A DNA stretch of 64,000 nucleotides from Nonomuraea roseoviolacea subsp. carminata (GTDB lineage: Bacteria > Actinomycetota > Actinomycetes > Streptosporangiales > Streptosporangiaceae), in assembly GCF_024172185.1 (NCBI RefSeq), contig NZ_JAMZEC010000001.1:124001-188000 (forward strand), in the 5' to 3' direction. The notes under the pieces were generated by a model. The model was given only the letters and a program-made list of their open reading frames with translations. It was not told the DNA's origin and ran no database searches. This document shows positions 1 to 64,000 of this stretch, piece by piece. Both the position numbers and the translations under genes were made by a program. Position 1 is the stretch's first letter. Every line of letters begins with the position of its first letter.

Positions 1-1
1 C

Positions 2-628
2 GCCTGGAAGCGGCTGCTGCTCGGCCAGCCTCACTTGGCGTTCGAGTATCTCTTCACCGCGGGCGGCATGCGGATCCGACTGTGGGTTCCCGGATGCGTG
101 CCTCAGCATCTGGTCGAGAACGCGATCGAGGCCGCCTGGCCGTCGGCACGGACGGTGGTGCACGAGGCCGCCCCTCCTGTACCGCTCGACGGCCAGTGCA
201 CCGGCGGCCGGCTCACTCTCGCCCGGGGCGATCGCCTTCCTCTGCGTCACAACAGCGCCACCGACCCGCTACGCGCGATCAACGGAGCCACCGTCGGCAT
301 GCCACCCTGGCAACACGCCAGTGTGCAGATCCTCGCCCGCCCGGCGACGGGACGGCGTCTGGCACACGTCGTTCGCGGGCTTCCCTTCGGCCTGATCCAG
401 GGACTCCTGGACTGGCTGACGCCCGGGCCTCCGCCCAGCCGTAGGCACCCGGCCCAGAGCTATGACGAGGATCTTGTCGCGCGCCTCGAAGCGTCAGCCG
501 AGGCCCGGGCCATTCGCGACAAAGCCCACCACTCACGGTATGAGGTGGCGATCCGCTACGCCGTACAGACCGATCCAGGGGGCTCCAAGGCCGTCGACAC
601 CGTCAGACGCTTCGGCATCCGAGGATGA
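2..628 (+). pseudogene. 5' part of a conjugal-transfer ATPase gene, ended by an in-frame TGA
   Basis: The reading frame is open from the window edge and stops at TGA 626-628. Downstream, the same frame continues without a gap into the VirD4/TraG-like ATPase (AHAIAAGFALYSGYNRLER follows the stop at once). That continuation has no good start codon or ribosome site until TTG 692 or ATG 728. From memory, actinobacterial conjugal-transfer family proteins carry such an N-terminal region in one polypeptide with the ATPase, so I read the TGA as a nonsense mutation in one gene spanning 2-2101. No catalytic motif is visible in this part. The alternative is two separate adjacent genes. Confidence 0.6.
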
Positions 629-691
629 GCGCACGCCATCGCGGCCGGGTTCGCCCTCTACAGCGGCTACAACCGGCTGGAACGGCACCGG

Positions 692-2101
692 TTGATCCTG
701 CCCGCGGCGCGGCTCGCCTCCCGGCGGATGGGACGCGGCTACCTGCTGTCGGTACCGGAGCTGGCGGCGCTGGCGCACCTACCACTGGACGTCTCGGTGC
801 CCGGACTTCAGCGAGCCGGCGCCAACACCGTCCCTCCCTCGCCGGCGATCTCGCGCACCGGCAAGGTACTCGGCTTCTGCGACTCCGGACACGAACGCCC
901 GGTCGCCCTGCGCGTGCCCGACTCCTGCCACCACGTGCACGTGCTCGGGCCCAACGGCACCGGCAAGTCCACCCTCCTGGCCCAGATGATCCTCTCCGAC
1001 ATCCAGGCCGGACGGGGCGTCGTGGTCATCGAGGCCAAGGGCGACCTGGTCCGCGACCTCCTGGGCCTCATGCCCGAGGACGCCGCCGAACGCGTCGTGC
1101 TCATCGACCCCACCGACCGGCATCGCCGCCCCTCGCTCAACGTGCTGAGCGGCTCCGACCTGGCCATGAGCGTGGACAACCTCGTCGGCGTCTTCCGCCA
1201 GATCTACGCCGACTCCTGGGGACCTCGCACCGACGACATCCTCCGCGGCTGCGCGCTCACTCTGGCCCACAACGGCGGAACACTCGCCGACATCCCCCGG
1301 CTGCTGTCGCATCCGGCGTACCGCCAGCGCCAGATCGCCACCGTCAAGGACCCGCTGCTCCGCGACTTCTGGGCCTGGTACGGCGCGCTGTCCGAGCAGG
1401 CGCAGGTCCACGTCACCGCACCGATCATGAACAAGCTCCGGGCGTTCCTTCTCCGCCCGTTCGTCCGCGACGTGATCGGCTCCGCCACCTCCACCTTCAA
1501 CCTCGACCAGGTCCTGAACGGCGGGATCCTGCTCGTCAGGCTCCCCAAGGGCATGCTCGGAGACGACACCGCCCGGCTCCTCGGCTCAATGATCCTGGCC
1601 CAGGTATGGCAAGCCGCCTCACGCCGCGCCAAGGACGGCCACCCGCGTCCCCCCGCCGCCGTCTACGTGGACGAGTGCCACAACTTCCTCACCCTGCCTC
1701 ACGCCCTGTCCGACATGCTCGCCGAGGCACGCGCCTACCGGGTCTCGCTCGTCCTCGCCCACCAGCACCTCGCCCAGCTCCCCCGCACGCTGCGCCAGGC
1801 CATCTCCTCCGACGCCCGCAACAAGATCTATTTCTCGCTCTCGCCGGAGGACGCCCGCGAGGTCGAGCACCACTTCGCCCCTCATCTGTCCGCGCACGAC
1901 CTGAGCAACTTCGCCGCCTTCCAGGCAGCCGCCCGCCTCGTCGTCCGCTCCGCCGAAGCTCCACCGTTCACCCTCCGCACCCGCGCTCTCCCCGAGCCCG
2001 ACCAGGAGGTCGCCCGGAGGATCCGGGCTGCCGCCGCTCAAGCGCACGGCCGCAAGGTCGGCGCCCCCACCCCCAAGCCGGACGCCCGGCACACCCTCTG
2101 A
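692..2101 (+). CDS. VirD4/TraG-like conjugal DNA-transfer ATPase (type IV coupling-protein family)
   Basis: This encodes a P-loop ATPase of the kind that couples DNA to a transfer channel in conjugation. Walker A is GPNGTGKST at about residues 86-94 (counting from TTG 692). It is followed by a strand ending VVVIEAKGD. The Walker B-like VYVDECHNF has D327/E328, and then comes the LAHQHLAQLP segment seen in TraG/TrwB-like proteins. No membrane segment is evident in this part. The start is uncertain: TTG 692 or ATG 728 are only the first starts after the in-frame TGA at 626-628, and the original gene probably began left of the window. The stop overlaps the AAGGAG ribosome site of the next gene, so the two are co-transcribed. 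Confidence 0.8.
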   Translation: MILPAARLASRRMGRGYLLSVPELAALAHLPLDVSVPGLQRAGANTVPPSPAISRTGKVLGFCDSGHERPVALRVPDSCHHVHVLGPNGTGKSTLLAQMILSDIQAGRGVVVIEAKGDLVRDLLGLMPEDAAERVVLIDPTDRHRRPSLNVLSGSDLAMSVDNLVGVFRQIYADSWGPRTDDILRGCALTLAHNGGTLADIPRLLSHPAYRQRQIATVKDPLLRDFWAWYGALSEQAQVHVTAPIMNKLRAFLLRPFVRDVIGSATSTFNLDQVLNGGILLVRLPKGMLGDDTARLLGSMILAQVWQAASRRAKDGHPRPPAAVYVDECHNFLTLPHALSDMLAEARAYRVSLVLAHQHLAQLPRTLRQAISSDARNKIYFSLSPEDAREVEHHFAPHLSAHDLSNFAAFQAAARLVVRSAEAPPFTLRTRALPEPDQEVARRIRAAAAQAHGRKVGAPTPKPDARHTL

Positions 2102-2112
2102 AGGAGATCACC

Positions 2113-2898
2113 ATGTCCACCACCACCCGTATCACTCCCCGGATGCTCCACCAGCTCGCGATCCGCCTCACCGACCGCGACCGTCGGCTCATCCGCCTGA
2201 TCCGAGAGCACCGCGTCCTCACGGCCGCGCAGATCAGCGAGATGTTCTTCGACACCGACGACGCCGCCCGCAAGCGCCTGCTCTCCCTCACCCGCATGGG
2301 CCTGCTGGAGCGCTTCCGGCCCAACCTCCCACCGACCATGGGAACAGCGCCGTACCACTACGTCATCGGCGAGACCGCGGCGGCTGTCCTGGCCTCCGAG
2401 GACGGGGTCGACTTCGGCGACTACGGCTACCGGCGCGACCGCGTCATCGGCATCGCCTTCAGCCAGAACCTCGCCCACACGGTCGGCACCAACGGCATCG
2501 CGGCCCGGCTGTACGGCTTCGCGCGGCGCCACCCCGACGCCGAGCTGCTCACCTGGTGGCCCGAGAACCGCTGCACCGCAGCTTGGAGCCCCATCGCCCG
2601 TCCCGACGCCTTCGCCCGCTGGCGCGAAGGTGACCACACCATCGACTTCTTCCTGGAGTACGACACGGGCACGGAGCCGCTCGACCGGGTGGCACGCAAG
2701 CTCGAAGGCTACGCGGAGCTGACCGAGTCCAGCCGCATCGTCACCCCCGTCCTGTTCTGGGTGCAGGGCGAGCGGCGTGAGGCCAACCTCCGCAAGAAGC
2801 TCAAGCACCATCCCGCGCAGATGTTCGTCCCGATCGCGACCGGCCACGGCGCGACTCTGGACGGTTCAGTGGACGACGGCCCGGCCTCGGCCCTGTGA
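2113..2898 (+). CDS. replication-relaxation family protein (Replic_Relax)
   Basis: The protein has 261 aa and starts at ATG 2113, preceded by AAGGAG at 2101-2106. Its N-terminal half is winged-helix-like (LTAAQISEMFF...ARKRLLSLTRMGLLERF, about residues 35-70). The middle and C-terminal half contain the conserved pattern typical of Replic_Relax proteins, including an acidic stretch HTIDFFLEYDTGTEPL and a later VTPVLFWV strand. The family is common on actinobacterial plasmids and integrative elements next to transfer ATPases, as here. Its role is thought to be in DNA processing for replication or transfer, but the exact reaction is not established. It lies 11 nt downstream of the ATPase gene and 22 nt upstream of the NlpC/P60 gene, in one apparent operon. 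Confidence 0.85.
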   Translation: MSTTTRITPRMLHQLAIRLTDRDRRLIRLIREHRVLTAAQISEMFFDTDDAARKRLLSLTRMGLLERFRPNLPPTMGTAPYHYVIGETAAAVLASEDGVDFGDYGYRRDRVIGIAFSQNLAHTVGTNGIAARLYGFARRHPDAELLTWWPENRCTAAWSPIARPDAFARWREGDHTIDFFLEYDTGTEPLDRVARKLEGYAELTESSRIVTPVLFWVQGERREANLRKKLKHHPAQMFVPIATGHGATLDGSVDDGPASAL

Positions 2899-2920
2899 AG
2901 GCTCCCGAGGAGGCCGACGA

Positions 2921-4171
2921 ATGATCCTCGAAGCCGGCCTGGCCAAGGCCATCGCCGCTGGCAGGGGCCTGGTATCAGGTGTCGCACTGATCGCGGGCAT
3001 GGCTGGTGGGGGCCAGTACGCCGCCGCCCAGGCCGACCCCGCCAAGCTGCCATCGACCGCCTGTTCCTACACGAGCGGTTCGCCCCGAGCCGCTGGCACC
3101 AGGAAGTTGGACCTGCCGGCCGATCGCTGGGCCAACGCCAAAGCGATCGTCGAAACAGCCCAGGACCTCCGGCTGCCCAAGCGAGCCGCGGTCATCGGCG
3201 TCGCCACGGCATTGCAGGAATCTGCCCTGGACGACGCGGTGGTAGGTGACCACGGGCGAGCGTTCGGGATCTTCCAGCAGCACCCCGAGCATGGCTGGGG
3301 AAGCCGCGCTGAGGTCACCGACCCTCGCCATGCGGCCAACGCGTTCTTCTCGCGGCTGGTGAAGGTGAAGGACTGGGACACCAAACCCCTGACCCTGGCT
3401 GCCCAAGCCGTCCAACGTTCCGCGTTGCCGGATGCCTACGCGCAGCACGAGAGCCGCGCAGAGCACATCGTGGACGCCATCAACGGGGAGTCGGCCTCCA
3501 AGTTGTCCACCGAAGACGACCGGTCGATCCGCGGCAGCTTGGAAGTGGCGATCGCCCTTGGCGTCCCTCGTGCCGCCGTCGTCTCGGACGTGGCCTCAGG
3601 AGTTCGGGCGGGCACCCTTCCGAGCGCGCGGAAGCTCCTCAACGAAGACCGCTTGGACCGAGAGGCAGAGAAGTTAGTCGAGAGCGCAGCCGCGAGACTC
3701 TGCGCCGAGCTCACCCAGAGCGCCGGCAAGGCTCTGCACCGCGCGTCCGGCGATGCGAGTCGTGGCGCCATCGCCCTCGATGCCGCGTTGCAGATGGTCG
3801 GCGTGCCTTATTCATGGGGAGGCGGCGGTCCGAACGGCCCCAGCTACGGGATCGGCCGCGGTGCCCACACGAAGGGGTTCGACTGCTCAGGGCTGGCCGA
3901 GTACGCCTGGAGCAAGGCGGGCGTGAGGATCGGCGGCCATACGTCGACCCAGTGGCGCGCAGGTGTCCGGGTGGCGCGATCTGAACTGAGACCCGGTGAC
4001 CTCGTCTTCTTCGCCACCAACCCGAGGGACCCGGCAACCATCCATCACGTCGCGATCAATATCGACGGCAGGCACTACATACACGCCCCGCGGACCGGAA
4101 GCCTGGTCCAAGTGAGCAGTTGGACATCGGGGCGGGAAGCTCAATACGCCGGAGCCATACGGCCCGGCTGA
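2921..4171 (+). CDS. cell-wall hydrolase: lysozyme-like domain plus NlpC/P60 peptidase
   Basis: The protein has 416 aa. The start is ATG 2921 with GAGGAGG at 2908-2914. The N-terminus has a hydrophobic segment (LVSGVALIAGMAGG, about residues 17-30) that could export or anchor it. Residues ~65-165 look like a transglycosylase-type fold (VATALQESALDDAVVGDHG, then FGIFQQHPEHGWG). The C-terminus is NlpC/P60: FDCSGL gives the catalytic Cys322, and HHVAI gives the catalytic His near 376, followed by HAP. Enzymes of this shape cut peptidoglycan to open a path for a conjugation channel, which fits its place behind the transfer ATPase. It is the last gene of the 1-4.2 kb operon and is followed by a hairpin. 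Confidence 0.88.
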   Translation: MILEAGLAKAIAAGRGLVSGVALIAGMAGGGQYAAAQADPAKLPSTACSYTSGSPRAAGTRKLDLPADRWANAKAIVETAQDLRLPKRAAVIGVATALQESALDDAVVGDHGRAFGIFQQHPEHGWGSRAEVTDPRHAANAFFSRLVKVKDWDTKPLTLAAQAVQRSALPDAYAQHESRAEHIVDAINGESASKLSTEDDRSIRGSLEVAIALGVPRAAVVSDVASGVRAGTLPSARKLLNEDRLDREAEKLVESAAARLCAELTQSAGKALHRASGDASRGAIALDAALQMVGVPYSWGGGGPNGPSYGIGRGAHTKGFDCSGLAEYAWSKAGVRIGGHTSTQWRAGVRVARSELRPGDLVFFATNPRDPATIHHVAINIDGRHYIHAPRTGSLVQVSSWTSGREAQYAGAIRPG

Positions 4172-4223
4172 CATACGCTGGTGACAACCGCTCGCCTTTT
4201 TGACCGAAGTAGTGAGCAGGTCA

Positions 4224-4256
4224 GGAAGGGCTGGCTCCTCGCGAGCCGGCCCTTCC
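4224..4256. terminator. hairpin between convergent genes
   Basis: GGAAGGGCTGGCTC (4224-4237) and GAGCCGGCCCTTCC (4243-4256) form a 14-bp stem with one G-T mismatch and a 5-nt loop. It lies between the ends of the NlpC/P60 gene (4171, plus) and the 4260-4808 gene (minus). There is no clear T run on either side, so termination is inferred from position and stem strength. Confidence 0.6.
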
Positions 4257-4259
4257 GCT

Positions 4260-4808
4260 TCAGTCGCGACTCCCGAGGAACGCCTGGAGCAGGACATATC
4301 CGGGCATGGACTCGGCCGGCCGCACGCCCACCGTAAACACCTCGGGCTCGTCGAAGACAGGCTCACCATTGGGACGGCGGACGTACGGCACGCGACCGTA
4401 GTCCACACCGTGCCCTGAATCGCAGGACATCCAAGTGATCGCCTCCGCCTCTCCCTCCCGAAGGGGGTGGTTGGACACCGCACGGCTCAACACCTTGTCT
4501 GGCGTGATCCTCCATACCTGGGGAACAGCCAGCACCCAACGGGTCGCGCCGATTTCGACCGCTTTCGCAGCGGCCCTACCCTCGAACGAAGCGGCTGCTT
4601 GCTCATCGCGAAGGTAGTCGTAATCACTAAGAATGAGAACGTGCTCGCCTTCCAAAGCAACCATGGCCGGGCAGTCGCGTGACACGATGCTCTTCTTCAG
4701 CCGTTCGAGCACGTCGAGGAGCAGCGCTCCGGTGTGGTTGTCCATGTCATCCCCAGCCACTCGCCGTTGATCTCCTACCAGGATGAGGTACAACCGGACG
4801 CTGGGCAC
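4260..4808 (-). CDS. hypothetical protein
   Basis: The protein has 182 aa and starts at GTG 4808. ATG 4745 (MDNHTG) is an alternative start that would drop 21 residues. I do not recognise the family. It is soluble-looking, with a strand-helix pattern (RLYLILVGDQRR, HVLILSDYDYLRDE, TRWVLAVPQVWRI) and no signal peptide or membrane segment. Codon use resembles that of its neighbours and the opposite strand has no competing gene. It converges on the conjugation operon and is preceded by 440 bp without a recognisable gene. Confidence 0.6.
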   Translation of the reverse strand: MPSVRLYLILVGDQRRVAGDDMDNHTGALLLDVLERLKKSIVSRDCPAMVALEGEHVLILSDYDYLRDEQAAASFEGRAAAKAVEIGATRWVLAVPQVWRITPDKVLSRAVSNHPLREGEAEAITWMSCDSGHGVDYGRVPYVRRPNGEPVFDEPEVFTVGVRPAESMPGYVLLQAFLGSRD

Positions 4809-5248
4809 CTCAGCCGATGAGGAGCCTCATCAGTTCTGACGGCACAGGGGGCTCAAATCAGGACGAGCTGCTCTGCCCTTCACGCGAGTCGCACAGCTGG
4901 TAACACGCGCCACGTTCACCAGCGGACCTCTTGCAGAAGAGGTGGTGTTCGAGGGGCGCCCTTACCAAACCAGACAACGATGGCGACGCCTCGTGGACCT
5001 CTCACCAGCGTCCGTGTATGAGGAGCCAGACGTGTTGCAAGCAGCGCCAGCTCACCATCATGTGGGGGTGAACGCACCTGGTCGAGAACTATGCGGCGGC
5101 ATGCTTGAAGCTGCATCAAGGCCGAACGCTTGAACTGGCCGCCAGGCCGGCCAAGTGTTCAAGAGGTCCCACGTACCTCCAGACCAGGTACCTGGGGCCT
5201 GAGTCTGGGGCGCAGGACGCGAGAAGAGATCCTTGTATGGTGGATACC
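4809..5248. other. 440-bp stretch without a recognisable gene
   Basis: Only short, mutually overlapping frames with unconvincing composition occur here (for example 4916-5119 minus and 4942-5133 plus). I see no hairpin, repeat or promoter that I can support. It may hold the promoter for the 4260-4808 gene and the end region of the RHH gene. Confidence 0.5.
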
Positions 5249-5527
5249 TTAGAAGAACCTCACGCGTTCGAGCTCAGTTTGCCCAGGCTCTTGCACGTAC
5301 ACCTTTCCTCCACTCTGCAGGATTTGCTCGATGAGGTTGTACATCTGCAGCGCCCGGTTGATGGCATCCGTCTTGGACTCGCCCCGCAGCGTCACGACCT
5401 CTTCAAGGGCGCGGGCCGCGCGTTCGGTCAGATTGACCGTAACGCGCTCAAGAGGCCCGTGGCCTCGTCCAGTAGGAGGGCTCTTTGTGGGGCTAGCTGC
5501 ATCAGTTGCACGCAGTTTCGCAGACAT
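5249..5527 (-). CDS. ribbon-helix-helix (CopG/Arc-like) DNA-binding protein
   Basis: The protein has 92 aa. I chose ATG 5527 because GGAG lies just upstream on the minus strand. The frame stays open farther up to 5827, but that part is Arg/Ala-rich and unlikely to be translated. Residues ~27-70 (LERVTVNLTERAARALEEV, then GESKTDAINRALQMYNLIEQ) match the beta-alpha-alpha ribbon-helix-helix pattern: a hydrophilic/hydrophobic strand followed by two helices. Such proteins act as dimeric repressors, antitoxins or partition factors on mobile DNA. No toxin-like partner is next to it. Its upstream region holds GACCGT/ACGGTC elements that could be an operator. Confidence 0.75.
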   Translation of the reverse strand: MSAKLRATDAASPTKSPPTGRGHGPLERVTVNLTERAARALEEVVTLRGESKTDAINRALQMYNLIEQILQSGGKVYVQEPGQTELERVRFF

Positions 5528-5879
5528 ATTCTCCGGGGGTCCTCCCGCCGAGACATGGCTAAAACGGGCCCGGGATGCCGACCCGGCCCGTGCTCGTCGA
5601 TGTCTTTCCTTGCCCGTCACACGCCGGGCACTGTCAGAAGTAACGGCTACGGCGCAACCGCAGGCGTTGAGAACGGCACTGCCACAGCCCATCGGCGGGG
5701 GACGGGGTAACAGCCCCCTCTGGGCCCGACAGCGATTGCACAGACGCTGAAGGAGCAGTGCAAACGAGATGAACGCGGCGGATCGCGATCCTCTGGAAGG
5801 CGCGATCGATCGACGTCGCCGTCTCAACGATCCACCCCCTCCACACCTCGCGACCTGCGCTCACCTGTTGGTGCAGGTA

Positions 5880-5910
5880 GACCGTATGACGGTCAACCGC
5901 GCGCGGTCAA
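5880..5910. promoter_or_regulatory. clustered GACCGT/CGGTCAA elements, possible operator
   Basis: GACCGT-ATG-ACGGTC (5880-5894) is a perfect interrupted palindrome. CGGTCAA occurs at 5890-5896 and again at 5904-5910, 14 bp apart. The cluster sits in the 624-bp gap (5528-6151) between the divergent RHH gene and a small membrane-protein gene. The gap holds no recognisable gene but has a locally AT-richer segment around 5915-6000. Repeats of this size are typical of RHH operators. Binding is inference. Confidence 0.4.
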
Positions 5911-6151
5911 GCTGGTTACAGACAATTTACCTGATAGTATACGCGCATCGTACGCATATCAGCCATACGTGGCATGATCTGAGCGCGCACTTGGTGATAC
6001 TTTGACGCCTAGCGCGCAGACTCTTGCAAGACCCCGGCTCGTCCGGGCCACTGGACCACCCCGGCGCTTCCCGGGCACGCACCACCCCGCCGGGGGCACA
6101 TCGCCTGGCGGGTTTTCCTACATCAGGCCGAGCGAGAGAGTGTTCAGCCAC

Positions 6152-6508
6152 GTGAAGAAACCAGTGGTCACCGACCTGACCAAGATCGAAGGCGATCCCA
6201 CCCCCCAAGCCGACCTGCTTGAGGACAGGGAAAGAGTCACTTTCGAGGTCACCCTCTCGGGCGGCAAGCGGATGAATGCCTCCGCTCCGGCATGGTCGCC
6301 GAGCGGTATCGCCCCCGCGATCGTCATGATCACCCTGCCCAGCATCATGATCCCCAGCGCCTTCGCAGGCCTGGGGATCGCTGTATCGGCACCGGGGTGG
6401 GCCATCGTGACGGCCGCCCTGATCGCCTTTTGCGTGACCGCCGGGTGCGGGGTTTGGATCATTAGCCGCTTCGCCGGCCTCCCTGCTAAGGGATCCCGCG
6501 AGTCATGA
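6152..6508 (+). CDS. small two-helix membrane protein
   Basis: The protein has 118 aa. I place the start at GTG 6152 (VKKPVVTDLTKIEG); the frame is open upstream to 6002 but that part is Pro/Arg-rich. A charged N-terminal half (~50 residues) is followed by two hydrophobic stretches: about 52-79 (GIAPAIVMITLPSIM through AGLGIAV) and about 82-105 (WAIVTAALIAFCVTAGCGVW). It ends in a short basic tail. I do not recognise the family. Small membrane proteins of this form are common in conjugative elements, sometimes in spread or entry exclusion, but nothing here proves such a role. A strong terminator lies 200 bp downstream. Confidence 0.6.
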   Translation: MKKPVVTDLTKIEGDPTPQADLLEDRERVTFEVTLSGGKRMNASAPAWSPSGIAPAIVMITLPSIMIPSAFAGLGIAVSAPGWAIVTAALIAFCVTAGCGVWIISRFAGLPAKGSRES

Positions 6509-6708
6509 CGCCGCAGAAACCCGGAGGCGGGGTGAGCCCCGTCCTGGCCATCCGGCCTTTGAGGCTCGGCTGCCCAGGACGAGGCTTAGCCATGGCCGGA
6601 GGTCCAGATGAGGGCGTTCGGCCTCCGGCCCTCAGGGCATCAGGGTGCATGCCCAACCTCCAGGACGGCGGTCAACGCTAGTTCAGGGAGCAGCGCGAAA
6701 ACCACCGT

Positions 6709-6742
6709 GACGGCCCTGCCGATTTCCGGCAGGGCCGTCTTT
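6709..6742 (+). terminator. rho-independent terminator
   Basis: GACGGCCCTGCC (6709-6720) and GGCAGGGCCGTC (6728-6739) form a perfect 12-bp stem with a 7-nt loop, followed by TTT at 6740-6742. It lies between the plus-strand membrane-protein gene and the convergent DUF932 gene. Confidence 0.85.
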
Positions 6743-6779
6743 CACTGAGCTGGCGCGCCTAACTCTCCGGGGGATGGAA

Positions 6780-7805
6780 TCAACTCTTTGTGAACACTGG
6801 GCTGTCGAGGACCTCGCTCAGCGTCTGGAGCGTCTCCCGGTCCAGTTCGTCGATACCTCCGGTAACCGCGCCAAGGTAGTTTCTCTCGACTCGGCCCGCG
6901 CCACGCACGCTTTGTTCGTGCTGGACGTAGGTGTTGACCGCCTGCAGGACGCCCCAGCCTGTTCCTGCCCAGGGCGCGACGCGGTTGTCGTGACGCCAGA
7001 GCTTCGCCAGAGTGTCGCGCTTGGCTTCGGCGAGGGTTCGGCCTCGACCGATCTCCACAGGCACCGGTGCGTAAGCGTCCAGGAACGCTGCCCACTGAGT
7101 GGAGCTCACCGAGGTGTGGCATAGCTGCCGGACTCGTGCCGTGAAGGCGTCCGCGACCTCGTAGACGATGTTGAGCGCCTGCCGCGCCTCGCCGATCCGC
7201 AGCTTGGAATGGCGGGAGTGCTTGATCTTGATCTGCTGGCCGCGCTCGGCCAGACCGGCGGCCATGGTGTTGTCGCAGACGATGTTGGTCACCGCCCGCT
7301 TGAACGTGGTCGCCAGCGAGCCGTCGAAGGACGTCGCCCCGAACAGGTTCGGCCGGAACTCCACGCCCTCCGGCGTCCGAATGTTCTCCGGTACCTCCAC
7401 CGAGACCCACGCGACCGCCCCCGACCGGAGCAGGCCGGCGGAGCCGATCGACAGGTCATCGTCGAGCAGCCGCCCGATCGTGTCCAGCAGCCACTCGCGG
7501 TACGGGTGCGGTTCGTACCCGTCTGAGAAGATCCCCATGACGTGGCCGTTGTCGCTGCGGACGATGGCCTGGCGCTCGGGCACCTCGGCGAGCCCTCCGG
7601 TCACCGGGTCCTCGACGTAGAGCGGGCGCGAGAGCGCGTCCCACGCGAACAGGCGGCGCTGGACGTCGGCCACGGGGATGGCTCCTGGGTAGTGGTTCGG
7701 CTCCGTGCCCTGGAGACCGGCGCGGTAGTGCCATGCGGTTCCGCGCTTCTCCGTGAAGCCGATCAGGGTGTTCTCGTTGAGCCACTGCAGCGATTCCTTG
7801 GACAT
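6780..7805 (-). CDS. DUF932 (phage/plasmid-like) protein
   Basis: The protein has 341 aa. The start is ATG 7805, preceded by GGAGGAG only 2 nt upstream. A second ATG at 7820 lies inside that leader and is less likely. The N-terminus (LNENTLIGFTEKRGTAWHY, GAIPVADVQRRLFAWDAL) and the later YEPHPYREWLLDTIGRLLDDD and NIVCDNTMAAGL...IKHSRHS segments are the hallmarks of DUF932, a family found on phages, plasmids and integrative elements. Its biochemical function is unknown. It is the last gene of a minus-strand run that begins at 10906 (RBS-led genes at 9616, 9320, 8946 and 7805). Confidence 0.88.
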   Translation of the reverse strand: MSKESLQWLNENTLIGFTEKRGTAWHYRAGLQGTEPNHYPGAIPVADVQRRLFAWDALSRPLYVEDPVTGGLAEVPERQAIVRSDNGHVMGIFSDGYEPHPYREWLLDTIGRLLDDDLSIGSAGLLRSGAVAWVSVEVPENIRTPEGVEFRPNLFGATSFDGSLATTFKRAVTNIVCDNTMAAGLAERGQQIKIKHSRHSKLRIGEARQALNIVYEVADAFTARVRQLCHTSVSSTQWAAFLDAYAPVPVEIGRGRTLAEAKRDTLAKLWRHDNRVAPWAGTGWGVLQAVNTYVQHEQSVRGAGRVERNYLGAVTGGIDELDRETLQTLSEVLDSPVFTKS

Positions 7806-7869
7806 GTCTCCTCCAGACATGCGAGTGAGGCGCCGGGCTCGGCCCGGCGCCTCTGGCGGATGGGATCGG

Positions 7870-8946
7870 TCAGTTGTCGGAGAGCGGTTCGGGGAGCACC
7901 GGCTGCGCGCCGCGCGGGGACCTCTCGGACAGCGCGGTGATTTCCCTGGCCAGGTCGGCGAAGTCGATCTCCTTGATCCCCATGGGCGGGACGCCGGCGT
8001 TCAGCGCAAAGAGGATCATGTGCGCGAACCGGTAGTCAGGGTCCGCCCGCAGGGCGCGCTCCGCCGCGAGCCGGGCCAGGGCGCCGTCACCGGCTCGGTA
8101 GGCGAGAAGGGCCAGGTTGACGGCCGCCGCAGGAACGTACTCCGGCTCCAGCCGCCTGGTGACCTCGGTCCAGAACCGGTGCGAGACCTCGTCGCCGTAC
8201 TCGTCCTGGAAGGTGAGTGCGATGTCCCGGATCTGGATTCCGGTGAGCAGCACGCCCAGCCATGCCAGTTCCTCGACGGGGATCGGCCGTCCGGCGCGAA
8301 CGTGGTCGAGGCAGTCCCGGACGTGCCGCGTTCCCTCACCGAACCAGTACCCGGCGTCCACCGTAGGGATCAGGGACTCGGCGCGGGCGCGCGCCGCCGC
8401 CGTCGCCGTGCGCACAGCCTGCCGTTCCGGGCCCTCCACAGGCTCCAGGGTCCTGGCGAAGCTGTCCCGATCCGGCATCGCGACGCGCCCGGCGAGCACC
8501 GCACCGGCCGCTACGTGGCTCCCCGCCACGTCGTACGGCACGCCCTCGGGCGAGCAGCAGTGAGGGTCCTTGCAGATGTACGACCAGAAGCGGTCGCCCT
8601 CGCATCGGACCATGTCGAGGATCTCGATTCCCGCCCGGGTGACGGCCGCGAAGAGCCCATCCATGATAGGAGTGACCTGCTGGCCGGATCCGTAGCCGAT
8701 CAGGAACACGTACCGTGCGCCATTCTGCGCCAGAAGACGCGCGCAGTAGGTGGCGGCCTCGGGGGCGTCCTCTGACAAGTCCGGAAGGTCGAAGCGGATC
8801 ACGCCCTTGAGCGCGTCGCCGTCGAATGCCATGGCGACGAGGCTCCGGTCTGGGTGGAAGCCCAGCAGGTACGGCACGATGGCGATGAAGTCGGCCGGAT
8901 CCTTCAGGGAGACGGCGTGGTCGTTGGAGTCGGGGGAATCGGGCAT
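7870..8946 (-). CDS. DUF4192 domain protein
   Basis: The protein has 358 aa. The start is ATG 8946 with TCTGGAGGAAAACC before it. The N-terminal DUF4192 pattern is clear: LKDPADFIAIVPYLLGFHPD, then SLVAMAF, RYVFLIGYG, and a Cys-rich RCEGDRFWSYICKDPHCCS block. The C-terminal third is alpha-helical and repeat-like (LALLAYRAGDGALARLAAERAL), resembling a TPR tail. DUF4192 proteins are actinobacterial and of unknown function. Next to a DUF932 gene it belongs to a recurrent mobile-element pair. Its 12-nt leader ATGTCTGGAGGA is identical to the one before the DUF932 gene. Confidence 0.88.
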   Translation of the reverse strand: MPDSPDSNDHAVSLKDPADFIAIVPYLLGFHPDRSLVAMAFDGDALKGVIRFDLPDLSEDAPEAATYCARLLAQNGARYVFLIGYGSGQQVTPIMDGLFAAVTRAGIEILDMVRCEGDRFWSYICKDPHCCSPEGVPYDVAGSHVAAGAVLAGRVAMPDRDSFARTLEPVEGPERQAVRTATAAARARAESLIPTVDAGYWFGEGTRHVRDCLDHVRAGRPIPVEELAWLGVLLTGIQIRDIALTFQDEYGDEVSHRFWTEVTRRLEPEYVPAAAVNLALLAYRAGDGALARLAAERALRADPDYRFAHMILFALNAGVPPMGIKEIDFADLAREITALSERSPRGAQPVLPEPLSDN

Positions 8947-9014
8947 GGTTTTCCTCCAGACATGACGAAGCCCCGGCCGGACGGACCGGGGCGGGTGGTG
9001 GACAAGAAGCCGGA

Positions 9015-9320
9015 CTAGAGGCGCTCGAAACGGACCCCACCGCGAGGTCCGAGGTAGACGCGGGCGTCGGGCCATCCGCCGCCGTCGCGGGAGCGGTACA
9101 GGGTGATCTCGCAGTCGTCGCCCACGCAGGGCGTGAGGACCTCGGCGGGCTCACGGTGCACGAAGTCGAAACGGCTGCGCTGCCGGTAGCCGCGCCGGTG
9201 CCGTTCGGTCAGCTTGCGCTTGGCGTCCTCCAGGGACGAGAACTGCTCCAAATCATGGTCTTCGGCGAGGCTGTATCCGGAGCCCCCGTGCCAGAAGCCG
9301 AACCATCGCGCCATGGTCAC
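9015..9320 (-). CDS. hypothetical protein
   Basis: The protein has 101 aa. GTG 9320 overlaps the TGA of the upstream gene as GTGA; ATG 9314 is two codons farther in and equally possible. No known domain. It is rich in aromatic, Arg and Gly residues (MARWFGFWHGGSGYSL at the N-terminus), with an alternating pattern suggesting a small beta-rich soluble protein. The overlap shows translational coupling with the 9317-9616 gene, so the two products are probably made together. Confidence 0.65.
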   Translation of the reverse strand: MTMARWFGFWHGGSGYSLAEDHDLEQFSSLEDAKRKLTERHRRGYRQRSRFDFVHREPAEVLTPCVGDDCEITLYRSRDGGGWPDARVYLGPRGGVRFERL

Positions 9321-9616
9321 GCCTTCAGCGGACGCGTGGGACAGCCGGGCGAGAGGTGTTCCGCACCGCAGTAGCCGCAGACGTCGTCCATGGCGTAGAT
9401 CGTCAGCATGGCGCCGACCGCCGACGAGACGTCGGAAGCGGTGAAAACGGTGCGGCTCTTGCGCGAAAGGCGGTAGCGCCAGCGCAGCCGCCCGTCACCC
9501 GTCGGGGCAGTGGGCCACAGCTCAAGGCTGTGCTCCCCGTCGATCGGCCAGGCCGCCAGAAGCCGGGAGGAGATCCTCCAGCCCCGAGGCAGCACCAGAC
9601 CGTCCAAGATTGGCAT
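9317..9616 (-). CDS. hypothetical protein with a C-terminal Cys/His motif
   Basis: The protein has 99 aa. The start at ATG 9616 is fixed by an excellent AAAGGAGG site upstream. The C-terminus carries CGYCGAEHLSPGC, a possible zinc-binding knuckle (C-x2-C-x3-H-x4-C). No other motif and no membrane segment is present. It is the first gene of the DUF4192/DUF932 run after the repeat-rich gap at 9.6-10.0 kb. Function unknown. Confidence 0.7.
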   Translation of the reverse strand: MPILDGLVLPRGWRISSRLLAAWPIDGEHSLELWPTAPTGDGRLRWRYRLSRKSRTVFTASDVSSAVGAMLTIYAMDDVCGYCGAEHLSPGCPTRPLKA

Positions 9617-9639
9617 TGGTCCTCCTTTGGCATGCGGAG

Positions 9640-9677
9640 GCCGTCCGGGCGATACCCCGCCGCATCGCCCGGACGGC
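9640..9677. repeat. 14-bp perfect inverted repeat
   Basis: GCCGTCCGGGCGAT (9640-9653) and ATCGCCCGGACGGC (9664-9677) are perfect reverse complements around a 10-nt GC-rich loop. No T run follows on either strand, so this is not a standard terminator. It lies 24 bp upstream of ATG 9616, in the transcribed leader or promoter of the 9616 gene, where a hairpin or a dimeric regulator site would act. Confidence 0.7.
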
Positions 9678-9840
9678 GATCAGGGGAACGGTCCTCCTAC
9701 CGGGAGTCGCTCCGGTGAGCGGATGTAGGAGCCGTCTTGTGCGGCAGCACGGGCCGGTCCGTGGCCCGAGCCCGCGCAGCGTGTTTGGCCCGCCGCGTTG
9801 TGAACCGGCGAGCGGTCGCGAGAACGGCGCTTGCACGTTT

Positions 9841-10009
9841 TTCGCTCTCACTCAAATACGGGAGCGTGAACGGCCCGAACGTCCGCGACCGGCAAATTTC
9901 TTTGCCGCCGATCGCGCTCGATCAGTGCTGATCGCGTCACGCCGCGAGTGGCGCAAAGCGCTTTTCGCTCTCACTTAAATACGGTGGGACAGGAGGCCCA
10001 AGCGTCCGC
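9841..10009. repeat. two 46-bp imperfect direct repeats around a palindrome
   Basis: Copy 1 is 9841-9886 and copy 2 is 9964-10009, 123 bp apart. Their first 20 bp (TTCGCTCTCACTxAAATACG) match at 19 of 20 positions. Their ends share GGCCC and GTCCGC at exactly the same internal spacing, with a divergent middle. Between them lies the palindrome CGATCA-GTGC-TGATCG (9919-9934). The whole 9617-10081 stretch has no recognisable gene. Iteron-like origins or paired operator/promoter elements have this look. Which it is cannot be told from sequence alone. Confidence 0.6.
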
Positions 10010-10037
10010 CCGCAGCGCGATTTCCCCCGGAAATGAG

Positions 10038-10069
10038 GAGAGCCCCGGGGATATCACCACGGGGCTCTC
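10038..10069 (-). terminator. terminator of the 10082-10906 gene
   Basis: GAGAGCCCCG (10038-10047) and CGGGGCTCTC (10060-10069) form a perfect 10-bp stem with a 12-nt loop, 13 bp past the stop codon at 10082. The minus-strand tail reads TCATTTCC, which is only weakly T-rich. Confidence 0.7.
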
Positions 10070-10081
10070 AGAAGCCTTGTG

Positions 10082-10906
10082 TCAGTCGCCCGACGTGCCC
10101 TCGGCACTCGTGTAGACCATGGCGTTCCGCGCGTCGTCAAGGCGCTCTGAGAGCTCCTGAAGCTCTGTGCGCGCGGCGTCACGGACTCGGATCACGGCAC
10201 GGCGGGAACCGTATGCGCCGCCTTCCCTTTCTTTGGCCACGGTCGCCAGAATTCCCGCGCGCCCGAGGTCGTCCGCCTGCTCAGCCTTTGTGAGGATCTC
10301 CCGCAGGACGGGAAACTCCTCCCCGCCTCCGAACGCCTGACGGAAGATCTCCGTGCTGTGCTGTGCCGCAGAGAAGGCGACCGCCGCACGCGCCACGTAC
10401 TCGACATGGGGTAGGCCCCGCATGAGCTGAGCGCCGGGGGTCGCGTCGATGTCGTCCGGGGGCACGTCCACTCGGTAGCCGTTGCGAGCAGCGGCGTCGC
10501 GGACCGCCCAACGCTGGAGCGTCGTGCGCGTGATGGTCATCTCCCCGCCGTCCCGGCGGACGTAGACCCATGCTTGTGTCTCTCGCGTGGTGCCGCTCTC
10601 GGGCGCCGCTTGAAACTTGGCGAGAACGTCGCGGAGACGCTGCGCGAAAAGGAGTACCGCGTCCTGGTTGACGTCGTCGGATACGTCATCGGTGCCGTAC
10701 GGGGCGTGGCCGGCCTTGACGACCGTCGCGCTCCCATCCATGCGCTTCCGCGAGCGCGTGGCGTCGACGGTCCGGCAGTAGCCTCGCGACAGCTTGCGGA
10801 TCTCCTGCCAGTCTTCCGGCGTCACCCGAGCCATGTCCTCAGGTGTCAGACTTTCGCCGGGGACGTTCGCGGGGACGTACTTTCCGAAATCGAATTTGGT
10901 CGTCAT
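10082..10906 (-). CDS. hypothetical protein
   Basis: The protein has 274 aa, from ATG 10906 (MTTKFDFGKYVPANVPGESL), with GGAGAG upstream. It is soluble, charged and mostly helical. It has a segment DDVNQDAVLLFAQRLRDVLAKF that faintly resembles sigma-factor region 2, then TITRTTLQRWAVRDAAARNG, which could be a DNA-binding helix pair. I would not assign a family. A textbook promoter lies upstream at 10971-10999 and a terminator downstream, so it is a single-gene unit expressed by the housekeeping sigma factor. Its neighbours suggest a mobile-element gene. Confidence 0.65.
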   Translation of the reverse strand: MTTKFDFGKYVPANVPGESLTPEDMARVTPEDWQEIRKLSRGYCRTVDATRSRKRMDGSATVVKAGHAPYGTDDVSDDVNQDAVLLFAQRLRDVLAKFQAAPESGTTRETQAWVYVRRDGGEMTITRTTLQRWAVRDAAARNGYRVDVPPDDIDATPGAQLMRGLPHVEYVARAAVAFSAAQHSTEIFRQAFGGGEEFPVLREILTKAEQADDLGRAGILATVAKEREGGAYGSRRAVIRVRDAARTELQELSERLDDARNAMVYTSAEGTSGD

Positions 10907-10970
10907 GACCGCTCTCCGATCCTTGGCGACCCATCTCCGATGGCTCACACTCGCCTCTTTGACCAATTCA

Positions 10971-10999
10971 ATTATCCCAAAGAAGCATTGCCCTATCAA
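10971..10999 (-). promoter_or_regulatory. near-consensus housekeeping promoter
   Basis: On the minus strand TTGATA (10999-10994) is separated by exactly 17 bp from GATAAT (10976-10971), 65 nt before ATG 10906. Both hexamers are close to TTGACA/TATAAT, unusual in this high-GC DNA. The surrounding 10.9-11.15 kb is locally AT-rich and otherwise without a gene (10907-11298). Confidence 0.75.
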
Positions 11000-11238
11000 G
11001 GAATTCAGGCTATTTCCGCAGACGATTTACCAGCCCACAGAAGGCTCCCATTCGATCGGCTTAATGGATTTCAATCCTCGAAAACAAAGAAATAATGACC
11101 CCACGAAAACGTCGTATAATGATCGATGGACAAAGGAACTCTTCCGAATGGCGCCCCTTTTAAGAGGACTGGACCCGTACACCAGTCGGGGTTGCCTTCG
11201 GACCTGCGCCCGCACCCTCACCTGCGACTACACAACAG

Positions 11239-11266
11239 AAAACCCCTCCCGCTTAGTCGGGAGGGG
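11239..11266 (-). terminator. rho-independent terminator
   Basis: CCCCTCCCG (11243-11251) and CGGGAGGGG (11258-11266) form a 9-bp stem with a 6-nt loop. On the minus strand it is followed by TTTTC. It ends the four-gene minus-strand run 12748-11299. Confidence 0.85.
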
Positions 11267-11298
11267 CGCCAGGAGGGCTAATGCGACGGTTGACGGCG

Positions 11299-11586
11299 TC
11301 ATCTGGCTAGACCTTCGACGAGAAGCTCCCACAGCCTCATGCCCTCTGCTCTGACCTGCCACGGGCTCTCATGGATAGCGCGACGGCCCGGCCCTCGCGT
11401 GGTCCGCCGGATGAACAGCAGACCGCCCGACTGGCAGAGCTCATACGACGGACTGGTGCAGAGACAGGTGTGCGCGCGAACGCGAACGCGAGAGGCACGG
11501 TTTGTCGCATCATGCCACTGAATACGCACGCAGAACTCATTGCTTGGAGCAACGTGCAAGCCATGGAATTCAATGATCGCGCTCAT
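11299..11586 (-). CDS. hypothetical small protein
   Basis: The protein has 95 aa from ATG 11586 (MSAIIEFHGLHVAPSNEFC). The frame is open farther up but the upstream part is Arg/Ser-rich and overlaps the next gene. It looks like a small beta-rich domain with alternating strands (FCVRIQWHDATN, GGLLFIRRTTRGP) and a C-terminal helix. No family recognised. It is the last of four same-strand small genes facing away from the XRE/TPR regulator at 12937, and is followed by a good terminator. Confidence 0.6.
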   Translation of the reverse strand: MSAIIEFHGLHVAPSNEFCVRIQWHDATNRASRVRVRAHTCLCTSPSYELCQSGGLLFIRRTTRGPGRRAIHESPWQVRAEGMRLWELLVEGLAR

Positions 11587-11699
11587 ACAGATCACCCGCG
11601 GAGCATGCTCGTATGACGGCACAGAGCCGAGATCAGGCACCATCCATGCGCGACCCTGTGTCACCCGTCGCACAAAGCGCCCCGATCGCGCCCCATCGG

Positions 11700-11996
11700 T
11701 CATGAAGCGGGCCGACGCACCTCGGCGGCGAGAACCGTCTCGATGCGATCGGCGGCGCGCTGGACGTCCTCGACCGGGCCGATGGGGGCCGGCCAGGGAA
11801 ACCAGAACCACTCTTGACCATCGTCCTTCGGTGCGGTGAAGACGCTTTCGGTGAGAACCGGAACGATCGCGTTGGTGACGCTGAGCGTTGCAGGACAATC
11901 GCGCCCCGCGCGGACTCTGGCGTCAAAGCCTCGCTCGCCCAGCTCGGCCGCCAGCCTCTGCAACTGCTCGAAGGCATCTACAACGTCGATGATCAT
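11700..11996 (-). CDS. hypothetical small protein
   Basis: The protein has 98 aa; ATG 11996 has GGAGG 9 nt upstream. It begins with a helix (MIIDVVDAFEQLQRLAAELGERGF), then a strand-rich centre and a C-terminal helix (VEDVQRAADRIETVLAAEV). Central WFWFPWPAP is a tryptophan/proline-rich patch. This helix-strand-helix layout resembles small adaptor or immunity-type proteins, but I cannot name a family. It starts 12 nt after the 12009-12182 gene ends, so it is co-transcribed. Confidence 0.65.
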   Translation of the reverse strand: MIIDVVDAFEQLQRLAAELGERGFDARVRAGRDCPATLSVTNAIVPVLTESVFTAPKDDGQEWFWFPWPAPIGPVEDVQRAADRIETVLAAEVRRPAS

Positions 11997-12008
11997 GCCG
12001 TTCGCCTC

Positions 12009-12182
12009 CTACGGTCGGACTACTCGAACCTGCTGACAGAAGAGTTCGAGGACTGATTCGCTCGCGATGAGCACCGATCCCAGTCGCGGATCGGACAGCG
12101 CCAGGGGCGCGGCGTATAAGGAGGCGCGGGCGGTTGCATGGCCCGCGCCGTGGTGCGCGGCCGGCAAGGAGAGCACTTCCAT
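12009..12182 (-). CDS. small hypothetical protein (57 aa)
   Basis: The start is ATG 12182 (MEVLSLPAAHHGAGHATARA), with CCGGAG 4 nt upstream. The same frame is open upstream but only as a shadow of the 12260 gene. It is rich in Ala/Leu/Ser and ends ELFCQQVRVVRP. No family recognised. The short gaps to its neighbours and the good ribosome site are the main support. Confidence 0.45.
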   Translation of the reverse strand: MEVLSLPAAHHGAGHATARASLYAAPLALSDPRLGSVLIASESVLELFCQQVRVVRP

Positions 12183-12259
12183 GTGCTCCGGACGGCACCC
12201 AGGCAGGGCACGGCGTCCATGCTGCGCCCGGGGCCGCCTGCTGACCACGTCCAGCCTGC

Positions 12260-12748
12260 TCACCCGAGCACCTCCTGGAGGAAGCCGAGGGGTAGGTGGA
12301 CGACCCTGGGCGGTTGCGCCGGAACGGCCTCGGCCACGGCGAACAGCAGTGCCTGGTCGACGTCGAGGACTGCCCGCCACAGCTCGCGGAGATTCGCACC
12401 CTCGACCGGGGTGCTGACGTCCATGTCGTACGCCGGGAATGCCCGGAACTTGCGGCCCCAGGGTTCCCACATCACCTGCCATCGGCCGCCCCATGAAGCC
12501 TGCAACTGCGCGGCCAAGAGCTGAGCGGTCTCGTCGCTCAACACCTCAGTGGCGTTGCTGAGATCGCTGGGCTGTGCAGCCGATATCGCGGCCTTCTTGC
12601 GCGCGTTCGGTGTCACCTTCAATACCCGATCAGGCAATTCGCGGTCGACGGCGACCTCGTTGTCCAGGAGGTACTCGTAGATCCAGGTGACGGTTGGCAT
12701 GGTCGGGTCCACTCCCGGAGGTGGCGCTGTGGTGGAGTCGGCAGTCAT
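12260..12748 (-). CDS. hypothetical protein
   Basis: The protein has 162 aa from ATG 12748 (MTADSTT), with TTGAGG upstream. ATG 12700 (MPTVTWIYEYLLDN) is a possible internal start. The core is alpha/beta with a tryptophan-rich middle (LQASWGGRWQVMWEPWGRKF) followed by a helix-rich end. No known domain. It is the first gene of the small-gene operon and is divergent from the XRE/TPR regulator at 12937, with 188 bp between their starts. That spacing suggests the regulator controls it. Confidence 0.65.
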   Translation of the reverse strand: MTADSTTAPPPGVDPTMPTVTWIYEYLLDNEVAVDRELPDRVLKVTPNARKKAAISAAQPSDLSNATEVLSDETAQLLAAQLQASWGGRWQVMWEPWGRKFRAFPAYDMDVSTPVEGANLRELWRAVLDVDQALLFAVAEAVPAQPPRVVHLPLGFLQEVLG

Positions 12749-12936
12749 CCCGAGCCTCAATGATCGTTGGGGAGTGAGTCAGTCAAGGTCCGGCGGATCA
12801 TGAGTGTCAGGACTGACCTGCCTCTCACGACACTCCGGCGATACCTGTGCAGCATCTGCCTCTTGAGGGCACGATGGAGGGGCGCACTGAGCGTGCCCAC
12901 ACCGTGCCCACACGCTGACCGAAAAGGGATCGCCAG

Positions 12937-14307
12937 GTGGAAGCGCCGCACCCCCCACTTCCGGACCTGCTGAAGCACCTGCGGGACTCCGCCGGAATGA
13001 CACAGCAGCAAGTGGCGGAAGTGCTGTGTGCGATCACCGGCACATGCACCATCACACGGTTCGAGGTCGGCAGGTGGGAGCAGGGGCGCGTTCGGCCGAC
13101 CTCCTGGCTCCCTGCGCTGGCAGAGGTCCTCAACGTGGACCCGGAGGTGTTGAAGAACGCTCCCGACAGACCAGGAAGGAAGACACGAGCCGGGAAGGCG
13201 CCGGCCGCTCATTACACTGTCCCCAGCGACGAGGTGGAGCAGGTGAGCGAGGTGCTGCGCCGGACATTTCTACAGCGTGGAATCGCGGCGGCCGTGGTGC
13301 CTGCCATGCGCCTGCATGACGATCGGCGTGTCATCCAGGCACTCAACGTGGTCGGAAATGATCATCTCGGTGGCATCGTGGACGGCTTGGGCGAGCTCGT
13401 CGACCACTACGCACAGACCATTTGCGCCCTACCGCCGGCAGACGTGTACGACGAGCTCCTCACCGTCAGGTCCTACGCCAGCGCTCTGCTCGACCACATC
13501 GGGCACGCCCCGCCGCGGAAGGACCTCGTCCTGGCAACCGGTTCGCTGTCCCATCTGCTCGCCGTGGCCGCATGCGACATGGGCGAACACGCGGCCGCCC
13601 GAGTCTGGTGCTCCGACGCCGAGCGCCGGAGCAGGGAAGCCGGACACCCAGAGCTGGAGGCTTGGGCTGCCCTGACCAAAGCCATGATCGCCTGGTACCA
13701 AGGGCAGCCCCGCCAGTCGGCGACCCTGTCGGCTCGCGGGCGAGAGATGGTGCGGGAGGGTACGGTCGTCCACGCCAAGCTGGCCGCCCAGGAGATGCGA
13801 GCGGCGGCGATGGCCGGCGATGTCGACGGGATGACCCGAGCCCGGCGCCAAGCCGGCAAGGCGATCGCAGCGCTTTCCCCCGGCACCCCCACAACGGGTG
13901 TTCTATCCATCTCGCTGTCGGAAGATCCGCCCTACACCGCCACGTCGCTTCTCTTCGTCGGCCGCTACCGCGAAGCCGTCACCGCCACCAACCGCGTCAT
14001 CCAGATCGTTTACCAGCCGGAAGCCCGCCAACGTGGTGAACATCCGTCCGGATACGCGCGCTCACTGCTCATCCTCGGTCTGGCCCAAGCCGCGCTCGGC
14101 CGCCTTGACGAGTCGGTGGCGGCCGGCCATGCGGCGCTGTCGGGCAGCCGTCCCGCCTGGCCCACCATGGTCCTGGCCGACAAGCTCGACAAGGTGCTGG
14201 CTCAGCAGTTCGCCAACGCTGACCAGACCACCGAGTACCATGCCCGCTACCTGGAAACGATCAACGCGACAGCTGTGCCCCCACCTGCGACTCCCGCGAG
14301 CTGCTAA
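12937..14307 (+). CDS. XRE-family regulator with TPR-like C-terminal region
   Basis: The protein has 456 aa. GTG 12937 is preceded by AAAAGGGA. The N-terminal helix-turn-helix is clear at about residues 8-66 (LLKHLRDSAGMTQQQVAEVL, then ITRFEVGRWEQGRVRPTSWL). The rest is helical and repeat-like (AAVVPAMRLHDDR..., AAARVWCSDAERRSREAG, QSATLSARGREMVREG), the form seen in actinomycete XRE proteins with tetratricopeptide-like tails that sense peptides or partner proteins. It is followed 9 nt later by a YdcF-like gene and is divergent from four small genes. Confidence 0.85.
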   Translation: MEAPHPPLPDLLKHLRDSAGMTQQQVAEVLCAITGTCTITRFEVGRWEQGRVRPTSWLPALAEVLNVDPEVLKNAPDRPGRKTRAGKAPAAHYTVPSDEVEQVSEVLRRTFLQRGIAAAVVPAMRLHDDRRVIQALNVVGNDHLGGIVDGLGELVDHYAQTICALPPADVYDELLTVRSYASALLDHIGHAPPRKDLVLATGSLSHLLAVAACDMGEHAAARVWCSDAERRSREAGHPELEAWAALTKAMIAWYQGQPRQSATLSARGREMVREGTVVHAKLAAQEMRAAAMAGDVDGMTRARRQAGKAIAALSPGTPTTGVLSISLSEDPPYTATSLLFVGRYREAVTATNRVIQIVYQPEARQRGEHPSGYARSLLILGLAQAALGRLDESVAAGHAALSGSRPAWPTMVLADKLDKVLAQQFANADQTTEYHARYLETINATAVPPPATPASC

Positions 14308-14316
14308 GGACCGTGG

Positions 14317-14919
14317 ATGACCGACGACATCAGCTCTGAGCAGATTGCGGCGATCACCGCCTTCGTGGACATCCAGGCACCGCCGCCTGATGATCAACCG
14401 ACCGCACTCCTCCTGTTCGGCACCAATCAGGCGGCGCCTGTCGAGATCGCGGTGGACCGCTATCATGCGGGGCTCGCTCCGCTGATCATGGTGACCGGCG
14501 GGGTGAACCGCCACAACGGAATCATTGAAGGACGCACCTTCCAGCGCCTTCTCGTCGAACGTGGAGTCCCCGAGGACACGATCCGCTGCGAGGATCAGTC
14601 TGCGAACACCTGGCAGAACGTCGAATTCGCGCTGCCCTTCCTCCAGGAAGCGCTACGGTCGGGTCTGACGATCACGGCCGTATCCAAGTGGTATCACCGC
14701 CGCACTGTCCACATGCTCAAGACTCTGCTCCCGGACATCGGGGCCTTCCACGCCATGGGATGGGACCCCGTTTATGCAGGCAAGCCCGTGACTCGATCGG
14801 ATTGGCCGGCCATCCCCGACGGCAGGCGGCGGGTGATCCGCGAATGGGAAGAGGTCTCCCGCCGCGTCGCGGACGGCAGTCTCGCGAGCTTGCAACGTGC
14901 GGGAGACGCGTGGCGCTGA
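14317..14919 (+). CDS. YdcF/DUF218-family protein
   Basis: The protein has 200 aa from ATG 14317; the AAGGA at 14306-14310 is its ribosome site. The DUF218 signature is visible: ALLLFGT near residue 30, then YHAGLAPLIMVTGGVN, GRTFQRLLVERGVPEDTI, and QSANTWQNVEFA, which carries the conserved Ser/Thr-rich turn. It ends in a basic helical tail. The family includes membrane-associated and soluble proteins linked to envelope or nucleotide-sugar metabolism; the exact substrate is not known. No membrane helix is seen here, so this is the soluble form. It is coupled to the XRE regulator upstream. Confidence 0.85.
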   Translation: MTDDISSEQIAAITAFVDIQAPPPDDQPTALLLFGTNQAAPVEIAVDRYHAGLAPLIMVTGGVNRHNGIIEGRTFQRLLVERGVPEDTIRCEDQSANTWQNVEFALPFLQEALRSGLTITAVSKWYHRRTVHMLKTLLPDIGAFHAMGWDPVYAGKPVTRSDWPAIPDGRRRVIREWEEVSRRVADGSLASLQRAGDAWR

Positions 14920-15094
14920 GCCACATCGAGATCGGGCGAAGATCCTTCGTAGGCGGGAGGGCGAGCCCTTGGCAGCGGCAGGGACTGAAGGAGATCTTGG
15001 AGTGTGGCCGGCCTGCCGAGAACACCTCGCACGATGAAAGCGACCGTCATCACTGCCTGGTTGCAAGTCCTCCAGACGACATTCGGCAGAGCCT

Positions 15095-15826
15095 TCAGCC
15101 CTCGGCGTTGGGCCGGGTGGCGATCCGCCGATCGCTGACATCCCGGGAGGTGCCTTCCGGTCGGCCGCCGGATCCGTTCACCACGACATCCGGACGGTGC
15201 CGCCAGGTGCGGACGTTCCCGCCCGCCCAGCGGTCGAGCAGTTCGGCGTCGTGGCTGACGGCCAGCACTCCGGCCCCGGTGCGTTCGCGGTAGGCCTCGA
15301 TTCTGGTGACCAGGTGGGCCTGGGTGGAGGCGTCGAGCATGGTGGTCATCTCGTCGCAGACGAGGTAGCGGGGTTCGAGCGCCAGGGCGCGGGCGACGCA
15401 GGCGCGTTGTAACTGGCCGTCGGACACCTCGTGCGGGCGGCGGGTGAACAGTTCGCCGGTCAGGCCCATCTCCTCGGCCAGCTCGTGGGCTCGGTCCAGG
15501 GGCCGGCGGGCGGCGCGCAGCGGTTCGGCGATCACGTCCAGGAGGGTGAAGCGCGGGTCCACGGCGAGCCGGGGCTGCTGGAAGATCAGGCCGATCGAGG
15601 TGCGTTGACGGGCGCGGTGCCGCCAGCGGCTGATCGGCTGTCCGTCCACCGTCAGGGTGCCGCCGGAGGGGCGTTGCAGCAGAGCCAGGACACGGGCCAG
15701 CGTGGACTTGCCGCACCCGCTGGGCCCCGCCAGGCCCAGCGTCTCCCCTGGCGCGACGGTCAGCGAGACGCCGTCCAGGACCTGGTGGCGGCCGTAGGAG
15801 ACGGTGATGGCGGTGGCTTCAAGCAT
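15095..15826 (-). CDS. ABC importer ATPase, NikE/OppF type
   Basis: The protein has 243 aa from ATG 15826, overlapping the upstream ATPase by 8 nt. Walker A is GPSGCGKST (~residues 35-43), the signature is VSDGQLQRA and Walker B is YLVCDEMT, followed by H in VSHDAEL. The Q-loop FQQPRLAVDP is the form found in peptide/nickel importers. It is the last gene of a five-gene operon ordered binding protein, two permeases, two ATPases. The 25-residue tail after VRTWRHRPDV is polar and unusual. Confidence 0.88.
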   Translation of the reverse strand: MLEATAITVSYGRHQVLDGVSLTVAPGETLGLAGPSGCGKSTLARVLALLQRPSGGTLTVDGQPISRWRHRARQRTSIGLIFQQPRLAVDPRFTLLDVIAEPLRAARRPLDRAHELAEEMGLTGELFTRRPHEVSDGQLQRACVARALALEPRYLVCDEMTTMLDASTQAHLVTRIEAYRERTGAGVLAVSHDAELLDRWAGGNVRTWRHRPDVVVNGSGGRPEGTSRDVSDRRIATRPNAEG

Positions 15827-16709
15827 GGTGGCAGGCCACTTCGTTCAGGACGGGCTGCTCCTCGCACAGGGCCGTGGCGCGTGGGCAGCGGGGCTGGAAG
15901 GCGCAGCCGTCGGGAAGGCGCGTGAGCTCGGGGGGCTGGCCGGGGATCGGGGTGAAGGCGCGCGTGGGCAGCGCGTCCAGCAGACCTTGCGCGTACGGGT
16001 GACGGGGGCCGTCGAAGAAGGCGCGGGCCGAGGCGAGTTCGACGATGCGGCTGGCATACATGACAGCGATGTCGTCGGCCACCTGTTCGGCGGCGCGCAG
16101 GTCGTGGGTGATGAGCAGGACGGAGCGGCCCTCATCGCACAGCCGCCGCAGCTCGGCCATGGTGGCGTCGACCAGGGGCCGGTCCAGACCGGTGGTGGGC
16201 TCGTCGGCGAGCAGCAGCGGCGGGTCGCCGGCCAGGGCGAGCGCGTTGGCGACGCGCTGGGCCATCCCGCCGGACAGCTGGTGGGGGTAGCGGTCGAGGT
16301 CGGCGGGGCGCAGACCGGCGCGCCGGGCGAGCGCGTCGGGGGTGTCGGGGCGGCCCAGCTCGCGTAGCGTCTCGGCGAGCTGGGCGCGGGCGGTGCGGAC
16401 GGGGGTGAGGTGGGCGGCGGGGCTCTGCGGGATGAGCCCGATGCGGCGCCCGCGTACCTGCCGAGCCAGGACCTGCTCGGGTGCGGTGATCAGATCGAGG
16501 TCGTCGAGCCAGGCGTGGCCGGTAACGGCGGCGTTGGCGGGCAGCAGGCCGAGCAGGGCGTGCGCCATCACGGACTTGCCGCAGCCCGACTCGCCGACCA
16601 GCGCCAGGCAGCGACCCTGGTCCAGGGTGAAGCGGGCGTCGGTGACGGCCTGGACGACGGCGCCGGGAAGCCGGAAGCGTACCGACAGCCCTTCGACGTG
16701 CAGCTTCAC
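15819..16709 (-). CDS. ABC importer ATPase, NikD/OppD type
   Basis: The protein has 296 aa. GTG 16709 overlaps the permease stop as GTGA. Walker A is GESGCGKSV, the signature LSGGMAQRV, Walker B LLLADEPT and the switch His is in LLITHDLRAAEQ. The C-terminus has the oligopeptide/nickel importer extension with three cysteines (CAFQPRCPRATALCEEQPV), a motif that binds an iron-sulfur cluster in some Opp/Dpp ATPases. It pairs with the NikE-like ATPase as the nucleotide-binding heterodimer. Confidence 0.9.
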   Translation of the reverse strand: MKLHVEGLSVRFRLPGAVVQAVTDARFTLDQGRCLALVGESGCGKSVMAHALLGLLPANAAVTGHAWLDDLDLITAPEQVLARQVRGRRIGLIPQSPAAHLTPVRTARAQLAETLRELGRPDTPDALARRAGLRPADLDRYPHQLSGGMAQRVANALALAGDPPLLLADEPTTGLDRPLVDATMAELRRLCDEGRSVLLITHDLRAAEQVADDIAVMYASRIVELASARAFFDGPRHPYAQGLLDALPTRAFTPIPGQPPELTRLPDGCAFQPRCPRATALCEEQPVLNEVACHHA

Positions 16710-17617
16710 AGGGCGAGCTCCGATCGCCTGCGCGGGTTGGCGCGGTCACGCAGGTGCTGGGCCAGCGCGTGGATCGCCAGGGTGGGGGTCAGGATGAGCA
16801 GGCCGGGGAACAGGCTGGACCACCAGTCCCCCGCCAACAGGGACCGCTGCCCGTCGTTGATCATGTTGCCGAGCGAGGCCAGATGGGCGGGCAGGCCCAG
16901 GCCGAGGAAGCTGAGCGCGGTCTCGTGCCAGATGGCGTGCGGGACCATCAGCACGGTGGCCAGCAGCAGGTGGGGCGCCAGGTTGGGCAGGAAGTGCCGC
17001 CGGACGATCCGCAGCCGGGACGACCCGCCGGACACGGCGGCGTCGATGAACGGCCGGCCGCGCAGCGACAGCACCTCGGAGCGGACGATCCGGGCGGCAG
17101 TGGTCCAGTGGGTGACCCCCACCGACACGATCACCGCGATCGCGCTGGGCGCGAACAGCGCCACGATGAAGATGCCGAGCAGCAGGTGCGGCATCGAGTT
17201 GACGCCGTCCACCACGCGCATCAGCAGCCGGTCGAGCGGGCCGCCCGCGGCGCCCGCGGCGAGCCCGACCAGGCCGCCGATGGTCGCGCTGACCACCGCG
17301 GCGACCAGGCCGACCAGCAGCGAGACGCGCAGCCCGTAGATGGAGCGCAGCAGCACGTCCCTGCCGACCTCGTCGGTGCCGAACGGGTGGGCGAGCGAGG
17401 GCGGCAGGCCGGCCGCGCGCAGGTCCACCAGTTGCTGGTCCAGCCGGACGAGCAGGGGCACCAGCACGACGGCCAGCACCAGTATCGCCAGGGTGGCCAG
17501 GGCGAGGGAGCGGCGGCGGGCGGACCGTCGAGCGACCCGGCCGGTTTCGATCAACCTGGCCCGCCGCCACGTCCTGGGGCTGGAGTCCGGAGTCGCCTGC
17601 CGTGGCGTGGTGGCCAT
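16706..17617 (-). CDS. ABC importer permease, NikC/DppC type
   Basis: The protein has 303 aa from ATG 17617, which shares its A with the TGA of the upstream permease gene (TGATG). It has the DppC-type layout: N-terminal membrane helix (LALATLAILVLAVVLVPLLV), then PFGTDEVGRDVLLRSIYGLR, the hallmark before the BPD_transp_1 domain. Five further membrane helices follow, with the EAA-like ATPase-contact loop around SGGSSRLRIVRRHFLPNL. It forms the channel with the NikB-like permease. Confidence 0.9.
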   Translation of the reverse strand: MATTPRQATPDSSPRTWRRARLIETGRVARRSARRRSLALATLAILVLAVVLVPLLVRLDQQLVDLRAAGLPPSLAHPFGTDEVGRDVLLRSIYGLRVSLLVGLVAAVVSATIGGLVGLAAGAAGGPLDRLLMRVVDGVNSMPHLLLGIFIVALFAPSAIAVIVSVGVTHWTTAARIVRSEVLSLRGRPFIDAAVSGGSSRLRIVRRHFLPNLAPHLLLATVLMVPHAIWHETALSFLGLGLPAHLASLGNMINDGQRSLLAGDWWSSLFPGLLILTPTLAIHALAQHLRDRANPRRRSELAL

Positions 17618-18594
17618 CAGCTCACCCCAAGCACGCGCACGCGCGGGTCGGCCACCGTGTAGGCGACGTCGGCCACCAGGTTGCCCAGCAGGACCGCCAC
17701 CGTGGCCAGCAGGGTGAGCGCAGCCAGCAGCGGGAAGTCCACCGCCAGCGCCGCCTTGATCGTGGTCCCGGCCACTCCGGGCCAGGAGAACACCGCCTCC
17801 ACCAGGATCGCTCCTGTCACGAGTTCCGGCACGCGTGCTCCCATGATGGTGATGAACGGCAGCAGTGCCGAGCGCAGCGCGTGCCGCAGCAGCACGGTCC
17901 GCTCGCGCAGCCCGCGCGCTCGGGCCCCGGTGACGAAGTCCTCGCGCAGCACGGCGATCACCGACTCGCGGACGAACAGCAGCAGCCACGACGACTGCGA
18001 GAAGGCCAGCACCGCCACCGGCAGCACCAGGTGCCGGGCCAGGTCGGGCATGGTGACGGCGGCCGAGTCGGCGTCGGTGAGGCCGCCTGCGGGCAGCCAG
18101 CCGAGCTTGACCGCGAACAGCCAGATTGCCAGCAGCCCGATCCAGAACACGGGCGCGGCCTCGTTCGCGAACGCGGTCCCGCTGATCAGCCGGTCCAGCC
18201 AGGAATCGCGCCGCCAGGCGGCCAGCGTCCCGACGGCCAGCCCGGCCGCCAGCATGAGCACGAGAGCACAGCCGACCACCAGCAGGGTCCAGCCGAGGCG
18301 TTCGCCGATCACCTGGGCCACCGGCAGCCGCAGCGACCGCGACTCCCCCAGGTCGCCGCGCACCAGGTGGCCCAGCCAGGTCGTGTACTGCTCGACGAGC
18401 GGCCGGTCCAGCCCCCAGTTGGCCCTGATCTCGGCCATGATGCGCGGGTCGGTGACCATCGCCCGCTCCCCCAGGTACTGCCGTACCGGGTCGAAGGGCG
18501 AGGCCTTGGCCAGCGCGAACATCGCGAACGTCACCGCCAGCAGCAGCGGCACCCCGAACGCCAGCCGCCAGGCCACGATCCTGAGCCAGGTCAC
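17617..18594 (-). CDS. ABC importer permease, NikB/DppB type
   Basis: The protein has 325 aa. I chose GTG 18594 because it overlaps the binding-protein stop as GTGA; GTG 18609 would add 5 residues. The N-terminal helix (FGVPLLLAVTFAMFALAKAS), DPRIMAEIRANWGLDRPLV and FSWPGVAGTTIKAALAVDFP are typical of DppB/NikB permeases. The EAA-like loop is GARARGLRERTVLLRHALRS. About six membrane segments are visible. Confidence 0.9.
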   Translation of the reverse strand: MTWLRIVAWRLAFGVPLLLAVTFAMFALAKASPFDPVRQYLGERAMVTDPRIMAEIRANWGLDRPLVEQYTTWLGHLVRGDLGESRSLRLPVAQVIGERLGWTLLVVGCALVLMLAAGLAVGTLAAWRRDSWLDRLISGTAFANEAAPVFWIGLLAIWLFAVKLGWLPAGGLTDADSAAVTMPDLARHLVLPVAVLAFSQSSWLLLFVRESVIAVLREDFVTGARARGLRERTVLLRHALRSALLPFITIMGARVPELVTGAILVEAVFSWPGVAGTTIKAALAVDFPLLAALTLLATVAVLLGNLVADVAYTVADPRVRVLGVS

Positions 18595-20147
18595 GAGGCG
18601 GGCTTCCACTCAGGGACGGTGTTGAACAGGCCGCCGGTGGCGTGCTCGTGCGCCTCCACCCCGACGGTGATGCCCGACCAGTCCCCGCGGACGACGTAGG
18701 TGTGCTTGAGGTAGACCAGGTACACCCACACCTGGTCGTCGCTGACGCGCTGCTGGAAGGCGTCGTAGACCTTCTTGCGCGCGGCCGGATCGGTCGTCCG
18801 GCGGCCGGCGTCGAGGAGCTTGTCCACCTCGGGCACCTTGTAGCGGCCGGGGTTGAAGGAGCCCTGGCCGATGTAGGAGGAGTGGAACAGCTCGTAGTTG
18901 ACGTAATCCGGGTCGTACGGGCTGCCCCAGCCCATGATCAGCGCGTCTTTGGCCATGCGCGGGTAGATGGCGTCCCAGTCCAGGCCGGCGAGCCGGACAT
19001 CGATGCCGATCCGCTTGGCGTCCGAGGCGAAGGCCAGCGCGAGTTCCTTGCGCAGTGCGTCGCCCGCCGGGTACATGAGCGTGAAACGGGCGGGCGTGCC
19101 CTCCTTGGCGCGGATGCCGTCGCCGCCCACCTTCCATCCGGCCGACTCCAGGACTTCGGCGGCCTTGGTGCGATCCGGCGCGGATGAGCCGTCCACAGCC
19201 GCGTTGTGCCAGTCGGTGCCGGGCGCGACCGGCCCGTAGGCGGGGCTGCCGGCACCGGCCAGGATCGCCGAGACCATCGCGCCCCGGTCCACGGCCAGGT
19301 TCAGCGCCTCGCGGACGGCCAGATCGCCGGTCACCGGCTGCTCCAGCGGGAACATCACGCCCCGGTAGTCAGCGCTGGGCGCCTCGTACACCGTCACGCC
19401 GGGCTGGTTCCTGAACCGGCCCACCGCTTTGGGCGGCAGCTCGGTGGCGGTGAACTCGCCGGCCGCCATGCGGGTGGCGCGGGAGTTGTCGTCGGCGGTG
19501 TACGCCAGCACGAGCGTCTTGATCGCGGGCTTGGCGCCCCAGTAGCGGTCGTTGGCCTTCAGCGTGATCTTGTCGCCCTTGGCCCAGGAGGCGAACCTGT
19601 ACGGTCCCGTTCCGACGGGGTCGCTCTTGAGGTCCGAGCCGTCCGGAACGATGCCGAGCGTGGCGCGCTGCAGGATCGCGGCGTAGGGGTACTTCAGCCG
19701 GAACACCACCGTGCGCGCGTCAGGCGCCTCCACCTTCTCGATCGCGGCGTAGTCGCCGCGGATCGGCGAGTTGCCGGCCGGATCGAGGAGCTTCGTGTAC
19801 GTGTAGGCCACGTCGGCGCCGGTCAGCGGCTTGCCGTTGTGGAAGGTGACGCCCTGGCGGAGGGTGAAGGTCACTTGTGTGCCCTTGATCTGGGGTAACG
19901 CTTGCGCCAGGGCCGGTTGCAGCTTCAGGTCCGGGGTGCGGCGCACCAGCCCGTCGTACATCAGCGAGCCGCCGTCCGGCGCGTACCCGAGCACCGGGCT
20001 GAGCGTGTCCGGCTCAGAGCCCAGGCCGAGCACGACGGTGTCCTGCGCCCGCGCCGCCGTGGACTGTGTCGGTGTCGAGCAGGCGGTGAGTGTCAGGAGT
20101 GCCGCCCCGGCCAGTGCCGCCCATCCACGCTTCATGAAGCCCGACAT
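18591..20147 (-). CDS. extracellular solute-binding lipoprotein, NikA/OppA family (SBP_bac_5)
   Basis: The protein has 518 aa. Starts at ATG 20147 or ATG 20135 both fit. A lipobox LTAC (lipidated Cys) follows the hydrophobic ALAGAALLTLT. The family 5 features are clear: GSEPDTLSPVLGY, the LRQGVTFHNGKPLTGADVAYTY block, GTGPYRFASW and AVREALNLAVDRGAMV. The gene opens the operon, and the binding protein delivers its substrate to the permease pair. Because a Nur-box-like site lies at the promoter, nickel (free or chelated) is a better guess than peptide. Direct metal ligands are not evident. Confidence 0.85.
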   Translation of the reverse strand: MSGFMKRGWAALAGAALLTLTACSTPTQSTAARAQDTVVLGLGSEPDTLSPVLGYAPDGGSLMYDGLVRRTPDLKLQPALAQALPQIKGTQVTFTLRQGVTFHNGKPLTGADVAYTYTKLLDPAGNSPIRGDYAAIEKVEAPDARTVVFRLKYPYAAILQRATLGIVPDGSDLKSDPVGTGPYRFASWAKGDKITLKANDRYWGAKPAIKTLVLAYTADDNSRATRMAAGEFTATELPPKAVGRFRNQPGVTVYEAPSADYRGVMFPLEQPVTGDLAVREALNLAVDRGAMVSAILAGAGSPAYGPVAPGTDWHNAAVDGSSAPDRTKAAEVLESAGWKVGGDGIRAKEGTPARFTLMYPAGDALRKELALAFASDAKRIGIDVRLAGLDWDAIYPRMAKDALIMGWGSPYDPDYVNYELFHSSYIGQGSFNPGRYKVPEVDKLLDAGRRTTDPAARKKVYDAFQQRVSDDQVWVYLVYLKHTYVVRGDWSGITVGVEAHEHATGGLFNTVPEWKPAS

Positions 20148-20166
20148 TAAGGCGCATTGATCGCAG

Positions 20167-20183
20167 TTGCAACTATCTCGCAA
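20167..20183. promoter_or_regulatory. Nur-box-like operator of the ABC importer operon
   Basis: TTGCAA-CTATC-TCGCAA is an interrupted palindrome 20 bp upstream of ATG 20147. The Streptomyces Nur (nickel-responsive Fur-family repressor) box is reported as TTGCAA-N5-TTGCAA. This site fits the spacing exactly with one mismatch. Its position over the likely promoter is right for repression by nickel-bound Nur. Confidence 0.65.
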
Positions 20184-20447
20184 TAGAGGCTGAAGGCGTG
20201 CACCGCCTCGGCTTCACGTGATGCTATGACGCGAGCTTGCCCCGGCCGCGGGAGGCGTAGGTCGACATCGGGGTCCACCTGGCGGAAGTCTCTACATCCG
20301 GGGATGAAGTTCCTGGCACCCCCGGCAGTCACTTGAGCCTTGGCGAGGCGCGGGTTCCGGCACTGTTCGACTATGGGGATATCGCGGAACTCTCGCCGTG
20401 CCGATTCGGCTCCGCAGGTTGACGGGCGCGCGCGTGAGCCCTTGACG

Positions 20448-21071
20448 ATGACCGCGGAGCGGAACCTTCCAACGCTCAGTCGCCCGCGGCGGCCGGGACT
20501 CGCCTCACTGGCTGTTCTGCTCATCCTGGGAGGAGCGCTGGGGACGACACTGCTGGTGATGCGCGCGGATGATCGGATCTCGGTCATCAGGGTCACGCAG
20601 CAGGTGGGGGCAGGTCGAACCTTTCCACTGGAGGCGATGGAGGAGGCTCTCGTCGCCGACCCCGGGGGCGAGTACGCGCCGTGGTCCGATCGCGACCGGA
20701 TCAGCAAGAGGTACGCCAGGGTGACGGTGTTACCCGGCAGCCTTCTCACCAATGCCATGAGCGCCGGCACAGGGGAAGGGCTTGCCCCGGGGAAGGGTCG
20801 AGTCGGCCTGGCACTCAAGCCGGGACAGGTGCCCAATGAACTGCAGGCTGGTTATCGGGTCCAAGTCATCCACGTCCCTCGGGCGGGTTCCGAGCAGGGG
20901 GAGGCAGATCTTCTGTCGCCCAGCGCATTGGTCGACAGTGTGAGCACGCCGAGAATGAGCGGCTCGACCGTGATGGCGACGGTCATCGTTGACAGCGCCA
21001 TCGCGCCGGAAGTAGCCGCCTACGCCTCCAGCGGCGAGATAGCCATCGTCGATCTTCCTGGAGAGCGCTGA
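20448..21071 (+). CDS. SAF-domain membrane protein (CpaB-like)
   Basis: The protein has 207 aa from ATG 20448 (MTAERNLPTLSRPRR); the frame is open upstream but without a ribosome site. A single membrane helix (ASLAVLLILGGALGTTLLVM, residues ~22-41) is followed by an extracytoplasmic region with the SAF pattern: GRTFPLEAMEEAL, ITVLPGSLLT-like VTVLPGSLLTNAM, and LKPGQVPNELQAGYRVQVIHV. CpaB-like proteins help assemble Flp pili or related secretion systems, but no pilus genes are nearby, so the role here is open. It faces the nickel-type operon head to head across ~300 bp. Confidence 0.7.
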   Translation: MTAERNLPTLSRPRRPGLASLAVLLILGGALGTTLLVMRADDRISVIRVTQQVGAGRTFPLEAMEEALVADPGGEYAPWSDRDRISKRYARVTVLPGSLLTNAMSAGTGEGLAPGKGRVGLALKPGQVPNELQAGYRVQVIHVPRAGSEQGEADLLSPSALVDSVSTPRMSGSTVMATVIVDSAIAPEVAAYASSGEIAIVDLPGER

Positions 21072-21154
21072 CTTCGCGGAGGGGCTCGTGTGCTGCGTGA
21101 AGTTACGGTTAGTAATTGACTGATAACTTTACGTATCACGGTAGGGGGTTTGTC

Positions 21155-21532
21155 ATGCGGACGTCCCGCATCACGGCCGGAGTCGCGATCGCACTGCTCG
21201 GAGCGCCACACGTCGCTGCTCCCGCGTATGCCGACGGTCACTCCTGGACGTCCAGCTATGACGGCGCGGGCAGGGCGGTCGTCAGCTCCGACCGACAGCA
21301 CATCACCGTCTGTGATCTTGACCAGCATGACGTGCTTCGATTCAAGGCCGAGTTCGCCACGGACAACCCCGTCGACCCTCGGGTCTACAAGCTGGTCGCG
21401 CCCAAGGGCGGGTGTTCGGAGGATCGCACCTACGTGAGCTGGATCAAGGTCTTCAAGTTGTGCCATGGTCGAGACGGCTTCGACGGCATCGTATGGGAAG
21501 ACTGCTTCCCACCGATCTGGCCGCGACCATAA
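21155..21532 (+). CDS. small secreted protein
   Basis: The protein has 125 aa from ATG 21155, with GGGGG at 21143-21147 before it. It has a signal peptide (RITAGVAIALLGAPHVAAPAYA, cleavage after AYA). The mature part is ~98 residues with four cysteines (VCDLD, GGCSEDR, KLCHGR, EDCFPP), suggesting two disulfide bonds, and ends PPIWPRP. No family recognised. Actinomycete secreted proteins of this size and Cys content are common and mostly uncharacterised. A possible -35 TTGACT lies at 21116-21121. Confidence 0.75.
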   Translation: MRTSRITAGVAIALLGAPHVAAPAYADGHSWTSSYDGAGRAVVSSDRQHITVCDLDQHDVLRFKAEFATDNPVDPRVYKLVAPKGGCSEDRTYVSWIKVFKLCHGRDGFDGIVWEDCFPPIWPRP

Positions 21533-22066
21533 AGAGGTTCAGGGTGGGACATTTGGTGCTTGCCCACTCGCTCTAGCAGGAACGTTGGTCGTTCTCGGCG
21601 AGAGAGTCGACCACCACGCTCGAAGCGCGGGCACCATGCGCCGCCACAGTTCGCCGGACCGGCAGCCCAGCACCGCCGAGGAACTCCACGGCGGTGGTCC
21701 TCAAGCGCGGGCAGGTAGTTGGGTCTAGATGAGAGAAACCGCACCCAGCGCACTGAAAGCGGATCGGGCAGGCGTGCCTTCGTAGGGACTCACACCAAGG
21801 CGTAGATGATTCGGCAGAGCGGCTGCATGGTTTCCCGGCGTCGACCCTGCGGGCGTGAATGAACGCATCCCCTCCCATTGCAGCGACAGAAAGCAGTCAG
21901 ACAAGCGCCGAATGTGACGGTCTCGGACCCCACTGATATTTCCGCCGCTCGCGTCATCCGCCAGACCAAGATCGATAGAGTGAGGTGGTGGTATAAGGGT
22001 TCAAGGTGGCGGCAATGTCCGGGACTAGGGAACGCGGCACTCACGTTCGTAGGAGGCCCCCGCGTT
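21533..22066. other. 534-bp stretch without a recognisable gene
   Basis: Short frames occur on both strands but none has convincing composition, start or context. No strong hairpin or repeat was seen. It separates two plus-strand genes from the convergent 22067 gene. Confidence 0.5.
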
Positions 22067-23074
22067 TCAAGCGGTGAGGTCGAGGAAGTGTCGGACCACA
22101 GGCACATGCCGGTACCCGGCAAGCTTGCCCCTCAGCTCCTCCAGGGTCGCCGTCGACCTGGCGGAGTCCACTCCGCCCAGGCAGCGAACCGCATGCTGAG
22201 CCGCCGCCACCGCCTGGTCCAAGTCTCGGAGCGAGAGATGGGCGTCCGCGGCGCGTGCCAGATAAATGGCGTGGGTGCGCGGATACTGGTCATCTCCTGC
22301 GTAGTTTGCTTCGATCGCCGCGTCGAAGCGGCGGATCGCTTCTCGGGGATCGCCGAGCTGGAGCGCGGACGATCCGGCGATCATCTCGATCTCGCCGAGG
22401 TCGACCCAGTACAGATAGGGCGGGTCGTCATCGTGTGGTCCTGCGGCGATGAGGTCGCGGGCCGCATTGAGGGCGTGTGCGCATGCTCGGCGGTCGCCGG
22501 CCTTGGAGTAGGAGCGTGCGACACGAGCGGCAAGCATCGCTCGAAAGCGCGGTGTCGCCTTCGATTTCGTTTGGACCTGGGCCGCCTCCACGCAAGCCAC
22601 CGCGTCCCGGGGATCACCGGCGGTGTAGCACTGGATCGCGCGAAACGACATGGCATAGGCCCCGGTGAGCGGATCACCCGCGGTCGCCGATGCCCGCTGG
22701 GCGGCCTCGAAATAGCCTTCCGCTTGAGCGTGAAAGCCGTCGTCGAAGTGTACCCAGGCGCAGCAGCGCGCGGCTTCTGCGGCGGCAGCGAACAAGCGGC
22801 GACCAGTGGGCTCATCGAAGCGAGCCTCGTTGATCAGCCTGCTGATGAAGGCGAACTCGGTCATCGCCAGGTCGCGGAGCTGGGCGCTGCCCAGAGCGTC
22901 GTCCAGGCGGCGCAGGCGGTCGAGGCGGTCCTCTAAGTGCGTCACCATCTCGGAGGTGATGCGGCGCCGGCCGCTCGATGTAAGGCTGGTCAGCGCTGCC
23001 ATGGCGTCCTGCCAGCCGGTGATCAAGGCCCCAAGAGCAGCCGACGACATGGTCAGGAACTTGCGTCGGTCCAC
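22067..23074 (-). CDS. TPR-like protein with Tat-type N-terminus
   Basis: The protein has 335 aa. GTG 23074 is chosen because GGGGAGG lies 4 nt upstream. It begins MDRRKFLTMSSAALGALITG, which has the twin-arginine form (RRKFL followed by a hydrophobic stretch). The remainder is helical and repeat-like: YFEAAQRASATAGDPLTGAY, ARSYSKAGDRRACAHALNAA, ALQLGDPREAIRRFDAAIEA. Similar helical regions follow the HTH in many actinomycete XRE regulators; here no HTH precedes it, so this is either an exported TPR protein or a regulator lacking its DNA-binding part. The frame is open upstream, but as a shadow of the TPR gene at 23171. Confidence 0.65.
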   Translation of the reverse strand: MDRRKFLTMSSAALGALITGWQDAMAALTSLTSSGRRRITSEMVTHLEDRLDRLRRLDDALGSAQLRDLAMTEFAFISRLINEARFDEPTGRRLFAAAAEAARCCAWVHFDDGFHAQAEGYFEAAQRASATAGDPLTGAYAMSFRAIQCYTAGDPRDAVACVEAAQVQTKSKATPRFRAMLAARVARSYSKAGDRRACAHALNAARDLIAAGPHDDDPPYLYWVDLGEIEMIAGSSALQLGDPREAIRRFDAAIEANYAGDDQYPRTHAIYLARAADAHLSLRDLDQAVAAAQHAVRCLGGVDSARSTATLEELRGKLAGYRHVPVVRHFLDLTA

Positions 23075-23170
23075 TGAGCCTCCCCGCGCTAGATCAGTCA
23101 GCACTCCCACGGTAACTGTCTGATCCCCATAGCCGGGAGTCCCCTTTGTCCGGGTGCATGCCGTGGCCCC

Positions 23171-24115
23171 GTGCTGCTCTATGCGGCCGACACCCTCGGC
23201 AAGATGGGCCAAGCCAGCGCAGCCGTCGAGCAGTGCACCCGCCTGCACGCCATCACCAACCGCCTGCTCGGCCCCCACCATCCCGACACCCTGTCCACCC
23301 GTGTCTTCCAGGCACGCTGGCGCGGCGAGGCCGGTGATGTGGCCGAAGCGATCGCAGCCTTCACCGACCTAGTCCCCGACCAGGTGCGGGTGCTCGGCCC
23401 CGATCACCCCAACACCTTGACCACCCGTAGCTTCCTGGCGCACCTACAGGCCCAGGCCGGGGACCTGGCCGGGGCCATCGCCGCCTTTACTGAGCTGCTC
23501 GCCGACGAGATACGGGCGCTCGGCCCCGATTACCCCAACACCTTGATCACCCGCGGTCGCCTAGCCGACCTGCAGGGCCGGGCTGGGGATGTGGCCGGGG
23601 CCATCGCCGCCTTCACCGAGCTGCTCGCCGACCAGGTGCGGGTGCTCGGGCCTCATCATCTCGACACTTTGACCACCCGCAGCCTGCTGGCCAACCTGCG
23701 GGGCAAGGCCGGGGATGTGGCCGGGGCGGCCGCGGCCCTCACCGAGCTGCTCGCTGACGAGATGCGGGTACTCAGGCCCGATCATCCCAGCGTCTTGACC
23801 ACCCGCAATGAGCTGGCGCGCTGGCGCGGCGAAGCAGGGGATGTCGTCGGCACTGCCGCCGCTGTCGCTGACCTGCTCACCGACTACATCCGGGTGCTGG
23901 GACCGGACCACCCCAAGACCCTGGCCACCCGCGGCATCCTGGCCTACTGGCGAGGCCGTGCCGGCGACGCGACTGGAGCGGCCGCCGCATACGAAGATCT
24001 ACTCGCCGCCCAGATGCGAGCGCTTGGACCCGAGCACCCCAGCACCCTGGCCACCCGTGAAGACCTTGCTCACTGGAGAGCCGAGGCCGACCGAGCGGGC
24101 TCCTCCGACGGCTGA
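23171..24115 (+). pseudogene. TPR-repeat gene, probably 5'-truncated
   Basis: The ORF encodes 314 aa of near-identical 42-residue tetratricopeptide repeats (pattern VRVLGPDHPNTLTTR...LAGAIAAFTELLADE). Such arrays normally form the C-terminal sensor half of large NB-ARC/TPR or caspase-like actinomycete proteins. Here there is no N-terminal partner domain and only a poor start (GTG 23171, no ribosome site), and the frame stays open upstream of it. A broken 5' end is the simplest reading. The alternative is a short autonomous TPR protein starting at GTG 23171 or ATG 23204. Confidence 0.6.
23381..24080 (+). repeat. six tandem 126-bp coding repeats
   Basis: The same coding motif recurs at 23381, 23507, 23633, 23759, 23885 and 24011: an exact period of 126 bp (42 codons). 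Units differ by substitutions but not by indels. This is the DNA basis of the TPR array in the 23171-24115 ORF. Confidence 0.85.
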
Positions 24116-24552
24116 AACCTGATCCGCTGGCTGGCGTTCTGGTGATCATGTATGCGCCGCGGTGCGTTCTCCGGACCCGGAGTTGTGACACGCTATGCGA
24201 CCCGTGGGCGGAACTCCGGGAGGGTTGCCGGCCCGTGCCCGACGCGGGGCGTCCCCAGCCCGTCCCGTCAAGCTGGAGACGCCCGAGCCGCACCTCAGCC
24301 GCTGAAGGGCCGTCCCGGAAACGGTGGTCTGGGACGTGACCACGAGCAGCCCGTACGTCGACCGGCCGACCCACCACCACGCGGGCAGGGTGCTGGACTG
24401 CAGCAGTCCGGCCGTGCAGGGTGGCCGATCGACACGACCACCTAGAGGACGTCCGGCGACATGGACCTGACCGGCTTCGTCGCAGATGAGGACGTGGATC
24501 TCCTCCAGGTTCTGGAGGAGATCCCGCCGCGCCTGGCCGACCCGGTTCGGGT
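24116..24552. other. 437-bp stretch without a supported gene
   Basis: A plus frame starting at ATG 24461 (MDLTGFVADEDVDLLQVLEE) looks protein-like for about 30 residues. It then runs into the antisense of the STAS gene and loses that character. It could be a remnant. Nothing else is supported here. Confidence 0.4.
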
Positions 24553-24999
24553 TCAGCGGGCCTGGCCGGGCGGCTCCGGCATCTCGGTCCGCCGCGGCGC
24601 TGAAGCCTGCACGATCTGGATGGCCTCCTCCACCGACGCCGCCACCTGCAACGCGGCCCGCACGCCCGTCATGGTCAAGACCCGCTCCAGATGAGCCGGC
24701 AGAGGCGACAGCACCAGGGAGGCCTGCTGGTCACGGCTCTGGCGCAGCAGCATCACCAAGACGCCAATGCCTCTGGAATCGCAGAACGTCAGCCCGCCCA
24801 GGTCGAGCACCAGCCCGGCCGACCGCGTGGTCGCCCAGGCGTCCTTGAGCCGCCGGTGCAGCAGTCCGGCCGAGGCGTAATCGAGCTCCCCGACGGCGCG
24901 CGCGACGATGAAGTTCTCGTGCAGCCTGATCGAGACGGCGAGCCGCTCCTCAGCACTGGGGCCGGCGGGGTCGCTGCCGCCGTGGTCATCGCCGTTCAT
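24553..24999 (-). CDS. STAS-domain anti-sigma factor antagonist
   Basis: The protein has 148 aa from ATG 24999. The STAS fold is clear: HENFIVARAVGELDYASAGL, then the strand GLVLDLGGLTFCDSRGIGVL. The serine of the CDSRG motif is the expected phosphorylation site used by RsbW-type kinases, so the protein probably works by partner switching. It stands alone with no kinase or sigma gene beside it. Its partner may be the RsbW-like protein at 49.7 kb or one elsewhere in the genome. The N-terminal 15 and C-terminal 15 residues are disordered. Confidence 0.85.
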   Translation of the reverse strand: MNGDDHGGSDPAGPSAEERLAVSIRLHENFIVARAVGELDYASAGLLHRRLKDAWATTRSAGLVLDLGGLTFCDSRGIGVLVMLLRQSRDQQASLVLSPLPAHLERVLTMTGVRAALQVAASVEEAIQIVQASAPRRTEMPEPPGQAR

Positions 25000-25094
25000 G
25001 GACCACCATCGTGCCGTATCCGCCCCCGGCGTGCGGACCGGCTGGCGTCGGGACGGTGCGTGGGCCCTGGCCTGATACCCAGTAGCCTGCGACC

Positions 25095-25727
25095 ATGGCT
25101 GAGATCCTGAGACTGACGCCCGATGATGCGTTGGCGATGCTGCTGGAGGGGAACCAGCGATTCGTCGCCGGCGCGCCGGAGCACCCGAACCAAGATGCCG
25201 CCCGCCGCGCCGAGACCGCGCCGGCGCAGAGTCCCTTCGCGGTGCTGTTCGGCTGCTCCGATTCCCGGCTGGCCGCCGAGATCATCTTCGATCGGGGACT
25301 GGGTGATCTGTTCGTGGTCCGCACGGCCGGGCATGTGGCCGGCACCGAGGTGCTGGGCAGCATCGAGTTCGGGGTGAGCGTGCTGGGTTGCCCGCTGGTC
25401 GTGGTCTTGGGCCATGAGTCGTGCGGGGCCATCGCGGCGGCCTGCGCCGCCGCCGACGGAGGCAGCACCCCGGCCGGTTTTGTCCGTGACGTCGTCGAGC
25501 GGGTGATGCCGAGCGTGCTGGCGGCCCGCGCCGCCGGACATGATGAGGCCGAGCAGATCCTGCATGAGCACATCCGGCACAGCGCCGGCCTGCTGCTGGA
25601 GCGCTCTCGCGTGCTGGCCGAGCGGGTCGCCGATGGCCGCCTGGCGGTGGTGGGCCTGTCATACCGGCTGGCCGACGGCACTGCGCAGCTGGTCGCCGCG
25701 CATGGCCTGAGCGGGGCTGCGGTCTAG
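25095..25727 (+). CDS. beta-carbonic anhydrase
   Basis: The protein has 210 aa from ATG 25095. It interconverts CO2 and bicarbonate. The zinc ligands are all present: Cys54 and Asp56/Arg58 in GCSDSRLAAE, and His107/Cys110 in VLGHESCGAI. The family motifs RTAGHVAG and GSIEFGV are intact and the length is normal for a soluble beta-class enzyme. There is no signal peptide, so it is cytoplasmic. It is divergent from the STAS gene and precedes the Sua5-like gene by 186 bp. Confidence 0.95.
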   Translation: MAEILRLTPDDALAMLLEGNQRFVAGAPEHPNQDAARRAETAPAQSPFAVLFGCSDSRLAAEIIFDRGLGDLFVVRTAGHVAGTEVLGSIEFGVSVLGCPLVVVLGHESCGAIAAACAAADGGSTPAGFVRDVVERVMPSVLAARAAGHDEAEQILHEHIRHSAGLLLERSRVLAERVADGRLAVVGLSYRLADGTAQLVAAHGLSGAAV

Positions 25728-25913
25728 ATACGCGTCTGGGGGCGGCCCCGGATTGCCTGGGCGAGCAGGGCACGGCACGTGCTCGAACAGGGAGGGCTGG
25801 GCCTGAATGGGTGGTGGCGCTGCCGGCCGCTCTACCTCGCGGGGGGCACCGGAGCGTCATTGATCATCGTCGGTCGCTGTGCGCGGAACGCGGCGGCAAA
25901 CAGCAGAGGAAGG

Positions 25914-26915
25914 ATGACGAGGGTGACGGTCAGACCTGGTGACATCGACAGCGCGGCCATCGACAGGGCGGTCGGGGTGCTGCACGGCGGAGGTCTCGTG
26001 GCCTTCCCGACCGAGACCGTCTATGGGCTGGGTGCCAACGCTGCCGATGGAGCCGCCGTCGCACGCGTCTTTCAGGCTAAGGGGCGTCCGCCCTCCCACC
26101 CGCTGATCGTCCACCTCGCCGGAGCGGAGCAGCTGGGCGACTGGGTGGCGCACGTGCCTGCCCACGCTCGGCTGCTGGCCGAACGCTTCTGGCCGGGGCC
26201 GTTGACGCTGGTGCTGCGGCGCGGCGGCCGGGTGTCCCTGGAGACGACCGGCGGCCTGGAGACGGTGGCCGTGCGCGTGCCCGCCCATCCTGTCGCGCTC
26301 GCGCTGCTGTCGGCCTTCGGCGGCGGCATCGCGGCCCCGTCAGCCAACCGCTTCGGCTCGGTCAGCCCCACCACGGCCGGTCACGTCCGCGCCGAGCTCG
26401 ATGGCGCCGTCGATGTCGTGCTGGACGGCGGCCCGTGCTCAGTGGGTGTCGAGTCGACGATCGTCGACGCCACGGGCGAGGCACTGAGCATCCTGCGGCC
26501 GGGCGGAGTGACGCGCGAAGACCTCGAAGCGGCGCTGGGGCGCCCGCTCGCGGTCCCCGCGACGAGCCACATACGGGTGCCCGGTCAGCATCCCTCGCAC
26601 TACGCGCCGCGGGCCCGGGTCGTCCTGGTCGAGCCCGACAAGGTGATCGCCGAAGCGGAACGCGCGCAGGGATCGGGGCATCAGGTGGGCGTCCTGCTTC
26701 CTCCCGCCTTCGCCGACGCAGAGGTGAAAGCGCACGCCGTGGTGGAGCTGCCCGCGTCGATGCCCGCCTACGCACGCGAGCTGTACGCCTTCCTGCGCGA
26801 ACTCGACCAGCGAGGCTGCGATCTCATCGTCGCGTCCCCGCCGGCGGAGCGGGGGCTGGGAGCCGCGATCGCCAACCGGCTGCGCCGGGCCGCAGGACCT
26901 CGGCCCGCCATGTGA
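25914..26915 (+). CDS. L-threonylcarbamoyladenylate synthase (Sua5/YrdC family)
   Basis: The protein has 333 aa from ATG 25914 with AGAGGAAGG directly before it. It makes threonylcarbamoyl-AMP from Thr, bicarbonate and ATP for the tRNA t6A modification. The YrdC core shows FPTETVYGLGANA, KGRPPSHPLIVH, WPGPLTLVL, VPAHPVALALL, PSANRFGSVSPTTA and VESTIVD. The C-terminal ~110 residues form the Sua5 domain (RVPGQHPSHYAPRARVVLVE). Length is normal for Sua5. A bicarbonate-making carbonic anhydrase immediately upstream is a functional match. Confidence 0.93.
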   Translation: MTRVTVRPGDIDSAAIDRAVGVLHGGGLVAFPTETVYGLGANAADGAAVARVFQAKGRPPSHPLIVHLAGAEQLGDWVAHVPAHARLLAERFWPGPLTLVLRRGGRVSLETTGGLETVAVRVPAHPVALALLSAFGGGIAAPSANRFGSVSPTTAGHVRAELDGAVDVVLDGGPCSVGVESTIVDATGEALSILRPGGVTREDLEAALGRPLAVPATSHIRVPGQHPSHYAPRARVVLVEPDKVIAEAERAQGSGHQVGVLLPPAFADAEVKAHAVVELPASMPAYARELYAFLRELDQRGCDLIVASPPAERGLGAAIANRLRRAAGPRPAM

Positions 26916-27477
26916 TCGACACGGGCGCCGCCCCTGTATGACAGTGACTGGCCGGGCAGACGTGGACGGCCCCTGGCCCATCAGCCGGGCTCCCGGCGCG
27001 AGGCCGTTATGCACGATGTCTGCTTGACGTCAAGACAGCAGGAGCGTGCACGACACCTGTTGCACACGCTATCGTCGCTCCGACCGCTTCTGACCTGCGT
27101 GAAGTCGAACCGCACGCTCGCGGCGCCCTGGAGAAACGTCGGCGACGACGCCGGCGGCGAGGCGATCTTGACCGACTAGCTCGCCGTTCCCGCGGCTGCT
27201 GGTCGAGCATGGAGCAGCTCGCGCTCACCCACGACCAGGTGCTCGCCGGCCTCCCTGCGCCCGGCGCGCGATGGGGACGCCTGTCCCGTTCCGCACGATT
27301 TCGCGTGTCCGCGCAGGATGACCGTGCGATCACTGGCATGCGGGAGTGGCAGGGCCTGAGTCGCCAATCGGGGGCCGTCCGGCACCTACGAGCTGGCCTG
27401 AGCGGGGCGGCCCCGGCCCGTCGTCCTGTGTGGAAGGGTGCGTTCTACATCACCGGTGGGTGTGGGAGGACGTGCGC
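26916..27477. other. 562-bp stretch without a supported gene
   Basis: A frame from ATG 27209 (MEQLALTHDQVLAG) reaches into the kinase gene in another frame and has no ribosome site. The minus frame 27007-27339 is Arg-rich shadow. I see no strong hairpin. The kinase promoter presumably lies in the last 100 bp. Confidence 0.45.
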
Positions 27478-29109
27478 GTGTCCAGCGAGAAACTGAAGCC
27501 GCTTGAGGCGAGCGACCCCAAGAAGGTCGGTGGGTACCGGCTGCTGGCGCGGCTGGGGGCGGGCGGGATGGGTCGTGTCTACCTGGGCCGCTCGAAGGGC
27601 GGCCGGCCGGTCGCGGTCAAGGTGATCCACCCGTACCTGGCGGAGGACGCGCAGTTCCGGCGGCGGTTCAATGCGGAGGTCGCCGCGGCGCGGCGGGTCG
27701 GGGGCATCCACACCGTGCAGGTGGTGGACGCCCGCGCCGACGCCGATCCGCCCTGGCTCGTGACCGAGTACATCGCGGGACCGTCGCTGCACGAGGCCGT
27801 CGGCGAGCACGGCGCGTTCTCCGCGGCGGCGCTCGCCGGGCTCGGCGCGGGCCTGGCCGAAGGGCTGATGGCGATCCATGAGCGGGGCGTCGTTCACCGG
27901 GACCTCAAGCCCGGCAACGTGCTGCTCGCCCAGGACGGGCCCCGCATCATCGACTTCGGCATCGCCCGCGCGCTCGACGCCACCTCGCAGACCACCCGCA
28001 CCAGCGTGGTCGGCACGCCCGGGTTCATGTCGCCCGAGCAGCTTCGGGGCCGCGAGGTCGGGCCGGCCAGTGACGTGTTCTGCCTGGCTGCCGTGCTGGC
28101 CTTCGCCGCCACCGGCCGGCGCCCCTTCGGCGAGGGCCCGCTCGAGGCCCTCGGCTACCGCGTCGTCAACGAGGAACCCGATTTGACCGGCGTGCCGGAG
28201 CCGCTGCTCCCGCTGATCGCGTCCGGCCTGGAGAAGGATCCGCAAGACCGGCCCGGCCTCGATGTGTTCCTCGAACGTTGCTCCGCGCTCGCCGAGGGCG
28301 GGGACGCTCCGCTGCCGGAGCCCGTCAGCACGATGATCGCCACGCGGGTGGCGGAGACCGAGGTGCTGGCGCCCCCGCCGCAGGACGCGCCGGGAAACGG
28401 CCGGCAATTTCCGCCGCTCGGACGAATGAAGCTCCCGATGGCCGCCGCCGCGGTCGTGGGCGTCCTGCTGGTCGCCTTCGCCGCCTGGGCCCTCGGGGAC
28501 GACGGAAACGCACCGGCCACCTCCAAGGCCATCGCCACTGTCCAGCAGACCCCAGCTTCCCCGACACCCTCCCCTCAGCCGTCCGAGACCGCGAGCGCCA
28601 CCGACAGTCCCACCCCCATCCCCACACCCGATCCCACCCGCAAGGCGTTCGAGAAGATCTCGGCGGGCGACTGCCTGGACGCCTACAAGCGTCCGTCCGG
28701 CGAGTGGAGCAGGAGCAAGCCGCGCGCCGTCGGCTGCGGCCGCTCCGACGCCTACCTGAAGGTGCTCAAGGTGGTCGACGACTCCTCCGAATGCATCAGG
28801 CACGGCGCCGACCTGGACGGGGAACTGCGGTGGAGCTACGGCGAGGACGCGAACGAGATCGCCCTCTGCGTGCAGCGGCAGTTCCGCACGGGTGACTGTT
28901 TCCTGGCCACCAAGGGCGAGAACGAGAACTCCGTCACCATCAGCAACAGCGATCTGATGACGTCGTGGCCGTGCGGGGCCGGCTCCGCTCCCGAGGAGTA
29001 CGACTACATCCTCCGTATCACCGCGTTCACCAGCGGCGCCTGCCCGCCGGGCGGCAGAAGGGTCCACTGGGAGGTCCGAGGCCGCACCCTCTGCACCCGC
29101 ATAGTCTGA
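27478..29109 (+). CDS. Ser/Thr protein kinase with single membrane helix and Cys-containing exterior domain
   Basis: The protein has 543 aa; GTG 27478 has GGGAGGA 7 nt upstream. The kinase domain is complete: glycine loop GAGGMGRVYLG (~27-37), Lys48, VVHRDLKPGN (His140-Asp142), DFG at 159-161 and the SPEQL peptide-binding site. A Pro/Thr-rich linker flanks one membrane helix (residues ~319-340). The exterior part has six or more cysteines (ISAGDCLDAY, AVGCGRSD, SECIRHG, LCVQRQF, GDCFL) in place of PASTA repeats, so it probably binds something other than muropeptides. No substrate gene is adjacent. Confidence 0.95.
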   Translation: MSSEKLKPLEASDPKKVGGYRLLARLGAGGMGRVYLGRSKGGRPVAVKVIHPYLAEDAQFRRRFNAEVAAARRVGGIHTVQVVDARADADPPWLVTEYIAGPSLHEAVGEHGAFSAAALAGLGAGLAEGLMAIHERGVVHRDLKPGNVLLAQDGPRIIDFGIARALDATSQTTRTSVVGTPGFMSPEQLRGREVGPASDVFCLAAVLAFAATGRRPFGEGPLEALGYRVVNEEPDLTGVPEPLLPLIASGLEKDPQDRPGLDVFLERCSALAEGGDAPLPEPVSTMIATRVAETEVLAPPPQDAPGNGRQFPPLGRMKLPMAAAAVVGVLLVAFAAWALGDDGNAPATSKAIATVQQTPASPTPSPQPSETASATDSPTPIPTPDPTRKAFEKISAGDCLDAYKRPSGEWSRSKPRAVGCGRSDAYLKVLKVVDDSSECIRHGADLDGELRWSYGEDANEIALCVQRQFRTGDCFLATKGENENSVTISNSDLMTSWPCGAGSAPEEYDYILRITAFTSGACPPGGRRVHWEVRGRTLCTRIV

Positions 29110-29414
29110 CCACGTCTGCCACCACGGCACCGGCATCAAATCTGGAACGGATCCTCCTGACGCCGAGCTCCGCGCCCTTGGGATCTGCCAAGGTGCACTA
29201 GAGGCGGTCCAGCCTCTGCGTGGCAATGAGCTTGCCGAGGCCGACGGCGTAGTTTGGCCGGCCTCGGGGCACAGAGGCCTGCCCAGCGCGCCGCAGCTTG
29301 ACGCGGTCCTACTTCGTTCGTTATCCAGCCCTGCTCGGGCTCGGCCTCACCGCCTCTGTCCACTGACGGTGCGACTCGACCCGCCGTGGCAGCACAACTC
29401 GTAGCATCGGCCGC
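29110..29414. other. 305-bp stretch without a recognisable gene
   Basis: No supported frame is seen. The end near 29402-29407 carries TAGCAT, 8 bp before ATG 29415, a possible -10 for leaderless transcription of the response regulator. Confidence 0.4.
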
Positions 29415-30092
29415 ATGGCATGTGTGCTGGTCGTGGAGGACGATCTGGTCATCAGGTCCGAGCTGGTCGAAGCCCTGGCCGCCCAGGGCTACGAGGCGGA
29501 GCCGGCCGCGGACGGGGCCGAGGCGCTGCTGGCCGCCGAGCAGCGGCAGCCTGATCTCGTCCTGTTGGATCTGGGACTGCCCGACGTGGACGGAGTAGCT
29601 CTGTGCCGGCGGTTGCGCTCAAGGGTGCCGGACACGGTGATCGTCGTGCTGACAGCTCGTACGCAGGAGTTCGAGGTCGTGGTGGCGTTGGACGCGGGGG
29701 CTGACGACTACCTGACCAAGCCGTTCCGGCTGACCGAGCTGATGGCCAGGATCCGCGCACACCTGCGGCGGCGTGGCCCCGCACAGGGAGAGCGCATACT
29801 GACGGTCGGGCGACTGCGGCTCGACTTGCCCGCGCGGCGGGCCTATGTCGGGCAAGCGGAGGTGGTGTTGCGGCCCAAGGAGTTCGACCTGCTGGCGGCG
29901 CTGGTCAGCCGGGCGGGCGAGGTGGTGACGCGCGAGCAGCTCATGGACGAGGTGTGGGACGAGAACTGGTTCGGCCCCACCAAGACGCTGGACGTGCACG
30001 TGTTCGCGTTGCGCCGCAAGCTGGCCGAGCGCGGCGAACCGATGGAGCGGATCGTCACGGTGCGGGGGCGCGGCTACCGTTACGAGCCATGA
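29415..30092 (+). CDS. OmpR-family response regulator
   Basis: The protein has 225 aa. The receiver domain has the acidic pocket VVEDD, phosphoacceptor Asp52 (LLDLGLPD), Thr80 and Lys102 (LTKPF). The C-terminal winged helix (residues ~130-225) carries RPKEFDLLAALVSRAGEVV and RRKLAERGEP...VRGRGYRYEP, so it binds tandem half-sites. Its partner kinase gene ends 8 bp away on the other strand. I infer that it controls the promoters at 31.4 and 36.6 kb, which carry 11-bp-phased half-sites typical of this family. Confidence 0.95.
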   Translation: MACVLVVEDDLVIRSELVEALAAQGYEAEPAADGAEALLAAEQRQPDLVLLDLGLPDVDGVALCRRLRSRVPDTVIVVLTARTQEFEVVVALDAGADDYLTKPFRLTELMARIRAHLRRRGPAQGERILTVGRLRLDLPARRAYVGQAEVVLRPKEFDLLAALVSRAGEVVTREQLMDEVWDENWFGPTKTLDVHVFALRRKLAERGEPMERIVTVRGRGYRYEP

Positions 30093-30099
30093 CCGGCTG

Positions 30100-31401
30100 C
30101 TACGTGTCGTGGCCGGGTAGCAGCAGGCTGAACAGCGGGGGCCTGGCGCGGCTCAGTACCAGCCGGCCGCCTTCTGCTTCGGCGAGTGAGCGGGCCAGGG
30201 CCAGACCGATGCCGTGGCTGTGTCCGCTGGAGCGGATGAACGGGTCGCTGTCCGGAGCCACGCCGGGCCCGTGATCGCTCACCTCGACGGCTATGCCAGG
30301 CCCCACGTCGGAGACGGTGACGGCGACCTCGCCCCGGCCATGGCGCAGGGCGTTGTCGAGCAGGACGTGCAGAACCTGCCGGACGGCGGCGGGCTGGGCG
30401 GTGACTGGCGGCAGCGCGGGTTCCACGGTGATGGTCAGGCGGCGGCCCTGCCGGGCCAGCTGGCCGTGCCACTCCTGCCGGACCTCCTCCATCAGTCCGT
30501 CCACGTCGAGTGGCTCGGCGGGCGCGCGGCTGTCGCGGCTGAGCCGTACGAGGTCGTCGAGGACCTCCTGCAGACGCTCGCCCCGAGCCAGCGCGGCCTG
30601 AACCGCTGGGGCCAGGTCCGCGCCCGGCCGGGACAGCGCCGATTCCAGGCCGAGCAGCAGGCCGGTCAGCCCGGTGCGCAGTTGGTGGGAGACGTCCGCG
30701 CTGAAGGCGCGCTCGCGGGCGAGCACGTCGCCGAGACGGCGCGCCGTCGCCTCCAGCGCCTGTGCCGCCTGGTCGGCCTCGCGTAGTCCGGAGCGTGCGG
30801 CGCGGATGCTGAAGTCGCCGCCGCCGAGTGCTTGTGCTGCGGTGGTCAGCCTCTCCAAGGGGGCGGCGAGCCGGGTCGACTGGCGTACGGCCGCGCCCGC
30901 CGCGAGCGCGATGACGAGGAGGGCAAGGCCGCCCATGAGCAGCCACGCCTGATGGATGCGGTTGTCGATCTGCTCGTTCGGTGTCGCGACCCGGATGACC
31001 AGCGCGGTGCCCTCGTCGGAGGGCACCGGCGCGGACACGGCCAGGAAGCCGTTCTCCACCATGTCGTGGACGTGCCCGTCCCTGCTGGAGGCGGCCAGGG
31101 GTGAGCGGGCGGGCCCCTCGCCGAACAGCCGGGTGCCGTCCACGGCGTAGCCGCCGACGGCCAGCTCGCCGGACAGGCGCGCGGGCAGCTTCAACCCCGC
31201 ACCCGCATCGCGGGCGGCCTCATCGGGAACGGCCGTGGCGACCCAGGCGGCGTCGCGTTGCAGGGCGGCCACCGTCTGGTCGTGGTAAAGGATGTTCACC
31301 GCGATCGCCAGGGGCACCAGGAAGAGCGCGACGGCCAGGGCGGTCACGCTGACGATCACCACCAGCACTCGCCGCCGCAGCGGCACGCCCTGTGCTGTCA
31401 C
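30100..31401 (-). CDS. membrane sensor histidine kinase
   Basis: The protein has 433 aa from GTG 31401. Two membrane helices (residues ~12-36 and ~152-172) flank an extracytoplasmic sensor of ~115 residues. A HAMP linker follows, then the H-box FSADVSHQLRTGL (His239), and an ATPase domain with the N-box LHVLLDNALRHGRG, VSDHGPGV and GIGLALARSLAE. The phosphatase-type residue order is normal. It is convergent with the response regulator (8-bp gap between stops), not co-oriented, and shares its 5' region with the lipoprotein/ABC operon. Confidence 0.95.
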   Translation of the reverse strand: MTAQGVPLRRRVLVVIVSVTALAVALFLVPLAIAVNILYHDQTVAALQRDAAWVATAVPDEAARDAGAGLKLPARLSGELAVGGYAVDGTRLFGEGPARSPLAASSRDGHVHDMVENGFLAVSAPVPSDEGTALVIRVATPNEQIDNRIHQAWLLMGGLALLVIALAAGAAVRQSTRLAAPLERLTTAAQALGGGDFSIRAARSGLREADQAAQALEATARRLGDVLARERAFSADVSHQLRTGLTGLLLGLESALSRPGADLAPAVQAALARGERLQEVLDDLVRLSRDSRAPAEPLDVDGLMEEVRQEWHGQLARQGRRLTITVEPALPPVTAQPAAVRQVLHVLLDNALRHGRGEVAVTVSDVGPGIAVEVSDHGPGVAPDSDPFIRSSGHSHGIGLALARSLAEAEGGRLVLSRARPPLFSLLLPGHDT

Positions 31402-31424
31402 GCTTCCAGCGTGGCAGAAGGAAG

Positions 31425-31480
31425 GTAAACGCCCCGCTAACCCGGTGTTCAGCGGGCGCTTCCCGGCCTGTTCCTAGCGT
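31425..31480 (+). promoter_or_regulatory. three 11-bp-phased half-sites plus -10 of the ABC operon
   Basis: GTAAAC (31425-31430), GCTAAC (31436-31441) and GTTCAG (31447-31452) start exactly 11 bp apart. The -10-like TAGCGT is at 31475-31480, 8 bp before ATG 31488. There is no -35 hexamer; the third half-site occupies that position. This is the layout of an OmpR-family activated promoter. The same arrangement recurs on the minus strand at 36.6 kb. Confidence 0.7.
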
Positions 31481-31487
31481 GGGAGGC

Positions 31488-32090
31488 ATGAAGGTACGGC
31501 AGAGCGTCATCGCCCTGGCCATGGCAGGGCTGGCGGCAGGCTGCTCGGCAGCCGTGCCCGCCCAGCCCAAGGCCGAGCCTCAGGCGCAGACACAGGCACC
31601 CGTGAGCGACGGCATCCCGGCTGCGCAGCCCACCGAGTCGAATCCGCCGGGCGACATACCGGACGACACGGTGTTCGTGACCTACCGGCACCCCGGGCAG
31701 CCGTATGAGGTGAAGGTGCCTGAAGGATGGGCGCGCACGGACCTGCCCACCGGGGCGAGCTTCACCGACAAGCTGAACAGCGTCCGCATCGAGATCGAGC
31801 CCGCCGCCTCCCCGCCGACCGAGGCGTCGATCAGGAGCCAGGTGCGCGGCGGCGACGTCCGCACGGTCGGCACAGTGACCAGGAAGGGCGGCAAGGCGGT
31901 GCGGATCGTCTACCGCGCCGACAGCAGCCCCGACCCGGTCACCGGAAAGGTCGTCAAGGACGAGGTCGAGCGGTACACCTTCTACCGGAGCGGGCACGAG
32001 GCGATCCTGACCCTGTCCGGGCCGGTCGGCGCCGACAACGTGGACCCGTGGCGTACGGTCTCCGACTCCTTCCGCTGGACGGCGTCGTGA
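31488..32090 (+). CDS. lipoprotein of an ABC export-type operon
   Basis: The protein has 200 aa from ATG 31488; GGGAGG is only 1 nt upstream, so initiation may be near-leaderless. A signal with lipobox LAAGC (Cys19) is followed by a Pro/Gln-rich linker and a ~140-residue exterior domain (VFVTYRHPGQPYEVKVPEGW..., AVRIVYRADSSPDPVTGK). I do not recognise the domain. Its last codon overlaps the first ATPase start as GTGA, so it is translated with the ABC transporter. It may be an accessory lipoprotein that gates or supplies the transporter. Confidence 0.85.
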   Translation: MKVRQSVIALAMAGLAAGCSAAVPAQPKAEPQAQTQAPVSDGIPAAQPTESNPPGDIPDDTVFVTYRHPGQPYEVKVPEGWARTDLPTGASFTDKLNSVRIEIEPAASPPTEASIRSQVRGGDVRTVGTVTRKGGKAVRIVYRADSSPDPVTGKVVKDEVERYTFYRSGHEAILTLSGPVGADNVDPWRTVSDSFRWTAS

Positions 32091-32740
32091 TCCTGCAGGC
32101 CGAGGAGCTCTACCGGTTCTACCGGTCGGGCGATGAGGAGACCAGGGCGCTGCGCGGGGTGAGCGTCGATGCCGCCGGGGGCGAGGTCGTGCTGGTCAGC
32201 GGCCCGTCGGGGTCGGGCAAGTCCACGCTGCTGGCCTGCCTGGGCGGCCTGGACGACCCGGACGGCGGCACGGTCAGGGTGGACGGCCACCGCATCAGCC
32301 ACCGGCCGGAGGCCGAGCGGGCCGCGCTGCGGGCCCGGCTGGTGGGCGTGCTGTTCCAGAGCGGCAACCTGATCGAGCACCTGACGGTCGCGGCCAACGT
32401 GGATCTGGCCCAGCGGCTGGCGGGGCGGCGCGATCGTCGCCTGCGCGACGAACTGCTGGCCGGTCTGGGGCTGGCGGCCAGGGCCGGGGCGTGGCCGAGC
32501 GAGCTGTCCGGTGGAGAGTCGGCCCGGGCGGGGCTGGCCGTGGCGCTGGCCAACCGGCCGGCGCTGCTGCTGGCCGACGAGCCCACGGGCGAGCTCGACC
32601 AGCACACCGAAGGGCCCGTCCTGCGGCTGATCCGCCGGCAGGCCGGGGAGCGCACCGCCGTGGTGATCGCCTCACACAGCCCGGGCGTACGGCGGCTGGC
32701 CGACCGCGTCCTGGAGCTGAAGGACGGCCGAGCGACATGA
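32087..32740 (+). CDS. ABC ATPase, MacB/LolD type
   Basis: The protein has 217 aa from GTG 32087. Walker A GPSGSGKST, Q-loop VLFQSGNLIEHLTVAANV, signature LSGGESARAGLA and Walker B LLLADEPTGELD match ATPases that pair with FtsX-like permeases. The switch His is in VIASHSPG. The signature motif has SARAG where QRVAIA is usual. It overlaps the lipoprotein gene (GTGA) and the next ATPase (ATGA). Confidence 0.92.
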   Translation: MILQAEELYRFYRSGDEETRALRGVSVDAAGGEVVLVSGPSGSGKSTLLACLGGLDDPDGGTVRVDGHRISHRPEAERAALRARLVGVLFQSGNLIEHLTVAANVDLAQRLAGRRDRRLRDELLAGLGLAARAGAWPSELSGGESARAGLAVALANRPALLLADEPTGELDQHTEGPVLRLIRRQAGERTAVVIASHSPGVRRLADRVLELKDGRAT

Positions 32741-33414
32741 CCGTGGAGCTGCATGATCGGGCGGCCGGCACGACCGCGCTGGTCACCTGTCAGGGGCTGG
32801 CCCGCTCGTACGGCAAAGGAGCGAACGCCCTGGTCGCCGTGCACAGCGTCACCTGCGAGCTGCGGCCGGGGCAGCAGATCGCGGTCACCGGCCCGTCGGG
32901 GTCGGGCAAGACGACGCTGCTGCACCTGCTGGCCGGGCTCGACCGGCCCACGGCCGGGCGGATCGCCTGGCCCGCCCTCGACGATCACCCGCGTGGCCGC
33001 GTCGGCGTGGTCTTCCAGGGGCCCAGCCTGCTGCCTCCGCTCAACGTCGCGGAGAACGTCGCGCTGCCCCTGATCATCGCGGGTGCCGGAGACTCCGAGG
33101 CCAAGGAACGGGCGTTGATCGCGCTGGCCGCGATCGGCCTGGCGGACCTGGCCGGCTCACTGCCCGAGGAGCTGTCGGGCGGGCAGGCGCAGCGCGTCGC
33201 GGTCGCCCGCGTGCTGGCCGCCGAGCCCCGCCTGATCATCGCGGACGAGCCCACGGCTCAGCTCGACTCGGATCTGGCCCGCCGAGTGGTGGATCTGCTC
33301 ACCGGGGTGGCCTCCCGACTGGAGTCGGCACTGGTGGTCGCCACCCACGACCCGCTGGTCGCGGCGCGGCTGCCCGCCACATGGGCCATGAGCGACGGAA
33401 CTCTCACATGCTGA
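32737..33414 (+). CDS. second ABC ATPase, MacB/LolD type
   Basis: The protein has 225 aa from ATG 32737 (ATGA overlap). Walker A GPSGSGKTT, Q-loop VVFQGPSLLPPLNVAENV, signature LSGGQAQRVAVA, Walker B LIIADEPTAQLD and His in VVATHDPLVAA are canonical. Having two different ATPases with one large permease suggests an ATPase heterodimer. It overlaps the permease start by 7 nt. Confidence 0.92.
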   Translation: MTVELHDRAAGTTALVTCQGLARSYGKGANALVAVHSVTCELRPGQQIAVTGPSGSGKTTLLHLLAGLDRPTAGRIAWPALDDHPRGRVGVVFQGPSLLPPLNVAENVALPLIIAGAGDSEAKERALIALAAIGLADLAGSLPEELSGGQAQRVAVARVLAAEPRLIIADEPTAQLDSDLARRVVDLLTGVASRLESALVVATHDPLVAARLPATWAMSDGTLTC

Positions 33415-35942
33415 TCCTCATCTGGCTGCGCGGACTGCTGTCCCGCCGGGCGGGCAGGCTGGCCGCGGCCGCGGCGGGCATCGCGCTCGCCGTGGCGCTG
33501 CCCGCCGCGCTGGGCGCGTTCCTGGCCTCCGCCAAGGCCACCATGACGGCCCGGTCGATACAACGGGTGGCGGTCGACTGGCAGGTGGAGCAGCAGCCTG
33601 GCCAGACCGTGTCCGTCCCGATGCCCGGCACCTCCAGGCAAGTGAGCTTCGCCAGGATCGACGGCTTCGAGTCCCGCCAGGCCGGGCAGACCCTGACCAC
33701 GGGCGCGGGCCAGGTCCTCGGGCTGCCCGCCGGCTACGCCGCCACCTTCCCCGGCGAGCTCCGTCTGCTCGCGGGGAACGCGAACGGGCCGATGCTGGCC
33801 CAGCAGACCGCCGCCAACCTGCACGCCCAGCCCGGCGCCAGCATCACCGTGCGCCGCCCAGGGCTGCCCGACACGGCAGTGGCGGTCACCGGGGTCGTGG
33901 AGTTGCCCGCCGCCGACTCGCTGTTCCAGCGCGTCGGCGCACCGCCGGGCGCGCAGCCGCAGGCGCCCCCCGACAACGTGCTGCTGTTGCCGGAAGCCGA
34001 CTGGCACCGCATGTTCGACGGCATCGCGCGCGACCGGGTGCGCACCCAGTTCCACGTCCGCATCGACCACCGGCTGCCGCCCGACCCGGCCGCGGCCTAC
34101 ACCGCGGTCACCGGACAGGCGCGCAACCTGGAGGAGCGCATGGCCGGCAGCGGGCTGGTCGGCGACAACCTCGGCGCGGCACTGGACGCCGCCCGCGAGG
34201 ACGCCCTGTACTCGCAGGTGCTGTTCCTGTTCCTGGGTGCGCCGGCGGTCGTGCTCGCGGCCCTGCTCGCCGGCCTCGTCACGCGGGCCGGCGCACCACG
34301 GCGGACAGCTGAGCAGGCGCTGCTGCGCACCAGGGGCGCCTCCAGGGGGACACTGGCGCGGCTGGCACTGGCCGAGACCGCGCTGGTGGGCGTGACCGGT
34401 GTGCTGGCCGGCCTGGGGCTGGCCGCGGTGGCCGGACGGCTGGTGTTCGGGTCGGCGAGCGTGTCGTGGTGGGCGGCCGTCCTGGGACTGCTGGTCGCGG
34501 CCGTCACCGTGCTGCCGCCCGCGCTGCGCGCCTCCACCGTGGCGGACGCCCGCCGTCCGGTCGGCGGGCGGCGCCGCTCGCCGATCTGGCTGCGCTATGG
34601 GCTGGACCTGTGGCTGCTCGCCGGCTCCGCCGTGATCTTCTGGATCACCAGCAGGAACGGCTACCAGCTCGTCCTCGTTCCCGAGGGGCTGCCCCAGCTG
34701 TCGGTCGACTACTGGGCGTTCGCCGGTCCGGCACTGCTGTGGGCCGGGACGGGCCTGCTCGCCTGGCGTCTCACACGGACGCTGCCCGGCCCGTTCGTGA
34801 CCTGGACGGCCAGGCCACTGGCCGGGGGCCTGGCCGGCGTGGTGTCGGCGATGCTGACGCGCCAGCGGGCGCCGCTGGCCCGCACCGCCACCCTGGCCGC
34901 GCTGGCCGTCGCGTTCGCCCTGTCCACGTCCGTCTTCGACGCCACCTACCGCCAGCAGGCCGAAGTGGACGCCGAGCTGACGAACGGAGCCGACGTCACC
35001 GTCTCCCAGACCACCGCCACGCGGGCAGAGCTCGCGGCAGTGCCCGGCGTGTCCCGGGTCGAACCGCTCCAGCATCGCTTCGCCTACGTCGGCTCGGACC
35101 TGCAGGACCTGTACGGCATCCGCCCCACCACCACCCGGCTGCACGACACCTACTTCTCCGGCGGCACCGCCCGTCAGATCCTCGACCGGCTCGCCCGCCG
35201 TCCCGACGCGCTGCTGGTCAGCCAGGAGACCGTCAACGACTTCCAACTCCGCCTCGGAGACCAGATACGGCTGCGCACCGAGGACGGCAGGACCGTCCCC
35301 TTCCACTACGCCGGCATCGTCACCGAGTTCCCGACCGCGCCCCGCGACAGCTTCCTCGTCGCCAACGCCGCCTACCTGGCCCACCGGCTGCCCACCGACA
35401 CCACGTACCTGATCACCACCGACGGGACCCCGCCCCACCGGGTCGCCGCCGACCTGCGCGGCAAGCTCGGCCCGACGGCGAAGATCACCGACGTGGAGAC
35501 CAGCCGCCAGGTCGTCGGCTCCAGCCTCACCGCCGTCGACCTGTCCGGCCTCACCGCCATTGAGCTCGGCTACGCGCTGGCCCTGGCTGGCCTGGCCACC
35601 GGGTTGCTGCTCGTGCTCGGCTTCGCCGAGCGGCGCCGTACGTACGCGCTCGCCAGGGTTCTCGGAGCGACCCCGCGCCAGCTCGGCTCCTTCGTGTGGA
35701 CGGAGGTCTGCCTGGTCGCACTGGCCGCGATCGTGCTGGGGACTGTCTGCGGGTGGGCGCTGTCACGGATGCTGGTGGCCGTGCTCAGCGGGGTCTTCGA
35801 CCCGCCTCCCGATTCACTGGCCGTGCCGTGGACCTACCTGGCCGCCGTCGCCGGCCTCGGTCTGGCGGCGCTGCTCGCCGCCGGAGCCGCCACGGTCCGA
35901 GCCACCCGCAGTCCGCCGCTCACCGTGCTCCGTGACCTGTGA
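33408..35942 (+). CDS. large FtsX-like ABC permease
   Basis: The protein has 844 aa from ATG 33408. It has an N-terminal membrane helix, a ~250-residue exterior domain, a cluster of membrane helices around residues 270-390 and 420-510, a second exterior domain, and a C-terminal FtsX block (LALAGLATGLLLVLGF, ARVLGATPRQLGSFVW, ALAAIVLGTVCGWAL). This duplicated FtsX layout is that of MacB/LolC-type mechanotransmitters, which move lipoproteins, peptides or drugs or control wall hydrolases. Its 3' end overlaps the PAP2 gene on the other strand by 129 bp. Confidence 0.92.
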   Translation: MLILIWLRGLLSRRAGRLAAAAAGIALAVALPAALGAFLASAKATMTARSIQRVAVDWQVEQQPGQTVSVPMPGTSRQVSFARIDGFESRQAGQTLTTGAGQVLGLPAGYAATFPGELRLLAGNANGPMLAQQTAANLHAQPGASITVRRPGLPDTAVAVTGVVELPAADSLFQRVGAPPGAQPQAPPDNVLLLPEADWHRMFDGIARDRVRTQFHVRIDHRLPPDPAAAYTAVTGQARNLEERMAGSGLVGDNLGAALDAAREDALYSQVLFLFLGAPAVVLAALLAGLVTRAGAPRRTAEQALLRTRGASRGTLARLALAETALVGVTGVLAGLGLAAVAGRLVFGSASVSWWAAVLGLLVAAVTVLPPALRASTVADARRPVGGRRRSPIWLRYGLDLWLLAGSAVIFWITSRNGYQLVLVPEGLPQLSVDYWAFAGPALLWAGTGLLAWRLTRTLPGPFVTWTARPLAGGLAGVVSAMLTRQRAPLARTATLAALAVAFALSTSVFDATYRQQAEVDAELTNGADVTVSQTTATRAELAAVPGVSRVEPLQHRFAYVGSDLQDLYGIRPTTTRLHDTYFSGGTARQILDRLARRPDALLVSQETVNDFQLRLGDQIRLRTEDGRTVPFHYAGIVTEFPTAPRDSFLVANAAYLAHRLPTDTTYLITTDGTPPHRVAADLRGKLGPTAKITDVETSRQVVGSSLTAVDLSGLTAIELGYALALAGLATGLLLVLGFAERRRTYALARVLGATPRQLGSFVWTEVCLVALAAIVLGTVCGWALSRMLVAVLSGVFDPPPDSLAVPWTYLAAVAGLGLAALLAAGAATVRATRSPPLTVLRDL

Positions 35943-36626
35943 CGCGGCCTTGTCCGTGGATGTCGCCGCCCGGAAAGGTGGCAGTTCCCGCCCGGACAGT
36001 CTGAAGGCGTTCACCGCCAACATGATCGCGGCCGGGGTGAGGATCAGCGAGCCCAAGGTGTCGCTGGGGTAATGCGCTCCGAGGTAGACCCTGGCAAGCA
36101 TCTGCCCGATCACGAGCACACAGCCCACCACCAGGACCGGCAGGAACAAGCGAGTGTTCCTCGCCAGCAGCGCGACGGCCACGACGATCGCCAGCGTCAG
36201 GCAGACGTGACCGCTGGGAAAACTGTCCGGGCCCAGCTCGTGCACCAAGGCGTGGCCGGCGGGCGGACGCGGGCGGGCGACGAGCGTCTTGACCAGTGGG
36301 CTCACGCACCACCCTGCGGCAATCACCACCAGCGCTGACCAGGCCGGTCGGAAAGGCCGCCACACGACAACCGCGACGACGAGCACACCGACGAGCACGC
36401 TGCCCACGGCTGTGCCGAAGCCCACGTTCAGCACCTGCGCCACCGCGGTCCACCCGGGCGAACGGATCGACTGAACCAGCTCGCTCGCCCTCGCATCCGC
36501 GGCGGTCCAGCCGGGCGAGCGGGCGGCGAATCCCACCATCACCCCGAGGACGAGCAACGTCGACGAGATCGCGATCCAGAACCACGGCCGACCTGCGTTC
36601 GCTCTGCTCGTGGTGCCGGATCGCAT
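35814..36626 (-). CDS. PAP2-superfamily phosphatase, membrane-bound
   Basis: The protein has 270 aa from ATG 36626; GTG 36650 is a less likely upstream start. The three PAP2 signatures are present: KTLVARPRPP, FPSGH and ARVYLGAHYPSD. These supply the Lys/Arg, Ser-Gly-His and Arg/His-Asp catalytic residues. Five to six membrane helices are visible. Such enzymes dephosphorylate lipid carriers such as undecaprenyl pyrophosphate. The last ~43 residues (after KAASQVTEHGERR) are read antisense to the ABC permease end and look non-native. Its promoter shares the three-half-site layout of the ABC operon. Confidence 0.88.
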   Translation of the reverse strand: MRSGTTSRANAGRPWFWIAISSTLLVLGVMVGFAARSPGWTAADARASELVQSIRSPGWTAVAQVLNVGFGTAVGSVLVGVLVVAVVVWRPFRPAWSALVVIAAGWCVSPLVKTLVARPRPPAGHALVHELGPDSFPSGHVCLTLAIVVAVALLARNTRLFLPVLVVGCVLVIGQMLARVYLGAHYPSDTLGSLILTPAAIMLAVNAFRLSGRELPPFRAATSTDKAASQVTEHGERRTAGGSDRGGSGGEQRRQTEAGDGGQVGPRHGQ

Positions 36627-36633
36627 GGATGCC

Positions 36634-36716
36634 ACGCTAGGGAAGGCCACATCAGCGCAACCTCAGCACCCGGTTAACGCGGCGCTAACCCAGGCGCTGT
36701 GCCGCAGGAAGTTAAC
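36634..36716. promoter_or_regulatory. regulator half-sites and -10 between the PAP2 and acidic-protein genes
   Basis: On the minus strand GTTAGC (36689-36684), GTTAAC (36678-36673) and GCTGAG (36667-36662) start 11 bp apart. They are followed 28 bp on by TAGCGT (36639-36634), the -10 of the PAP2 gene. Every spacing equals that at 31425-31480. A further GTTAAC at 36711-36716 points toward the plus-strand acidic-protein gene. Confidence 0.7.
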
Positions 36717-36805
36717 CTCACGCTGTCGTTGGCCCAACCTGCTGTTATCCGACGTTCTCGCAGGCTGGAGCGGTCAGCAAGACCCCTATCGCATTGGAGA
36801 CCCCT

Positions 36806-37147
36806 GTGCGCAAGCCTACGATCATCGCCGGACTCGCCGCTGCCGCCGTCCTCGTGACGGGTGGAGGCGCCGCCTTCGCCTCCTCTCTGCAGCACAGCCC
36901 CACCTCCGCCCCCTCCTCCACGGGACAGGCCCCCGACAGCAAGGTCAGCACCCCCGAGCCCAGCGCCGAGCAAGAGGAGCGCAACGAGAAGAACGAGCAG
37001 AACGAGAACGCCGAGCCCGAGAAGAACGAGCAGAACGAGAAGGCCGAGGACGGGGAGAACGAGCAGAAGGAGAAGAACGAGAAGGCCGAGGACGGCCACA
37101 ACGAGAAGAGCGAGAAGGGCGAGTCCGAGGACGGCAACGACGACTGA
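36806..37147 (+). CDS. secreted, extremely acidic Asn/Glu/Lys-repeat protein
   Basis: The protein has 113 aa. GTG 36806 has GGAG 6 nt upstream; TTG 36794 is a weaker alternative. A signal peptide (KPTIIAGLAAAAVLVTGGGAAFA) precedes a Ser/Pro linker. A ~60-residue tail follows, made almost only of Glu, Asn, Lys, Gln and Asp in repeating NEKNEQ/KAEDG units. It is predicted to be disordered, highly charged and extracellular or wall-associated, perhaps cation-binding. No enzyme motif. Its 5' region is shared with the PAP2 gene and contains regulator half-sites. Confidence 0.75.
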   Translation: MRKPTIIAGLAAAAVLVTGGGAAFASSLQHSPTSAPSSTGQAPDSKVSTPEPSAEQEERNEKNEQNENAEPEKNEQNEKAEDGENEQKEKNEKAEDGHNEKSEKGESEDGNDD

Positions 37148-37300
37148 GTCCTGGATCGGACGCCCTCCACACGTGCACCGGCGATGCGGAGGGCGTTCGA
37201 GGTCAGAGCCGAAGGAGATGTCATCCCTTGGGCTGGTGCGATCGTGTCGTTGACCTTGGTATCGGCCGGCGTCGCCGCGCGCCTTCCTAGGCTGACCGGC

Positions 37301-38455
37301 ATGCGACTGCGGTGGATGACGAGCATGCTCGCTGCGGCCGCGGTCGCCGCGGCCTCCTGCGGCGCGCCGCCCGTCCCCATGGCGGCGGCCCCCGAGCCCG
37401 GGCCGCCGCTGCAGTCGCCACCGCGGCAGCAGCCCATGCAGGCACCTGAGCGCAAAACTCTCCTTGACGTCTACGCCCACGACAGGCCGGGGATGCTCAA
37501 CCCGAAGGTCCGGAACGTGACCCCTCGCGTGTATGTCCCCAACAGCGAGTCGGGCACGGTGGACGTGATCAACCCGCGGACCTTCCAGGTCGTGCGCCAC
37601 TTCCGGGTCGGCAGCCTGCCCCAGCACGTCGTGCCCTCCTGGGACCTCAGGACGCTGTGGGTCAACGAGAACAAGGGCAACAGCCTCACCCCCATCGACC
37701 CGGTGACGGGCCGTCCCGGCAGGCCGGTGCCCGTGGACGACCCGTACAACCTGTACTTCACCCCCGACGGCTCGTACGCCCTGGTCATGGCCGAGCGCAA
37801 CAACCGCCTCGACTTCCGCGACCCCCGCACGATGCGCCTGGTCCGCTCCCTCCCTCTGCCGTGCCGGGGCGTCAACCACGGCGACTTCACCGCCGACGGA
37901 TCCGTGTTCCTGGCCAGCTGCGAGTTCTCCGGGCAGCTTGTGGCGATCGACTGGAAGCGTCCCCGCGTACGGAAAGTGATCAGCGTCGGGGCGGGGAACA
38001 TGCCGCAGGACGTCAAGCTCTCGCCCGACGGCCGGGTCTTCTACGTCGCCGACATGATGGCCGGCGGCACCTGGATCATCGACGCCGCCGCCTTCCGGCG
38101 TCTGGGCTTCCTGCGCACCGGCAAGGGCGCGCACGGCCTGTACGTCAGCAGGGACTCGCGCTCCCTCTACGTCTCCAACCGGGACGAGGGGACCGTCTCC
38201 GTCGTCTCCTTCGCCGGCCGCAAGGTGGTCGACCGGTGGCGGATCCCGGGCGGCGGCTCACCCGACATGGGTGGGGTGTCGGCGGACGGCAAGCAGCTCT
38301 GGCTGTCCGGCAGGTATCACGGGGTCGTGTACGTCTTCTCCACCGGGACGGGCAAGCTGCTGCACACGATCAAGGTGGGCCGGGGACCGCACGGCCTGTG
38401 CTTCTTCCCCCAGCCCGGACGCTACTCCCTCGGCCACACCGGCGTGTTCCGATGA
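37301..38455 (+). CDS. YncE-like beta-propeller lipoprotein
   Basis: The protein has 384 aa. ATG 37301 has no ribosome site and TAGGCT ends 7 bp upstream, so translation is probably leaderless. A lipobox-like AASC (Cys20) is followed by a Pro-rich linker and repeats of the YVTN/YncE propeller: RVYVPNSESGTVDVINP, TLWVNENKGNSLTPID, VFYVADMMAGGTWIID, SLYVSNRDEGTVSVVS. Such exterior propellers bind proteins or polymers. A GTTGAC lies at 37249, where the second regulator half-site sits in the other promoters, but only one half-site is seen. Confidence 0.85.
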   Translation: MRLRWMTSMLAAAAVAAASCGAPPVPMAAAPEPGPPLQSPPRQQPMQAPERKTLLDVYAHDRPGMLNPKVRNVTPRVYVPNSESGTVDVINPRTFQVVRHFRVGSLPQHVVPSWDLRTLWVNENKGNSLTPIDPVTGRPGRPVPVDDPYNLYFTPDGSYALVMAERNNRLDFRDPRTMRLVRSLPLPCRGVNHGDFTADGSVFLASCEFSGQLVAIDWKRPRVRKVISVGAGNMPQDVKLSPDGRVFYVADMMAGGTWIIDAAAFRRLGFLRTGKGAHGLYVSRDSRSLYVSNRDEGTVSVVSFAGRKVVDRWRIPGGGSPDMGGVSADGKQLWLSGRYHGVVYVFSTGTGKLLHTIKVGRGPHGLCFFPQPGRYSLGHTGVFR

Positions 38456-38555
38456 CCGCCGCCGGCCCCGCGGAGGCCTTGTCGCGGAGGAAGATCTTTC
38501 AGGCATTAGTCGTGTTCCTAGCGAGGCCGCGGCGCCAGGCGCGCGATGATGCCCC

Positions 38556-39779
38556 ATGCCGAACACGCGGGCCGCGAGCCGCTTTCTGGTCGAACTGGGG
38601 CGAAATGGCAGGTTGATCGTGGCGGCGCGGGCACTGCGAACCTTCGGGTACGGCTGCACCAGCGTGCTCCTGGCCGAACTGCTCGCCCAAGACGGCGACG
38701 ACCCCTGGCAGACCGGCCTTCTCCTGTCCCTCGCGTCCGCCGGCTCAGTGGTCGCCAGCCTGACGCTCGGCCTGTTCGCCGACAGGTGGGGGCGGCGGCG
38801 CACACTGATCGCCTGCGGCTGCCTGATGGCGGTCGCCGGCGTCGCCTTCGCGCTCAGCGAGTCCTATCCCATCCTGCTCGCCGCCGCCTTCATCGGAACC
38901 ATCTCGCCGTCCACCAATGACAACACGCCGTTCTCCGGCGTGGAGCAGTCCATCCTCGCCCAGACCTGCGACCCTCGCCGGCACACCACTGTCTTCACCT
39001 GCTACAACGTCACAGCCATGGCGGCCGGCGCCCTCGGCGCGCTGGCCGCCGCCGCGCTCGCGCTCCAACCATGGGTGACGGCCGCCGACGCCGCCTTCGC
39101 GCTGTACGCGCTCCTCGCCGTGTGCACCGTGCTGCTGTTCTGGCGCCTCTCGCCCGAGGCCGAGGCACCTCCGTCCCCGCGCCACCGCCAGGGCCACCAT
39201 CGTGTACGGGTGCCCGGACCGGTCCGCCGCCTGGCCGCGCTGTTCGCCCTCGACGCCTTCTCCGGCGGGCTGGCCGTCCAATCCATCCTTGCCTGGTGGT
39301 TCGCCCAGCGCTACGGGGCCACCAGCGCACAACTCGGCCTGGTGTTCTTCGCCGCCAACCTGCTCCCGGCCCTCGCGCAGCTCACCGCCCCCTTCCTGGC
39401 CTCCCGGCGCGGGCTGCTGGCAGCCATGCTGCTCCCCCATCTGGCCGCCAACCTGCTGCTGGCCGCCATCCCGTTCGCCCCCACCCTCGCCAGCGCGGTC
39501 ACCCTCCTCCTGCTCCGCCAGACCCTCTCCAAGATCGACGTCCCGGCGAGGCAGGCCTTCACCGCCGCCATCGTGCCCCCGGCACACCGAACAACCGCGG
39601 CCAGCATGACCAGCGTGGCGCGAAGCGTCGCCGTGTCCGTCAGCCCTCTCGCGGCCACCACCCTTTTCACCGGAGCCCTGGTCATGATCGGGGCACCCCT
39701 CCTAGTCGGCGCCGCCTTGGGCATCGGCTACGACATCACGCTGTGGCGGGCGTTCCGGGCCGCACCCATGGACAGCTGA
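38556..39779 (+). CDS. MFS transporter
   Basis: The protein has 407 aa from ATG 38556. It has 11-12 membrane helices in two halves. The loop 2-3 motif is intact (LGLFADRWGRRRTLIACG), and the cytoplasmic mid-loop (PEAEAPPSPRHRQGHH) separates the halves. This is a drug/metabolite efflux-type permease; the substrate cannot be told. The second half has an unusual SKIDVPARQAFTAAIVPP segment that resembles set-type exporters. It follows the YncE gene by 100 bp. Confidence 0.88.
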   Translation: MPNTRAASRFLVELGRNGRLIVAARALRTFGYGCTSVLLAELLAQDGDDPWQTGLLLSLASAGSVVASLTLGLFADRWGRRRTLIACGCLMAVAGVAFALSESYPILLAAAFIGTISPSTNDNTPFSGVEQSILAQTCDPRRHTTVFTCYNVTAMAAGALGALAAAALALQPWVTAADAAFALYALLAVCTVLLFWRLSPEAEAPPSPRHRQGHHRVRVPGPVRRLAALFALDAFSGGLAVQSILAWWFAQRYGATSAQLGLVFFAANLLPALAQLTAPFLASRRGLLAAMLLPHLAANLLLAAIPFAPTLASAVTLLLLRQTLSKIDVPARQAFTAAIVPPAHRTTAASMTSVARSVAVSVSPLAATTLFTGALVMIGAPLLVGAALGIGYDITLWRAFRAAPMDS

Positions 39780-40578
39780 TCGACATCCGGCGCATCCACG
39801 GTTGAAGAAGGAAGCTTTCGGCATGCCAACGTCGAGGGCGAAAAGCGCAACCCACCCGCAACCGCTATCCCCACTTCCGAAAGCCCGAATGGCGGGATGG
39901 AACCACTGACGTGTGATGCGACGGCAGCCGTGTCCGGGCCTCGGTTCGACGTCTACGCCCAGATCACCACGATCAGCGGCGCGCAGTGGGCGCTGCCGCC
40001 CGTCGAGGTTCTTGCGAGCCAGCTGGTATGCACGCCAGGTCAGTGCGGTATGCGGGCGCACGTGATACTGGTCCAGGTCACCGACAATCCGGATCGATGA
40101 GTATGGCTGCGCTGGGAGGCCCGTGGGCGTGAGCCGGTCGGCCCGCGGCACTACGTACACGCGGGCGCTGGAGGGCCGGCGCGCAAGCATCAGACCGTTT
40201 CGGGACACACTCCTAACGCCTCACCGACCTGCCCGGTTGCGGCGTACCCAAGCGCCCGAGCCTGCCCGGCGCTCCATCCGCCGCCGCTACGCCTAGGGTG
40301 AGGTGGCCTTGGCTGACCTGACCACCGGGTACAGCGGCGGACACTCCACTCACCACTGCATCATCCACCGGCCAGGACGCTCCAGGTAGAGCGACCACAC
40401 GCAAGCCAGACATCGCATCGGGCAAGATCCTTCACCGCCAATGTCTGTTCCTGGGTTTCCCGACCCCGTATGTCAAACCTTGCCCCTTGCCTGCCCACTT
40501 AACGGCAAAGGAGTAGGACCGCTGCAACTATCGGGGCATAGCGTGGCGCTCACCATCGAAGTCCCCCTGGAGGTGGTC
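39780..40578. other. ~800-bp stretch without an intact gene
   Basis: A minus frame 39702-40208 encodes a protein-like stretch (VYVVPRADRLTPTGLPAQPY, SIRIVGDLDQYHVRPHTA). However, its end lies antisense to the MFS gene and it has no start with a ribosome site. It may be a gene remnant. Nothing else is supported. It marks the shift from intact genes to the mobile-element region. Confidence 0.4.
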
Positions 40579-41094
40579 ATGAGCGACTCGTTGCCGCTGC
40601 GCGCACCTGCTTATGTTCGTCACTTCGACAAGCTCGTCGATCTCACGCTGGCCGCGATCACCGTGGTGGTGTTCGTCGCCGCCGCTCTCGCCACGTTCGT
40701 GCAGTCACCCTGGGACGGTGCGATCCAGCTCGCTCTGGTCCTCGCCGTGCTCATGCTGTTCCGGCGGCGCTGGCCCATGCTCGCACTGCTGCTGTCGATC
40801 GCCGCGATCTTCGTCTACCACCTCTCCAGCTGGTCCCCCGCAGGGTGGATCTGGCCGGCCTCGGTCGTGTACTTCACCGCGGCGGCCACGCCTCGGGTGC
40901 GCTGGGCGGTGGCCATCGGCGTCGCCCAGCTGATCTACTCCGCCATCGACGCCCGCTGGATCATCCACCAAAACCTGACCCGCTACCTCATCCACACCGT
41001 CGGCGAAGGACTGCTCCTCACCGTCGTCATCGGCGCGGGACTCGCGTACGCCGCGACGTTGCGTTGGCAAGAACGCCAGTACTCCGCCGGTTGA
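40579..41094 (+). pseudogene. remnant of a sensor histidine kinase (membrane part only)
   Basis: The ORF has 171 aa from ATG 40579 with CTGGAGG upstream. It contains five membrane helices in the order found in the N-terminal domain of NarL-type (LiaS-like) kinases: LVDLTLAAITVVVFVAAALA, LALVLAVLMLFRRRWPMLAL, WIWPASVVYFTAAATPRVRW, AVAIGVAQLIYSAI and LLLTVVIGAGLAYAATLRWQ. It stops where the dimerisation helix with the phosphoacceptor His should begin. No ATPase domain and no response regulator follow, so the gene is truncated. It may still make a membrane protein. Confidence 0.6.
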
Positions 41095-41168
41095 AGGCCG
41101 GCTCGGGGCCAAACAGGCGCGACGGCATGATGACTTCTCCAGGCGGGCAAGGGGGCAGACAGCACACC

Positions 41169-41375
41169 ATGTCAGTCTCTGGGCGATTGACGCATCTGCT
41201 GTCCAGGAGGTCATGGTGGTGGAAGTACCGGACGGCCCGGAAGGAGCTGCACCTGGCGTTCCTCATCGAGGCCCTGCACGAGGAAGCCGAGCGGCTAACC
41301 GCGGCGGCAGACCGACATGCGAAGAGCCGATCCGGGAGTTGGCGAGCAACCGCTCGCCCGACGCAATCACCGTGA
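41169..41375 (+). pseudogene. gene fragment fused to mobile DNA
   Basis: The ORF has 68 aa from ATG 41169. Residues 1-50 look like real protein (RRSWWWKYRTARKELHLAFL, then IEALHEEAERLTAAADRHAK), with an aromatic/basic patch and an amphipathic helix. The remainder loses that character just where the recombinase remnant begins. The junction lies near 41320. I read it as the 5' end of a gene cut by an insertion or deletion. Confidence 0.35.
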
Positions 41376-41455
41376 TGTTGTCCGATCTGTCGCTCCGCGG
41401 TGGCGGCGCAGGCAAGGGACGAATGGCGTCGAACCCCGGCTCGTACGAGCCGCGC

Positions 41456-41799
41456 GGGATCAACCTGCACATCCTGTCCGGCACCTGGGCCGGCATCCAC
41501 CGCCCCAACGGGCAGAGCATCGCCGACAAGATGCTGTTCATGGTCGCCGCCATGGCCGCCGAGATAGAACGCGATCTGATCCAGGAGCGCACCCTAGACG
41601 GCCTAGCCGCCACCCGCGCTGCTGGCCGCACCGGGCCGATCGCCGTCACTGACGGCGTGCTGGCCGCTGCCGGACCCGCCGCGCCCGCGGGCAGTCCGTC
41701 ACCCAGATCGCGCGCGAGCTCGGCGTGGGCCGCTCCACGCTGTATCGGGCGCTGGAGAACGACGAGCCGACCGTCGTGAGCACCGGGCCCAGCTCATAA
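41456..41799 (+). pseudogene. serine recombinase fragment with frameshift
   Basis: Residues GINLHILSGTWAGIHRP and ADKMLFMVAAMAAEIERDLI with QERTLDGLAATRAAGR match the C-terminal part of the resolvase catalytic domain and its long helix. Near 41672 the frame shifts; the other frame continues into the DNA-binding HTH (VTQIARELGVGRSTLYRALE) and stops at 41797-41799. The N-terminal half with the catalytic serine is missing. It is an inactivated resolvase/invertase remnant. Confidence 0.8.
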
Positions 41800-42181
41800 C
41801 CCGACGGCGTGAGGTGAGTCGAGCGCGGTTGCCGGGCTGTGGGCCCCAGAACTCCTGGGGAGACGGTCACCGCACGGCATATCGTGCTGGGCAGTGGCCG
41901 CCGGAGCATGCTCAACTGACGGGATGCAGAGTGCGATCACGAGCCTCATCGCCGTCGTCGGCACGCTTCTCGGCGCTACAGCCACCTATATCTTTCAGGC
42001 GCGCGCCACGAAGCAGGCGCGATGGGAAGCCCGCGATGAGCGGCTCTGGCAAGAACAGCTCGCCGCCTACAGCGCCTTCGCCGGCGCCATCACCTAGTAC
42101 CGAGCAAGGGAGAACGCCCGTTGGTATCGCAAGCGGGACGACCCGGACGGCTTGACGTACATCAGCGCTCGGGATGAGTCG

Positions 42182-43141
42182 CTAGATGTATTGACCCGCA
42201 GGGTTGTTGACTCGGGTGATCGGGGGCTGGCCTCCGAGTGCGGTGTGGCATCGGTGGTGGTTGTAGGTGTGCAGGAAGTCTTGCAGAGCTGCGGTGCGTT
42301 CGTCATTGCTGGAGTAGGGGCGGATGTAGGCCCATTCGTCGAGCAGGGTGCGGTTGAAGCGTTCGACCTTGCCGTTGGTCTGGGGCCGGTAGGCGCGGGT
42401 GCGTTTGCCGCTCGCGCCGAGGTCGGCCAGGGCTTGGCGCCAGGCGGTGCTGCGGCGGTAAGCCAGGGCGTTGTCGGTCAGCACGCGTTCGATCGTGGGG
42501 ATGCCCAGCCCGGCGAAGTAGGCGGCTGCGCGGCGTAGGAAGGCGGCGCAGGTGCCGGCTTTCTCATCAGGGTGGATCTCGCTGTAGGCGATGCGGGTGT
42601 GGTCGTCGACGGCCGAGTGGATGTAGTCGTAGCCGACGGTGCGGCTGGGGTGGTGGCTGCGTTGGTCGCGGCCGTGGATGCGCCAGCCGCCGCCGTCGGG
42701 GATACGGCCGATCTTCTTGACGTCCACGTGCACGAGCTCGCCGGGGCGATCGCGTTCGTAGCGGCGGATCAGCTGGCCGGTGGGCCGGTCCAGCCATGCC
42801 AGCCGGTGCAGGCGATGTCTGGTGAGGATCCGATGCACGGTGGAGGTCGCCAGCCCGAGGATGGGCCCGATACGGGCCGGACCGAGCTTACGGCTGGTAC
42901 GCAGCCGGCATACCTGACGCTCCATGTGGGCGGGGGTGCGGTGCGGCGTGGTGTGGGGCCGGCTGGGACGGTCGTGCAGGCCCGCCTCGCCCTGTTCGCG
43001 CCATCGACGTATCCATTTGTGGGCGGTGGGCCGGGAGATGCCCATTTCAGCGGCCACATGCGCGACCGGCCTGCCGGACAGGATGCGATCAACGAGCAGA
43101 CGTCGGCCATGAACGGTCAACCGGGCGTTACGGTGGGACAC
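42182..43141 (-). CDS. IS481-family transposase
   Basis: The protein has 319 aa; GTG 43141 has CGGAGG before it. The N-terminal HTH (VAHVAAEMGISRPTAHKWIR) and the DDE integrase core are intact: LVHVDVKKIGRIPDGGG (first Asp), ERVLTDNALAYRR (second Asp) and KRTRAYRPQTNGKVERFNRT (Glu in GKVERF). The final stop TAG (42184-42182) lies outside the element, in the duplicated target GCTAGA. The intact triad suggests it could still be active. Confidence 0.93.
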   Translation of the reverse strand: MSHRNARLTVHGRRLLVDRILSGRPVAHVAAEMGISRPTAHKWIRRWREQGEAGLHDRPSRPHTTPHRTPAHMERQVCRLRTSRKLGPARIGPILGLATSTVHRILTRHRLHRLAWLDRPTGQLIRRYERDRPGELVHVDVKKIGRIPDGGGWRIHGRDQRSHHPSRTVGYDYIHSAVDDHTRIAYSEIHPDEKAGTCAAFLRRAAAYFAGLGIPTIERVLTDNALAYRRSTAWRQALADLGASGKRTRAYRPQTNGKVERFNRTLLDEWAYIRPYSSNDERTAALQDFLHTYNHHRCHTALGGQPPITRVNNPAGQYI

Positions 43142-43238
43142 GAGGCCTCCGCGCGGTGAAGATTCGACACCTACACCACATCGGAGGCCTCTCCTTTTGA
43201 TCAAGACCTCACTGTTAACAACGCTCGTGGTCAATACA
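42187..43238 (-). mobile_element. IS481-family insertion sequence, 1052 bp
   Basis: Terminal inverted repeats are 42187-42211 and 43214-43238, with 20 of 25 positions matching and outermost TGTATTGACC identical. It is flanked by a direct 6-bp duplication GCTAGA (42181-42186 and 43239-43244). That fits the NCTAGN target and 6-bp duplication known for IS481 of Bordetella. One transposase gene occupies almost the whole element. The element splits the 41924-43521 gene. Confidence 0.92.
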
Positions 43239-43755
43239 GCTAGATGAGCGCGCGAACGCTAAGGCCGCGTTGTTCAGGCTGCGGCTGCTCAACCCGGATG
43301 CCGAGCTGAGTCAGCTCGCATCGGAGGCGTTGGAGGTCACCACGGCCATCCACCGCGCCCCGGATGAGGCCGGGCGAGCCGAGCAGTCAGAGCGCTCGCA
43401 GCTCGCGCTCCTGGCTTTTGTCGAGGCCGCCTCGGGCCAGGTTCGTGCCGGGAGTACGGGGCGTCAACCGCTGGAACCACCAGGCGGTGCCCGGCTCGGC
43501 GGCGTACCATCGCGGTCGTGATCCCCTCCGACCCGACAGGGCCCGCCGACGGGATCGACGCGGTCACCGCTTGTAACCAAGACTGGAACCCCACGAGGTG
43601 CGACGTCGACAGCGGGCTTGCAGCCCGTCAGGCCAGCCGAACACAAACCTCATGGTGGTCTCGGGCGGCGTGTCGTGAGGCAACGAAACACTGATCGGCT
43701 GCGATGTTGCTGCTGGCAGATCTCTTCAGCCCTTCAACGGTGCAGGAGCGCAGTG

Positions 43756-44603
43756 ATGATGGATCTCGGATTCGTCGGCCCCAGCCGCCCCGCCCAGGAC
43801 TACCGCTTCCTCAAGGCGGCCGACGGCGACACCCCAACGATCGAGATGTCAATCGGGATGGTGTCCCTCGACACCCCCGAAAGCGAGTACGTCGGCAACC
43901 CTCCCACCGCCCAGGCCGCCCTCGAGCGGGCCAAGCCCCGGCTGCAGGACGGCACCTACGACGCCCTCCCCCAAGGTCTGCGCGACTACCTTCGCCCCGG
44001 ACGCCGCCCAGCGGCACCTGACCGCCGGCAAGCTGGCCGCCGAAGCCCACAAGAGCATGGTCACCACCCGGCTGGCGCGGCCGGACGGCTCGCAGCGCAA
44101 GATGGCGGTCATCGCCACGGGCGAGGTGGTGGAGAAGAACGGCCGGCTGCTCGCCTACACCGCCCCCTATTTCTCCCACACGCCGTCCGACCCGCTGCCG
44201 CCTCGGGGCCACCCCGATCGCAGGACGTTCAACCTCGACATGGTCGCGCTCGGCTGGGCGGCCACCTTCATCATCTACCCGTCCATCCCGCGCCCTGCCG
44301 ACCTGAACTTGCTGCTGGACGAGGCCGAGCAGGCCTGGCAGCAGCAGCGCGGCGCGTGGGCCCAGTTCGGGCCGGATCTGCTGCTGGGCTACGAGTACCA
44401 GGCCTGCATCAAACTCGGCACCCCGTCACCTCGACGACCCCGCCGAGGCGATCGCGAGCGCCTTCCAGCGGTGGTGCGTGGACCTGCGCACCCTGACCGA
44501 GGTCGGCCTGTACGGCTACCATGTCCCGCCCGCCCAGCGGTTGTGGATCTGGGCCAGCGACCTGGAACAAGCCCGCAAGGACCTGTCCCTGCCCACTCTG
44601 TGA
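43756..44603 (+). pseudogene. nuclease-like gene with two frameshifts
   Basis: Three frames join into one protein. MMDLGFVGPSRPAQDYRFLK with ADGDTPTIEMSIGMVSLDTP runs to 43989. Then one extra C near 43990 shifts to FAPDAAQRHLTAGKLAAEAH...AYTAPYFSHTPSDPLPP. A second shift near 44420-44426 leads to HLDDPAEAIASAFQRWCVDL...LEQARKDLSLPTL and TGA 44601-44603. The N-terminal GDTP...SLDTPES is reminiscent of thermonuclease-like (SNase) folds, so I call it nuclease-like with low certainty. No intact product can be made. Confidence 0.6.
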
Positions 44604-45191
44604 AGCGTGCGGGACACCGGGAAGCCCTTGGTCCTGTGGATTTGCGAGACGCAGCACAACGACGCCGGGCAAGCCCCCACGGCCGTTACTCGCCTGTAAC
44701 GGCGCAGTTCGTCCAGACTGATCTTCTTCGCTATGGGCGCCATCCTCGTCCACCTCAGCTTCACCCTCAGGGGGTAAGCCACTCTGGGCAGAGGCCCGGA
44801 TCTGGCTCATCAGCATCTCGTACGCGCCGATCAGGGCCAAGCCGGGCCAGCCGGCGATCAACCGGCCGATCAACGTGGGCTCGGCGACAGCGATGTTGAC
44901 GCCCAAGCTGGCCAGACTGCTGAGAATGAGCAGCGCCCATGGCAGGAATCCACCGCGTGAGCCATACCGGCTCGCAAGGAGCAGCGACATCGACGCGGCC
45001 ACGATCGTGCCGTCCACCGCCAAGGGGATCAGTGTCGCAGCCAGCAGATCCTCGCCATGCTGGAGCGCCAGATGGCGCATGAGGCGGAAGGAGACGACCG
45101 CCGCGATTCCTGCGACGAGCAGTACGGAGACTGTGGTGGTACGGCGTATCCAGCGATCCGAGCGGCCGCGACGGCGAGAGGACGCGCTCAC
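44409..45191 (-). CDS. DUF2637 (SpdB-like) membrane protein, C-terminus doubtful
   Basis: The ORF has 260 aa from GTG 45191, with GAGG upstream. Four membrane helices in the DUF2637 order are clear: TTTVSVLLVAGIAAVVSF, LLAATLIPLAVDGTIVAASM, GFLPWALLILSSLASLGVNI and LIAGWPGLALIGAYEMLMS, followed by QIRASAQSG. This family occurs as SpdB-type plasmid-spread proteins in actinomycete integrative elements. After about residue 155 the sequence loses its expected basic/HTH tail and runs antisense to the nuclease-like pseudogene, so the gene is probably truncated. Confidence 0.65.
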   Translation of the reverse strand: MSASSRRRGRSDRWIRRTTTVSVLLVAGIAAVVSFRLMRHLALQHGEDLLAATLIPLAVDGTIVAASMSLLLASRYGSRGGFLPWALLILSSLASLGVNIAVAEPTLIGRLIAGWPGLALIGAYEMLMSQIRASAQSGLPPEGEAEVDEDGAHSEEDQSGRTAPLQASNGRGGLPGVVVLRLANPQDQGLPGVPHASQSGQGQVLAGLFQVAGPDPQPLGGRDMVAVQADLGQGAQVHAPPLEGARDRLGGVVEVTGCRV

Positions 45192-45292
45192 GAGATCACG
45201 TCCTCGACCAAGAACTGAGCGCGTCGTGCCTGGCGGCGAGGGAGCGGACGAACGGCCTCTATGGTGACAGATCGTGAGCCTGTCCGGAGTGC

Positions 45293-45325
45293 GGTGGAAC
45301 GGGGCCGTGATGGCCCCGTTCCACC
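45293..45325. terminator. strong hairpin, probable terminator
   Basis: GGTGGAACGGGGCC (45293-45306) and GGCCCCGTTCCACC (45312-45325) form a perfect 14-bp stem with a 5-nt loop in the 340-bp gap (45192-45531) between the DUF2637 and excisionase genes. No long T run follows. It could insulate the xis-int operon from upstream transcription. Confidence 0.6.
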
Positions 45326-45531
45326 TGTTCTGTGTGCCCCTGGGAGATCCGCACCTGTGACCGCTGTCAGGGCTAACTGAGTGGCCACAAAGGGCCTGCT
45401 CGGGGCCTCCCGAACCCGATTCAAAGCTCTAGTCTGCAGGTCCCCGCACGCTGCCGAACAACCGATACGGCAGCCACACGACGGGCGCGCGAACCACCTC
45501 GCGCAACTTGGCCTCCGGGAGCAAAGGATCT

Positions 45532-45791
45532 GTGCCATCGAATGCTGACCTTCTAGCGCTTTCGGACGACGACAGCCGACAGAGCAGCGCGCCACAAGAT
45601 GTCTGGCGAACGACCGAGGAAGTGGCGGCCCTGCTCAAGGTCGACCCGTCCACCTTGCGCCGCTGGCGTACCGCGCGGCCGCCGCAGGGACCGCCCTTCG
45701 TCCGGCTGTCGTCGCGCTTGACGCTCTACAGCATCCACGACCTCCAGCGGTGGCTCGCGCACCACCGCATCGCCCCAGAAGGAGATGATGC

Positions 45792-45795
<4 letters not shown>
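45532..45795 (+). CDS. excisionase-like HTH protein
   Basis: The protein has 87 aa; GTG 45532 has AAAGGA 3 nt upstream (an earlier TTG 45508 is less likely). The HTH_17 pattern WRTTEEVAALLKVDPSTLRR followed by GPPFVRLSSRLTLYSIHDLQ is the MerR-like winged helix of recombination directionality factors. Its TGA overlaps the integrase start as GTGA, so the two are translated together, the usual xis-int arrangement. It would bind near the att site and favour excision. Confidence 0.85.
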
Positions 45796-47342
<1,547 letters not shown>

Positions 47343-47672
47343 GCGAGTCCGGGGTGCTCCAGGCCAAGCGTGCCGCCGGGCTGGTGAAGGCGACGCTCGA
47401 TCACAGCCGGGCCGTGCCGTGGAAGGTGGCGCGGGCGCACCTCCAGTCCGGGCCCGCCACGAACCTGCGCAACCTGTCCGCCGCCGCCCAGGGGAAGCCG
47501 CCGGCGTCCGAGCGGTTGAACACCGCGCTGCGGTGGGCGCAACGGCTCGTCGACGCGGGTCTCGACGTGGCGTACGACCCCGAGGAGGGGTTCCGGGAGG
47601 TGCCCGTGGAGCCCGGCGGCCGGTCTCATGTGGCCGCCGTGCTGGCCGAGGCGCGGGAAGCGCTTCACATCG

Positions 47673-47695
47673 AGTGACCCCTTCTCAGGGTCACT
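47673..47695. terminator. small hairpin overlapping a stop codon
   Basis: AGTGACCC (47673-47680) and GGGTCACT (47688-47695) form a perfect 8-bp stem with a 7-nt loop that includes the TGA of the HTH gene. No T run follows, so its strength is uncertain. Confidence 0.5.
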
Positions 47696-47890
47696 GAGCA
47701 CGACTTCCTGGTGATCGCGTCGGCTGTACGGGGCTGAGGGCGTCGCTCAGGCTCTCCGTCGCGGTCCGGGGCCAGGGGACTTCCGTGGACGCGTCGTGGC
47801 TGACAGGGTGCCGTGCGCCGTTCCACGGCGTTTCGAGCGCCCGTTCGGGGGCAGGCGCTGGTCTCAACACAGAGACCGGAGGCGAAGAAC

Positions 47891-48436
47891 ATGTCCACCT
47901 TGATCTGGGTGGCCGTCGTCGTGGTCGCGGTGGTGGCGCTCGCCGCAGTCGGCTACGTGGTGCTTCAGCAACAGCGCCGCAGCCGCCTCCGCGCCCGTTT
48001 CGGCCCCGAGTACGAACGCCTGATGGCCGAGCACGACAACAAGAAGGAGGCCGAGCAGGAACTGCTGGCCCGCGAGCAGCGGCACGCCGAGCTCGACATC
48101 CGGCCCCTTTCCGAGGAGACGCGCAACAGCTACGCCAAGCGGTGGACCGAGGTGCAGGAGCGCTTCGTGGACGCGCCCGGCTTCGCGGTGACCGAAGCGG
48201 ACCAGCTCGTGACGTCGGTCATGTCCGACCGCGGCTACCCGACGGACGACTTCGAGCAGCGGCTGTCCGACCTGTCCGTGGCCCACGCCTCGACGCTCGA
48301 CCACTACCGCAAGGCGCATGAGATCAGCGGGCGTGCGGCCCGCAAGGAGGCCTCCACCGAGGAGCTCCGGCAGGCGATGGTGCACTACCGGGCGCTCTTC
48401 GAGGAACTGCTCGAAGAGACGACGCGAGGACGGTGA
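47891..48436 (+). CDS. membrane-anchored helical protein, paralogue of the next gene's C-terminal domain
   Basis: The protein has 181 aa from ATG 47891. One N-terminal membrane helix (LIWVAVVVVAVVALAAVGYV) is followed by a basic stretch, a charged coiled-coil-like helix (residues ~45-75) and a ~100-residue domain: AKRWTEVQERFVDAPGFAVT, EADQLVTSVMSDRGYP, then LRQAMVHYRALFEELLEE. The same order (RWRELQAGFVDDPGDAV...ADGLVGEVVEAL...LRLALREYRTVLERLL) occurs in the next protein. The topology puts the domain in the cytoplasm. Its stop overlaps the next start (GTGA). Function unknown. Confidence 0.85.
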   Translation: MSTLIWVAVVVVAVVALAAVGYVVLQQQRRSRLRARFGPEYERLMAEHDNKKEAEQELLAREQRHAELDIRPLSEETRNSYAKRWTEVQERFVDAPGFAVTEADQLVTSVMSDRGYPTDDFEQRLSDLSVAHASTLDHYRKAHEISGRAARKEASTEELRQAMVHYRALFEELLEETTRGR

Positions 48437-49395
48437 AGGACGTGGGTGAGGAGATGCGGGTGCCGTCGCAGCGCGGCGACCACCCTGGAGACGAGCGACG
48501 CGACCAGTGGAACGACCATCGTCACGGCGCGCTCGACGACGTGCGCGGCGACGACGACGTACGGGCGGCGCGGCCGGAGGACGACGACCTCCGCATGATC
48601 GTCGATGACGACCGTGACCGTGACCTGGAGCGTGACGGGGTGGCGGGCAGGGCTCACGATCCCGTCCGGGGGACGACGACGGGTGACGACGTCCTGGTGG
48701 CCGGCGGTGACGATGACCGCCGCACGCGGAACGACGGTCCCGATGACGACCACCCCGATGACGCCCTCACACGTGACGCTGTGCGCGACGGTGACGGCCG
48801 CACGCATGACGTCCCCGGCCCCGGCGACGTACGCGGCTCGGACGACCTCCACGGCTCGGACGATCTCACCGGTGCGAACGACGAGAACGCGCGGCGGGAC
48901 CCCTACGCCACCGGCGTCTCCACCGGCCCCGGCCCCGCCGTCGACGAGGACCTGACCGGCCCGGCGCACACCGCCCAGGACACGCCCCCGGTGACCGGCG
49001 ACGACGCCACCGGCGTGGACGGCGGCGCCAAGCCCTCCCACGCCGCCCCGGCCGACATCGTGCTGTTCGATCGGGACCCGGCCGAGGTGCAGGCGCGCTG
49101 GCGCGAGCTGCAGGCCGGCTTCGTGGACGACCCGGGTGACGCCGTCAGGCGGGCCGACGGGCTGGTCGGCGAGGTCGTCGAGGCGCTCACGAGCGCGCTG
49201 ACGTCCCGCACCGGCGAGCTGCGGCAGCGCTGGAGCGGCTCCGGCGAAAACGGCAACGACACCGACACCGACACCGACACCGAGCAGCTCCGCCTGGCGC
49301 TGCGCGAGTACAGGACGGTGCTGGAGCGCCTGCTCGCCCTCACCGGCGACAACGCCGGCACGACCACCGGCACCACCACCACAGGGACGAGGTGA
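48433..49395 (+). CDS. Asp-rich disordered protein with a domain shared with the preceding gene
   Basis: The protein has 320 aa from GTG 48433. Residues ~10-205 are disordered, with Asp/Arg/Gly-rich repeats (DDVRGDDDVRAARPEDDDLR, GSDDLHGSDDLTGANDENAR). Residues ~210-305 form a helical domain (VQARWRELQAGFVDDPGDAV, LRLALREYRTVLERLLALTG) related to that of the 47891 protein. No membrane helix. A short 6-bp repeat GACACC x4 (49258-49281) encodes DTDTDTDT inside it. The acidic tail suggests ion or protein binding. Function unknown. Confidence 0.85.
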   Translation: MKDVGEEMRVPSQRGDHPGDERRDQWNDHRHGALDDVRGDDDVRAARPEDDDLRMIVDDDRDRDLERDGVAGRAHDPVRGTTTGDDVLVAGGDDDRRTRNDGPDDDHPDDALTRDAVRDGDGRTHDVPGPGDVRGSDDLHGSDDLTGANDENARRDPYATGVSTGPGPAVDEDLTGPAHTAQDTPPVTGDDATGVDGGAKPSHAAPADIVLFDRDPAEVQARWRELQAGFVDDPGDAVRRADGLVGEVVEALTSALTSRTGELRQRWSGSGENGNDTDTDTDTEQLRLALREYRTVLERLLALTGDNAGTTTGTTTTGTR

Positions 49396-49402
49396 GAGGC
49401 TC

Positions 49403-49600
49403 ATGCTCGCGGTTGTCGCGGCGATCGTGTTCGGGCTGGGGTTCCTGCTCGACTTGGTCAACGTCCGGATCCCGGGCGGCATCTCCGGCACGACGTTCAT
49501 GCTCCTGGGGCTGACGTTCCTCGCCCTGCACCAGGCGGGCGTGGGGACGGCGAGCATCCGCAGCGGTTACAGCGGATGGCGCGGACGCACCCGTAGGTAG
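49403..49600 (+). CDS. small membrane protein
   Basis: The protein has 65 aa from ATG 49403, with GAGAGG upstream. Two hydrophobic segments (LAVVAAIVFGLGFLLDLV and GTTFMLLGLTFLALHQAGVG) are joined by a short loop, and a basic tail follows (SGWRGRTRR). It follows the Asp-rich protein gene by 7 bp and is the last gene before a strong terminator, so it belongs to the same three-gene unit. No family recognised. Confidence 0.8.
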   Translation: MLAVVAAIVFGLGFLLDLVNVRIPGGISGTTFMLLGLTFLALHQAGVGTASIRSGYSGWRGRTRR

Positions 49601-49610
49601 GACAGAGCAT

Positions 49611-49640
49611 GTGAAAGGCCCCCAGCAGGGGGCCTTTCAC
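49611..49640. terminator. bidirectional rho-independent terminator
   Basis: GTGAAAGGCCCCC (49611-49623) and GGGGGCCTTTCAC (49628-49640) form a perfect 13-bp stem with a 4-nt loop, between the convergent genes ending at 49600 and 49657. Confidence 0.85.
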
Positions 49641-49656
49641 ATAATAAGTGGACGGA

Positions 49657-50103
49657 TCACGACGACTTTGCCGGAAAGCGCATCACCACCGTGCTGCCCC
49701 CGTCACCCACCCGCAGGTGCAGGTCGGAGGAGAGCATGCGGGCGACCCACAGCCCCATGCCGCCGACCGAGCCGGGCATCGGGCCGGGCTTCCACGTGCC
49801 GTGGTCGTGCACCTCGACCACGACGTCGCCCTCGTCCACCCACAGCCGCACCCTGGCCTCGTCGTCGCCGTGGGTGACGGCGTTGGTGGCGACCTCGTTC
49901 ACGGCGATGACGAAGTCGCCGATGGCCTCGTCGGGCATGCCGGCGCGGCGGGCCTCCGTCTCGGCGAAGTGCCGGACCCGCGGCAGGTCCGGCAGCCGGT
50001 AGACGATCTTCTTCGCGGGCGTGCCGGGCGGCGGGCCGACGAGACCCGCGTCAGGAGGATGTTCGTCCTCGCGCACCCGGCCGACCGCCCTTTCAGCCCA
50101 CAA
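49657..50103 (-). CDS. RsbW-like anti-sigma factor / serine kinase (HATPase_c_2)
   Basis: The protein has 148 aa from GTG 50103, overlapping the sigma gene end by 11 nt. The ATP site is clear: N-box AVNEVATNAVTHG, G1-like VVVEVHDHG and GGMGLWVARML. The N-terminal ~30 residues are polar. RsbW-type proteins bind the stress sigma factor and phosphorylate the antagonist STAS protein. Its adjacency to sigma, STAS and phosphatase genes supports a partner-switching role. Confidence 0.9.
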   Translation of the reverse strand: MWAERAVGRVREDEHPPDAGLVGPPPGTPAKKIVYRLPDLPRVRHFAETEARRAGMPDEAIGDFVIAVNEVATNAVTHGDDEARVRLWVDEGDVVVEVHDHGTWKPGPMPGSVGGMGLWVARMLSSDLHLRVGDGGSTVVMRFPAKSS

Positions 50104-50863
50104 GTTCGGCGCGCAGCTGGTCGAGGACCTTGCGCAGGATCCGGGAGACGTGCATCTGCGAGATGCCGAACTCGGCCGCGATCTCGGCCTGCGTCATGTT
50201 GCCGAAGAAGCGCAGGAGCAGGATGTGCTTCTCGCGGGAGGGCAGGGCGTCGATGAGCGGCTTGACCGCCTCGCGGTCGAGCATGGTGCTGAGCGTGTCG
50301 TCGTCCTCCGGGATGACGTCGCCGAGCGAGGCGGCGTCGTCGTCGGTGCCGAGCGGCGCGTCCAGCGACAGCGTGCTGTACGCGGCGGAGGCGTCGAGCG
50401 TGAGCAGGACGTCCTCCTCGCTGATGTTCATCTTGGCGGCCAGCTCGGCGACGGTCGGCGACCGGCCGAGCGTCTGGCTGAGGTCGGCGACCAGCCGGTT
50501 GAGCTCCGAGCGGCGCTCCTGGTAGAGGCGGGGGACGCGGATGGCCCAGGTGCGGTCGCGGAAGTGGCGCTTGACCTCGCCGGTCATCGTGACGACGGCG
50601 TAGCCGCGGAAGGCGTGGCCGAGCGTCGGGTCGAAGCCGTTGATGGCCTTCATCAGGCCGACGTACGCGGCCTGGAGCAGGTCCTCCAGCGGCTCACCGC
50701 GGTAGCGGTAGCGCCGGGCGATCTCCATGGCCAGCGGACGGTGCATCTCGACGATGCGCTCGCGCAGCCGTTCCCGCAGACTGTCGGGGGTGTCGAGCCT
50801 GACCATCTCGGCCAGGAGCTCTTCGGCGGTCATTTCCTCAAGAACGAGGTCCTGCACAGCCAT
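50093..50863 (-). CDS. SigB/SigF-type RNA polymerase sigma factor
   Basis: The protein has 256 aa from ATG 50863, with GAGGAG upstream. Conserved regions 2 (RYRYRGEPLEDLLQAAYVGL, then GHAFRGYAVVTMTGEVKRHF), 3 (LGRSPTVAELAAKM) and 4 (LPSREKHILLLRFFGNMTQA, EIAAEFGISQMHVSRILRKV) are intact. The arrangement matches stress sigma factors controlled by an anti-sigma kinase. It overlaps the RsbW-like gene and is divergent from the STAS gene at 51036. Confidence 0.93.
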   Translation of the reverse strand: MAVQDLVLEEMTAEELLAEMVRLDTPDSLRERLRERIVEMHRPLAMEIARRYRYRGEPLEDLLQAAYVGLMKAINGFDPTLGHAFRGYAVVTMTGEVKRHFRDRTWAIRVPRLYQERRSELNRLVADLSQTLGRSPTVAELAAKMNISEEDVLLTLDASAAYSTLSLDAPLGTDDDAASLGDVIPEDDDTLSTMLDREAVKPLIDALPSREKHILLLRFFGNMTQAEIAAEFGISQMHVSRILRKVLDQLRAELVG

Positions 50864-51035
50864 CTCGCTGCTCCTCATATGGGTCGCAGGGGCGGCCTCC
50901 ACAGGAAAAAAGCCCATGCAGAGGCACGCCTCGCGTCTTACTTCGAGACGAAAGCCCTCTGCTGGACTTCGGATCAAGTATGCCCCATCCCGCGGGACGT
51001 ATTCCTCCCTGCCGCGGTGACAGTAGGGTTGCTTC

Positions 51036-51398
51036 GTGACAATGCCGGAGAACGGTGAGGGCGCTGTGGCGGCCCTGAGCCTTACCTCGTCGACCGTCAA
51101 CGAGATCACTGTGGTCAAGGTCGACGGGGTGCTCGACGCGACGACGCGCGAGCAGTTCGCCGACTACCTGTCCCTGTCGGGGCCGGACCTCATCCTCGAT
51201 CTCGCGGGCGTGACGTTCATGGACTCGCGCGCGCTGGGGCTGATCGTGCACCAGTGGCAGACCAGCCTGGCCACGAGCTCGCGGTTCGCGCTGGTCGGGG
51301 TCGAGTACTCCAAGTCCAAGGTGATGTGGATCACCGGGCTGGCGCAGCGGCTGCCGCTGTACGACACGCTCGACGACGCGCTGGCCGCCATCGGCTGA
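51036..51398 (+). CDS. STAS-domain anti-anti-sigma factor
   Basis: The protein has 120 aa from GTG 51036, or ATG 51042 two codons later. TAGGGT ends just upstream, so translation may be leaderless. The STAS pattern is plain: VVKVDGVLDATTREQFADYL, then the strand LILDLAGVTFMDSRALGLIV; the Ser of MDSRA is the expected phosphorylation site. It would bind the RsbW-like protein and free the sigma factor. It is divergent from the sigma gene. Confidence 0.93.
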   Translation: MTMPENGEGAVAALSLTSSTVNEITVVKVDGVLDATTREQFADYLSLSGPDLILDLAGVTFMDSRALGLIVHQWQTSLATSSRFALVGVEYSKSKVMWITGLAQRLPLYDTLDDALAAIG

Positions 51399-51406
51399 CC
51401 CCTCCG

Positions 51407-52126
51407 TCAGCGGCGTGACTTGCGCTGGTGCTCCTCCACCAGGAGCCGGGCGAGGTCGGCCACCTTGACCTGGTGGTGCTGGGAGATCCGGCGCAGCTCC
51501 TCGAAGGCGGCCTCGGCGGTGCAGCCGCTGGTCTGCATGATGATGCCCTTGGCCTGGTCGATGACGGCCCGGCCGTTGAGCGCCTCCTGGAGCTGGGCGG
51601 CGTCGGTGCGGACCTCCTCGAAGTCCCACATGTTGCCCATGGCGACGCCGACGTGCTGGCTCAGCATGTCGGCCAGCGCGTGCGCGCCGACCGGGGAGAA
51701 CGCGCCGGCCCGTACGGAGTAGAGGCCGACCAGCAGCAGCGCGGGGCCGACCTGGATCGGCAGGACGAGGACCGAGCGCACCGCCCAGCGATTGGCCAGG
51801 GCGGCGTAGCGGGGCCAGCGGCCCTCGCTGAGCACGTCGCCGACCATCACGCGGCCGGCGGTGCGGCGGGCCTCGGCCGACGGCCCCTCCCCCAGGCGGC
51901 GCTCCTCGTCGACCAGCGTGATCAGCTCGCTGTGCGAGCCGGAGACGACGACGCGCTGGTCGCGCCAGTGCTCGGCGGCGCTGCCGGAGCAGCCGGGCAC
52001 CCCGTCGGCCAGGGCCGTGGTCAGGCCGCGCAGCACGCTCTCGGTGGAGGTGGCCTCGCCGAGGCGGCCGAGCGCCGCGAGGTCACGGGCCAGGCCAGGC
52101 GTGATCATCGTCACTGTCGATTCCAT
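51407..52126 (-). CDS. GAF-ANTAR regulator (RNA antiterminator type)
   Basis: The protein has 239 aa from ATG 52126. The N-terminal GAF-like domain (residues ~15-160, with WAVRSVLVLPIQVGPALLLV) is followed by a coiled-coil linker. The ANTAR domain (residues ~178-239) comes last: LQEALNGRAVIDQAKGIIMQ, TSGCTAEAAFEELRRISQHH. ANTAR proteins bind dual-hexaloop RNA to prevent termination. It converges on the STAS gene (8-bp gap) and is divergent from the SpoIIE-like phosphatase, so it lies within the stress cluster. Confidence 0.92.
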   Translation of the reverse strand: MESTVTMITPGLARDLAALGRLGEATSTESVLRGLTTALADGVPGCSGSAAEHWRDQRVVVSGSHSELITLVDEERRLGEGPSAEARRTAGRVMVGDVLSEGRWPRYAALANRWAVRSVLVLPIQVGPALLLVGLYSVRAGAFSPVGAHALADMLSQHVGVAMGNMWDFEEVRTDAAQLQEALNGRAVIDQAKGIIMQTSGCTAEAAFEELRRISQHHQVKVADLARLLVEEHQRKSRR

Positions 52127-52184
52127 AAGCTCGGCTCCCTACCCCTTATAGCTAGCATTATCCAATGTGGCGTAGCGTCAGAGC

Positions 52185-54017
52185 ATGACTGTGCCGGACC
52201 TCGAACACGCTCTGGACGCGCTCTCGGCGCGCGTCACGTCTCTGCGTGAGGCGAGGACGGCCTACCCGTCCGAGCTGGCTCCCATTCTCGACGCGGCGCT
52301 GGCGGAGCTGGACACCGCCTCCGAGCTGCTGGCCGAGGCGCGCGTCGAGCTGCGCAAGGCCACCGACCGGCGCCAGGGCAAGAAGGACGGGCCGCAGCGG
52401 GAGCTGAAGCTGCTGCGGCAGGTGTTCCGGGCGTTCCCCGTGCCGGTGATCGTGCTGGACGGCGGCGGCGTGGTGCGGCGCGTCAACGGCGAGACCTCCC
52501 GGGTGCTGGGCAGCCCGGACGGCTACCTGGTGGGCCGCTCGTTCCCGCTGCTGGTGGACGTCTCGCGGCGGGCCGCGTTCCGCTCCCACCTGACGTCGGT
52601 GCTCCAGACGGGGCAGCCGGCGGCGTTCGAGACGCGGCTGGCGCACCAGGGGCGCACCCACACGGTGCAGCTCGCGCTGACCCGGCTGACGATGCCGGGC
52701 GAGCCACAGCAGATGGTGGCCGCCGTGGCGCTGCCCACCGAGGTCCAGCTCCCCGGACCGGCGGCGGAGCGGCCGGAGCAGTCCGACGGCGAGCTGCTCA
52801 TGGCAGCGAGCCGGCGGCAGGACCTGCTGGCCCGCATGGCCGCGCTGCTGCTGGACGAGGAGGCGCTGCGGCAGCCGGTCGCGCTGCCCCGCGCCACGCG
52901 GCTGCTGGCCGCCGAGTGGGCCGACTGGGTGGTCGCCGACGTCGTGCGGGACGGGATGCCGCGCCGCTCGGTCGTGGTGGCGCCCAAGGACCATCCGCTC
53001 GGCGGGCTGGTGCGGCAGGTGGAGGGCGCGGAGCCGGCGGCGAGCCAGGTGGTGGCGCACGTGCTGGAACGCGGCTCGGGCCTGGTCCACGAGATGCTGG
53101 ACGACGAGACGCTGTTCGGCTTCTCCGCTGACGGGCCGCTGCTGACCGCGATGGGCGCGGGCTCGCTGCTGTGCGTGCCGATCGGCGCCCGCGAGGGCGC
53201 GCTGACGCTGGTGCGCGGGCACGACAAGCCGCCGTTCACGCTGGCCGACCTCGGGGTCATGCAGGAGGTCGGCCTGCACCTCGGGCTCGCGGTGCGGGCG
53301 CAGCGCAGCTTCCAGCGGCGCGCCAGGGCGGCCGACGCCCTGTCGGCCAGCGTCGCGCCGCGCAACCTGCCGGACGTGCCGGGGTACGAGGCGAGCGCCA
53401 TCTACCACCCGGGCGCCTCCGTGGGCGCCGAGTTCTACGACGTGTTCCCGGTGGAGGGCGGCTGGGGCTTCGCCCTGGGCGGCGCCGTGGGCAAAGGCGA
53501 GGAGGCCGCCTCGGTCAGCGCCATGGTCAGGGGCGGGCTGCGGGTGCTGGGCGCCTGGGAGTCCGACCCGGACGTGGTCATGCGCAAGGTCAACGAGGCG
53601 CTCGTCAAGCAGGGCACCGGCATGTTCGTGATGGCGGTGGCGGGGTTCGTGCGCGGGCGCACGATCCGGCTGTCGTCGGCCGGGCACCACCCGGCGGCGC
53701 TGTTGCAGCCGGACGGCGGCGTGCGCTTCGCCTCGGGCGGCGGCGTGCCGCTGGGCATCGCGCCGACGGGCGAGACCGGGGTGGAGGAGCTCACGGTCGG
53801 CCTGGGCCAGACCCTGGTGCTCTACTCCGAGGGGCTGATCTCCTCGCGCAACGAGGCCGGCGAGCCGTACGGCGAGGAACGGCTGGCGGACGTGCTGGGG
53901 CGGTGCGCCGGGCAGTCGCCGGCCACCGTGGTCAAGGCCGTGGAGGCCGACCGCAGCGCGTTCTCGGGCGGCCAGGTGTGGGACGAGATCGTGATCCTCG
54001 CCCTGCGCGGCGCCTGA
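52185..54017 (+). CDS. PAS-GAF-PP2C (SpoIIE-like) protein with altered metal ligands
   Basis: The protein has 610 aa from ATG 52185; no clear ribosome site, TAGCGT nearby. An N-terminal coiled coil (residues 1-75) is followed by PAS (~80-190), GAF (~210-390) and a C-terminal SpoIIE-type phosphatase (~400-610). The phosphatase motifs are GAEFYDVF (family GGDFYD), GGAVGKGEEAA (family GDVxGKG), LYSEG (family YTDG) and DEIVILALR (family DDI). One metal-binding Asp is replaced by Gly and two by Glu. It may be weak or inactive as a phosphatase; sensing or scaffolding is an alternative role. Confidence 0.9.
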   Translation: MTVPDLEHALDALSARVTSLREARTAYPSELAPILDAALAELDTASELLAEARVELRKATDRRQGKKDGPQRELKLLRQVFRAFPVPVIVLDGGGVVRRVNGETSRVLGSPDGYLVGRSFPLLVDVSRRAAFRSHLTSVLQTGQPAAFETRLAHQGRTHTVQLALTRLTMPGEPQQMVAAVALPTEVQLPGPAAERPEQSDGELLMAASRRQDLLARMAALLLDEEALRQPVALPRATRLLAAEWADWVVADVVRDGMPRRSVVVAPKDHPLGGLVRQVEGAEPAASQVVAHVLERGSGLVHEMLDDETLFGFSADGPLLTAMGAGSLLCVPIGAREGALTLVRGHDKPPFTLADLGVMQEVGLHLGLAVRAQRSFQRRARAADALSASVAPRNLPDVPGYEASAIYHPGASVGAEFYDVFPVEGGWGFALGGAVGKGEEAASVSAMVRGGLRVLGAWESDPDVVMRKVNEALVKQGTGMFVMAVAGFVRGRTIRLSSAGHHPAALLQPDGGVRFASGGGVPLGIAPTGETGVEELTVGLGQTLVLYSEGLISSRNEAGEPYGEERLADVLGRCAGQSPATVVKAVEADRSAFSGGQVWDEIVILALRGA

Positions 54018-54128
54018 CGCCACCCCCTCGGACCTGGCCAATCACCCGCAACCCCCAGATTCCGGTCACGATTTCCTGGAGCCCCATCTCGCCGTTCGCG
54101 TTTTTTGTGCGAGAAGTCGGTTCTGTCG

Positions 54129-54157
54129 GGGTTTGCGTCTGGGGCTGTTCCGGGTAA
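54129..54157 (+). promoter_or_regulatory. SigF/SigB-like promoter of the glycosyltransferase gene
   Basis: GGGTTT (54129-54134) and GGGTAA (54152-54157) are separated by 17 bp, ~85 bp before ATG 54242. This fits GGTTT-N15-17-GGGTAT known for mycobacterial SigF. The sigma gene 3.4 kb away (50863) is of that class. Confidence 0.6.
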
Positions 54158-54241
54158 AGTCTTCAGCACAGATATCCGTGCCTAAGACGCAGGCACACCT
54201 TGAAGGCTGTTTCCACACTGCTTTCCACGCTGAGGTGTGCC

Positions 54242-55345
54242 ATGAATATCGCGATCGTCGCATCCGTCAACGGCAGCAAGCGTCACCACATCCACGCCGT
54301 GGCCCGTGAGCTGGGGCGTGAGCACCACGTCACGATCTACTCCCGCCGAGACAACGCCGAAGGCAAGCCCAGGACGCGGGTGGCCCCGGGGGTCACGGTG
54401 GAGCACATCGACGTGGGCCCGGCGCGTGACCTGACGCCGGACGACGTCGTTCCGTACCTCAACGACATCGGCCGCCACCTGACCAAGCGGTGGAGCCAGG
54501 AGCGGCCGGACGTCATCCACGCCCACTCCTGGACCGGCGGGCTCGCCGCCGTCGCCGGCGCCAAGGGCCTGGACGTGCCGGTGACCCAGACCTTCCACTC
54601 GGTCGACGCCGCCCACATCAAGCTGGAGCGGGCGCTCGGCCGCCGCGCCAACGCGGTCATCGCGGGCTCCAACGACGAGGAGTCGGCGCTGATCCGGCTC
54701 GGCGTGCCGCGCAACAACATCGCGATCGTCCCCTACGGCGTCGACACCGAGCGCTTCCACCGGCAGGGCCCCGCCGCCACGCGCGGCGCCCGCAAGCGGC
54801 TGCTGCACGTCGGCGCCCTGTCCCCCGACCGCGGCGCCCACACCGTCGTGCGCGCCCTGCAGGGCCTGACGGACGTCGAGCTGGTCATCGCCGGCGGGCC
54901 CGACCCCGACGAGCTGGGCGACGACCGCGACGCGCGCCGGCTGCGGGCCCTGGCCGAGCAGCTCGGCGTGGCCGACCGCGTGACCCTCCTCGGTCAGGTC
55001 AAGCGCACCGCCGTCCCCAAGCTCATGCGCGGCGCCGACGCCGTCGTGACCATCCCCCGCGAGGCCGCGACCGGCATCGTCGCCCTGGAGGCCATGGCGT
55101 GCGGCGTCCCGGTGATCGCCTCCGCCGTGGGCGCCCACCTCGACTCCGTCATCGACGGCGTCACCGGCCTGCTGGTGCCGCCGGACCGCCCCGCCCAGAC
55201 CGCGCGCCTGGCCCGCGAGCTGCTCGCCGACGGCACGCTGCGCACCGCGCTCGGCTACGCCGGCGCCGACCGCGCCCGCTCCCGCTACTCCTGGGAGCGC
55301 GTCAGCCAGGAGCTCGTCCGCGTGTACGAGGCGGCCTGCGCCTGA
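54242..55345 (+). CDS. GT4-family glycosyltransferase
   Basis: The protein has 367 aa from ATG 54242 with GAGGTG upstream. The N-terminal Rossmann fold begins MNIAIVASVNGSKRHHIHAV with HAHSWTGGLAAVAG; the C-terminal fold has RLLHVGALSPDRGAHTVV, VELVIAGGPD and the EAMACGVPVIASAVGAHLDS motif, with Glu of the EX7E-like TGIVALEAMACG. It probably transfers a sugar from a nucleotide donor to a lipid or protein acceptor. A SigF-like promoter lies upstream, so it may be a stress gene. Confidence 0.9.
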   Translation: MNIAIVASVNGSKRHHIHAVARELGREHHVTIYSRRDNAEGKPRTRVAPGVTVEHIDVGPARDLTPDDVVPYLNDIGRHLTKRWSQERPDVIHAHSWTGGLAAVAGAKGLDVPVTQTFHSVDAAHIKLERALGRRANAVIAGSNDEESALIRLGVPRNNIAIVPYGVDTERFHRQGPAATRGARKRLLHVGALSPDRGAHTVVRALQGLTDVELVIAGGPDPDELGDDRDARRLRALAEQLGVADRVTLLGQVKRTAVPKLMRGADAVVTIPREAATGIVALEAMACGVPVIASAVGAHLDSVIDGVTGLLVPPDRPAQTARLARELLADGTLRTALGYAGADRARSRYSWERVSQELVRVYEAACA

Positions 55346-55416
55346 TCCGAAGCACCCCCGCCCCTCGGCCGGACCCGGTCCCCCGGTGTCCGGCCGGGTG
55401 CTTGTAGGGTCCCGGC

Positions 55417-56010
55417 ATGCTGATTCACCCGTGGGACGCCGCCGACGACGAGGGGGCCCTCGCGTACGTCAGGGAGCACGCGTTCGGGCAGCTCATCGCC
55501 GCCGGCCGCGACCGCGACCTCCCCGTCGTGGTCCCGACGCAGTTCCTCCTCCAGGACGACCGGACGGTCCTGCTCCACCTGGCCCGCCCCAACCCCGTGT
55601 GGGCGGCCGTCGAGGAGAACCCGAAGGTGCTGCTGTCCGTCGCGCACCACTGGGCGTACATCCCGGGCTCGTGGCGGGCCGAGCCGGGCACCGACCCGGC
55701 GCTCGGCGTGCCGACCACCTACTACTCGGCCGTCCAGCTCGCCTGCCACGCCGAGATCGTCAAGGACGCCGAGGGCAAGCTGGAGATCCTGCGCGCCCAG
55801 CTCGGCGACCTCGACCCGCGGGCGGGCGACCCGGCCGCGATGCCGCGGCTGCTGTCGGGCATCCAGGGGCTGCGGCTGCGGATCGAGGAGGTCCGCGGCA
55901 AGTTCAAGTACGACGGGCACAAGGACGCCGCGCACCGGGGGCGGGTGGCGGGCCACCTGTCGGAGCGGGGCGGCCCCGGCGACGCCCCCGCCCTACGGCA
56001 TCTGTCCTGA
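55417..56010 (+). CDS. FMN-binding PaiB-type regulator/flavoprotein
   Basis: The protein has 197 aa from ATG 55417; TAGGGT lies 6 bp upstream, suggesting a leaderless message. The split-barrel features are LIAAGRDRDLPVVVPTQFLL, LLHLARPNPVW, VLLSVAHHWAYIPGSW and TTYYSAVQLACHAEIV, typical of FMN-binding negative transcriptional regulators (PaiB). The C-terminal helix RIEEVRGKFKYDGHKDAAHR is also typical. DNA binding is not evident from sequence. It converges with the PucR gene (4 bp gap). Confidence 0.88.
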   Translation: MLIHPWDAADDEGALAYVREHAFGQLIAAGRDRDLPVVVPTQFLLQDDRTVLLHLARPNPVWAAVEENPKVLLSVAHHWAYIPGSWRAEPGTDPALGVPTTYYSAVQLACHAEIVKDAEGKLEILRAQLGDLDPRAGDPAAMPRLLSGIQGLRLRIEEVRGKFKYDGHKDAAHRGRVAGHLSERGGPGDAPALRHLS

Positions 56011-56014
56011 GCCG

Positions 56015-57067
56015 TCACACCAGGCGGGCGGCCTTGAGGCCGAGGTGGACGGCCAGGCGGTCGTCGCCCTCGCCCAGGTCGCGGCCCAGCAGCCGCTCCG
56101 CCTTCCCCAGCCGGTAGTACAGCGTCTGGCGGTGGATGCCCAGCTCCGCCGCCGTCTTCTGGGCGTTGCCGCCCAGGTCGAGGTACGTCTCGACGGTGTG
56201 GGCCAGCTCCCCGTCCAGCGCGGCGGTCTCGGCCGCCAGCTCCGCCAGGTCGGCCTGGCCGAGCCGGGCCAGCAGCCGGTGCGCGCCGAGGTCCTCCCAG
56301 CGGGCGACGGGCGCGAAGCGCGGGAAGTGCTCGGCGATCCGCAGCGCCTGGCGCGCCTCCCGCCAGCTCTGCCAGGCCTCCCCCGGGTCGCGCCGGACCG
56401 CCCCGACGCCGGCCGCCGTGCCGTACGCGGCCTGGACCGTGCGCGCCACCTCGCCGGCCAGGTGGGCGGGGGCGAGCAGCGCGACCGGCGAGCCGGGACG
56501 GGCCAGCACCCCGCGCGGCAGCGTCCACAGCGCGGCCACCCGGTTGTCCGACTCGCGCACCGCGATCGCGGCGACCGGGCCGGGCACCTCCAGCGAGGCG
56601 CCCGCGCGCTCCTCCGGGTCGGCGGACAGCAGCGCCCGCAGCCCGCGGCCGGCGTCGCGGCGGCTGCGCGCCTCCTGGGCCAGCGCGGCGGCGGCGCGGC
56701 CCACCAGCGGCTCGGCCCGGCGCAGCAGGTCGTCGGTGAGGCTGCCCGAGTCGAGCAGCCACAGGTAGCCGTAGGTGACGTCCTGGTGCCGCAGCGGCCA
56801 GCAGACCCGGGCCAGCACCTTGAGGTCGGCGTCGGCCGGGATGCGGACGGGGTGCCCGGCCCGGACGATGCCGTAGCGTTCGAAGTAGTCGCGGACCTCC
56901 GGCGTGGCGCGCCGGCGCAGGATCGACTCCTGGCGCACGGTGTCGATGTCTCCGTGCTGCGCCCCGTACGCGAGCAGCCGGAACGAGCGGTCCTCCAGCG
57001 TCGCGGAGGCCCCGAGCAGCCGGGCGAGCTCGTCGACGATGTCCTGCAGATCAGCCGAATTGTCCAT
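56015..57067 (-). CDS. PucR-type regulator of proline catabolism
   Basis: The protein has 350 aa from ATG 57067; ATG 57088 would add 7 residues and neither has a clear ribosome site. It has the PucR layout: an N-terminal sensor (LQDIVDELARLLGASATLED), a central GGDEF-related region (VGAVRRDPGEAWQSWREARQ) and a C-terminal HTH_30 (AHTVETYLDLGGNAQKTAAE, LGIHRQTLYYRLGKAERLLG). In actinobacteria such proteins activate proline dehydrogenase/P5C dehydrogenase genes in response to proline. It is divergent from the proline dehydrogenase gene, fitting that role. Confidence 0.9.
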   Translation of the reverse strand: MDNSADLQDIVDELARLLGASATLEDRSFRLLAYGAQHGDIDTVRQESILRRRATPEVRDYFERYGIVRAGHPVRIPADADLKVLARVCWPLRHQDVTYGYLWLLDSGSLTDDLLRRAEPLVGRAAAALAQEARSRRDAGRGLRALLSADPEERAGASLEVPGPVAAIAVRESDNRVAALWTLPRGVLARPGSPVALLAPAHLAGEVARTVQAAYGTAAGVGAVRRDPGEAWQSWREARQALRIAEHFPRFAPVARWEDLGAHRLLARLGQADLAELAAETAALDGELAHTVETYLDLGGNAQKTAAELGIHRQTLYYRLGKAERLLGRDLGEGDDRLAVHLGLKAARLV

Positions 57068-57142
57068 GTGTATGACAGCCTGCCACATCGCGCGTTACGA
57101 GCGTCGATGGCCCCTTTTGAGCTGGGGTTTTAGATTGGATAC

Positions 57143-58060
57143 ATGCTCGGTCAAGTATTGCTCGCCACGTCCCGGAGCGCGCTCGTGCGCCGTTCCGTGT
57201 CCGGTTTCCCGCTCACGCGGAAGGTCGTCGACCGGTTCGTCGCCGGCGAGGGTGTCGATGAGGCCCGCAAGGCCGTCGAACGGCTCACCGACGCCAGGCT
57301 GACCGTGACCGTGGACCATCTCGGCGAGGAGACCCGCGACGCGGGGGCCGCCGCCGCGACGGCCAAGGCGTACGTGACGCTGCTGGAGTCGCTGCGGCCG
57401 CTCGGCCTCGGCTCGCGCGCGGAGGTGTCGGTCAAGCTGTCGGCGGTCGGCCAGCAGTTCGACGAGGCGCTGGCGCTGGCCCACGCCCGCGAGATCTGCG
57501 CCGCCGCCGCCGCGAACGGCTCGCCCGTCACCCTCGACATGGAGGACCACACCACCGTCGACTCGACGCTCGGCATCCTGCGCACGCTGCGCGAGGACTT
57601 CCCGTCGACGGGCGTGGCCATCCAGGCGTACCTGTTCCGCAGCGTCCAGGACTGCCGTGACCTGGCCGTCGAGGGCAGCCGGGTGCGCCTGGTCAAGGGC
57701 GCCTACCGGGAGCCCGCCTCGGTCGCCCACCAGAGCAAGGGCGACGTCGACCGGGCGTACGTGCGATGCCTGCGGATCCTCATGGCGGGGAAGGGGTATC
57801 CCATGGTGGCGACGCACGACGACCGGCTGATCGCCGTGACCGAGCTGCTCGCCGACCGCTTCGGCCGCTCCGTCGGCGACTACGAGTACCAGATGCTCTA
57901 CGGCATCCGGACCGACCGGCAGGAGGCCCTGGCCGGGGCCGGTCACACCGTCCGCGTCTACATCCCGTACGGCGACGACTGGTACGGCTACTTCATGCGC
58001 CGCCTGGCCGAGCGCCCGGCCAACGTCGCCTTCTTCCTTCGTGCCCTTGGGGGTAAGTAA
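57143..58060 (+). CDS. proline dehydrogenase (monofunctional PRODH)
   Basis: The protein has 305 aa from ATG 57143. It oxidises L-proline to pyrroline-5-carboxylate with FAD. The barrel motifs are present: VSVKLSAVGQQFDEALALAH, DMEDHTTVDSTLGIL, AIQAYLFRSVQDC, RLVKGAYREP, MVATHDDRLIAV, YEYQMLYGIRTD and VYIPYGDDWYGYFMRRLAER with the Arg pair that holds the substrate carboxylate. The stop is followed without a gap by the ATG of the P5C dehydrogenase gene. Confidence 0.95.
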   Translation: MLGQVLLATSRSALVRRSVSGFPLTRKVVDRFVAGEGVDEARKAVERLTDARLTVTVDHLGEETRDAGAAAATAKAYVTLLESLRPLGLGSRAEVSVKLSAVGQQFDEALALAHAREICAAAAANGSPVTLDMEDHTTVDSTLGILRTLREDFPSTGVAIQAYLFRSVQDCRDLAVEGSRVRLVKGAYREPASVAHQSKGDVDRAYVRCLRILMAGKGYPMVATHDDRLIAVTELLADRFGRSVGDYEYQMLYGIRTDRQEALAGAGHTVRVYIPYGDDWYGYFMRRLAERPANVAFFLRALGGK

Positions 58061-59734
58061 ATGGACGCCATTACCAACGTGCCCACGCCGGCCAACGAGC
58101 GGGTGTACTCCTACGCGCCGGGCAGCGCCGAGCGCACCACGCTGGAGAACCGGATCAAGGAGCTGTCCGGGGCGTCGATCGACCTGACGATGACGATCGG
58201 CGGCCGGCAGCGGATGGGCGGCGGCGCGCCGATCGACGTCGTGCAGCCGCACAACAAGGCGTCCGTGCTCGGCGTCACCCACGACGCCACCGCGCAGGAC
58301 GTCCAGGAGGCGATCGACACGGCGCTGGCCGCCGCGCCCGCGTGGCGGTCGCTGTCGTTCGACGAGCGGGCCGCGGTGTTCCTGCGGGCCGCCGACCTGC
58401 TGGCGGGCCCGTGGCGCGCGACGCTGAACGCCGCCACCATGCTCGGCCAGTCGAAGACGGCGCAGCAGGCGGAGATCGACTCGGCCTGCGAGCTGATCGA
58501 CTTCTTCCGCTTCAACGTGGCGTACGCGCGCCAGCTCCACGCCGACCAGCCGGCGTCGTCGCCCGGCGTGTGGAACCGGATGGAGTACCGGCCGCTCGAG
58601 GGCTTCGTGCTGGCGATCACGCCGTTCAACTTCACCGCCATCGCCGGCAACCTGCCGACGGCCGCCGCCCTGATGGGCAACGTCGTGGTCTGGAAGCCGT
58701 CGCCCACGCAGCAGTTCGCGGCGCACTTCACCATGCGCCTGCTGGAGGAGGCCGGCCTGCCGCCGGGCGTGATCAACATGGTCACGGGCAACGGCCAGGC
58801 CGTCTCGGAGGTGGCGCTGGCCCACCCCGAGCTCGCCGGCATCCACTTCACCGGCTCGACCGCGACGTTCCAGCACCTGTGGCGGACGGTCGGCACCAAC
58901 ATCGGCACCTACCGGGGCTACCCGCGCCTGGTCGGCGAGACCGGCGGCAAGGACTTCGTGCTCGCCCACCCGTCGGCCGACCTCGCCGGCCTGCGCACGG
59001 CGCTGATCCGGGGCGCCTTCGAGTACCAGGGCCAGAAGTGCTCGGCCGCCTCGCGGGCCTACGTCCCGCGCTCGCTGTGGACGCGGATGCGCGACGACTT
59101 CGTGGCCATGGCCGAGTCGCTCACCGTGGGCGACGTCACGGAGGACCTGTCCACGTTCATGGGCGCCGTCATCGACGGACGCGCCTTCGCCAAGCACAAG
59201 GCCGCCATCGACCGCGCCCGCCAGGCCGGCGGCGTGAACGTGCTCACCGGCTCCTACGACGACTCCACCGGCTACTTCGTCAAGCCGACCATCGTGGAGT
59301 GCGCCGACCCCACGGACGAGGTCTTCGTCAAGGAGTACTTCGGCCCGATCCTCGGCGTCCACGTCTACGAGGACGGCGACTTCGACCGGGTGCTCGACCA
59401 GATGGAGGCCGTCACGCCGTACGCGCTGACCGGCTCGCTCATCGCCCAGGACCGGTACGCGATCGCCTCGGCCTCGGAGCGGCTGCGCTTCGCGGCGGGC
59501 AACTTCTACGTCAACGACAAGCCGACGGGCGCGGTCGTGGGCCAGCAGCCGTTCGGCGGCGCCCGCGCCTCGGGCACCAACGACAAGGCGGGCTCGATCT
59601 TCAACCTGATCCGCTGGGTGAACGCCCGCACGATCAAGGAGACGTTCGTGGCGCCGGTCGTCACCGGCCCGTACCGCGGCGACGTGCCGCAGTCCGGCTT
59701 CGAGCAGCCCGACCTGAAGAAGCTCGGCTACTGA
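58061..59734 (+). CDS. pruA: L-glutamate gamma-semialdehyde dehydrogenase (P5C dehydrogenase)
   Basis: The protein has 557 aa from ATG 58061, directly after the preceding TAA. It completes proline degradation to glutamate using NAD. Aldehyde-dehydrogenase residues are clear: ITPFNFTAIAGNLP, Lys212 in VVWKPSPT, Glu293 in GETGGKDF and the catalytic Cys327 in GQKCSAASRAY. The C-terminus has the NDKPTGAVVGQQPFGGARAS block that defines P5C dehydrogenases. A strong terminator follows. Confidence 0.96.
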   Translation: MDAITNVPTPANERVYSYAPGSAERTTLENRIKELSGASIDLTMTIGGRQRMGGGAPIDVVQPHNKASVLGVTHDATAQDVQEAIDTALAAAPAWRSLSFDERAAVFLRAADLLAGPWRATLNAATMLGQSKTAQQAEIDSACELIDFFRFNVAYARQLHADQPASSPGVWNRMEYRPLEGFVLAITPFNFTAIAGNLPTAAALMGNVVVWKPSPTQQFAAHFTMRLLEEAGLPPGVINMVTGNGQAVSEVALAHPELAGIHFTGSTATFQHLWRTVGTNIGTYRGYPRLVGETGGKDFVLAHPSADLAGLRTALIRGAFEYQGQKCSAASRAYVPRSLWTRMRDDFVAMAESLTVGDVTEDLSTFMGAVIDGRAFAKHKAAIDRARQAGGVNVLTGSYDDSTGYFVKPTIVECADPTDEVFVKEYFGPILGVHVYEDGDFDRVLDQMEAVTPYALTGSLIAQDRYAIASASERLRFAAGNFYVNDKPTGAVVGQQPFGGARASGTNDKAGSIFNLIRWVNARTIKETFVAPVVTGPYRGDVPQSGFEQPDLKKLGY

Positions 59735-59745
59735 CCGCCTGACAC

Positions 59746-59787
59746 GAAGATCCCCGGGAGCCTGCCCTCCCGGGGATCTTCCTTTTT
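59746..59787 (+). terminator. rho-independent terminator of the proline operon
   Basis: GAAGATCCCCGGGAG (59746-59760) and CTCCCGGGGATCTTC (59767-59781) form a perfect 15-bp stem with a 6-nt loop, followed by CTTTTT (59782-59787). Confidence 0.95.
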
Positions 59788-59864
59788 CCGCGGCATTGAC
59801 ATGACTCCCGTCCGTGGAATCAGATGATCACAATGGTCAAGTCGTCGAGAGATGAGGATGCTTC

Positions 59865-60518
59865 ATGCCGTTATCCGCAGCTCGCGTCACCCTCGGCAGC
59901 GCCACGGTCGCCCTCGCGATGCTCCTCACCACACCCCCCGCGAACGCCGTCCCCGTCACCCACAGCGCCGTCACCCGGGACGGTGTCGACCGCCGGGTCC
60001 TGCTGACCCCGGCGGAGCAGCCCCCGGCCGGCGAGGCGTACGGGGAGCCGTGGATCAACCCGTACTTCGAGCCCGCCGTCACCGGCCCGACCTGCTGGCG
60101 GTACGGGCGCGCCACGGGCGCGAGCGCGGGCCTCAGCGCCCGCTTCTCCACCCCGACCTGGTTCCACGCCTACAACGACGTGTGGGTCTTCCCCAGCGCG
60201 GACGCGGCGGCGGCCTTCGAGCGGCAGTGGCGGGCCGACCTGGCCACCTGCGTCGACCGCAACCCGCCGGGCGAGTCCGGCTCGTTCGTCCTCGACGTCA
60301 CGAAGGCGGGCGAGGCCGGCGGCGTGGACGTCCTGCGCGTCACCTCCGGCCTCAACCCCTACCCCCAGACCCAGCACTGGTGGGTGGCCGTGGTGCGGCA
60401 GGGCACCGCCGTGTACGCCGTCCAGCTCCTCGACTACCGCGACGGCGACCCGCGGCCCGTGCCCTTCGACGACACCGTCGCCGCGATCAGGAAGCGGCTC
60501 GCCACGTACTATCCCTGA
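59865..60518 (+). CDS. secreted sensor-like protein
   Basis: The protein has 217 aa from ATG 59865 with GAGG upstream. A signal peptide (VTLGSATVALAMLLTTPPANA) is cleaved after ANA. The mature part resembles the extracellular sensor domain found on actinomycete kinases: PTCWRYGRATG, VWVFPSADAAAAFERQWRAD, LATCVDRNPPGESG, with two cysteines likely disulfide-bonded. It is soluble and secreted, without a kinase partner. It follows the proline operon after its terminator, so it is transcribed separately. Confidence 0.8.
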   Translation: MPLSAARVTLGSATVALAMLLTTPPANAVPVTHSAVTRDGVDRRVLLTPAEQPPAGEAYGEPWINPYFEPAVTGPTCWRYGRATGASAGLSARFSTPTWFHAYNDVWVFPSADAAAAFERQWRADLATCVDRNPPGESGSFVLDVTKAGEAGGVDVLRVTSGLNPYPQTQHWWVAVVRQGTAVYAVQLLDYRDGDPRPVPFDDTVAAIRKRLATYYP

Positions 60519-60581
60519 CCCGCGCCGGCCGGGGTGAGGCCGTCACGCGTCGCACGGCTCGTACACGGAGGACCGATGGGG

Positions 60582-61346
60582 TCACCCGGCCGGGGCCAGG
60601 CGGCCCAGGGGCGCCGTGGGCAGGGCGATCCAGCCCTCCGTGGCGGCCGGGGCGGCCTGGCGCCCCTCCGGGACGGTGACCAGGCCGAGGGCCGAGGCCC
60701 GGGCGGCGAGCGCGGACACGACGGCGTCCGTGGCGTCGTCCGAGGCCCGGCAGAGCCGCTCGTACGGGCCGAGGTCCAGCCACGGCGCCTCGGCGAGCAG
60801 CCGGTCCACGAGCCGGCCCAGCTCGGCGAGGTTGGCGGCGCGCTTGTACCCCCGGTACGGCAGCCCCCACAGCTTCAGGCAGGCCGCCGGGTACACCTCC
60901 ACGACCGCGCCGCCCCCGCCCCGCTCCACGGGAGCGCCCCGCCGCGCCAGCTCGGCCAGCAGGGCGGCGCAGCGCATGGTGGCGTGCCCGATGCGGTCGG
61001 CCGACACGCTCAGCGGCGTCAGCCCGGTCCGCTCGCGCACCACCTGGTCGGTGACCCGCAACGCCAGGTCGCGCCGCCAGTCGCGGCCCGCGCGCCCCTC
61101 CGGCACCCGGACGCGCCCGGCGCGGTGCGCGGCGACGAAGTCGACGAACCGGTCGGGCCAGCCGAGGGGACAGTCGATCCCCGCCCTGCCGTCGGCCGTC
61201 ACCGCCCCTGCCACCGCCTCGACGACGAGGGCGTCGTCCGCCACGGTCTCCACCCGGACGAGCCGCGCCCGGCCGTCGCGCCAGTCGAGCCACGCCACCG
61301 CGGTCCGCACGGCCTCGGCGGCCAGGTCGACGCCGACGGTCAGCAT
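60582..61346 (-). CDS. DUF429 domain protein (RNase H-like fold)
   Basis: The protein has 254 aa from ATG 61346. It begins MLTVGVDLAAEAVRTAVAWL, the first strand with a conserved Asp (GVDLAA) typical of DUF429. Next come GIDCPLGWPDRFVDFVAAHR (second Asp), an RRTDxxV-like LRVTDQVVRERTGLTP, VVEVYPAACLKLWGLPYRGY, and a C-terminal DDATDAVVSALAA with two Asp. The layout is that of RNase H-like predicted nucleases. Substrate unknown. It lies tail to tail with the secreted protein. Confidence 0.88.
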   Translation of the reverse strand: MLTVGVDLAAEAVRTAVAWLDWRDGRARLVRVETVADDALVVEAVAGAVTADGRAGIDCPLGWPDRFVDFVAAHRAGRVRVPEGRAGRDWRRDLALRVTDQVVRERTGLTPLSVSADRIGHATMRCAALLAELARRGAPVERGGGGAVVEVYPAACLKLWGLPYRGYKRAANLAELGRLVDRLLAEAPWLDLGPYERLCRASDDATDAVVSALAARASALGLVTVPEGRQAAPAATEGWIALPTAPLGRLAPAG

Positions 61347-61415
61347 GCCTCCACGATAGGGCTCGGGCTCCCGGCCACGGGGCCTCGCTCACGCGCAGGG
61401 GCGGGAGGCCCGGGG

Positions 61416-63527
61416 TCAAGGGTGGCCGACCGTGCGCGTGGCCACCCGTTCGTAGTGGTTGGACTCGTCGTAGCGGTAGACGCCGAAGCTCCCTTCCCGC
61501 ACGTCACCGTTGCTGTCGAACTCGATGCGCCCGCTGAGCCCGTCGTAGTCGATGTCGACGCCCGCCCGCACCAGCGCGGCGCAGTCCCGGTAGGACGTGC
61601 ACCGCCGCCCGCCGGAGCTCACCTCCGCCAGGCGCGCCGCGATCGACTGGCCGAGATCGCTGTGCGCCGCCTCGGCCGCCAGGGCCCCCAGCACCACCGC
61701 GTCGTACGCCTCCGCCGCGTAGCCGAGGTCGTCGTGCTGGGGATCGGCCCTCCTCATGCGGGCCGCGAACGCGCCGGCGGGGTCGCTTCCGGCGAGCGTG
61801 CCCTGCGCGCCCGCCAGCACTCCCGCGGGGACCCTGTCGGCGTACTGGACGAGGTTGGCGTCGGTCAGGTACCAGTTCTGGTCACGGGCGGTGAGGCCAC
61901 GCCGGGCCAGCTCGCGGATCAAGGGCACGGTCTCCTCGAATCCGATCATCACCAGAGCGTCCGGGCGGGCCTCGGCGACGCGGGCGGCGTACCGGGCGAA
62001 GTCCCGGGTCCCGGGCCGGTACACCAGGCGGTCGAGCACCTTCACGCCATGGGCGGCCAGCGCTCGCCGGGCGCCGCCGGACACGTCATCGCCGTAGGCG
62101 TCGTCCAGCGTGACGATCATCGCGGTACGGTTGCCCTCCTCGGCGGCGAGCCGGCCGAGCAGCTCGCCCTGCAGGGTGTCGGCGGCCACGGTCCGGAAGT
62201 ACATGCCCTGGTCGTACGCGTCGGTGAGTTCGCCCGCGGTCGCGGCCGGGGAGATCATCGTGACGCCGGCGTCGGTGACCTCGTCCAGGACGCGCAGGGA
62301 GAGCGTGCTGGACGCGGGACCGACGACGAGGTCCACGCCCCGTTCGACGAGGCCGGCCGCCTGGCTCGTCGCGATGTCGGGACTCGTGTCGCCGGAATCC
62401 GCTTCGAGGAGCCGGACCGGCCTGCCGAGCACACCGCCCGCCGCGTTCACGTCCTCGACGGCCAGCCGCGCGCCGTTGCCGGTGGACGAGCCGATGAAGT
62501 AGAGCAGCCCGGTGCGGGGCAGCAGGGTGCCCACGGTCAGGACGCCGTCGCCCCCGGCCGCTCCCGGCGCCGGGGTCGCCGGGACGGCCGGTCCGGCAGG
62601 GCCGGCCGGGCCGGCCGGGGTCGCCGCCGCGGGCGCCGGCGTGAGCCCTCGCGCGCCGGAACGGGAGGCGTAGACCGCGACGGCGAGGGCCACGACGAGC
62701 GCGGCCGCGACCTTCCGGAGCCGGGAGGCACGGCCGGACCGTACCGGGGCCGAGCGAACGGGATCGGCCCGGCCTGGCACGTGGTCGAGCGCGGGATCGC
62801 CGGCCAGGATGGCCGACTCCAGGCCGCGCAGCTCGGGGCCCGGTTCGAGGCCGAGCTCCGCCACGATGACCCTGCGCGCGGCCTGGTAGGCGTCCAGCGC
62901 CTCGGCCTGCCGTCCCGAGCGGTAGAGGGCGAGCATGAGCTGAGCGTGTAGCCGTTCACGCAGGGGGTGGGCGGCCGTGAGCGCGCGCAGCTCACCGATG
63001 AGCGCTCGATGACGGCCGAGGTCCAGTTCGACGTCGACCCATTCCTCGATCGCCGCGGCACGCAGTTCGTCCAGGCGCACCGCGTAGTCCCTCCCCGCGC
63101 CGCCGCCCAGGTCGGCGCCTTCGAAGGCGCTGCCCCGCCACGGTTCGAGAGCTTCGCGGTACAGCGCGGCGACACCGGCGGCGTCCGCCGGGCCGCCGCC
63201 CGCCCGGGCTCTGTCGAGCGCTCGCTCGAACCGGAGAGCGTCGACCTCCTCCGGCCGGACGGCGAGGGCGTACCCGCGCTCCAGGCGCGCGACACGGTCG
63301 CCGTCGCCGAGCCTCCGGCGCAGCCTGGTCACGTAGAGCCGGAGGTTGTGGCTCGCGGAGGGAGGCGGGTCGCCGGGCCACAGGGCGTCGATCAGCCGCG
63401 CGGTCGGCACTGGCTCGTTGGGACTGGCCAGCAACGCGGCCAGGAGCGCGCACTCCTTCGGCGCGGTGAGCCGGGATGACGTGTCCCCCCACCGGATCTC
63501 GATGGGTCCCAGAACCCGGATGTCCAT
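61416..63527 (-). CDS. membrane-tethered SARP regulator fused to a periplasmic-binding domain
   Basis: The protein has 703 aa from ATG 63527. Residues 1-95 form the winged helix of OmpR/SARP type (LTAPKECALLAALLASPNEP, SHNLRLYVTRLRRRLGDGD), ~100-245 the BTAD helical domain, ~270-290 one membrane helix (KVAAALVVALAVAVYASRSG) and ~330-700 a type I periplasmic-binding domain (VGTLLPRTGLLYFIGSSTGN, GPASSTLSLRVLDEV, VTLDDAYGDDVSGG, EAYDAVVLGAL). The DNA-binding part is inside and the ligand-binding part outside, so it is a one-protein signal converter for amino acid-like ligands. It is divergent from a secreted-protein gene. Confidence 0.9.
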   Translation of the reverse strand: MDIRVLGPIEIRWGDTSSRLTAPKECALLAALLASPNEPVPTARLIDALWPGDPPPSASHNLRLYVTRLRRRLGDGDRVARLERGYALAVRPEEVDALRFERALDRARAGGGPADAAGVAALYREALEPWRGSAFEGADLGGGAGRDYAVRLDELRAAAIEEWVDVELDLGRHRALIGELRALTAAHPLRERLHAQLMLALYRSGRQAEALDAYQAARRVIVAELGLEPGPELRGLESAILAGDPALDHVPGRADPVRSAPVRSGRASRLRKVAAALVVALAVAVYASRSGARGLTPAPAAATPAGPAGPAGPAVPATPAPGAAGGDGVLTVGTLLPRTGLLYFIGSSTGNGARLAVEDVNAAGGVLGRPVRLLEADSGDTSPDIATSQAAGLVERGVDLVVGPASSTLSLRVLDEVTDAGVTMISPAATAGELTDAYDQGMYFRTVAADTLQGELLGRLAAEEGNRTAMIVTLDDAYGDDVSGGARRALAAHGVKVLDRLVYRPGTRDFARYAARVAEARPDALVMIGFEETVPLIRELARRGLTARDQNWYLTDANLVQYADRVPAGVLAGAQGTLAGSDPAGAFAARMRRADPQHDDLGYAAEAYDAVVLGALAAEAAHSDLGQSIAARLAEVSSGGRRCTSYRDCAALVRAGVDIDYDGLSGRIEFDSNGDVREGSFGVYRYDESNHYERVATRTVGHP

Positions 63528-63619
63528 GACCGGCTCGCCCCCGTTCGTCGTGACATCGAGATAGCGGACGGAGGACCTCCGCCGCAAGAAACGCTGGTCG
63601 AAGCCATATATGCGCAGAT

Positions 63620-63651
63620 ATACGGAAGCTGTATACGGCTGCCTATACGGG
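63620..63651. promoter_or_regulatory. three TATACGG repeats between divergent genes
   Basis: TATACGG occurs at 63620-63626, 63633-63639 and 63645-63651, in the same orientation with 13- and 12-bp steps, in the 145-bp gap between the SARP-type gene (minus) and the secreted-protein gene (plus). Directly repeated heptamers are the usual SARP operator. Here the step is slightly longer than the classic 11 bp. Confidence 0.55.
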
Positions 63652-63672
63652 CCGTCGAGCACGGTGGCCGGC

Positions 63673-64000
63673 ATGAAACACATCGCGAAGTCCGCCGCGG
63701 CGGCGTTGCTGTGCGTCCCCGCGCTGTCCCTGCCCGCGCTGTCCCCGTCCGCGCCGGCCCTCGCCTCGGACCGGCCGGCGTGGGAGCACACCGCGGGAGA
63801 GCTGAGGAACGCCCTGCTCACGACGGACGACGGCTTGTCCGGCTACGAGGTGCGTCATGTGGCGACCGGCACCGCGGCGCGCTTCCTCGCCGGGAGGACC
63901 AGGCAGCGGAGCTGGGCCGGCCGCCTCGTGCCCGCCCGGTGCCGGACCTCGGCCACGGCCGGCCTGCTGTTCGACCCCGCCAAGGTGGCGCGGTTCCCCG
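63673..64000 (+). CDS. secreted protein (3' end beyond the window)
   Basis: The frame from ATG 63673 is open to the window edge (109 codons). It begins with a signal peptide (KHIAKSAAAALLCVPALSLP, then APALA). The mature part, visible in part, reads AWEHTAGELRNALLTTDDGL, SGYEVRHVATGTAARFL, with a cysteine in VPARCRTS. Similar secreted domains occur in actinomycete sensor or lipoprotein families, but no name can be given. It faces the SARP-type gene and carries its repeats at the promoter. Confidence 0.75.
   Translation, partial: MKHIAKSAAAALLCVPALSLPALSPSAPALASDRPAWEHTAGELRNALLTTDDGLSGYEVRHVATGTAARFLAGRTRQRSWAGRLVPARCRTSATAGLLFDPAKVARFP

Follow-up and report, generated by a model that had tools for sequence, protein, structure and literature searches.

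What controls the lipoprotein–ABC transporter operon and the PAP2 phosphatase gene that flank a two-component system in this Nonomuraea DNA? In the window, meaning the entire 64,000-nucleotide stretch analysed, both genes are preceded by an array of four half-sites at a constant distance from a -10-like element. From sequence comparisons, we propose with a probability of about 0.7 that this array is the operator of the neighbouring OmpR-type regulator, a predicted activator of both promoters. The module comprises the following genes:

29415–30092, plus strand: OmpR/PhoB-type response regulator, 225 aa, predicted array binder (Pfam Response_reg, Trans_reg_C)
30100–31401, minus strand: sensor histidine kinase, 433 aa (Pfam HAMP, HisKA, HATPase_c)
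31488–32090, plus strand: lipoprotein (LP), 200 aa, predicted PsbP/Mog1/LpqN-like fold (predicted structure, Foldseek)
32096–32740, plus strand: ABC transporter ATPase 1 (Pfam ABC_tran)
32734–33414, plus strand: ABC transporter ATPase 2 (Pfam ABC_tran)
33408–35942, plus strand: FtsX-type permease, 844 aa (Pfam FtsX, two stretches)
35814–36626, minus strand: PAP2 phosphatase, 270 aa (Pfam PAP2)
36812–37147, plus strand: acidic secreted protein, candidate target (ORF; relative in Microtetraspora)
37301–38455, plus strand: YncE-type beta-propeller protein, candidate target (Pfam YNCE)

The kinase gene is convergent with the regulator gene and divergent from the LP gene, and it adjoins the regulator gene in most relatives retrieved. 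The domains of the regulator place it in the OmpR/PhoB family (Pfam receiver, E 4.2e-30; Trans_reg_C, E 7.1e-28). In NCBIfam it stays under the cut-off of all 25 models listed of the 109 matched, and is not an equivalog of PhoB (TIGR02154, 200.1 bits, cut-off 296.2), MtrA (NF040689, 196.2 bits, cut-off 300) or the cell-envelope stress regulator CseB (NF041733, 181.7 bits, cut-off 350). The LP model (mean pLDDT 82.9) matches the solved structures of PsbP (1v2b, E 6.5e-6), LpqN (6e5d, E 1.3e-3) and MOG1 (5yfg, E 2.8e-3) in Foldseek. A scan of viral sequences returned no LP relatives, and a Pfam search with the acidic secreted protein gave no match.

The elements of the two promoters, with half-sites assigned from sequence and matrix, are:

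31424–31430, minus strand: LP promoter half-site 1, inverted (GGTAAAC on the plus strand)
31436–31442, plus strand: LP promoter half-site 2, direct (GCTAACC)
31447–31453, plus strand: LP promoter half-site 3, direct (GTTCAGC)
31458–31464, plus strand: LP promoter half-site 4, direct (GCTTCCC)
31475–31480, plus strand: -10-like element TAGCGT of the LP operon, with the ATG (31488) 7 bp on
36684–36690, plus strand: PAP2 promoter half-site 1, inverted relative to the gene
36672–36678, minus strand: PAP2 promoter half-site 2 (GTTAACC)
36661–36667, minus strand: PAP2 promoter half-site 3 (GCTGAGG)
36650–36656, minus strand: PAP2 promoter half-site 4 (GCTGATG)
36634–36639, minus strand: PAP2 -10-like element TAGCGT, with the ATG (36626) 7 bp on

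An initial annotation of this DNA had described three hexamers per promoter, and all of these were found in place: GTAAAC (31425), GCTAAC (31436) and GTTCAG (31447) with TAGCGT (31475) on the plus strand of the LP side, and GTTAGC (36689), GTTAAC (36678) and GCTGAG (36667) with TAGCGT (36639) on the minus strand of the PAP2 side. Its geometry also held at both promoters, with hexamer starts 11 bp apart and exactly 28 bp from the third hexamer start to TAGCGT, and by eye no TTGACA-like -35 box lies 17 bp upstream of either TAGCGT. The count of three half-sites was too low: a fourth, which the annotation had missed at both promoters, lies in register at 31458 and 36656. With a held-out matrix (38 training sites, none from the window, its duplicate or three near relatives), the two arrays score 59.2 and 45.6, and the next best site in 64 kb scores 12.5.

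The half-sites follow the consensus GYTNACC, the first being inverted and the other three direct. Their centres are 12, 11 and 11 bp apart, the 12-bp step corresponding to the inverted pair, and 10 bp separate the end of half-site 4 from a -10 element TANNNT, mostly TANNGT. At half-sites 2, 3 and 4 the direct reading fits better in 18, 18 and 20 of 21 thinned sites and wins in 30, 30 and 38 of 39 loci, so the direct repeats described earlier stand for this part of the array. They do not for half-site 1, where the inverted reading fits better in 19 of the 21 thinned sites; the operator is therefore not of the plain direct-repeat type.

A genome-wide search of the kind suggested by the initial annotation, with the pattern GYWARCN5GYTAACN5GYTSAG, yielded four exact matches in the 9.75 Mb genome. 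Two lie in the window and two in a second copy of the module, whose duplication accounts for the four strong sites. All four are followed after 22 bp by TAGCGT or TACCGT, with the ATG 6–7 bp further on. Allowing up to two mismatches gave 7 matches against 4 in the backward control, and the pattern GGTNARCN5GYTNACCN5YTNA with up to one mismatch gave 10 against 0; among these 10, the four module sites score at least 49 with the matrix and the other six from -7.0 to -24.7. The regulators of both copies are 96% identical and have the same recognition helix, and we therefore propose that they would jointly control all four promoters. The second module copy was absent from the initial annotation.

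To relate the array to the regulator, we turned to 200 genomes of the family, in which the exact pattern (spanning half-sites 1–3 only, the -10 element forming no part of the search) occurs 20 times in 16 genomes against once in the backward control. Sixteen of these matches, in 12 genomes, score at least 45 with the matrix, and the other four score -8.8 or less. All 12 matrix-positive genomes carry the regulator family of the window, one of them (G027) as a partial match only. Matrix-positive exact matches occur in 12 of 50 genomes with the regulator versus none of 150 without it (Fisher p 2e-8, kinship ignored). A matrix from 19 sites, which originated in the initial annotation's own pattern, detects the array in 36 of 52 regulator stretches, and in 24 of 40 held-out stretches once the 12 training-site stretches are removed. 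Of these 40, 37 were scanned together with a null at a cut of 20: 22 were positive, and the highest null score was 3.1 among 190 simulated stretches and -6.4 among 38 reversed ones. Left out of the 19-site set were off-register duplicates (in L130, L132, L133, L135, L136, L137 and the window), the minus-strand site of L133 (reverse-strand overlap) and the sites L125:6021, L126:8354, L128:13386, L136:7398, L141:13391 and L148:18145, two of which scored high with later matrices (L128:13386, 29.4; L136:7398, 26.3).

Among relatives, the array also precedes other genes: a PAP2 gene divergent from the kinase gene, without LP (L192–L195, L197–L199, L201); a short PAP2 protein (L171 by Pfam, L172 and L176 alike by eye); MFS-type proteins (L128 and L131, by eye); and an ABC operon without LP (L169). 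In L132, where the kinase gene lies upstream and co-directional, the array still stands directly before LP, and in L184, L185, L188 and L190 it faces the 3' end of the kinase gene, where no ORF is evident. One genome (G148) has its regulator on contig C87 and its two arrays, those of LP and PAP2, on contig C303, which fits a trans-acting factor. The association is partly due to co-inheritance of one locus. Co-occurrence across the family supports the assignment of the adjacent OmpR-type regulator as the probable controller, and the recurrence of the targets points to the LP/ABC operon and PAP2 as regulon members, both as first suggested.

The array was absent from 16 of the 52 regulator stretches in the matrix scan, in four places of the tree. 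Eight of these 16 keep the usual recognition helix ending in A, so the helix sequence does not explain the loss. We had considered that T in place of A in this helix marks array loss (0 of 8 versus 36 of 44, p 1.7e-5, taking the unread helix of L201 as A; 35 of 43 without L201), and set the idea aside because 7 of the 8 T cases belong to one clade, in which L177 has A and no array. The LP promoters of L127, whose genome has the regulator, and L145 lack a good array (scores -3.7 and 4.6), and that of L139 has no array match. Autoregulation was discarded as a candidate: by eye, no array lies upstream of the regulator gene in the window module, its second copy or Microtetraspora. Little could be learned from a two-half-site pattern written for the group B promoters, which have diverged: it matched 19 times in 200 genomes against about 31 times in the backward control.

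Could the array belong to another factor? It is improbable that a widespread regulator of the PhoP, MtrA or RegX3 type owns it, with the adjacent pair a bystander. GYTNACC does resemble actinobacterial OmpR-family sites such as the GTTCACC of S. coelicolor PhoP (PMC4832192), and RegX3, one of the closest solved structures, has TKTLDVHV in common with the recognition helix of the window regulator. Yet 188 of the 200 genomes have some regulator match at E 1e-60 or better (most only one, at about 53% identity), while matrix-positive exact matches accompany only the window's family; class-wide, 296 genomes gave three exact matches, all in the own genome, and one in the control. Half-sites 1 and 2 together read GGTNARC-N5-GYTNACC, a good inverted repeat that might serve a dimeric repressor unconnected with the two-component pair. 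We regard this as very improbable, since conservation extends to half-sites 3 and 4 and to the -10 distance, and the array accompanies the regulator to other genes.

Two further readings keep the regulator and change its binding or its sign. That a tandem dimer or trimer binds three direct repeats only, as first modelled, has little probability: half-site 1 favours the direct over the inverted orientation in only 2 of 39 loci and in 2 of 21 thinned sites, and half-site 4 is conserved about as well as half-site 3, although the hexamers do step by 11 bp and the palindromic GTTAAC lets the first be read both ways. The regulator is also unlikely to repress the LP and PAP2 promoters. Some OmpR-family regulators do repress, and the array overlaps the -35 region, but the absence of a -35 element (by eye), the TANNNT at a single fixed distance in 16 of 16 matrix-positive exact matches and the Pho-box-like gap of 10 bp to the -10 element suit an activator better.

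In the reading we favour, the kinase would phosphorylate the regulator, which would then switch the promoters on. Four subunits, or two dimers, may occupy the array, head-to-head at half-sites 1–2 and in tandem over half-sites 3–4, with the promoter-proximal subunit replacing the missing -35 contact by analogy with Pho-type class II activation. Transcripts would begin at or near the ATG, that is, be leaderless. The predicted target genes would serve envelope protection: they encode a lipoprotein of PsbP/LpqN fold, an ABC exporter and PAP2 phosphatases. More tentatively, and at slightly less than even odds, this may be a family-wide two-component regulon of Streptosporangiaceae-type actinomycetes. 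Its regulator would form an asymmetric complex of four subunits, one placed head-to-head and three in tandem, at a constant distance from promoters that are often leaderless, and paralogous regulators beside the same lipoprotein–ABC operon would have rewired the half-site letters (TTTTGCC/GCTGGCC) while the -10 distance was kept.

The BceRS-BceAB/BcrC bacitracin module of Bacillus combines a two-component system with an FtsX-type ABC transporter and a PAP2-type phosphatase; Bce-type modules have a single ATPase, the BceB permease and a kinase that senses within the membrane and almost lacks an extracytoplasmic domain. The window module likewise has a transporter and a phosphatase of these types beside its two-component system, but has two ATPases and a PsbP/LpqN-fold lipoprotein; by eye, from sequence only, its kinase has about 120 residues ahead of the second membrane helix.

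For the operator, published systems offer several comparisons. The AgrR box of Cupriavidus metallidurans (OmpR family; ATTACA half-sites, 6-4-6 spacing, type II activation proposed) also joins an inverted half-site pair to extra in-phase direct half-sites, but has the direct repeat at some operators only, whereas here two further direct half-sites recur, with GYTNACC (PMC7380067). E. coli ArcA sites similarly have two to five elements at mostly 11 bp centre distance; those described are direct repeats, and a third element predicted at a 12-bp distance lacked protection, whereas the 12-bp step here is the inverted pair (PMC3798270). PHO boxes consist of 11-bp units, up to four core units plus two further at one promoter (PMC4832192, PMC7866108), and a gap of 10 bp separates the E. 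coli Pho box from the -10 element downstream of it, the same as that of half-site 4 here (PMC1906773). Their half-sites are GTTCACC or CTGTCAT and direct, unlike GYTNACC with the first inverted (PMC4832192, PMC7866108, PMC1906773). The array is not a GTTCACC direct-repeat PHO box: among 47 sites, the fourth base of half-site 2 is A in 85% and C in 4%, and half-site 1 is inverted. The regulon is likely real and so far uncharacterised, with a mixed inverted/direct operator; no prior description stood among the literature entries listed, which does not prove that none exists.

Sequence alone thus yields a likely operator, a target list and a promoter geometry for an uncharacterised actinomycete regulator, and the mixed array would provide a test of OmpR-family DNA layouts, which are usually described on direct repeats. 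The recurrence of PAP2 phosphatases and an FtsX-type exporter with the array suggests a testable envelope-protection response.

Two weaker candidates extend the possible target list:

36711–36766, plus strand: four in-register direct half-sites and CAGGCT before the acidic protein gene
37238–37293, plus strand: candidate array with the -10 element TAGGCT, 7 bp before the ATG at 37301

The acidic secreted protein, named earlier as a possible member of the regulon, is a weak candidate target. Its half-sites score 17.0 with the held-out matrix, the highest value in the 64 kb once the two main arrays are set aside, and all four are kept in five aligned promoters, including those of the window and its duplicate; against this, CAGGCT replaces TANNNT, and the full matrix gives only 3.6 or 1.7 (two matrices). 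The beta-propeller gene is a further weak candidate, its site having the third-best full-matrix score in the window (12.5 or 8.4, two matrices). In L134, a relative of this gene comes after an LP gene that bears the array.

The response regulator of the OmpR/PhoB type and the genes around it are arranged as follows:

29415-30092, plus strand: response regulator, convergent with the kinase gene
30100-31401, minus strand: sensor histidine kinase, divergent from the LP-ABC operon
31488-32090, plus strand: lipoprotein (LP), heading the operon divergent from the kinase, which also encodes two ABC ATPases and an FtsX-type permease
35814-36626, minus strand: PAP2 phosphatase, reading toward the LP-ABC operon and overlapping its end
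beyond PAP2: an acidic secreted protein, then a YncE-type beta-propeller protein

At their 3′ ends, the reading frames of the permease and PAP2 share 129 bp (window 35814-35942). The promoters of LP and PAP2 were confirmed in place, with 11 bp from one hexamer start to the next and 28 bp from the third to the −10 TAGCGT. The ATG follows this −10 after 7 bp both in LP (31488) and in PAP2 (36626), so the two transcripts are probably leaderless. The initial annotation described three direct repeats per promoter; the repeats are real, but there are four half-sites, and the first is inverted. Across 47 pooled sites, the half-site reads GYTNACC, with centre spacings of 12, 11 and 11 bp and 10 bp from the end of half-site 4 to the −10. 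Inversion of half-site 1 is clear from 39 loci: the direct orientation wins there in just 2, and at half-sites 2, 3 and 4 in 30, 30 and 38. After thinning to under 70% identity, it wins at half-sites 1-4 in 2, 18, 18 and 20 of 21 loci; these counts are not wholly independent, the sites having been gathered with a matrix of the same array. By our count, 28 of the 47 sites have an ATG or GTG opening a frame of >120 codons 6-7 bp past the −10 (one of them, in L186, possibly by chance); the remaining sites have their gene start farther downstream.

Comparative evidence strongly supports the central proposal of the initial annotation, in that these arrays appear to mark a genuine regulon, whose kind is known and whose operator layout is less usual. 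An exact pattern search of 200 family genomes (G-numbers) returned 20 matches in 16 genomes, against 1 in the backward control. Sixteen of these, in 12 genomes, score high with the matrix and have a correctly spaced TANNNT; the other four (G181, G077, G123, G092) have neither. All 12 genomes with matrix-positive matches carry the regulator, G027 by a partial match only (L201), as does G077 among the remaining four. The regulator family (at least 67% identity) occurs in 49 of the 200 genomes by our count; the next sequences are 57-58% identical, followed by a widespread regulator at about 53%. A Fisher test of array-regulator co-occurrence gave 2e-8, a value that ignores kinship; truncated copies of the regulator gene, as in G027, may also have escaped detection in other genomes. 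A class-wide exact search of 296 genomes, with a pattern that differs in one letter from the LP site of the window and so cannot match it, found three matches, all in the own genome, and one in the control.

Searching the own genome (9.75 Mb) with the pattern, as had been suggested, yielded four exact matches: two in the window and two in a second module copy near 8.59 Mb. A second pattern with one mismatch allowed gave ten matches versus zero in the control, and only the same four sites scored well with the matrix. The two-component/ABC/PAP2 module is present twice (window 29415-37147; L090 8800-17700); most of its length is 87-89% identical in nucleotides, with amino-acid identities of 96% (regulator), 87% (kinase), 83% (LP), 89% (permease) and 63% (PAP2).

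A 19-site matrix was run on 38 stretches (L-numbers), namely 36 surrounding the regulator gene, one from G027 and one at the G077 chance match; none contains LP at ≥50% identity. A site above 20 was present in 22 of the 37 scanned stretches with the regulator, while the null maxima were 3.1 in simulated stretches (190 runs) and −6.4 in reversed ones (38). With LP stretches added, the array is found in 36 of 52, or 24 of 40 without the 12 matrix-training stretches. The 16 of 52 regulator stretches lacking it in the matrix scan are spread over four places of the regulator tree. In L167, L175, L180, L182 and L183, a shared conserved stretch with TGTGATG and ATCACCAG replaces the array upstream of the kinase; this clade has the same recognition helix.

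LP is present in 27 of the 200 genomes. We fetched 25 LP stretches from 24 genomes besides the own one; G021 and G190, whose matches had E above 1e-4, were excluded, as were weak second matches. Counting window and duplicate, 14 of 15 LP-type stretches with the close regulator have a matrix-positive array before LP, the exception being L145 (4.6). The L127 LP promoter scores −3.7, and the regulator lies on another contig of that genome. In L132 the kinase gene is upstream of LP and co-directional, and the array between the two therefore belongs to LP and not to the kinase. Five diverged LP promoters (L138, L140, L141, L144, L146) retain TAGCGT or a similar −10, with, by eye, TTTTGCC/GCTGGCC-like half-sites at comparable distances; the regulator in these stretches, where present, is 52-56% identical to that of the window. 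A two-half-site pattern for such diverged promoters matched 19 times in the 200 genomes, and by our count about 31 times in the backward control. L140 and L144 also have a window-type array before another gene, and their genomes carry the window-type regulator on another contig.

Arrays precede PAP2 genes in L165 and in eight stretches where PAP2 and kinase are divergent, and a short PAP2 protein in L171 (Pfam) and, by eye, L172 and L176; the ORF in L187 has no Pfam match. In L186 the gene behind the array encodes a DUF347 protein, in L169 it belongs to an ABC operon that lacks LP, and further genes are served elsewhere. The ORF behind a weaker L169 array (12.6 or 19.9 with two matrices) is an MFS protein by Pfam, and those in L128 and L131 look alike by eye. 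In the window, the acidic secreted protein had been tentatively included in the regulon. In its promoter four direct half-sites stand in register and are conserved in five aligned promoters, but the −10 place reads CAGRCT, leaving the protein a candidate. The propeller gene is likewise a candidate target: the site at 37238 before it, with poor half-sites, −10 TAGGCT and an ATG 7 bp on, has the third-best full score in the 64 kb (matrices built without the window), and in L134 a propeller gene after LP stands behind an array.

By analogy with its family and with precedents, the regulator would act phosphorylated and occupy the array with a head-to-head pair followed by tandem subunits, its activation replacing the −35 contact. 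M. tuberculosis PhoP has a higher affinity for three and four tandem motifs than for two (PMC4832192), and ArcA sites comprise two to five elements (PMC3798270). AgrR operators include in-phase direct half-sites in addition to an inverted pair (PMC7380067), and the E. coli Pho box sits 10 bp before the −10 (PMC1906773). For all 25 NCBIfam models listed, of 109 matched, the regulator itself scores under the cut-off, those for PhoB, MtrA and CseB included, and its nearest named relative is from Microtetraspora malaysiensis (93%). LP has no Pfam match; its predicted structure (mean pLDDT 82.9) resembles PsbP folds, with weaker similarity to LpqN and Mog1, and its nearest named relatives are mostly from Nonomuraea. 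Judged by target identities only, the regulon may serve envelope protection.

High-scoring arrays at L184:7437, L185:11595, L188:7475 and L190:11313 face the kinase gene from its 3′ end, and no ORF is evident behind them; they possibly drive a small RNA or short peptide. At L165:8095, an apparent decayed LP promoter and remains of the LP start persist without the LP-ABC operon; the boxed PAP2 gene is retained in that genome. Beside the regulator at L189:8770, a weak array (21.9) is separated by six bp from the start codon ATG of an ORF of 1368 aa, which resembles, by eye, a peptide synthetase.
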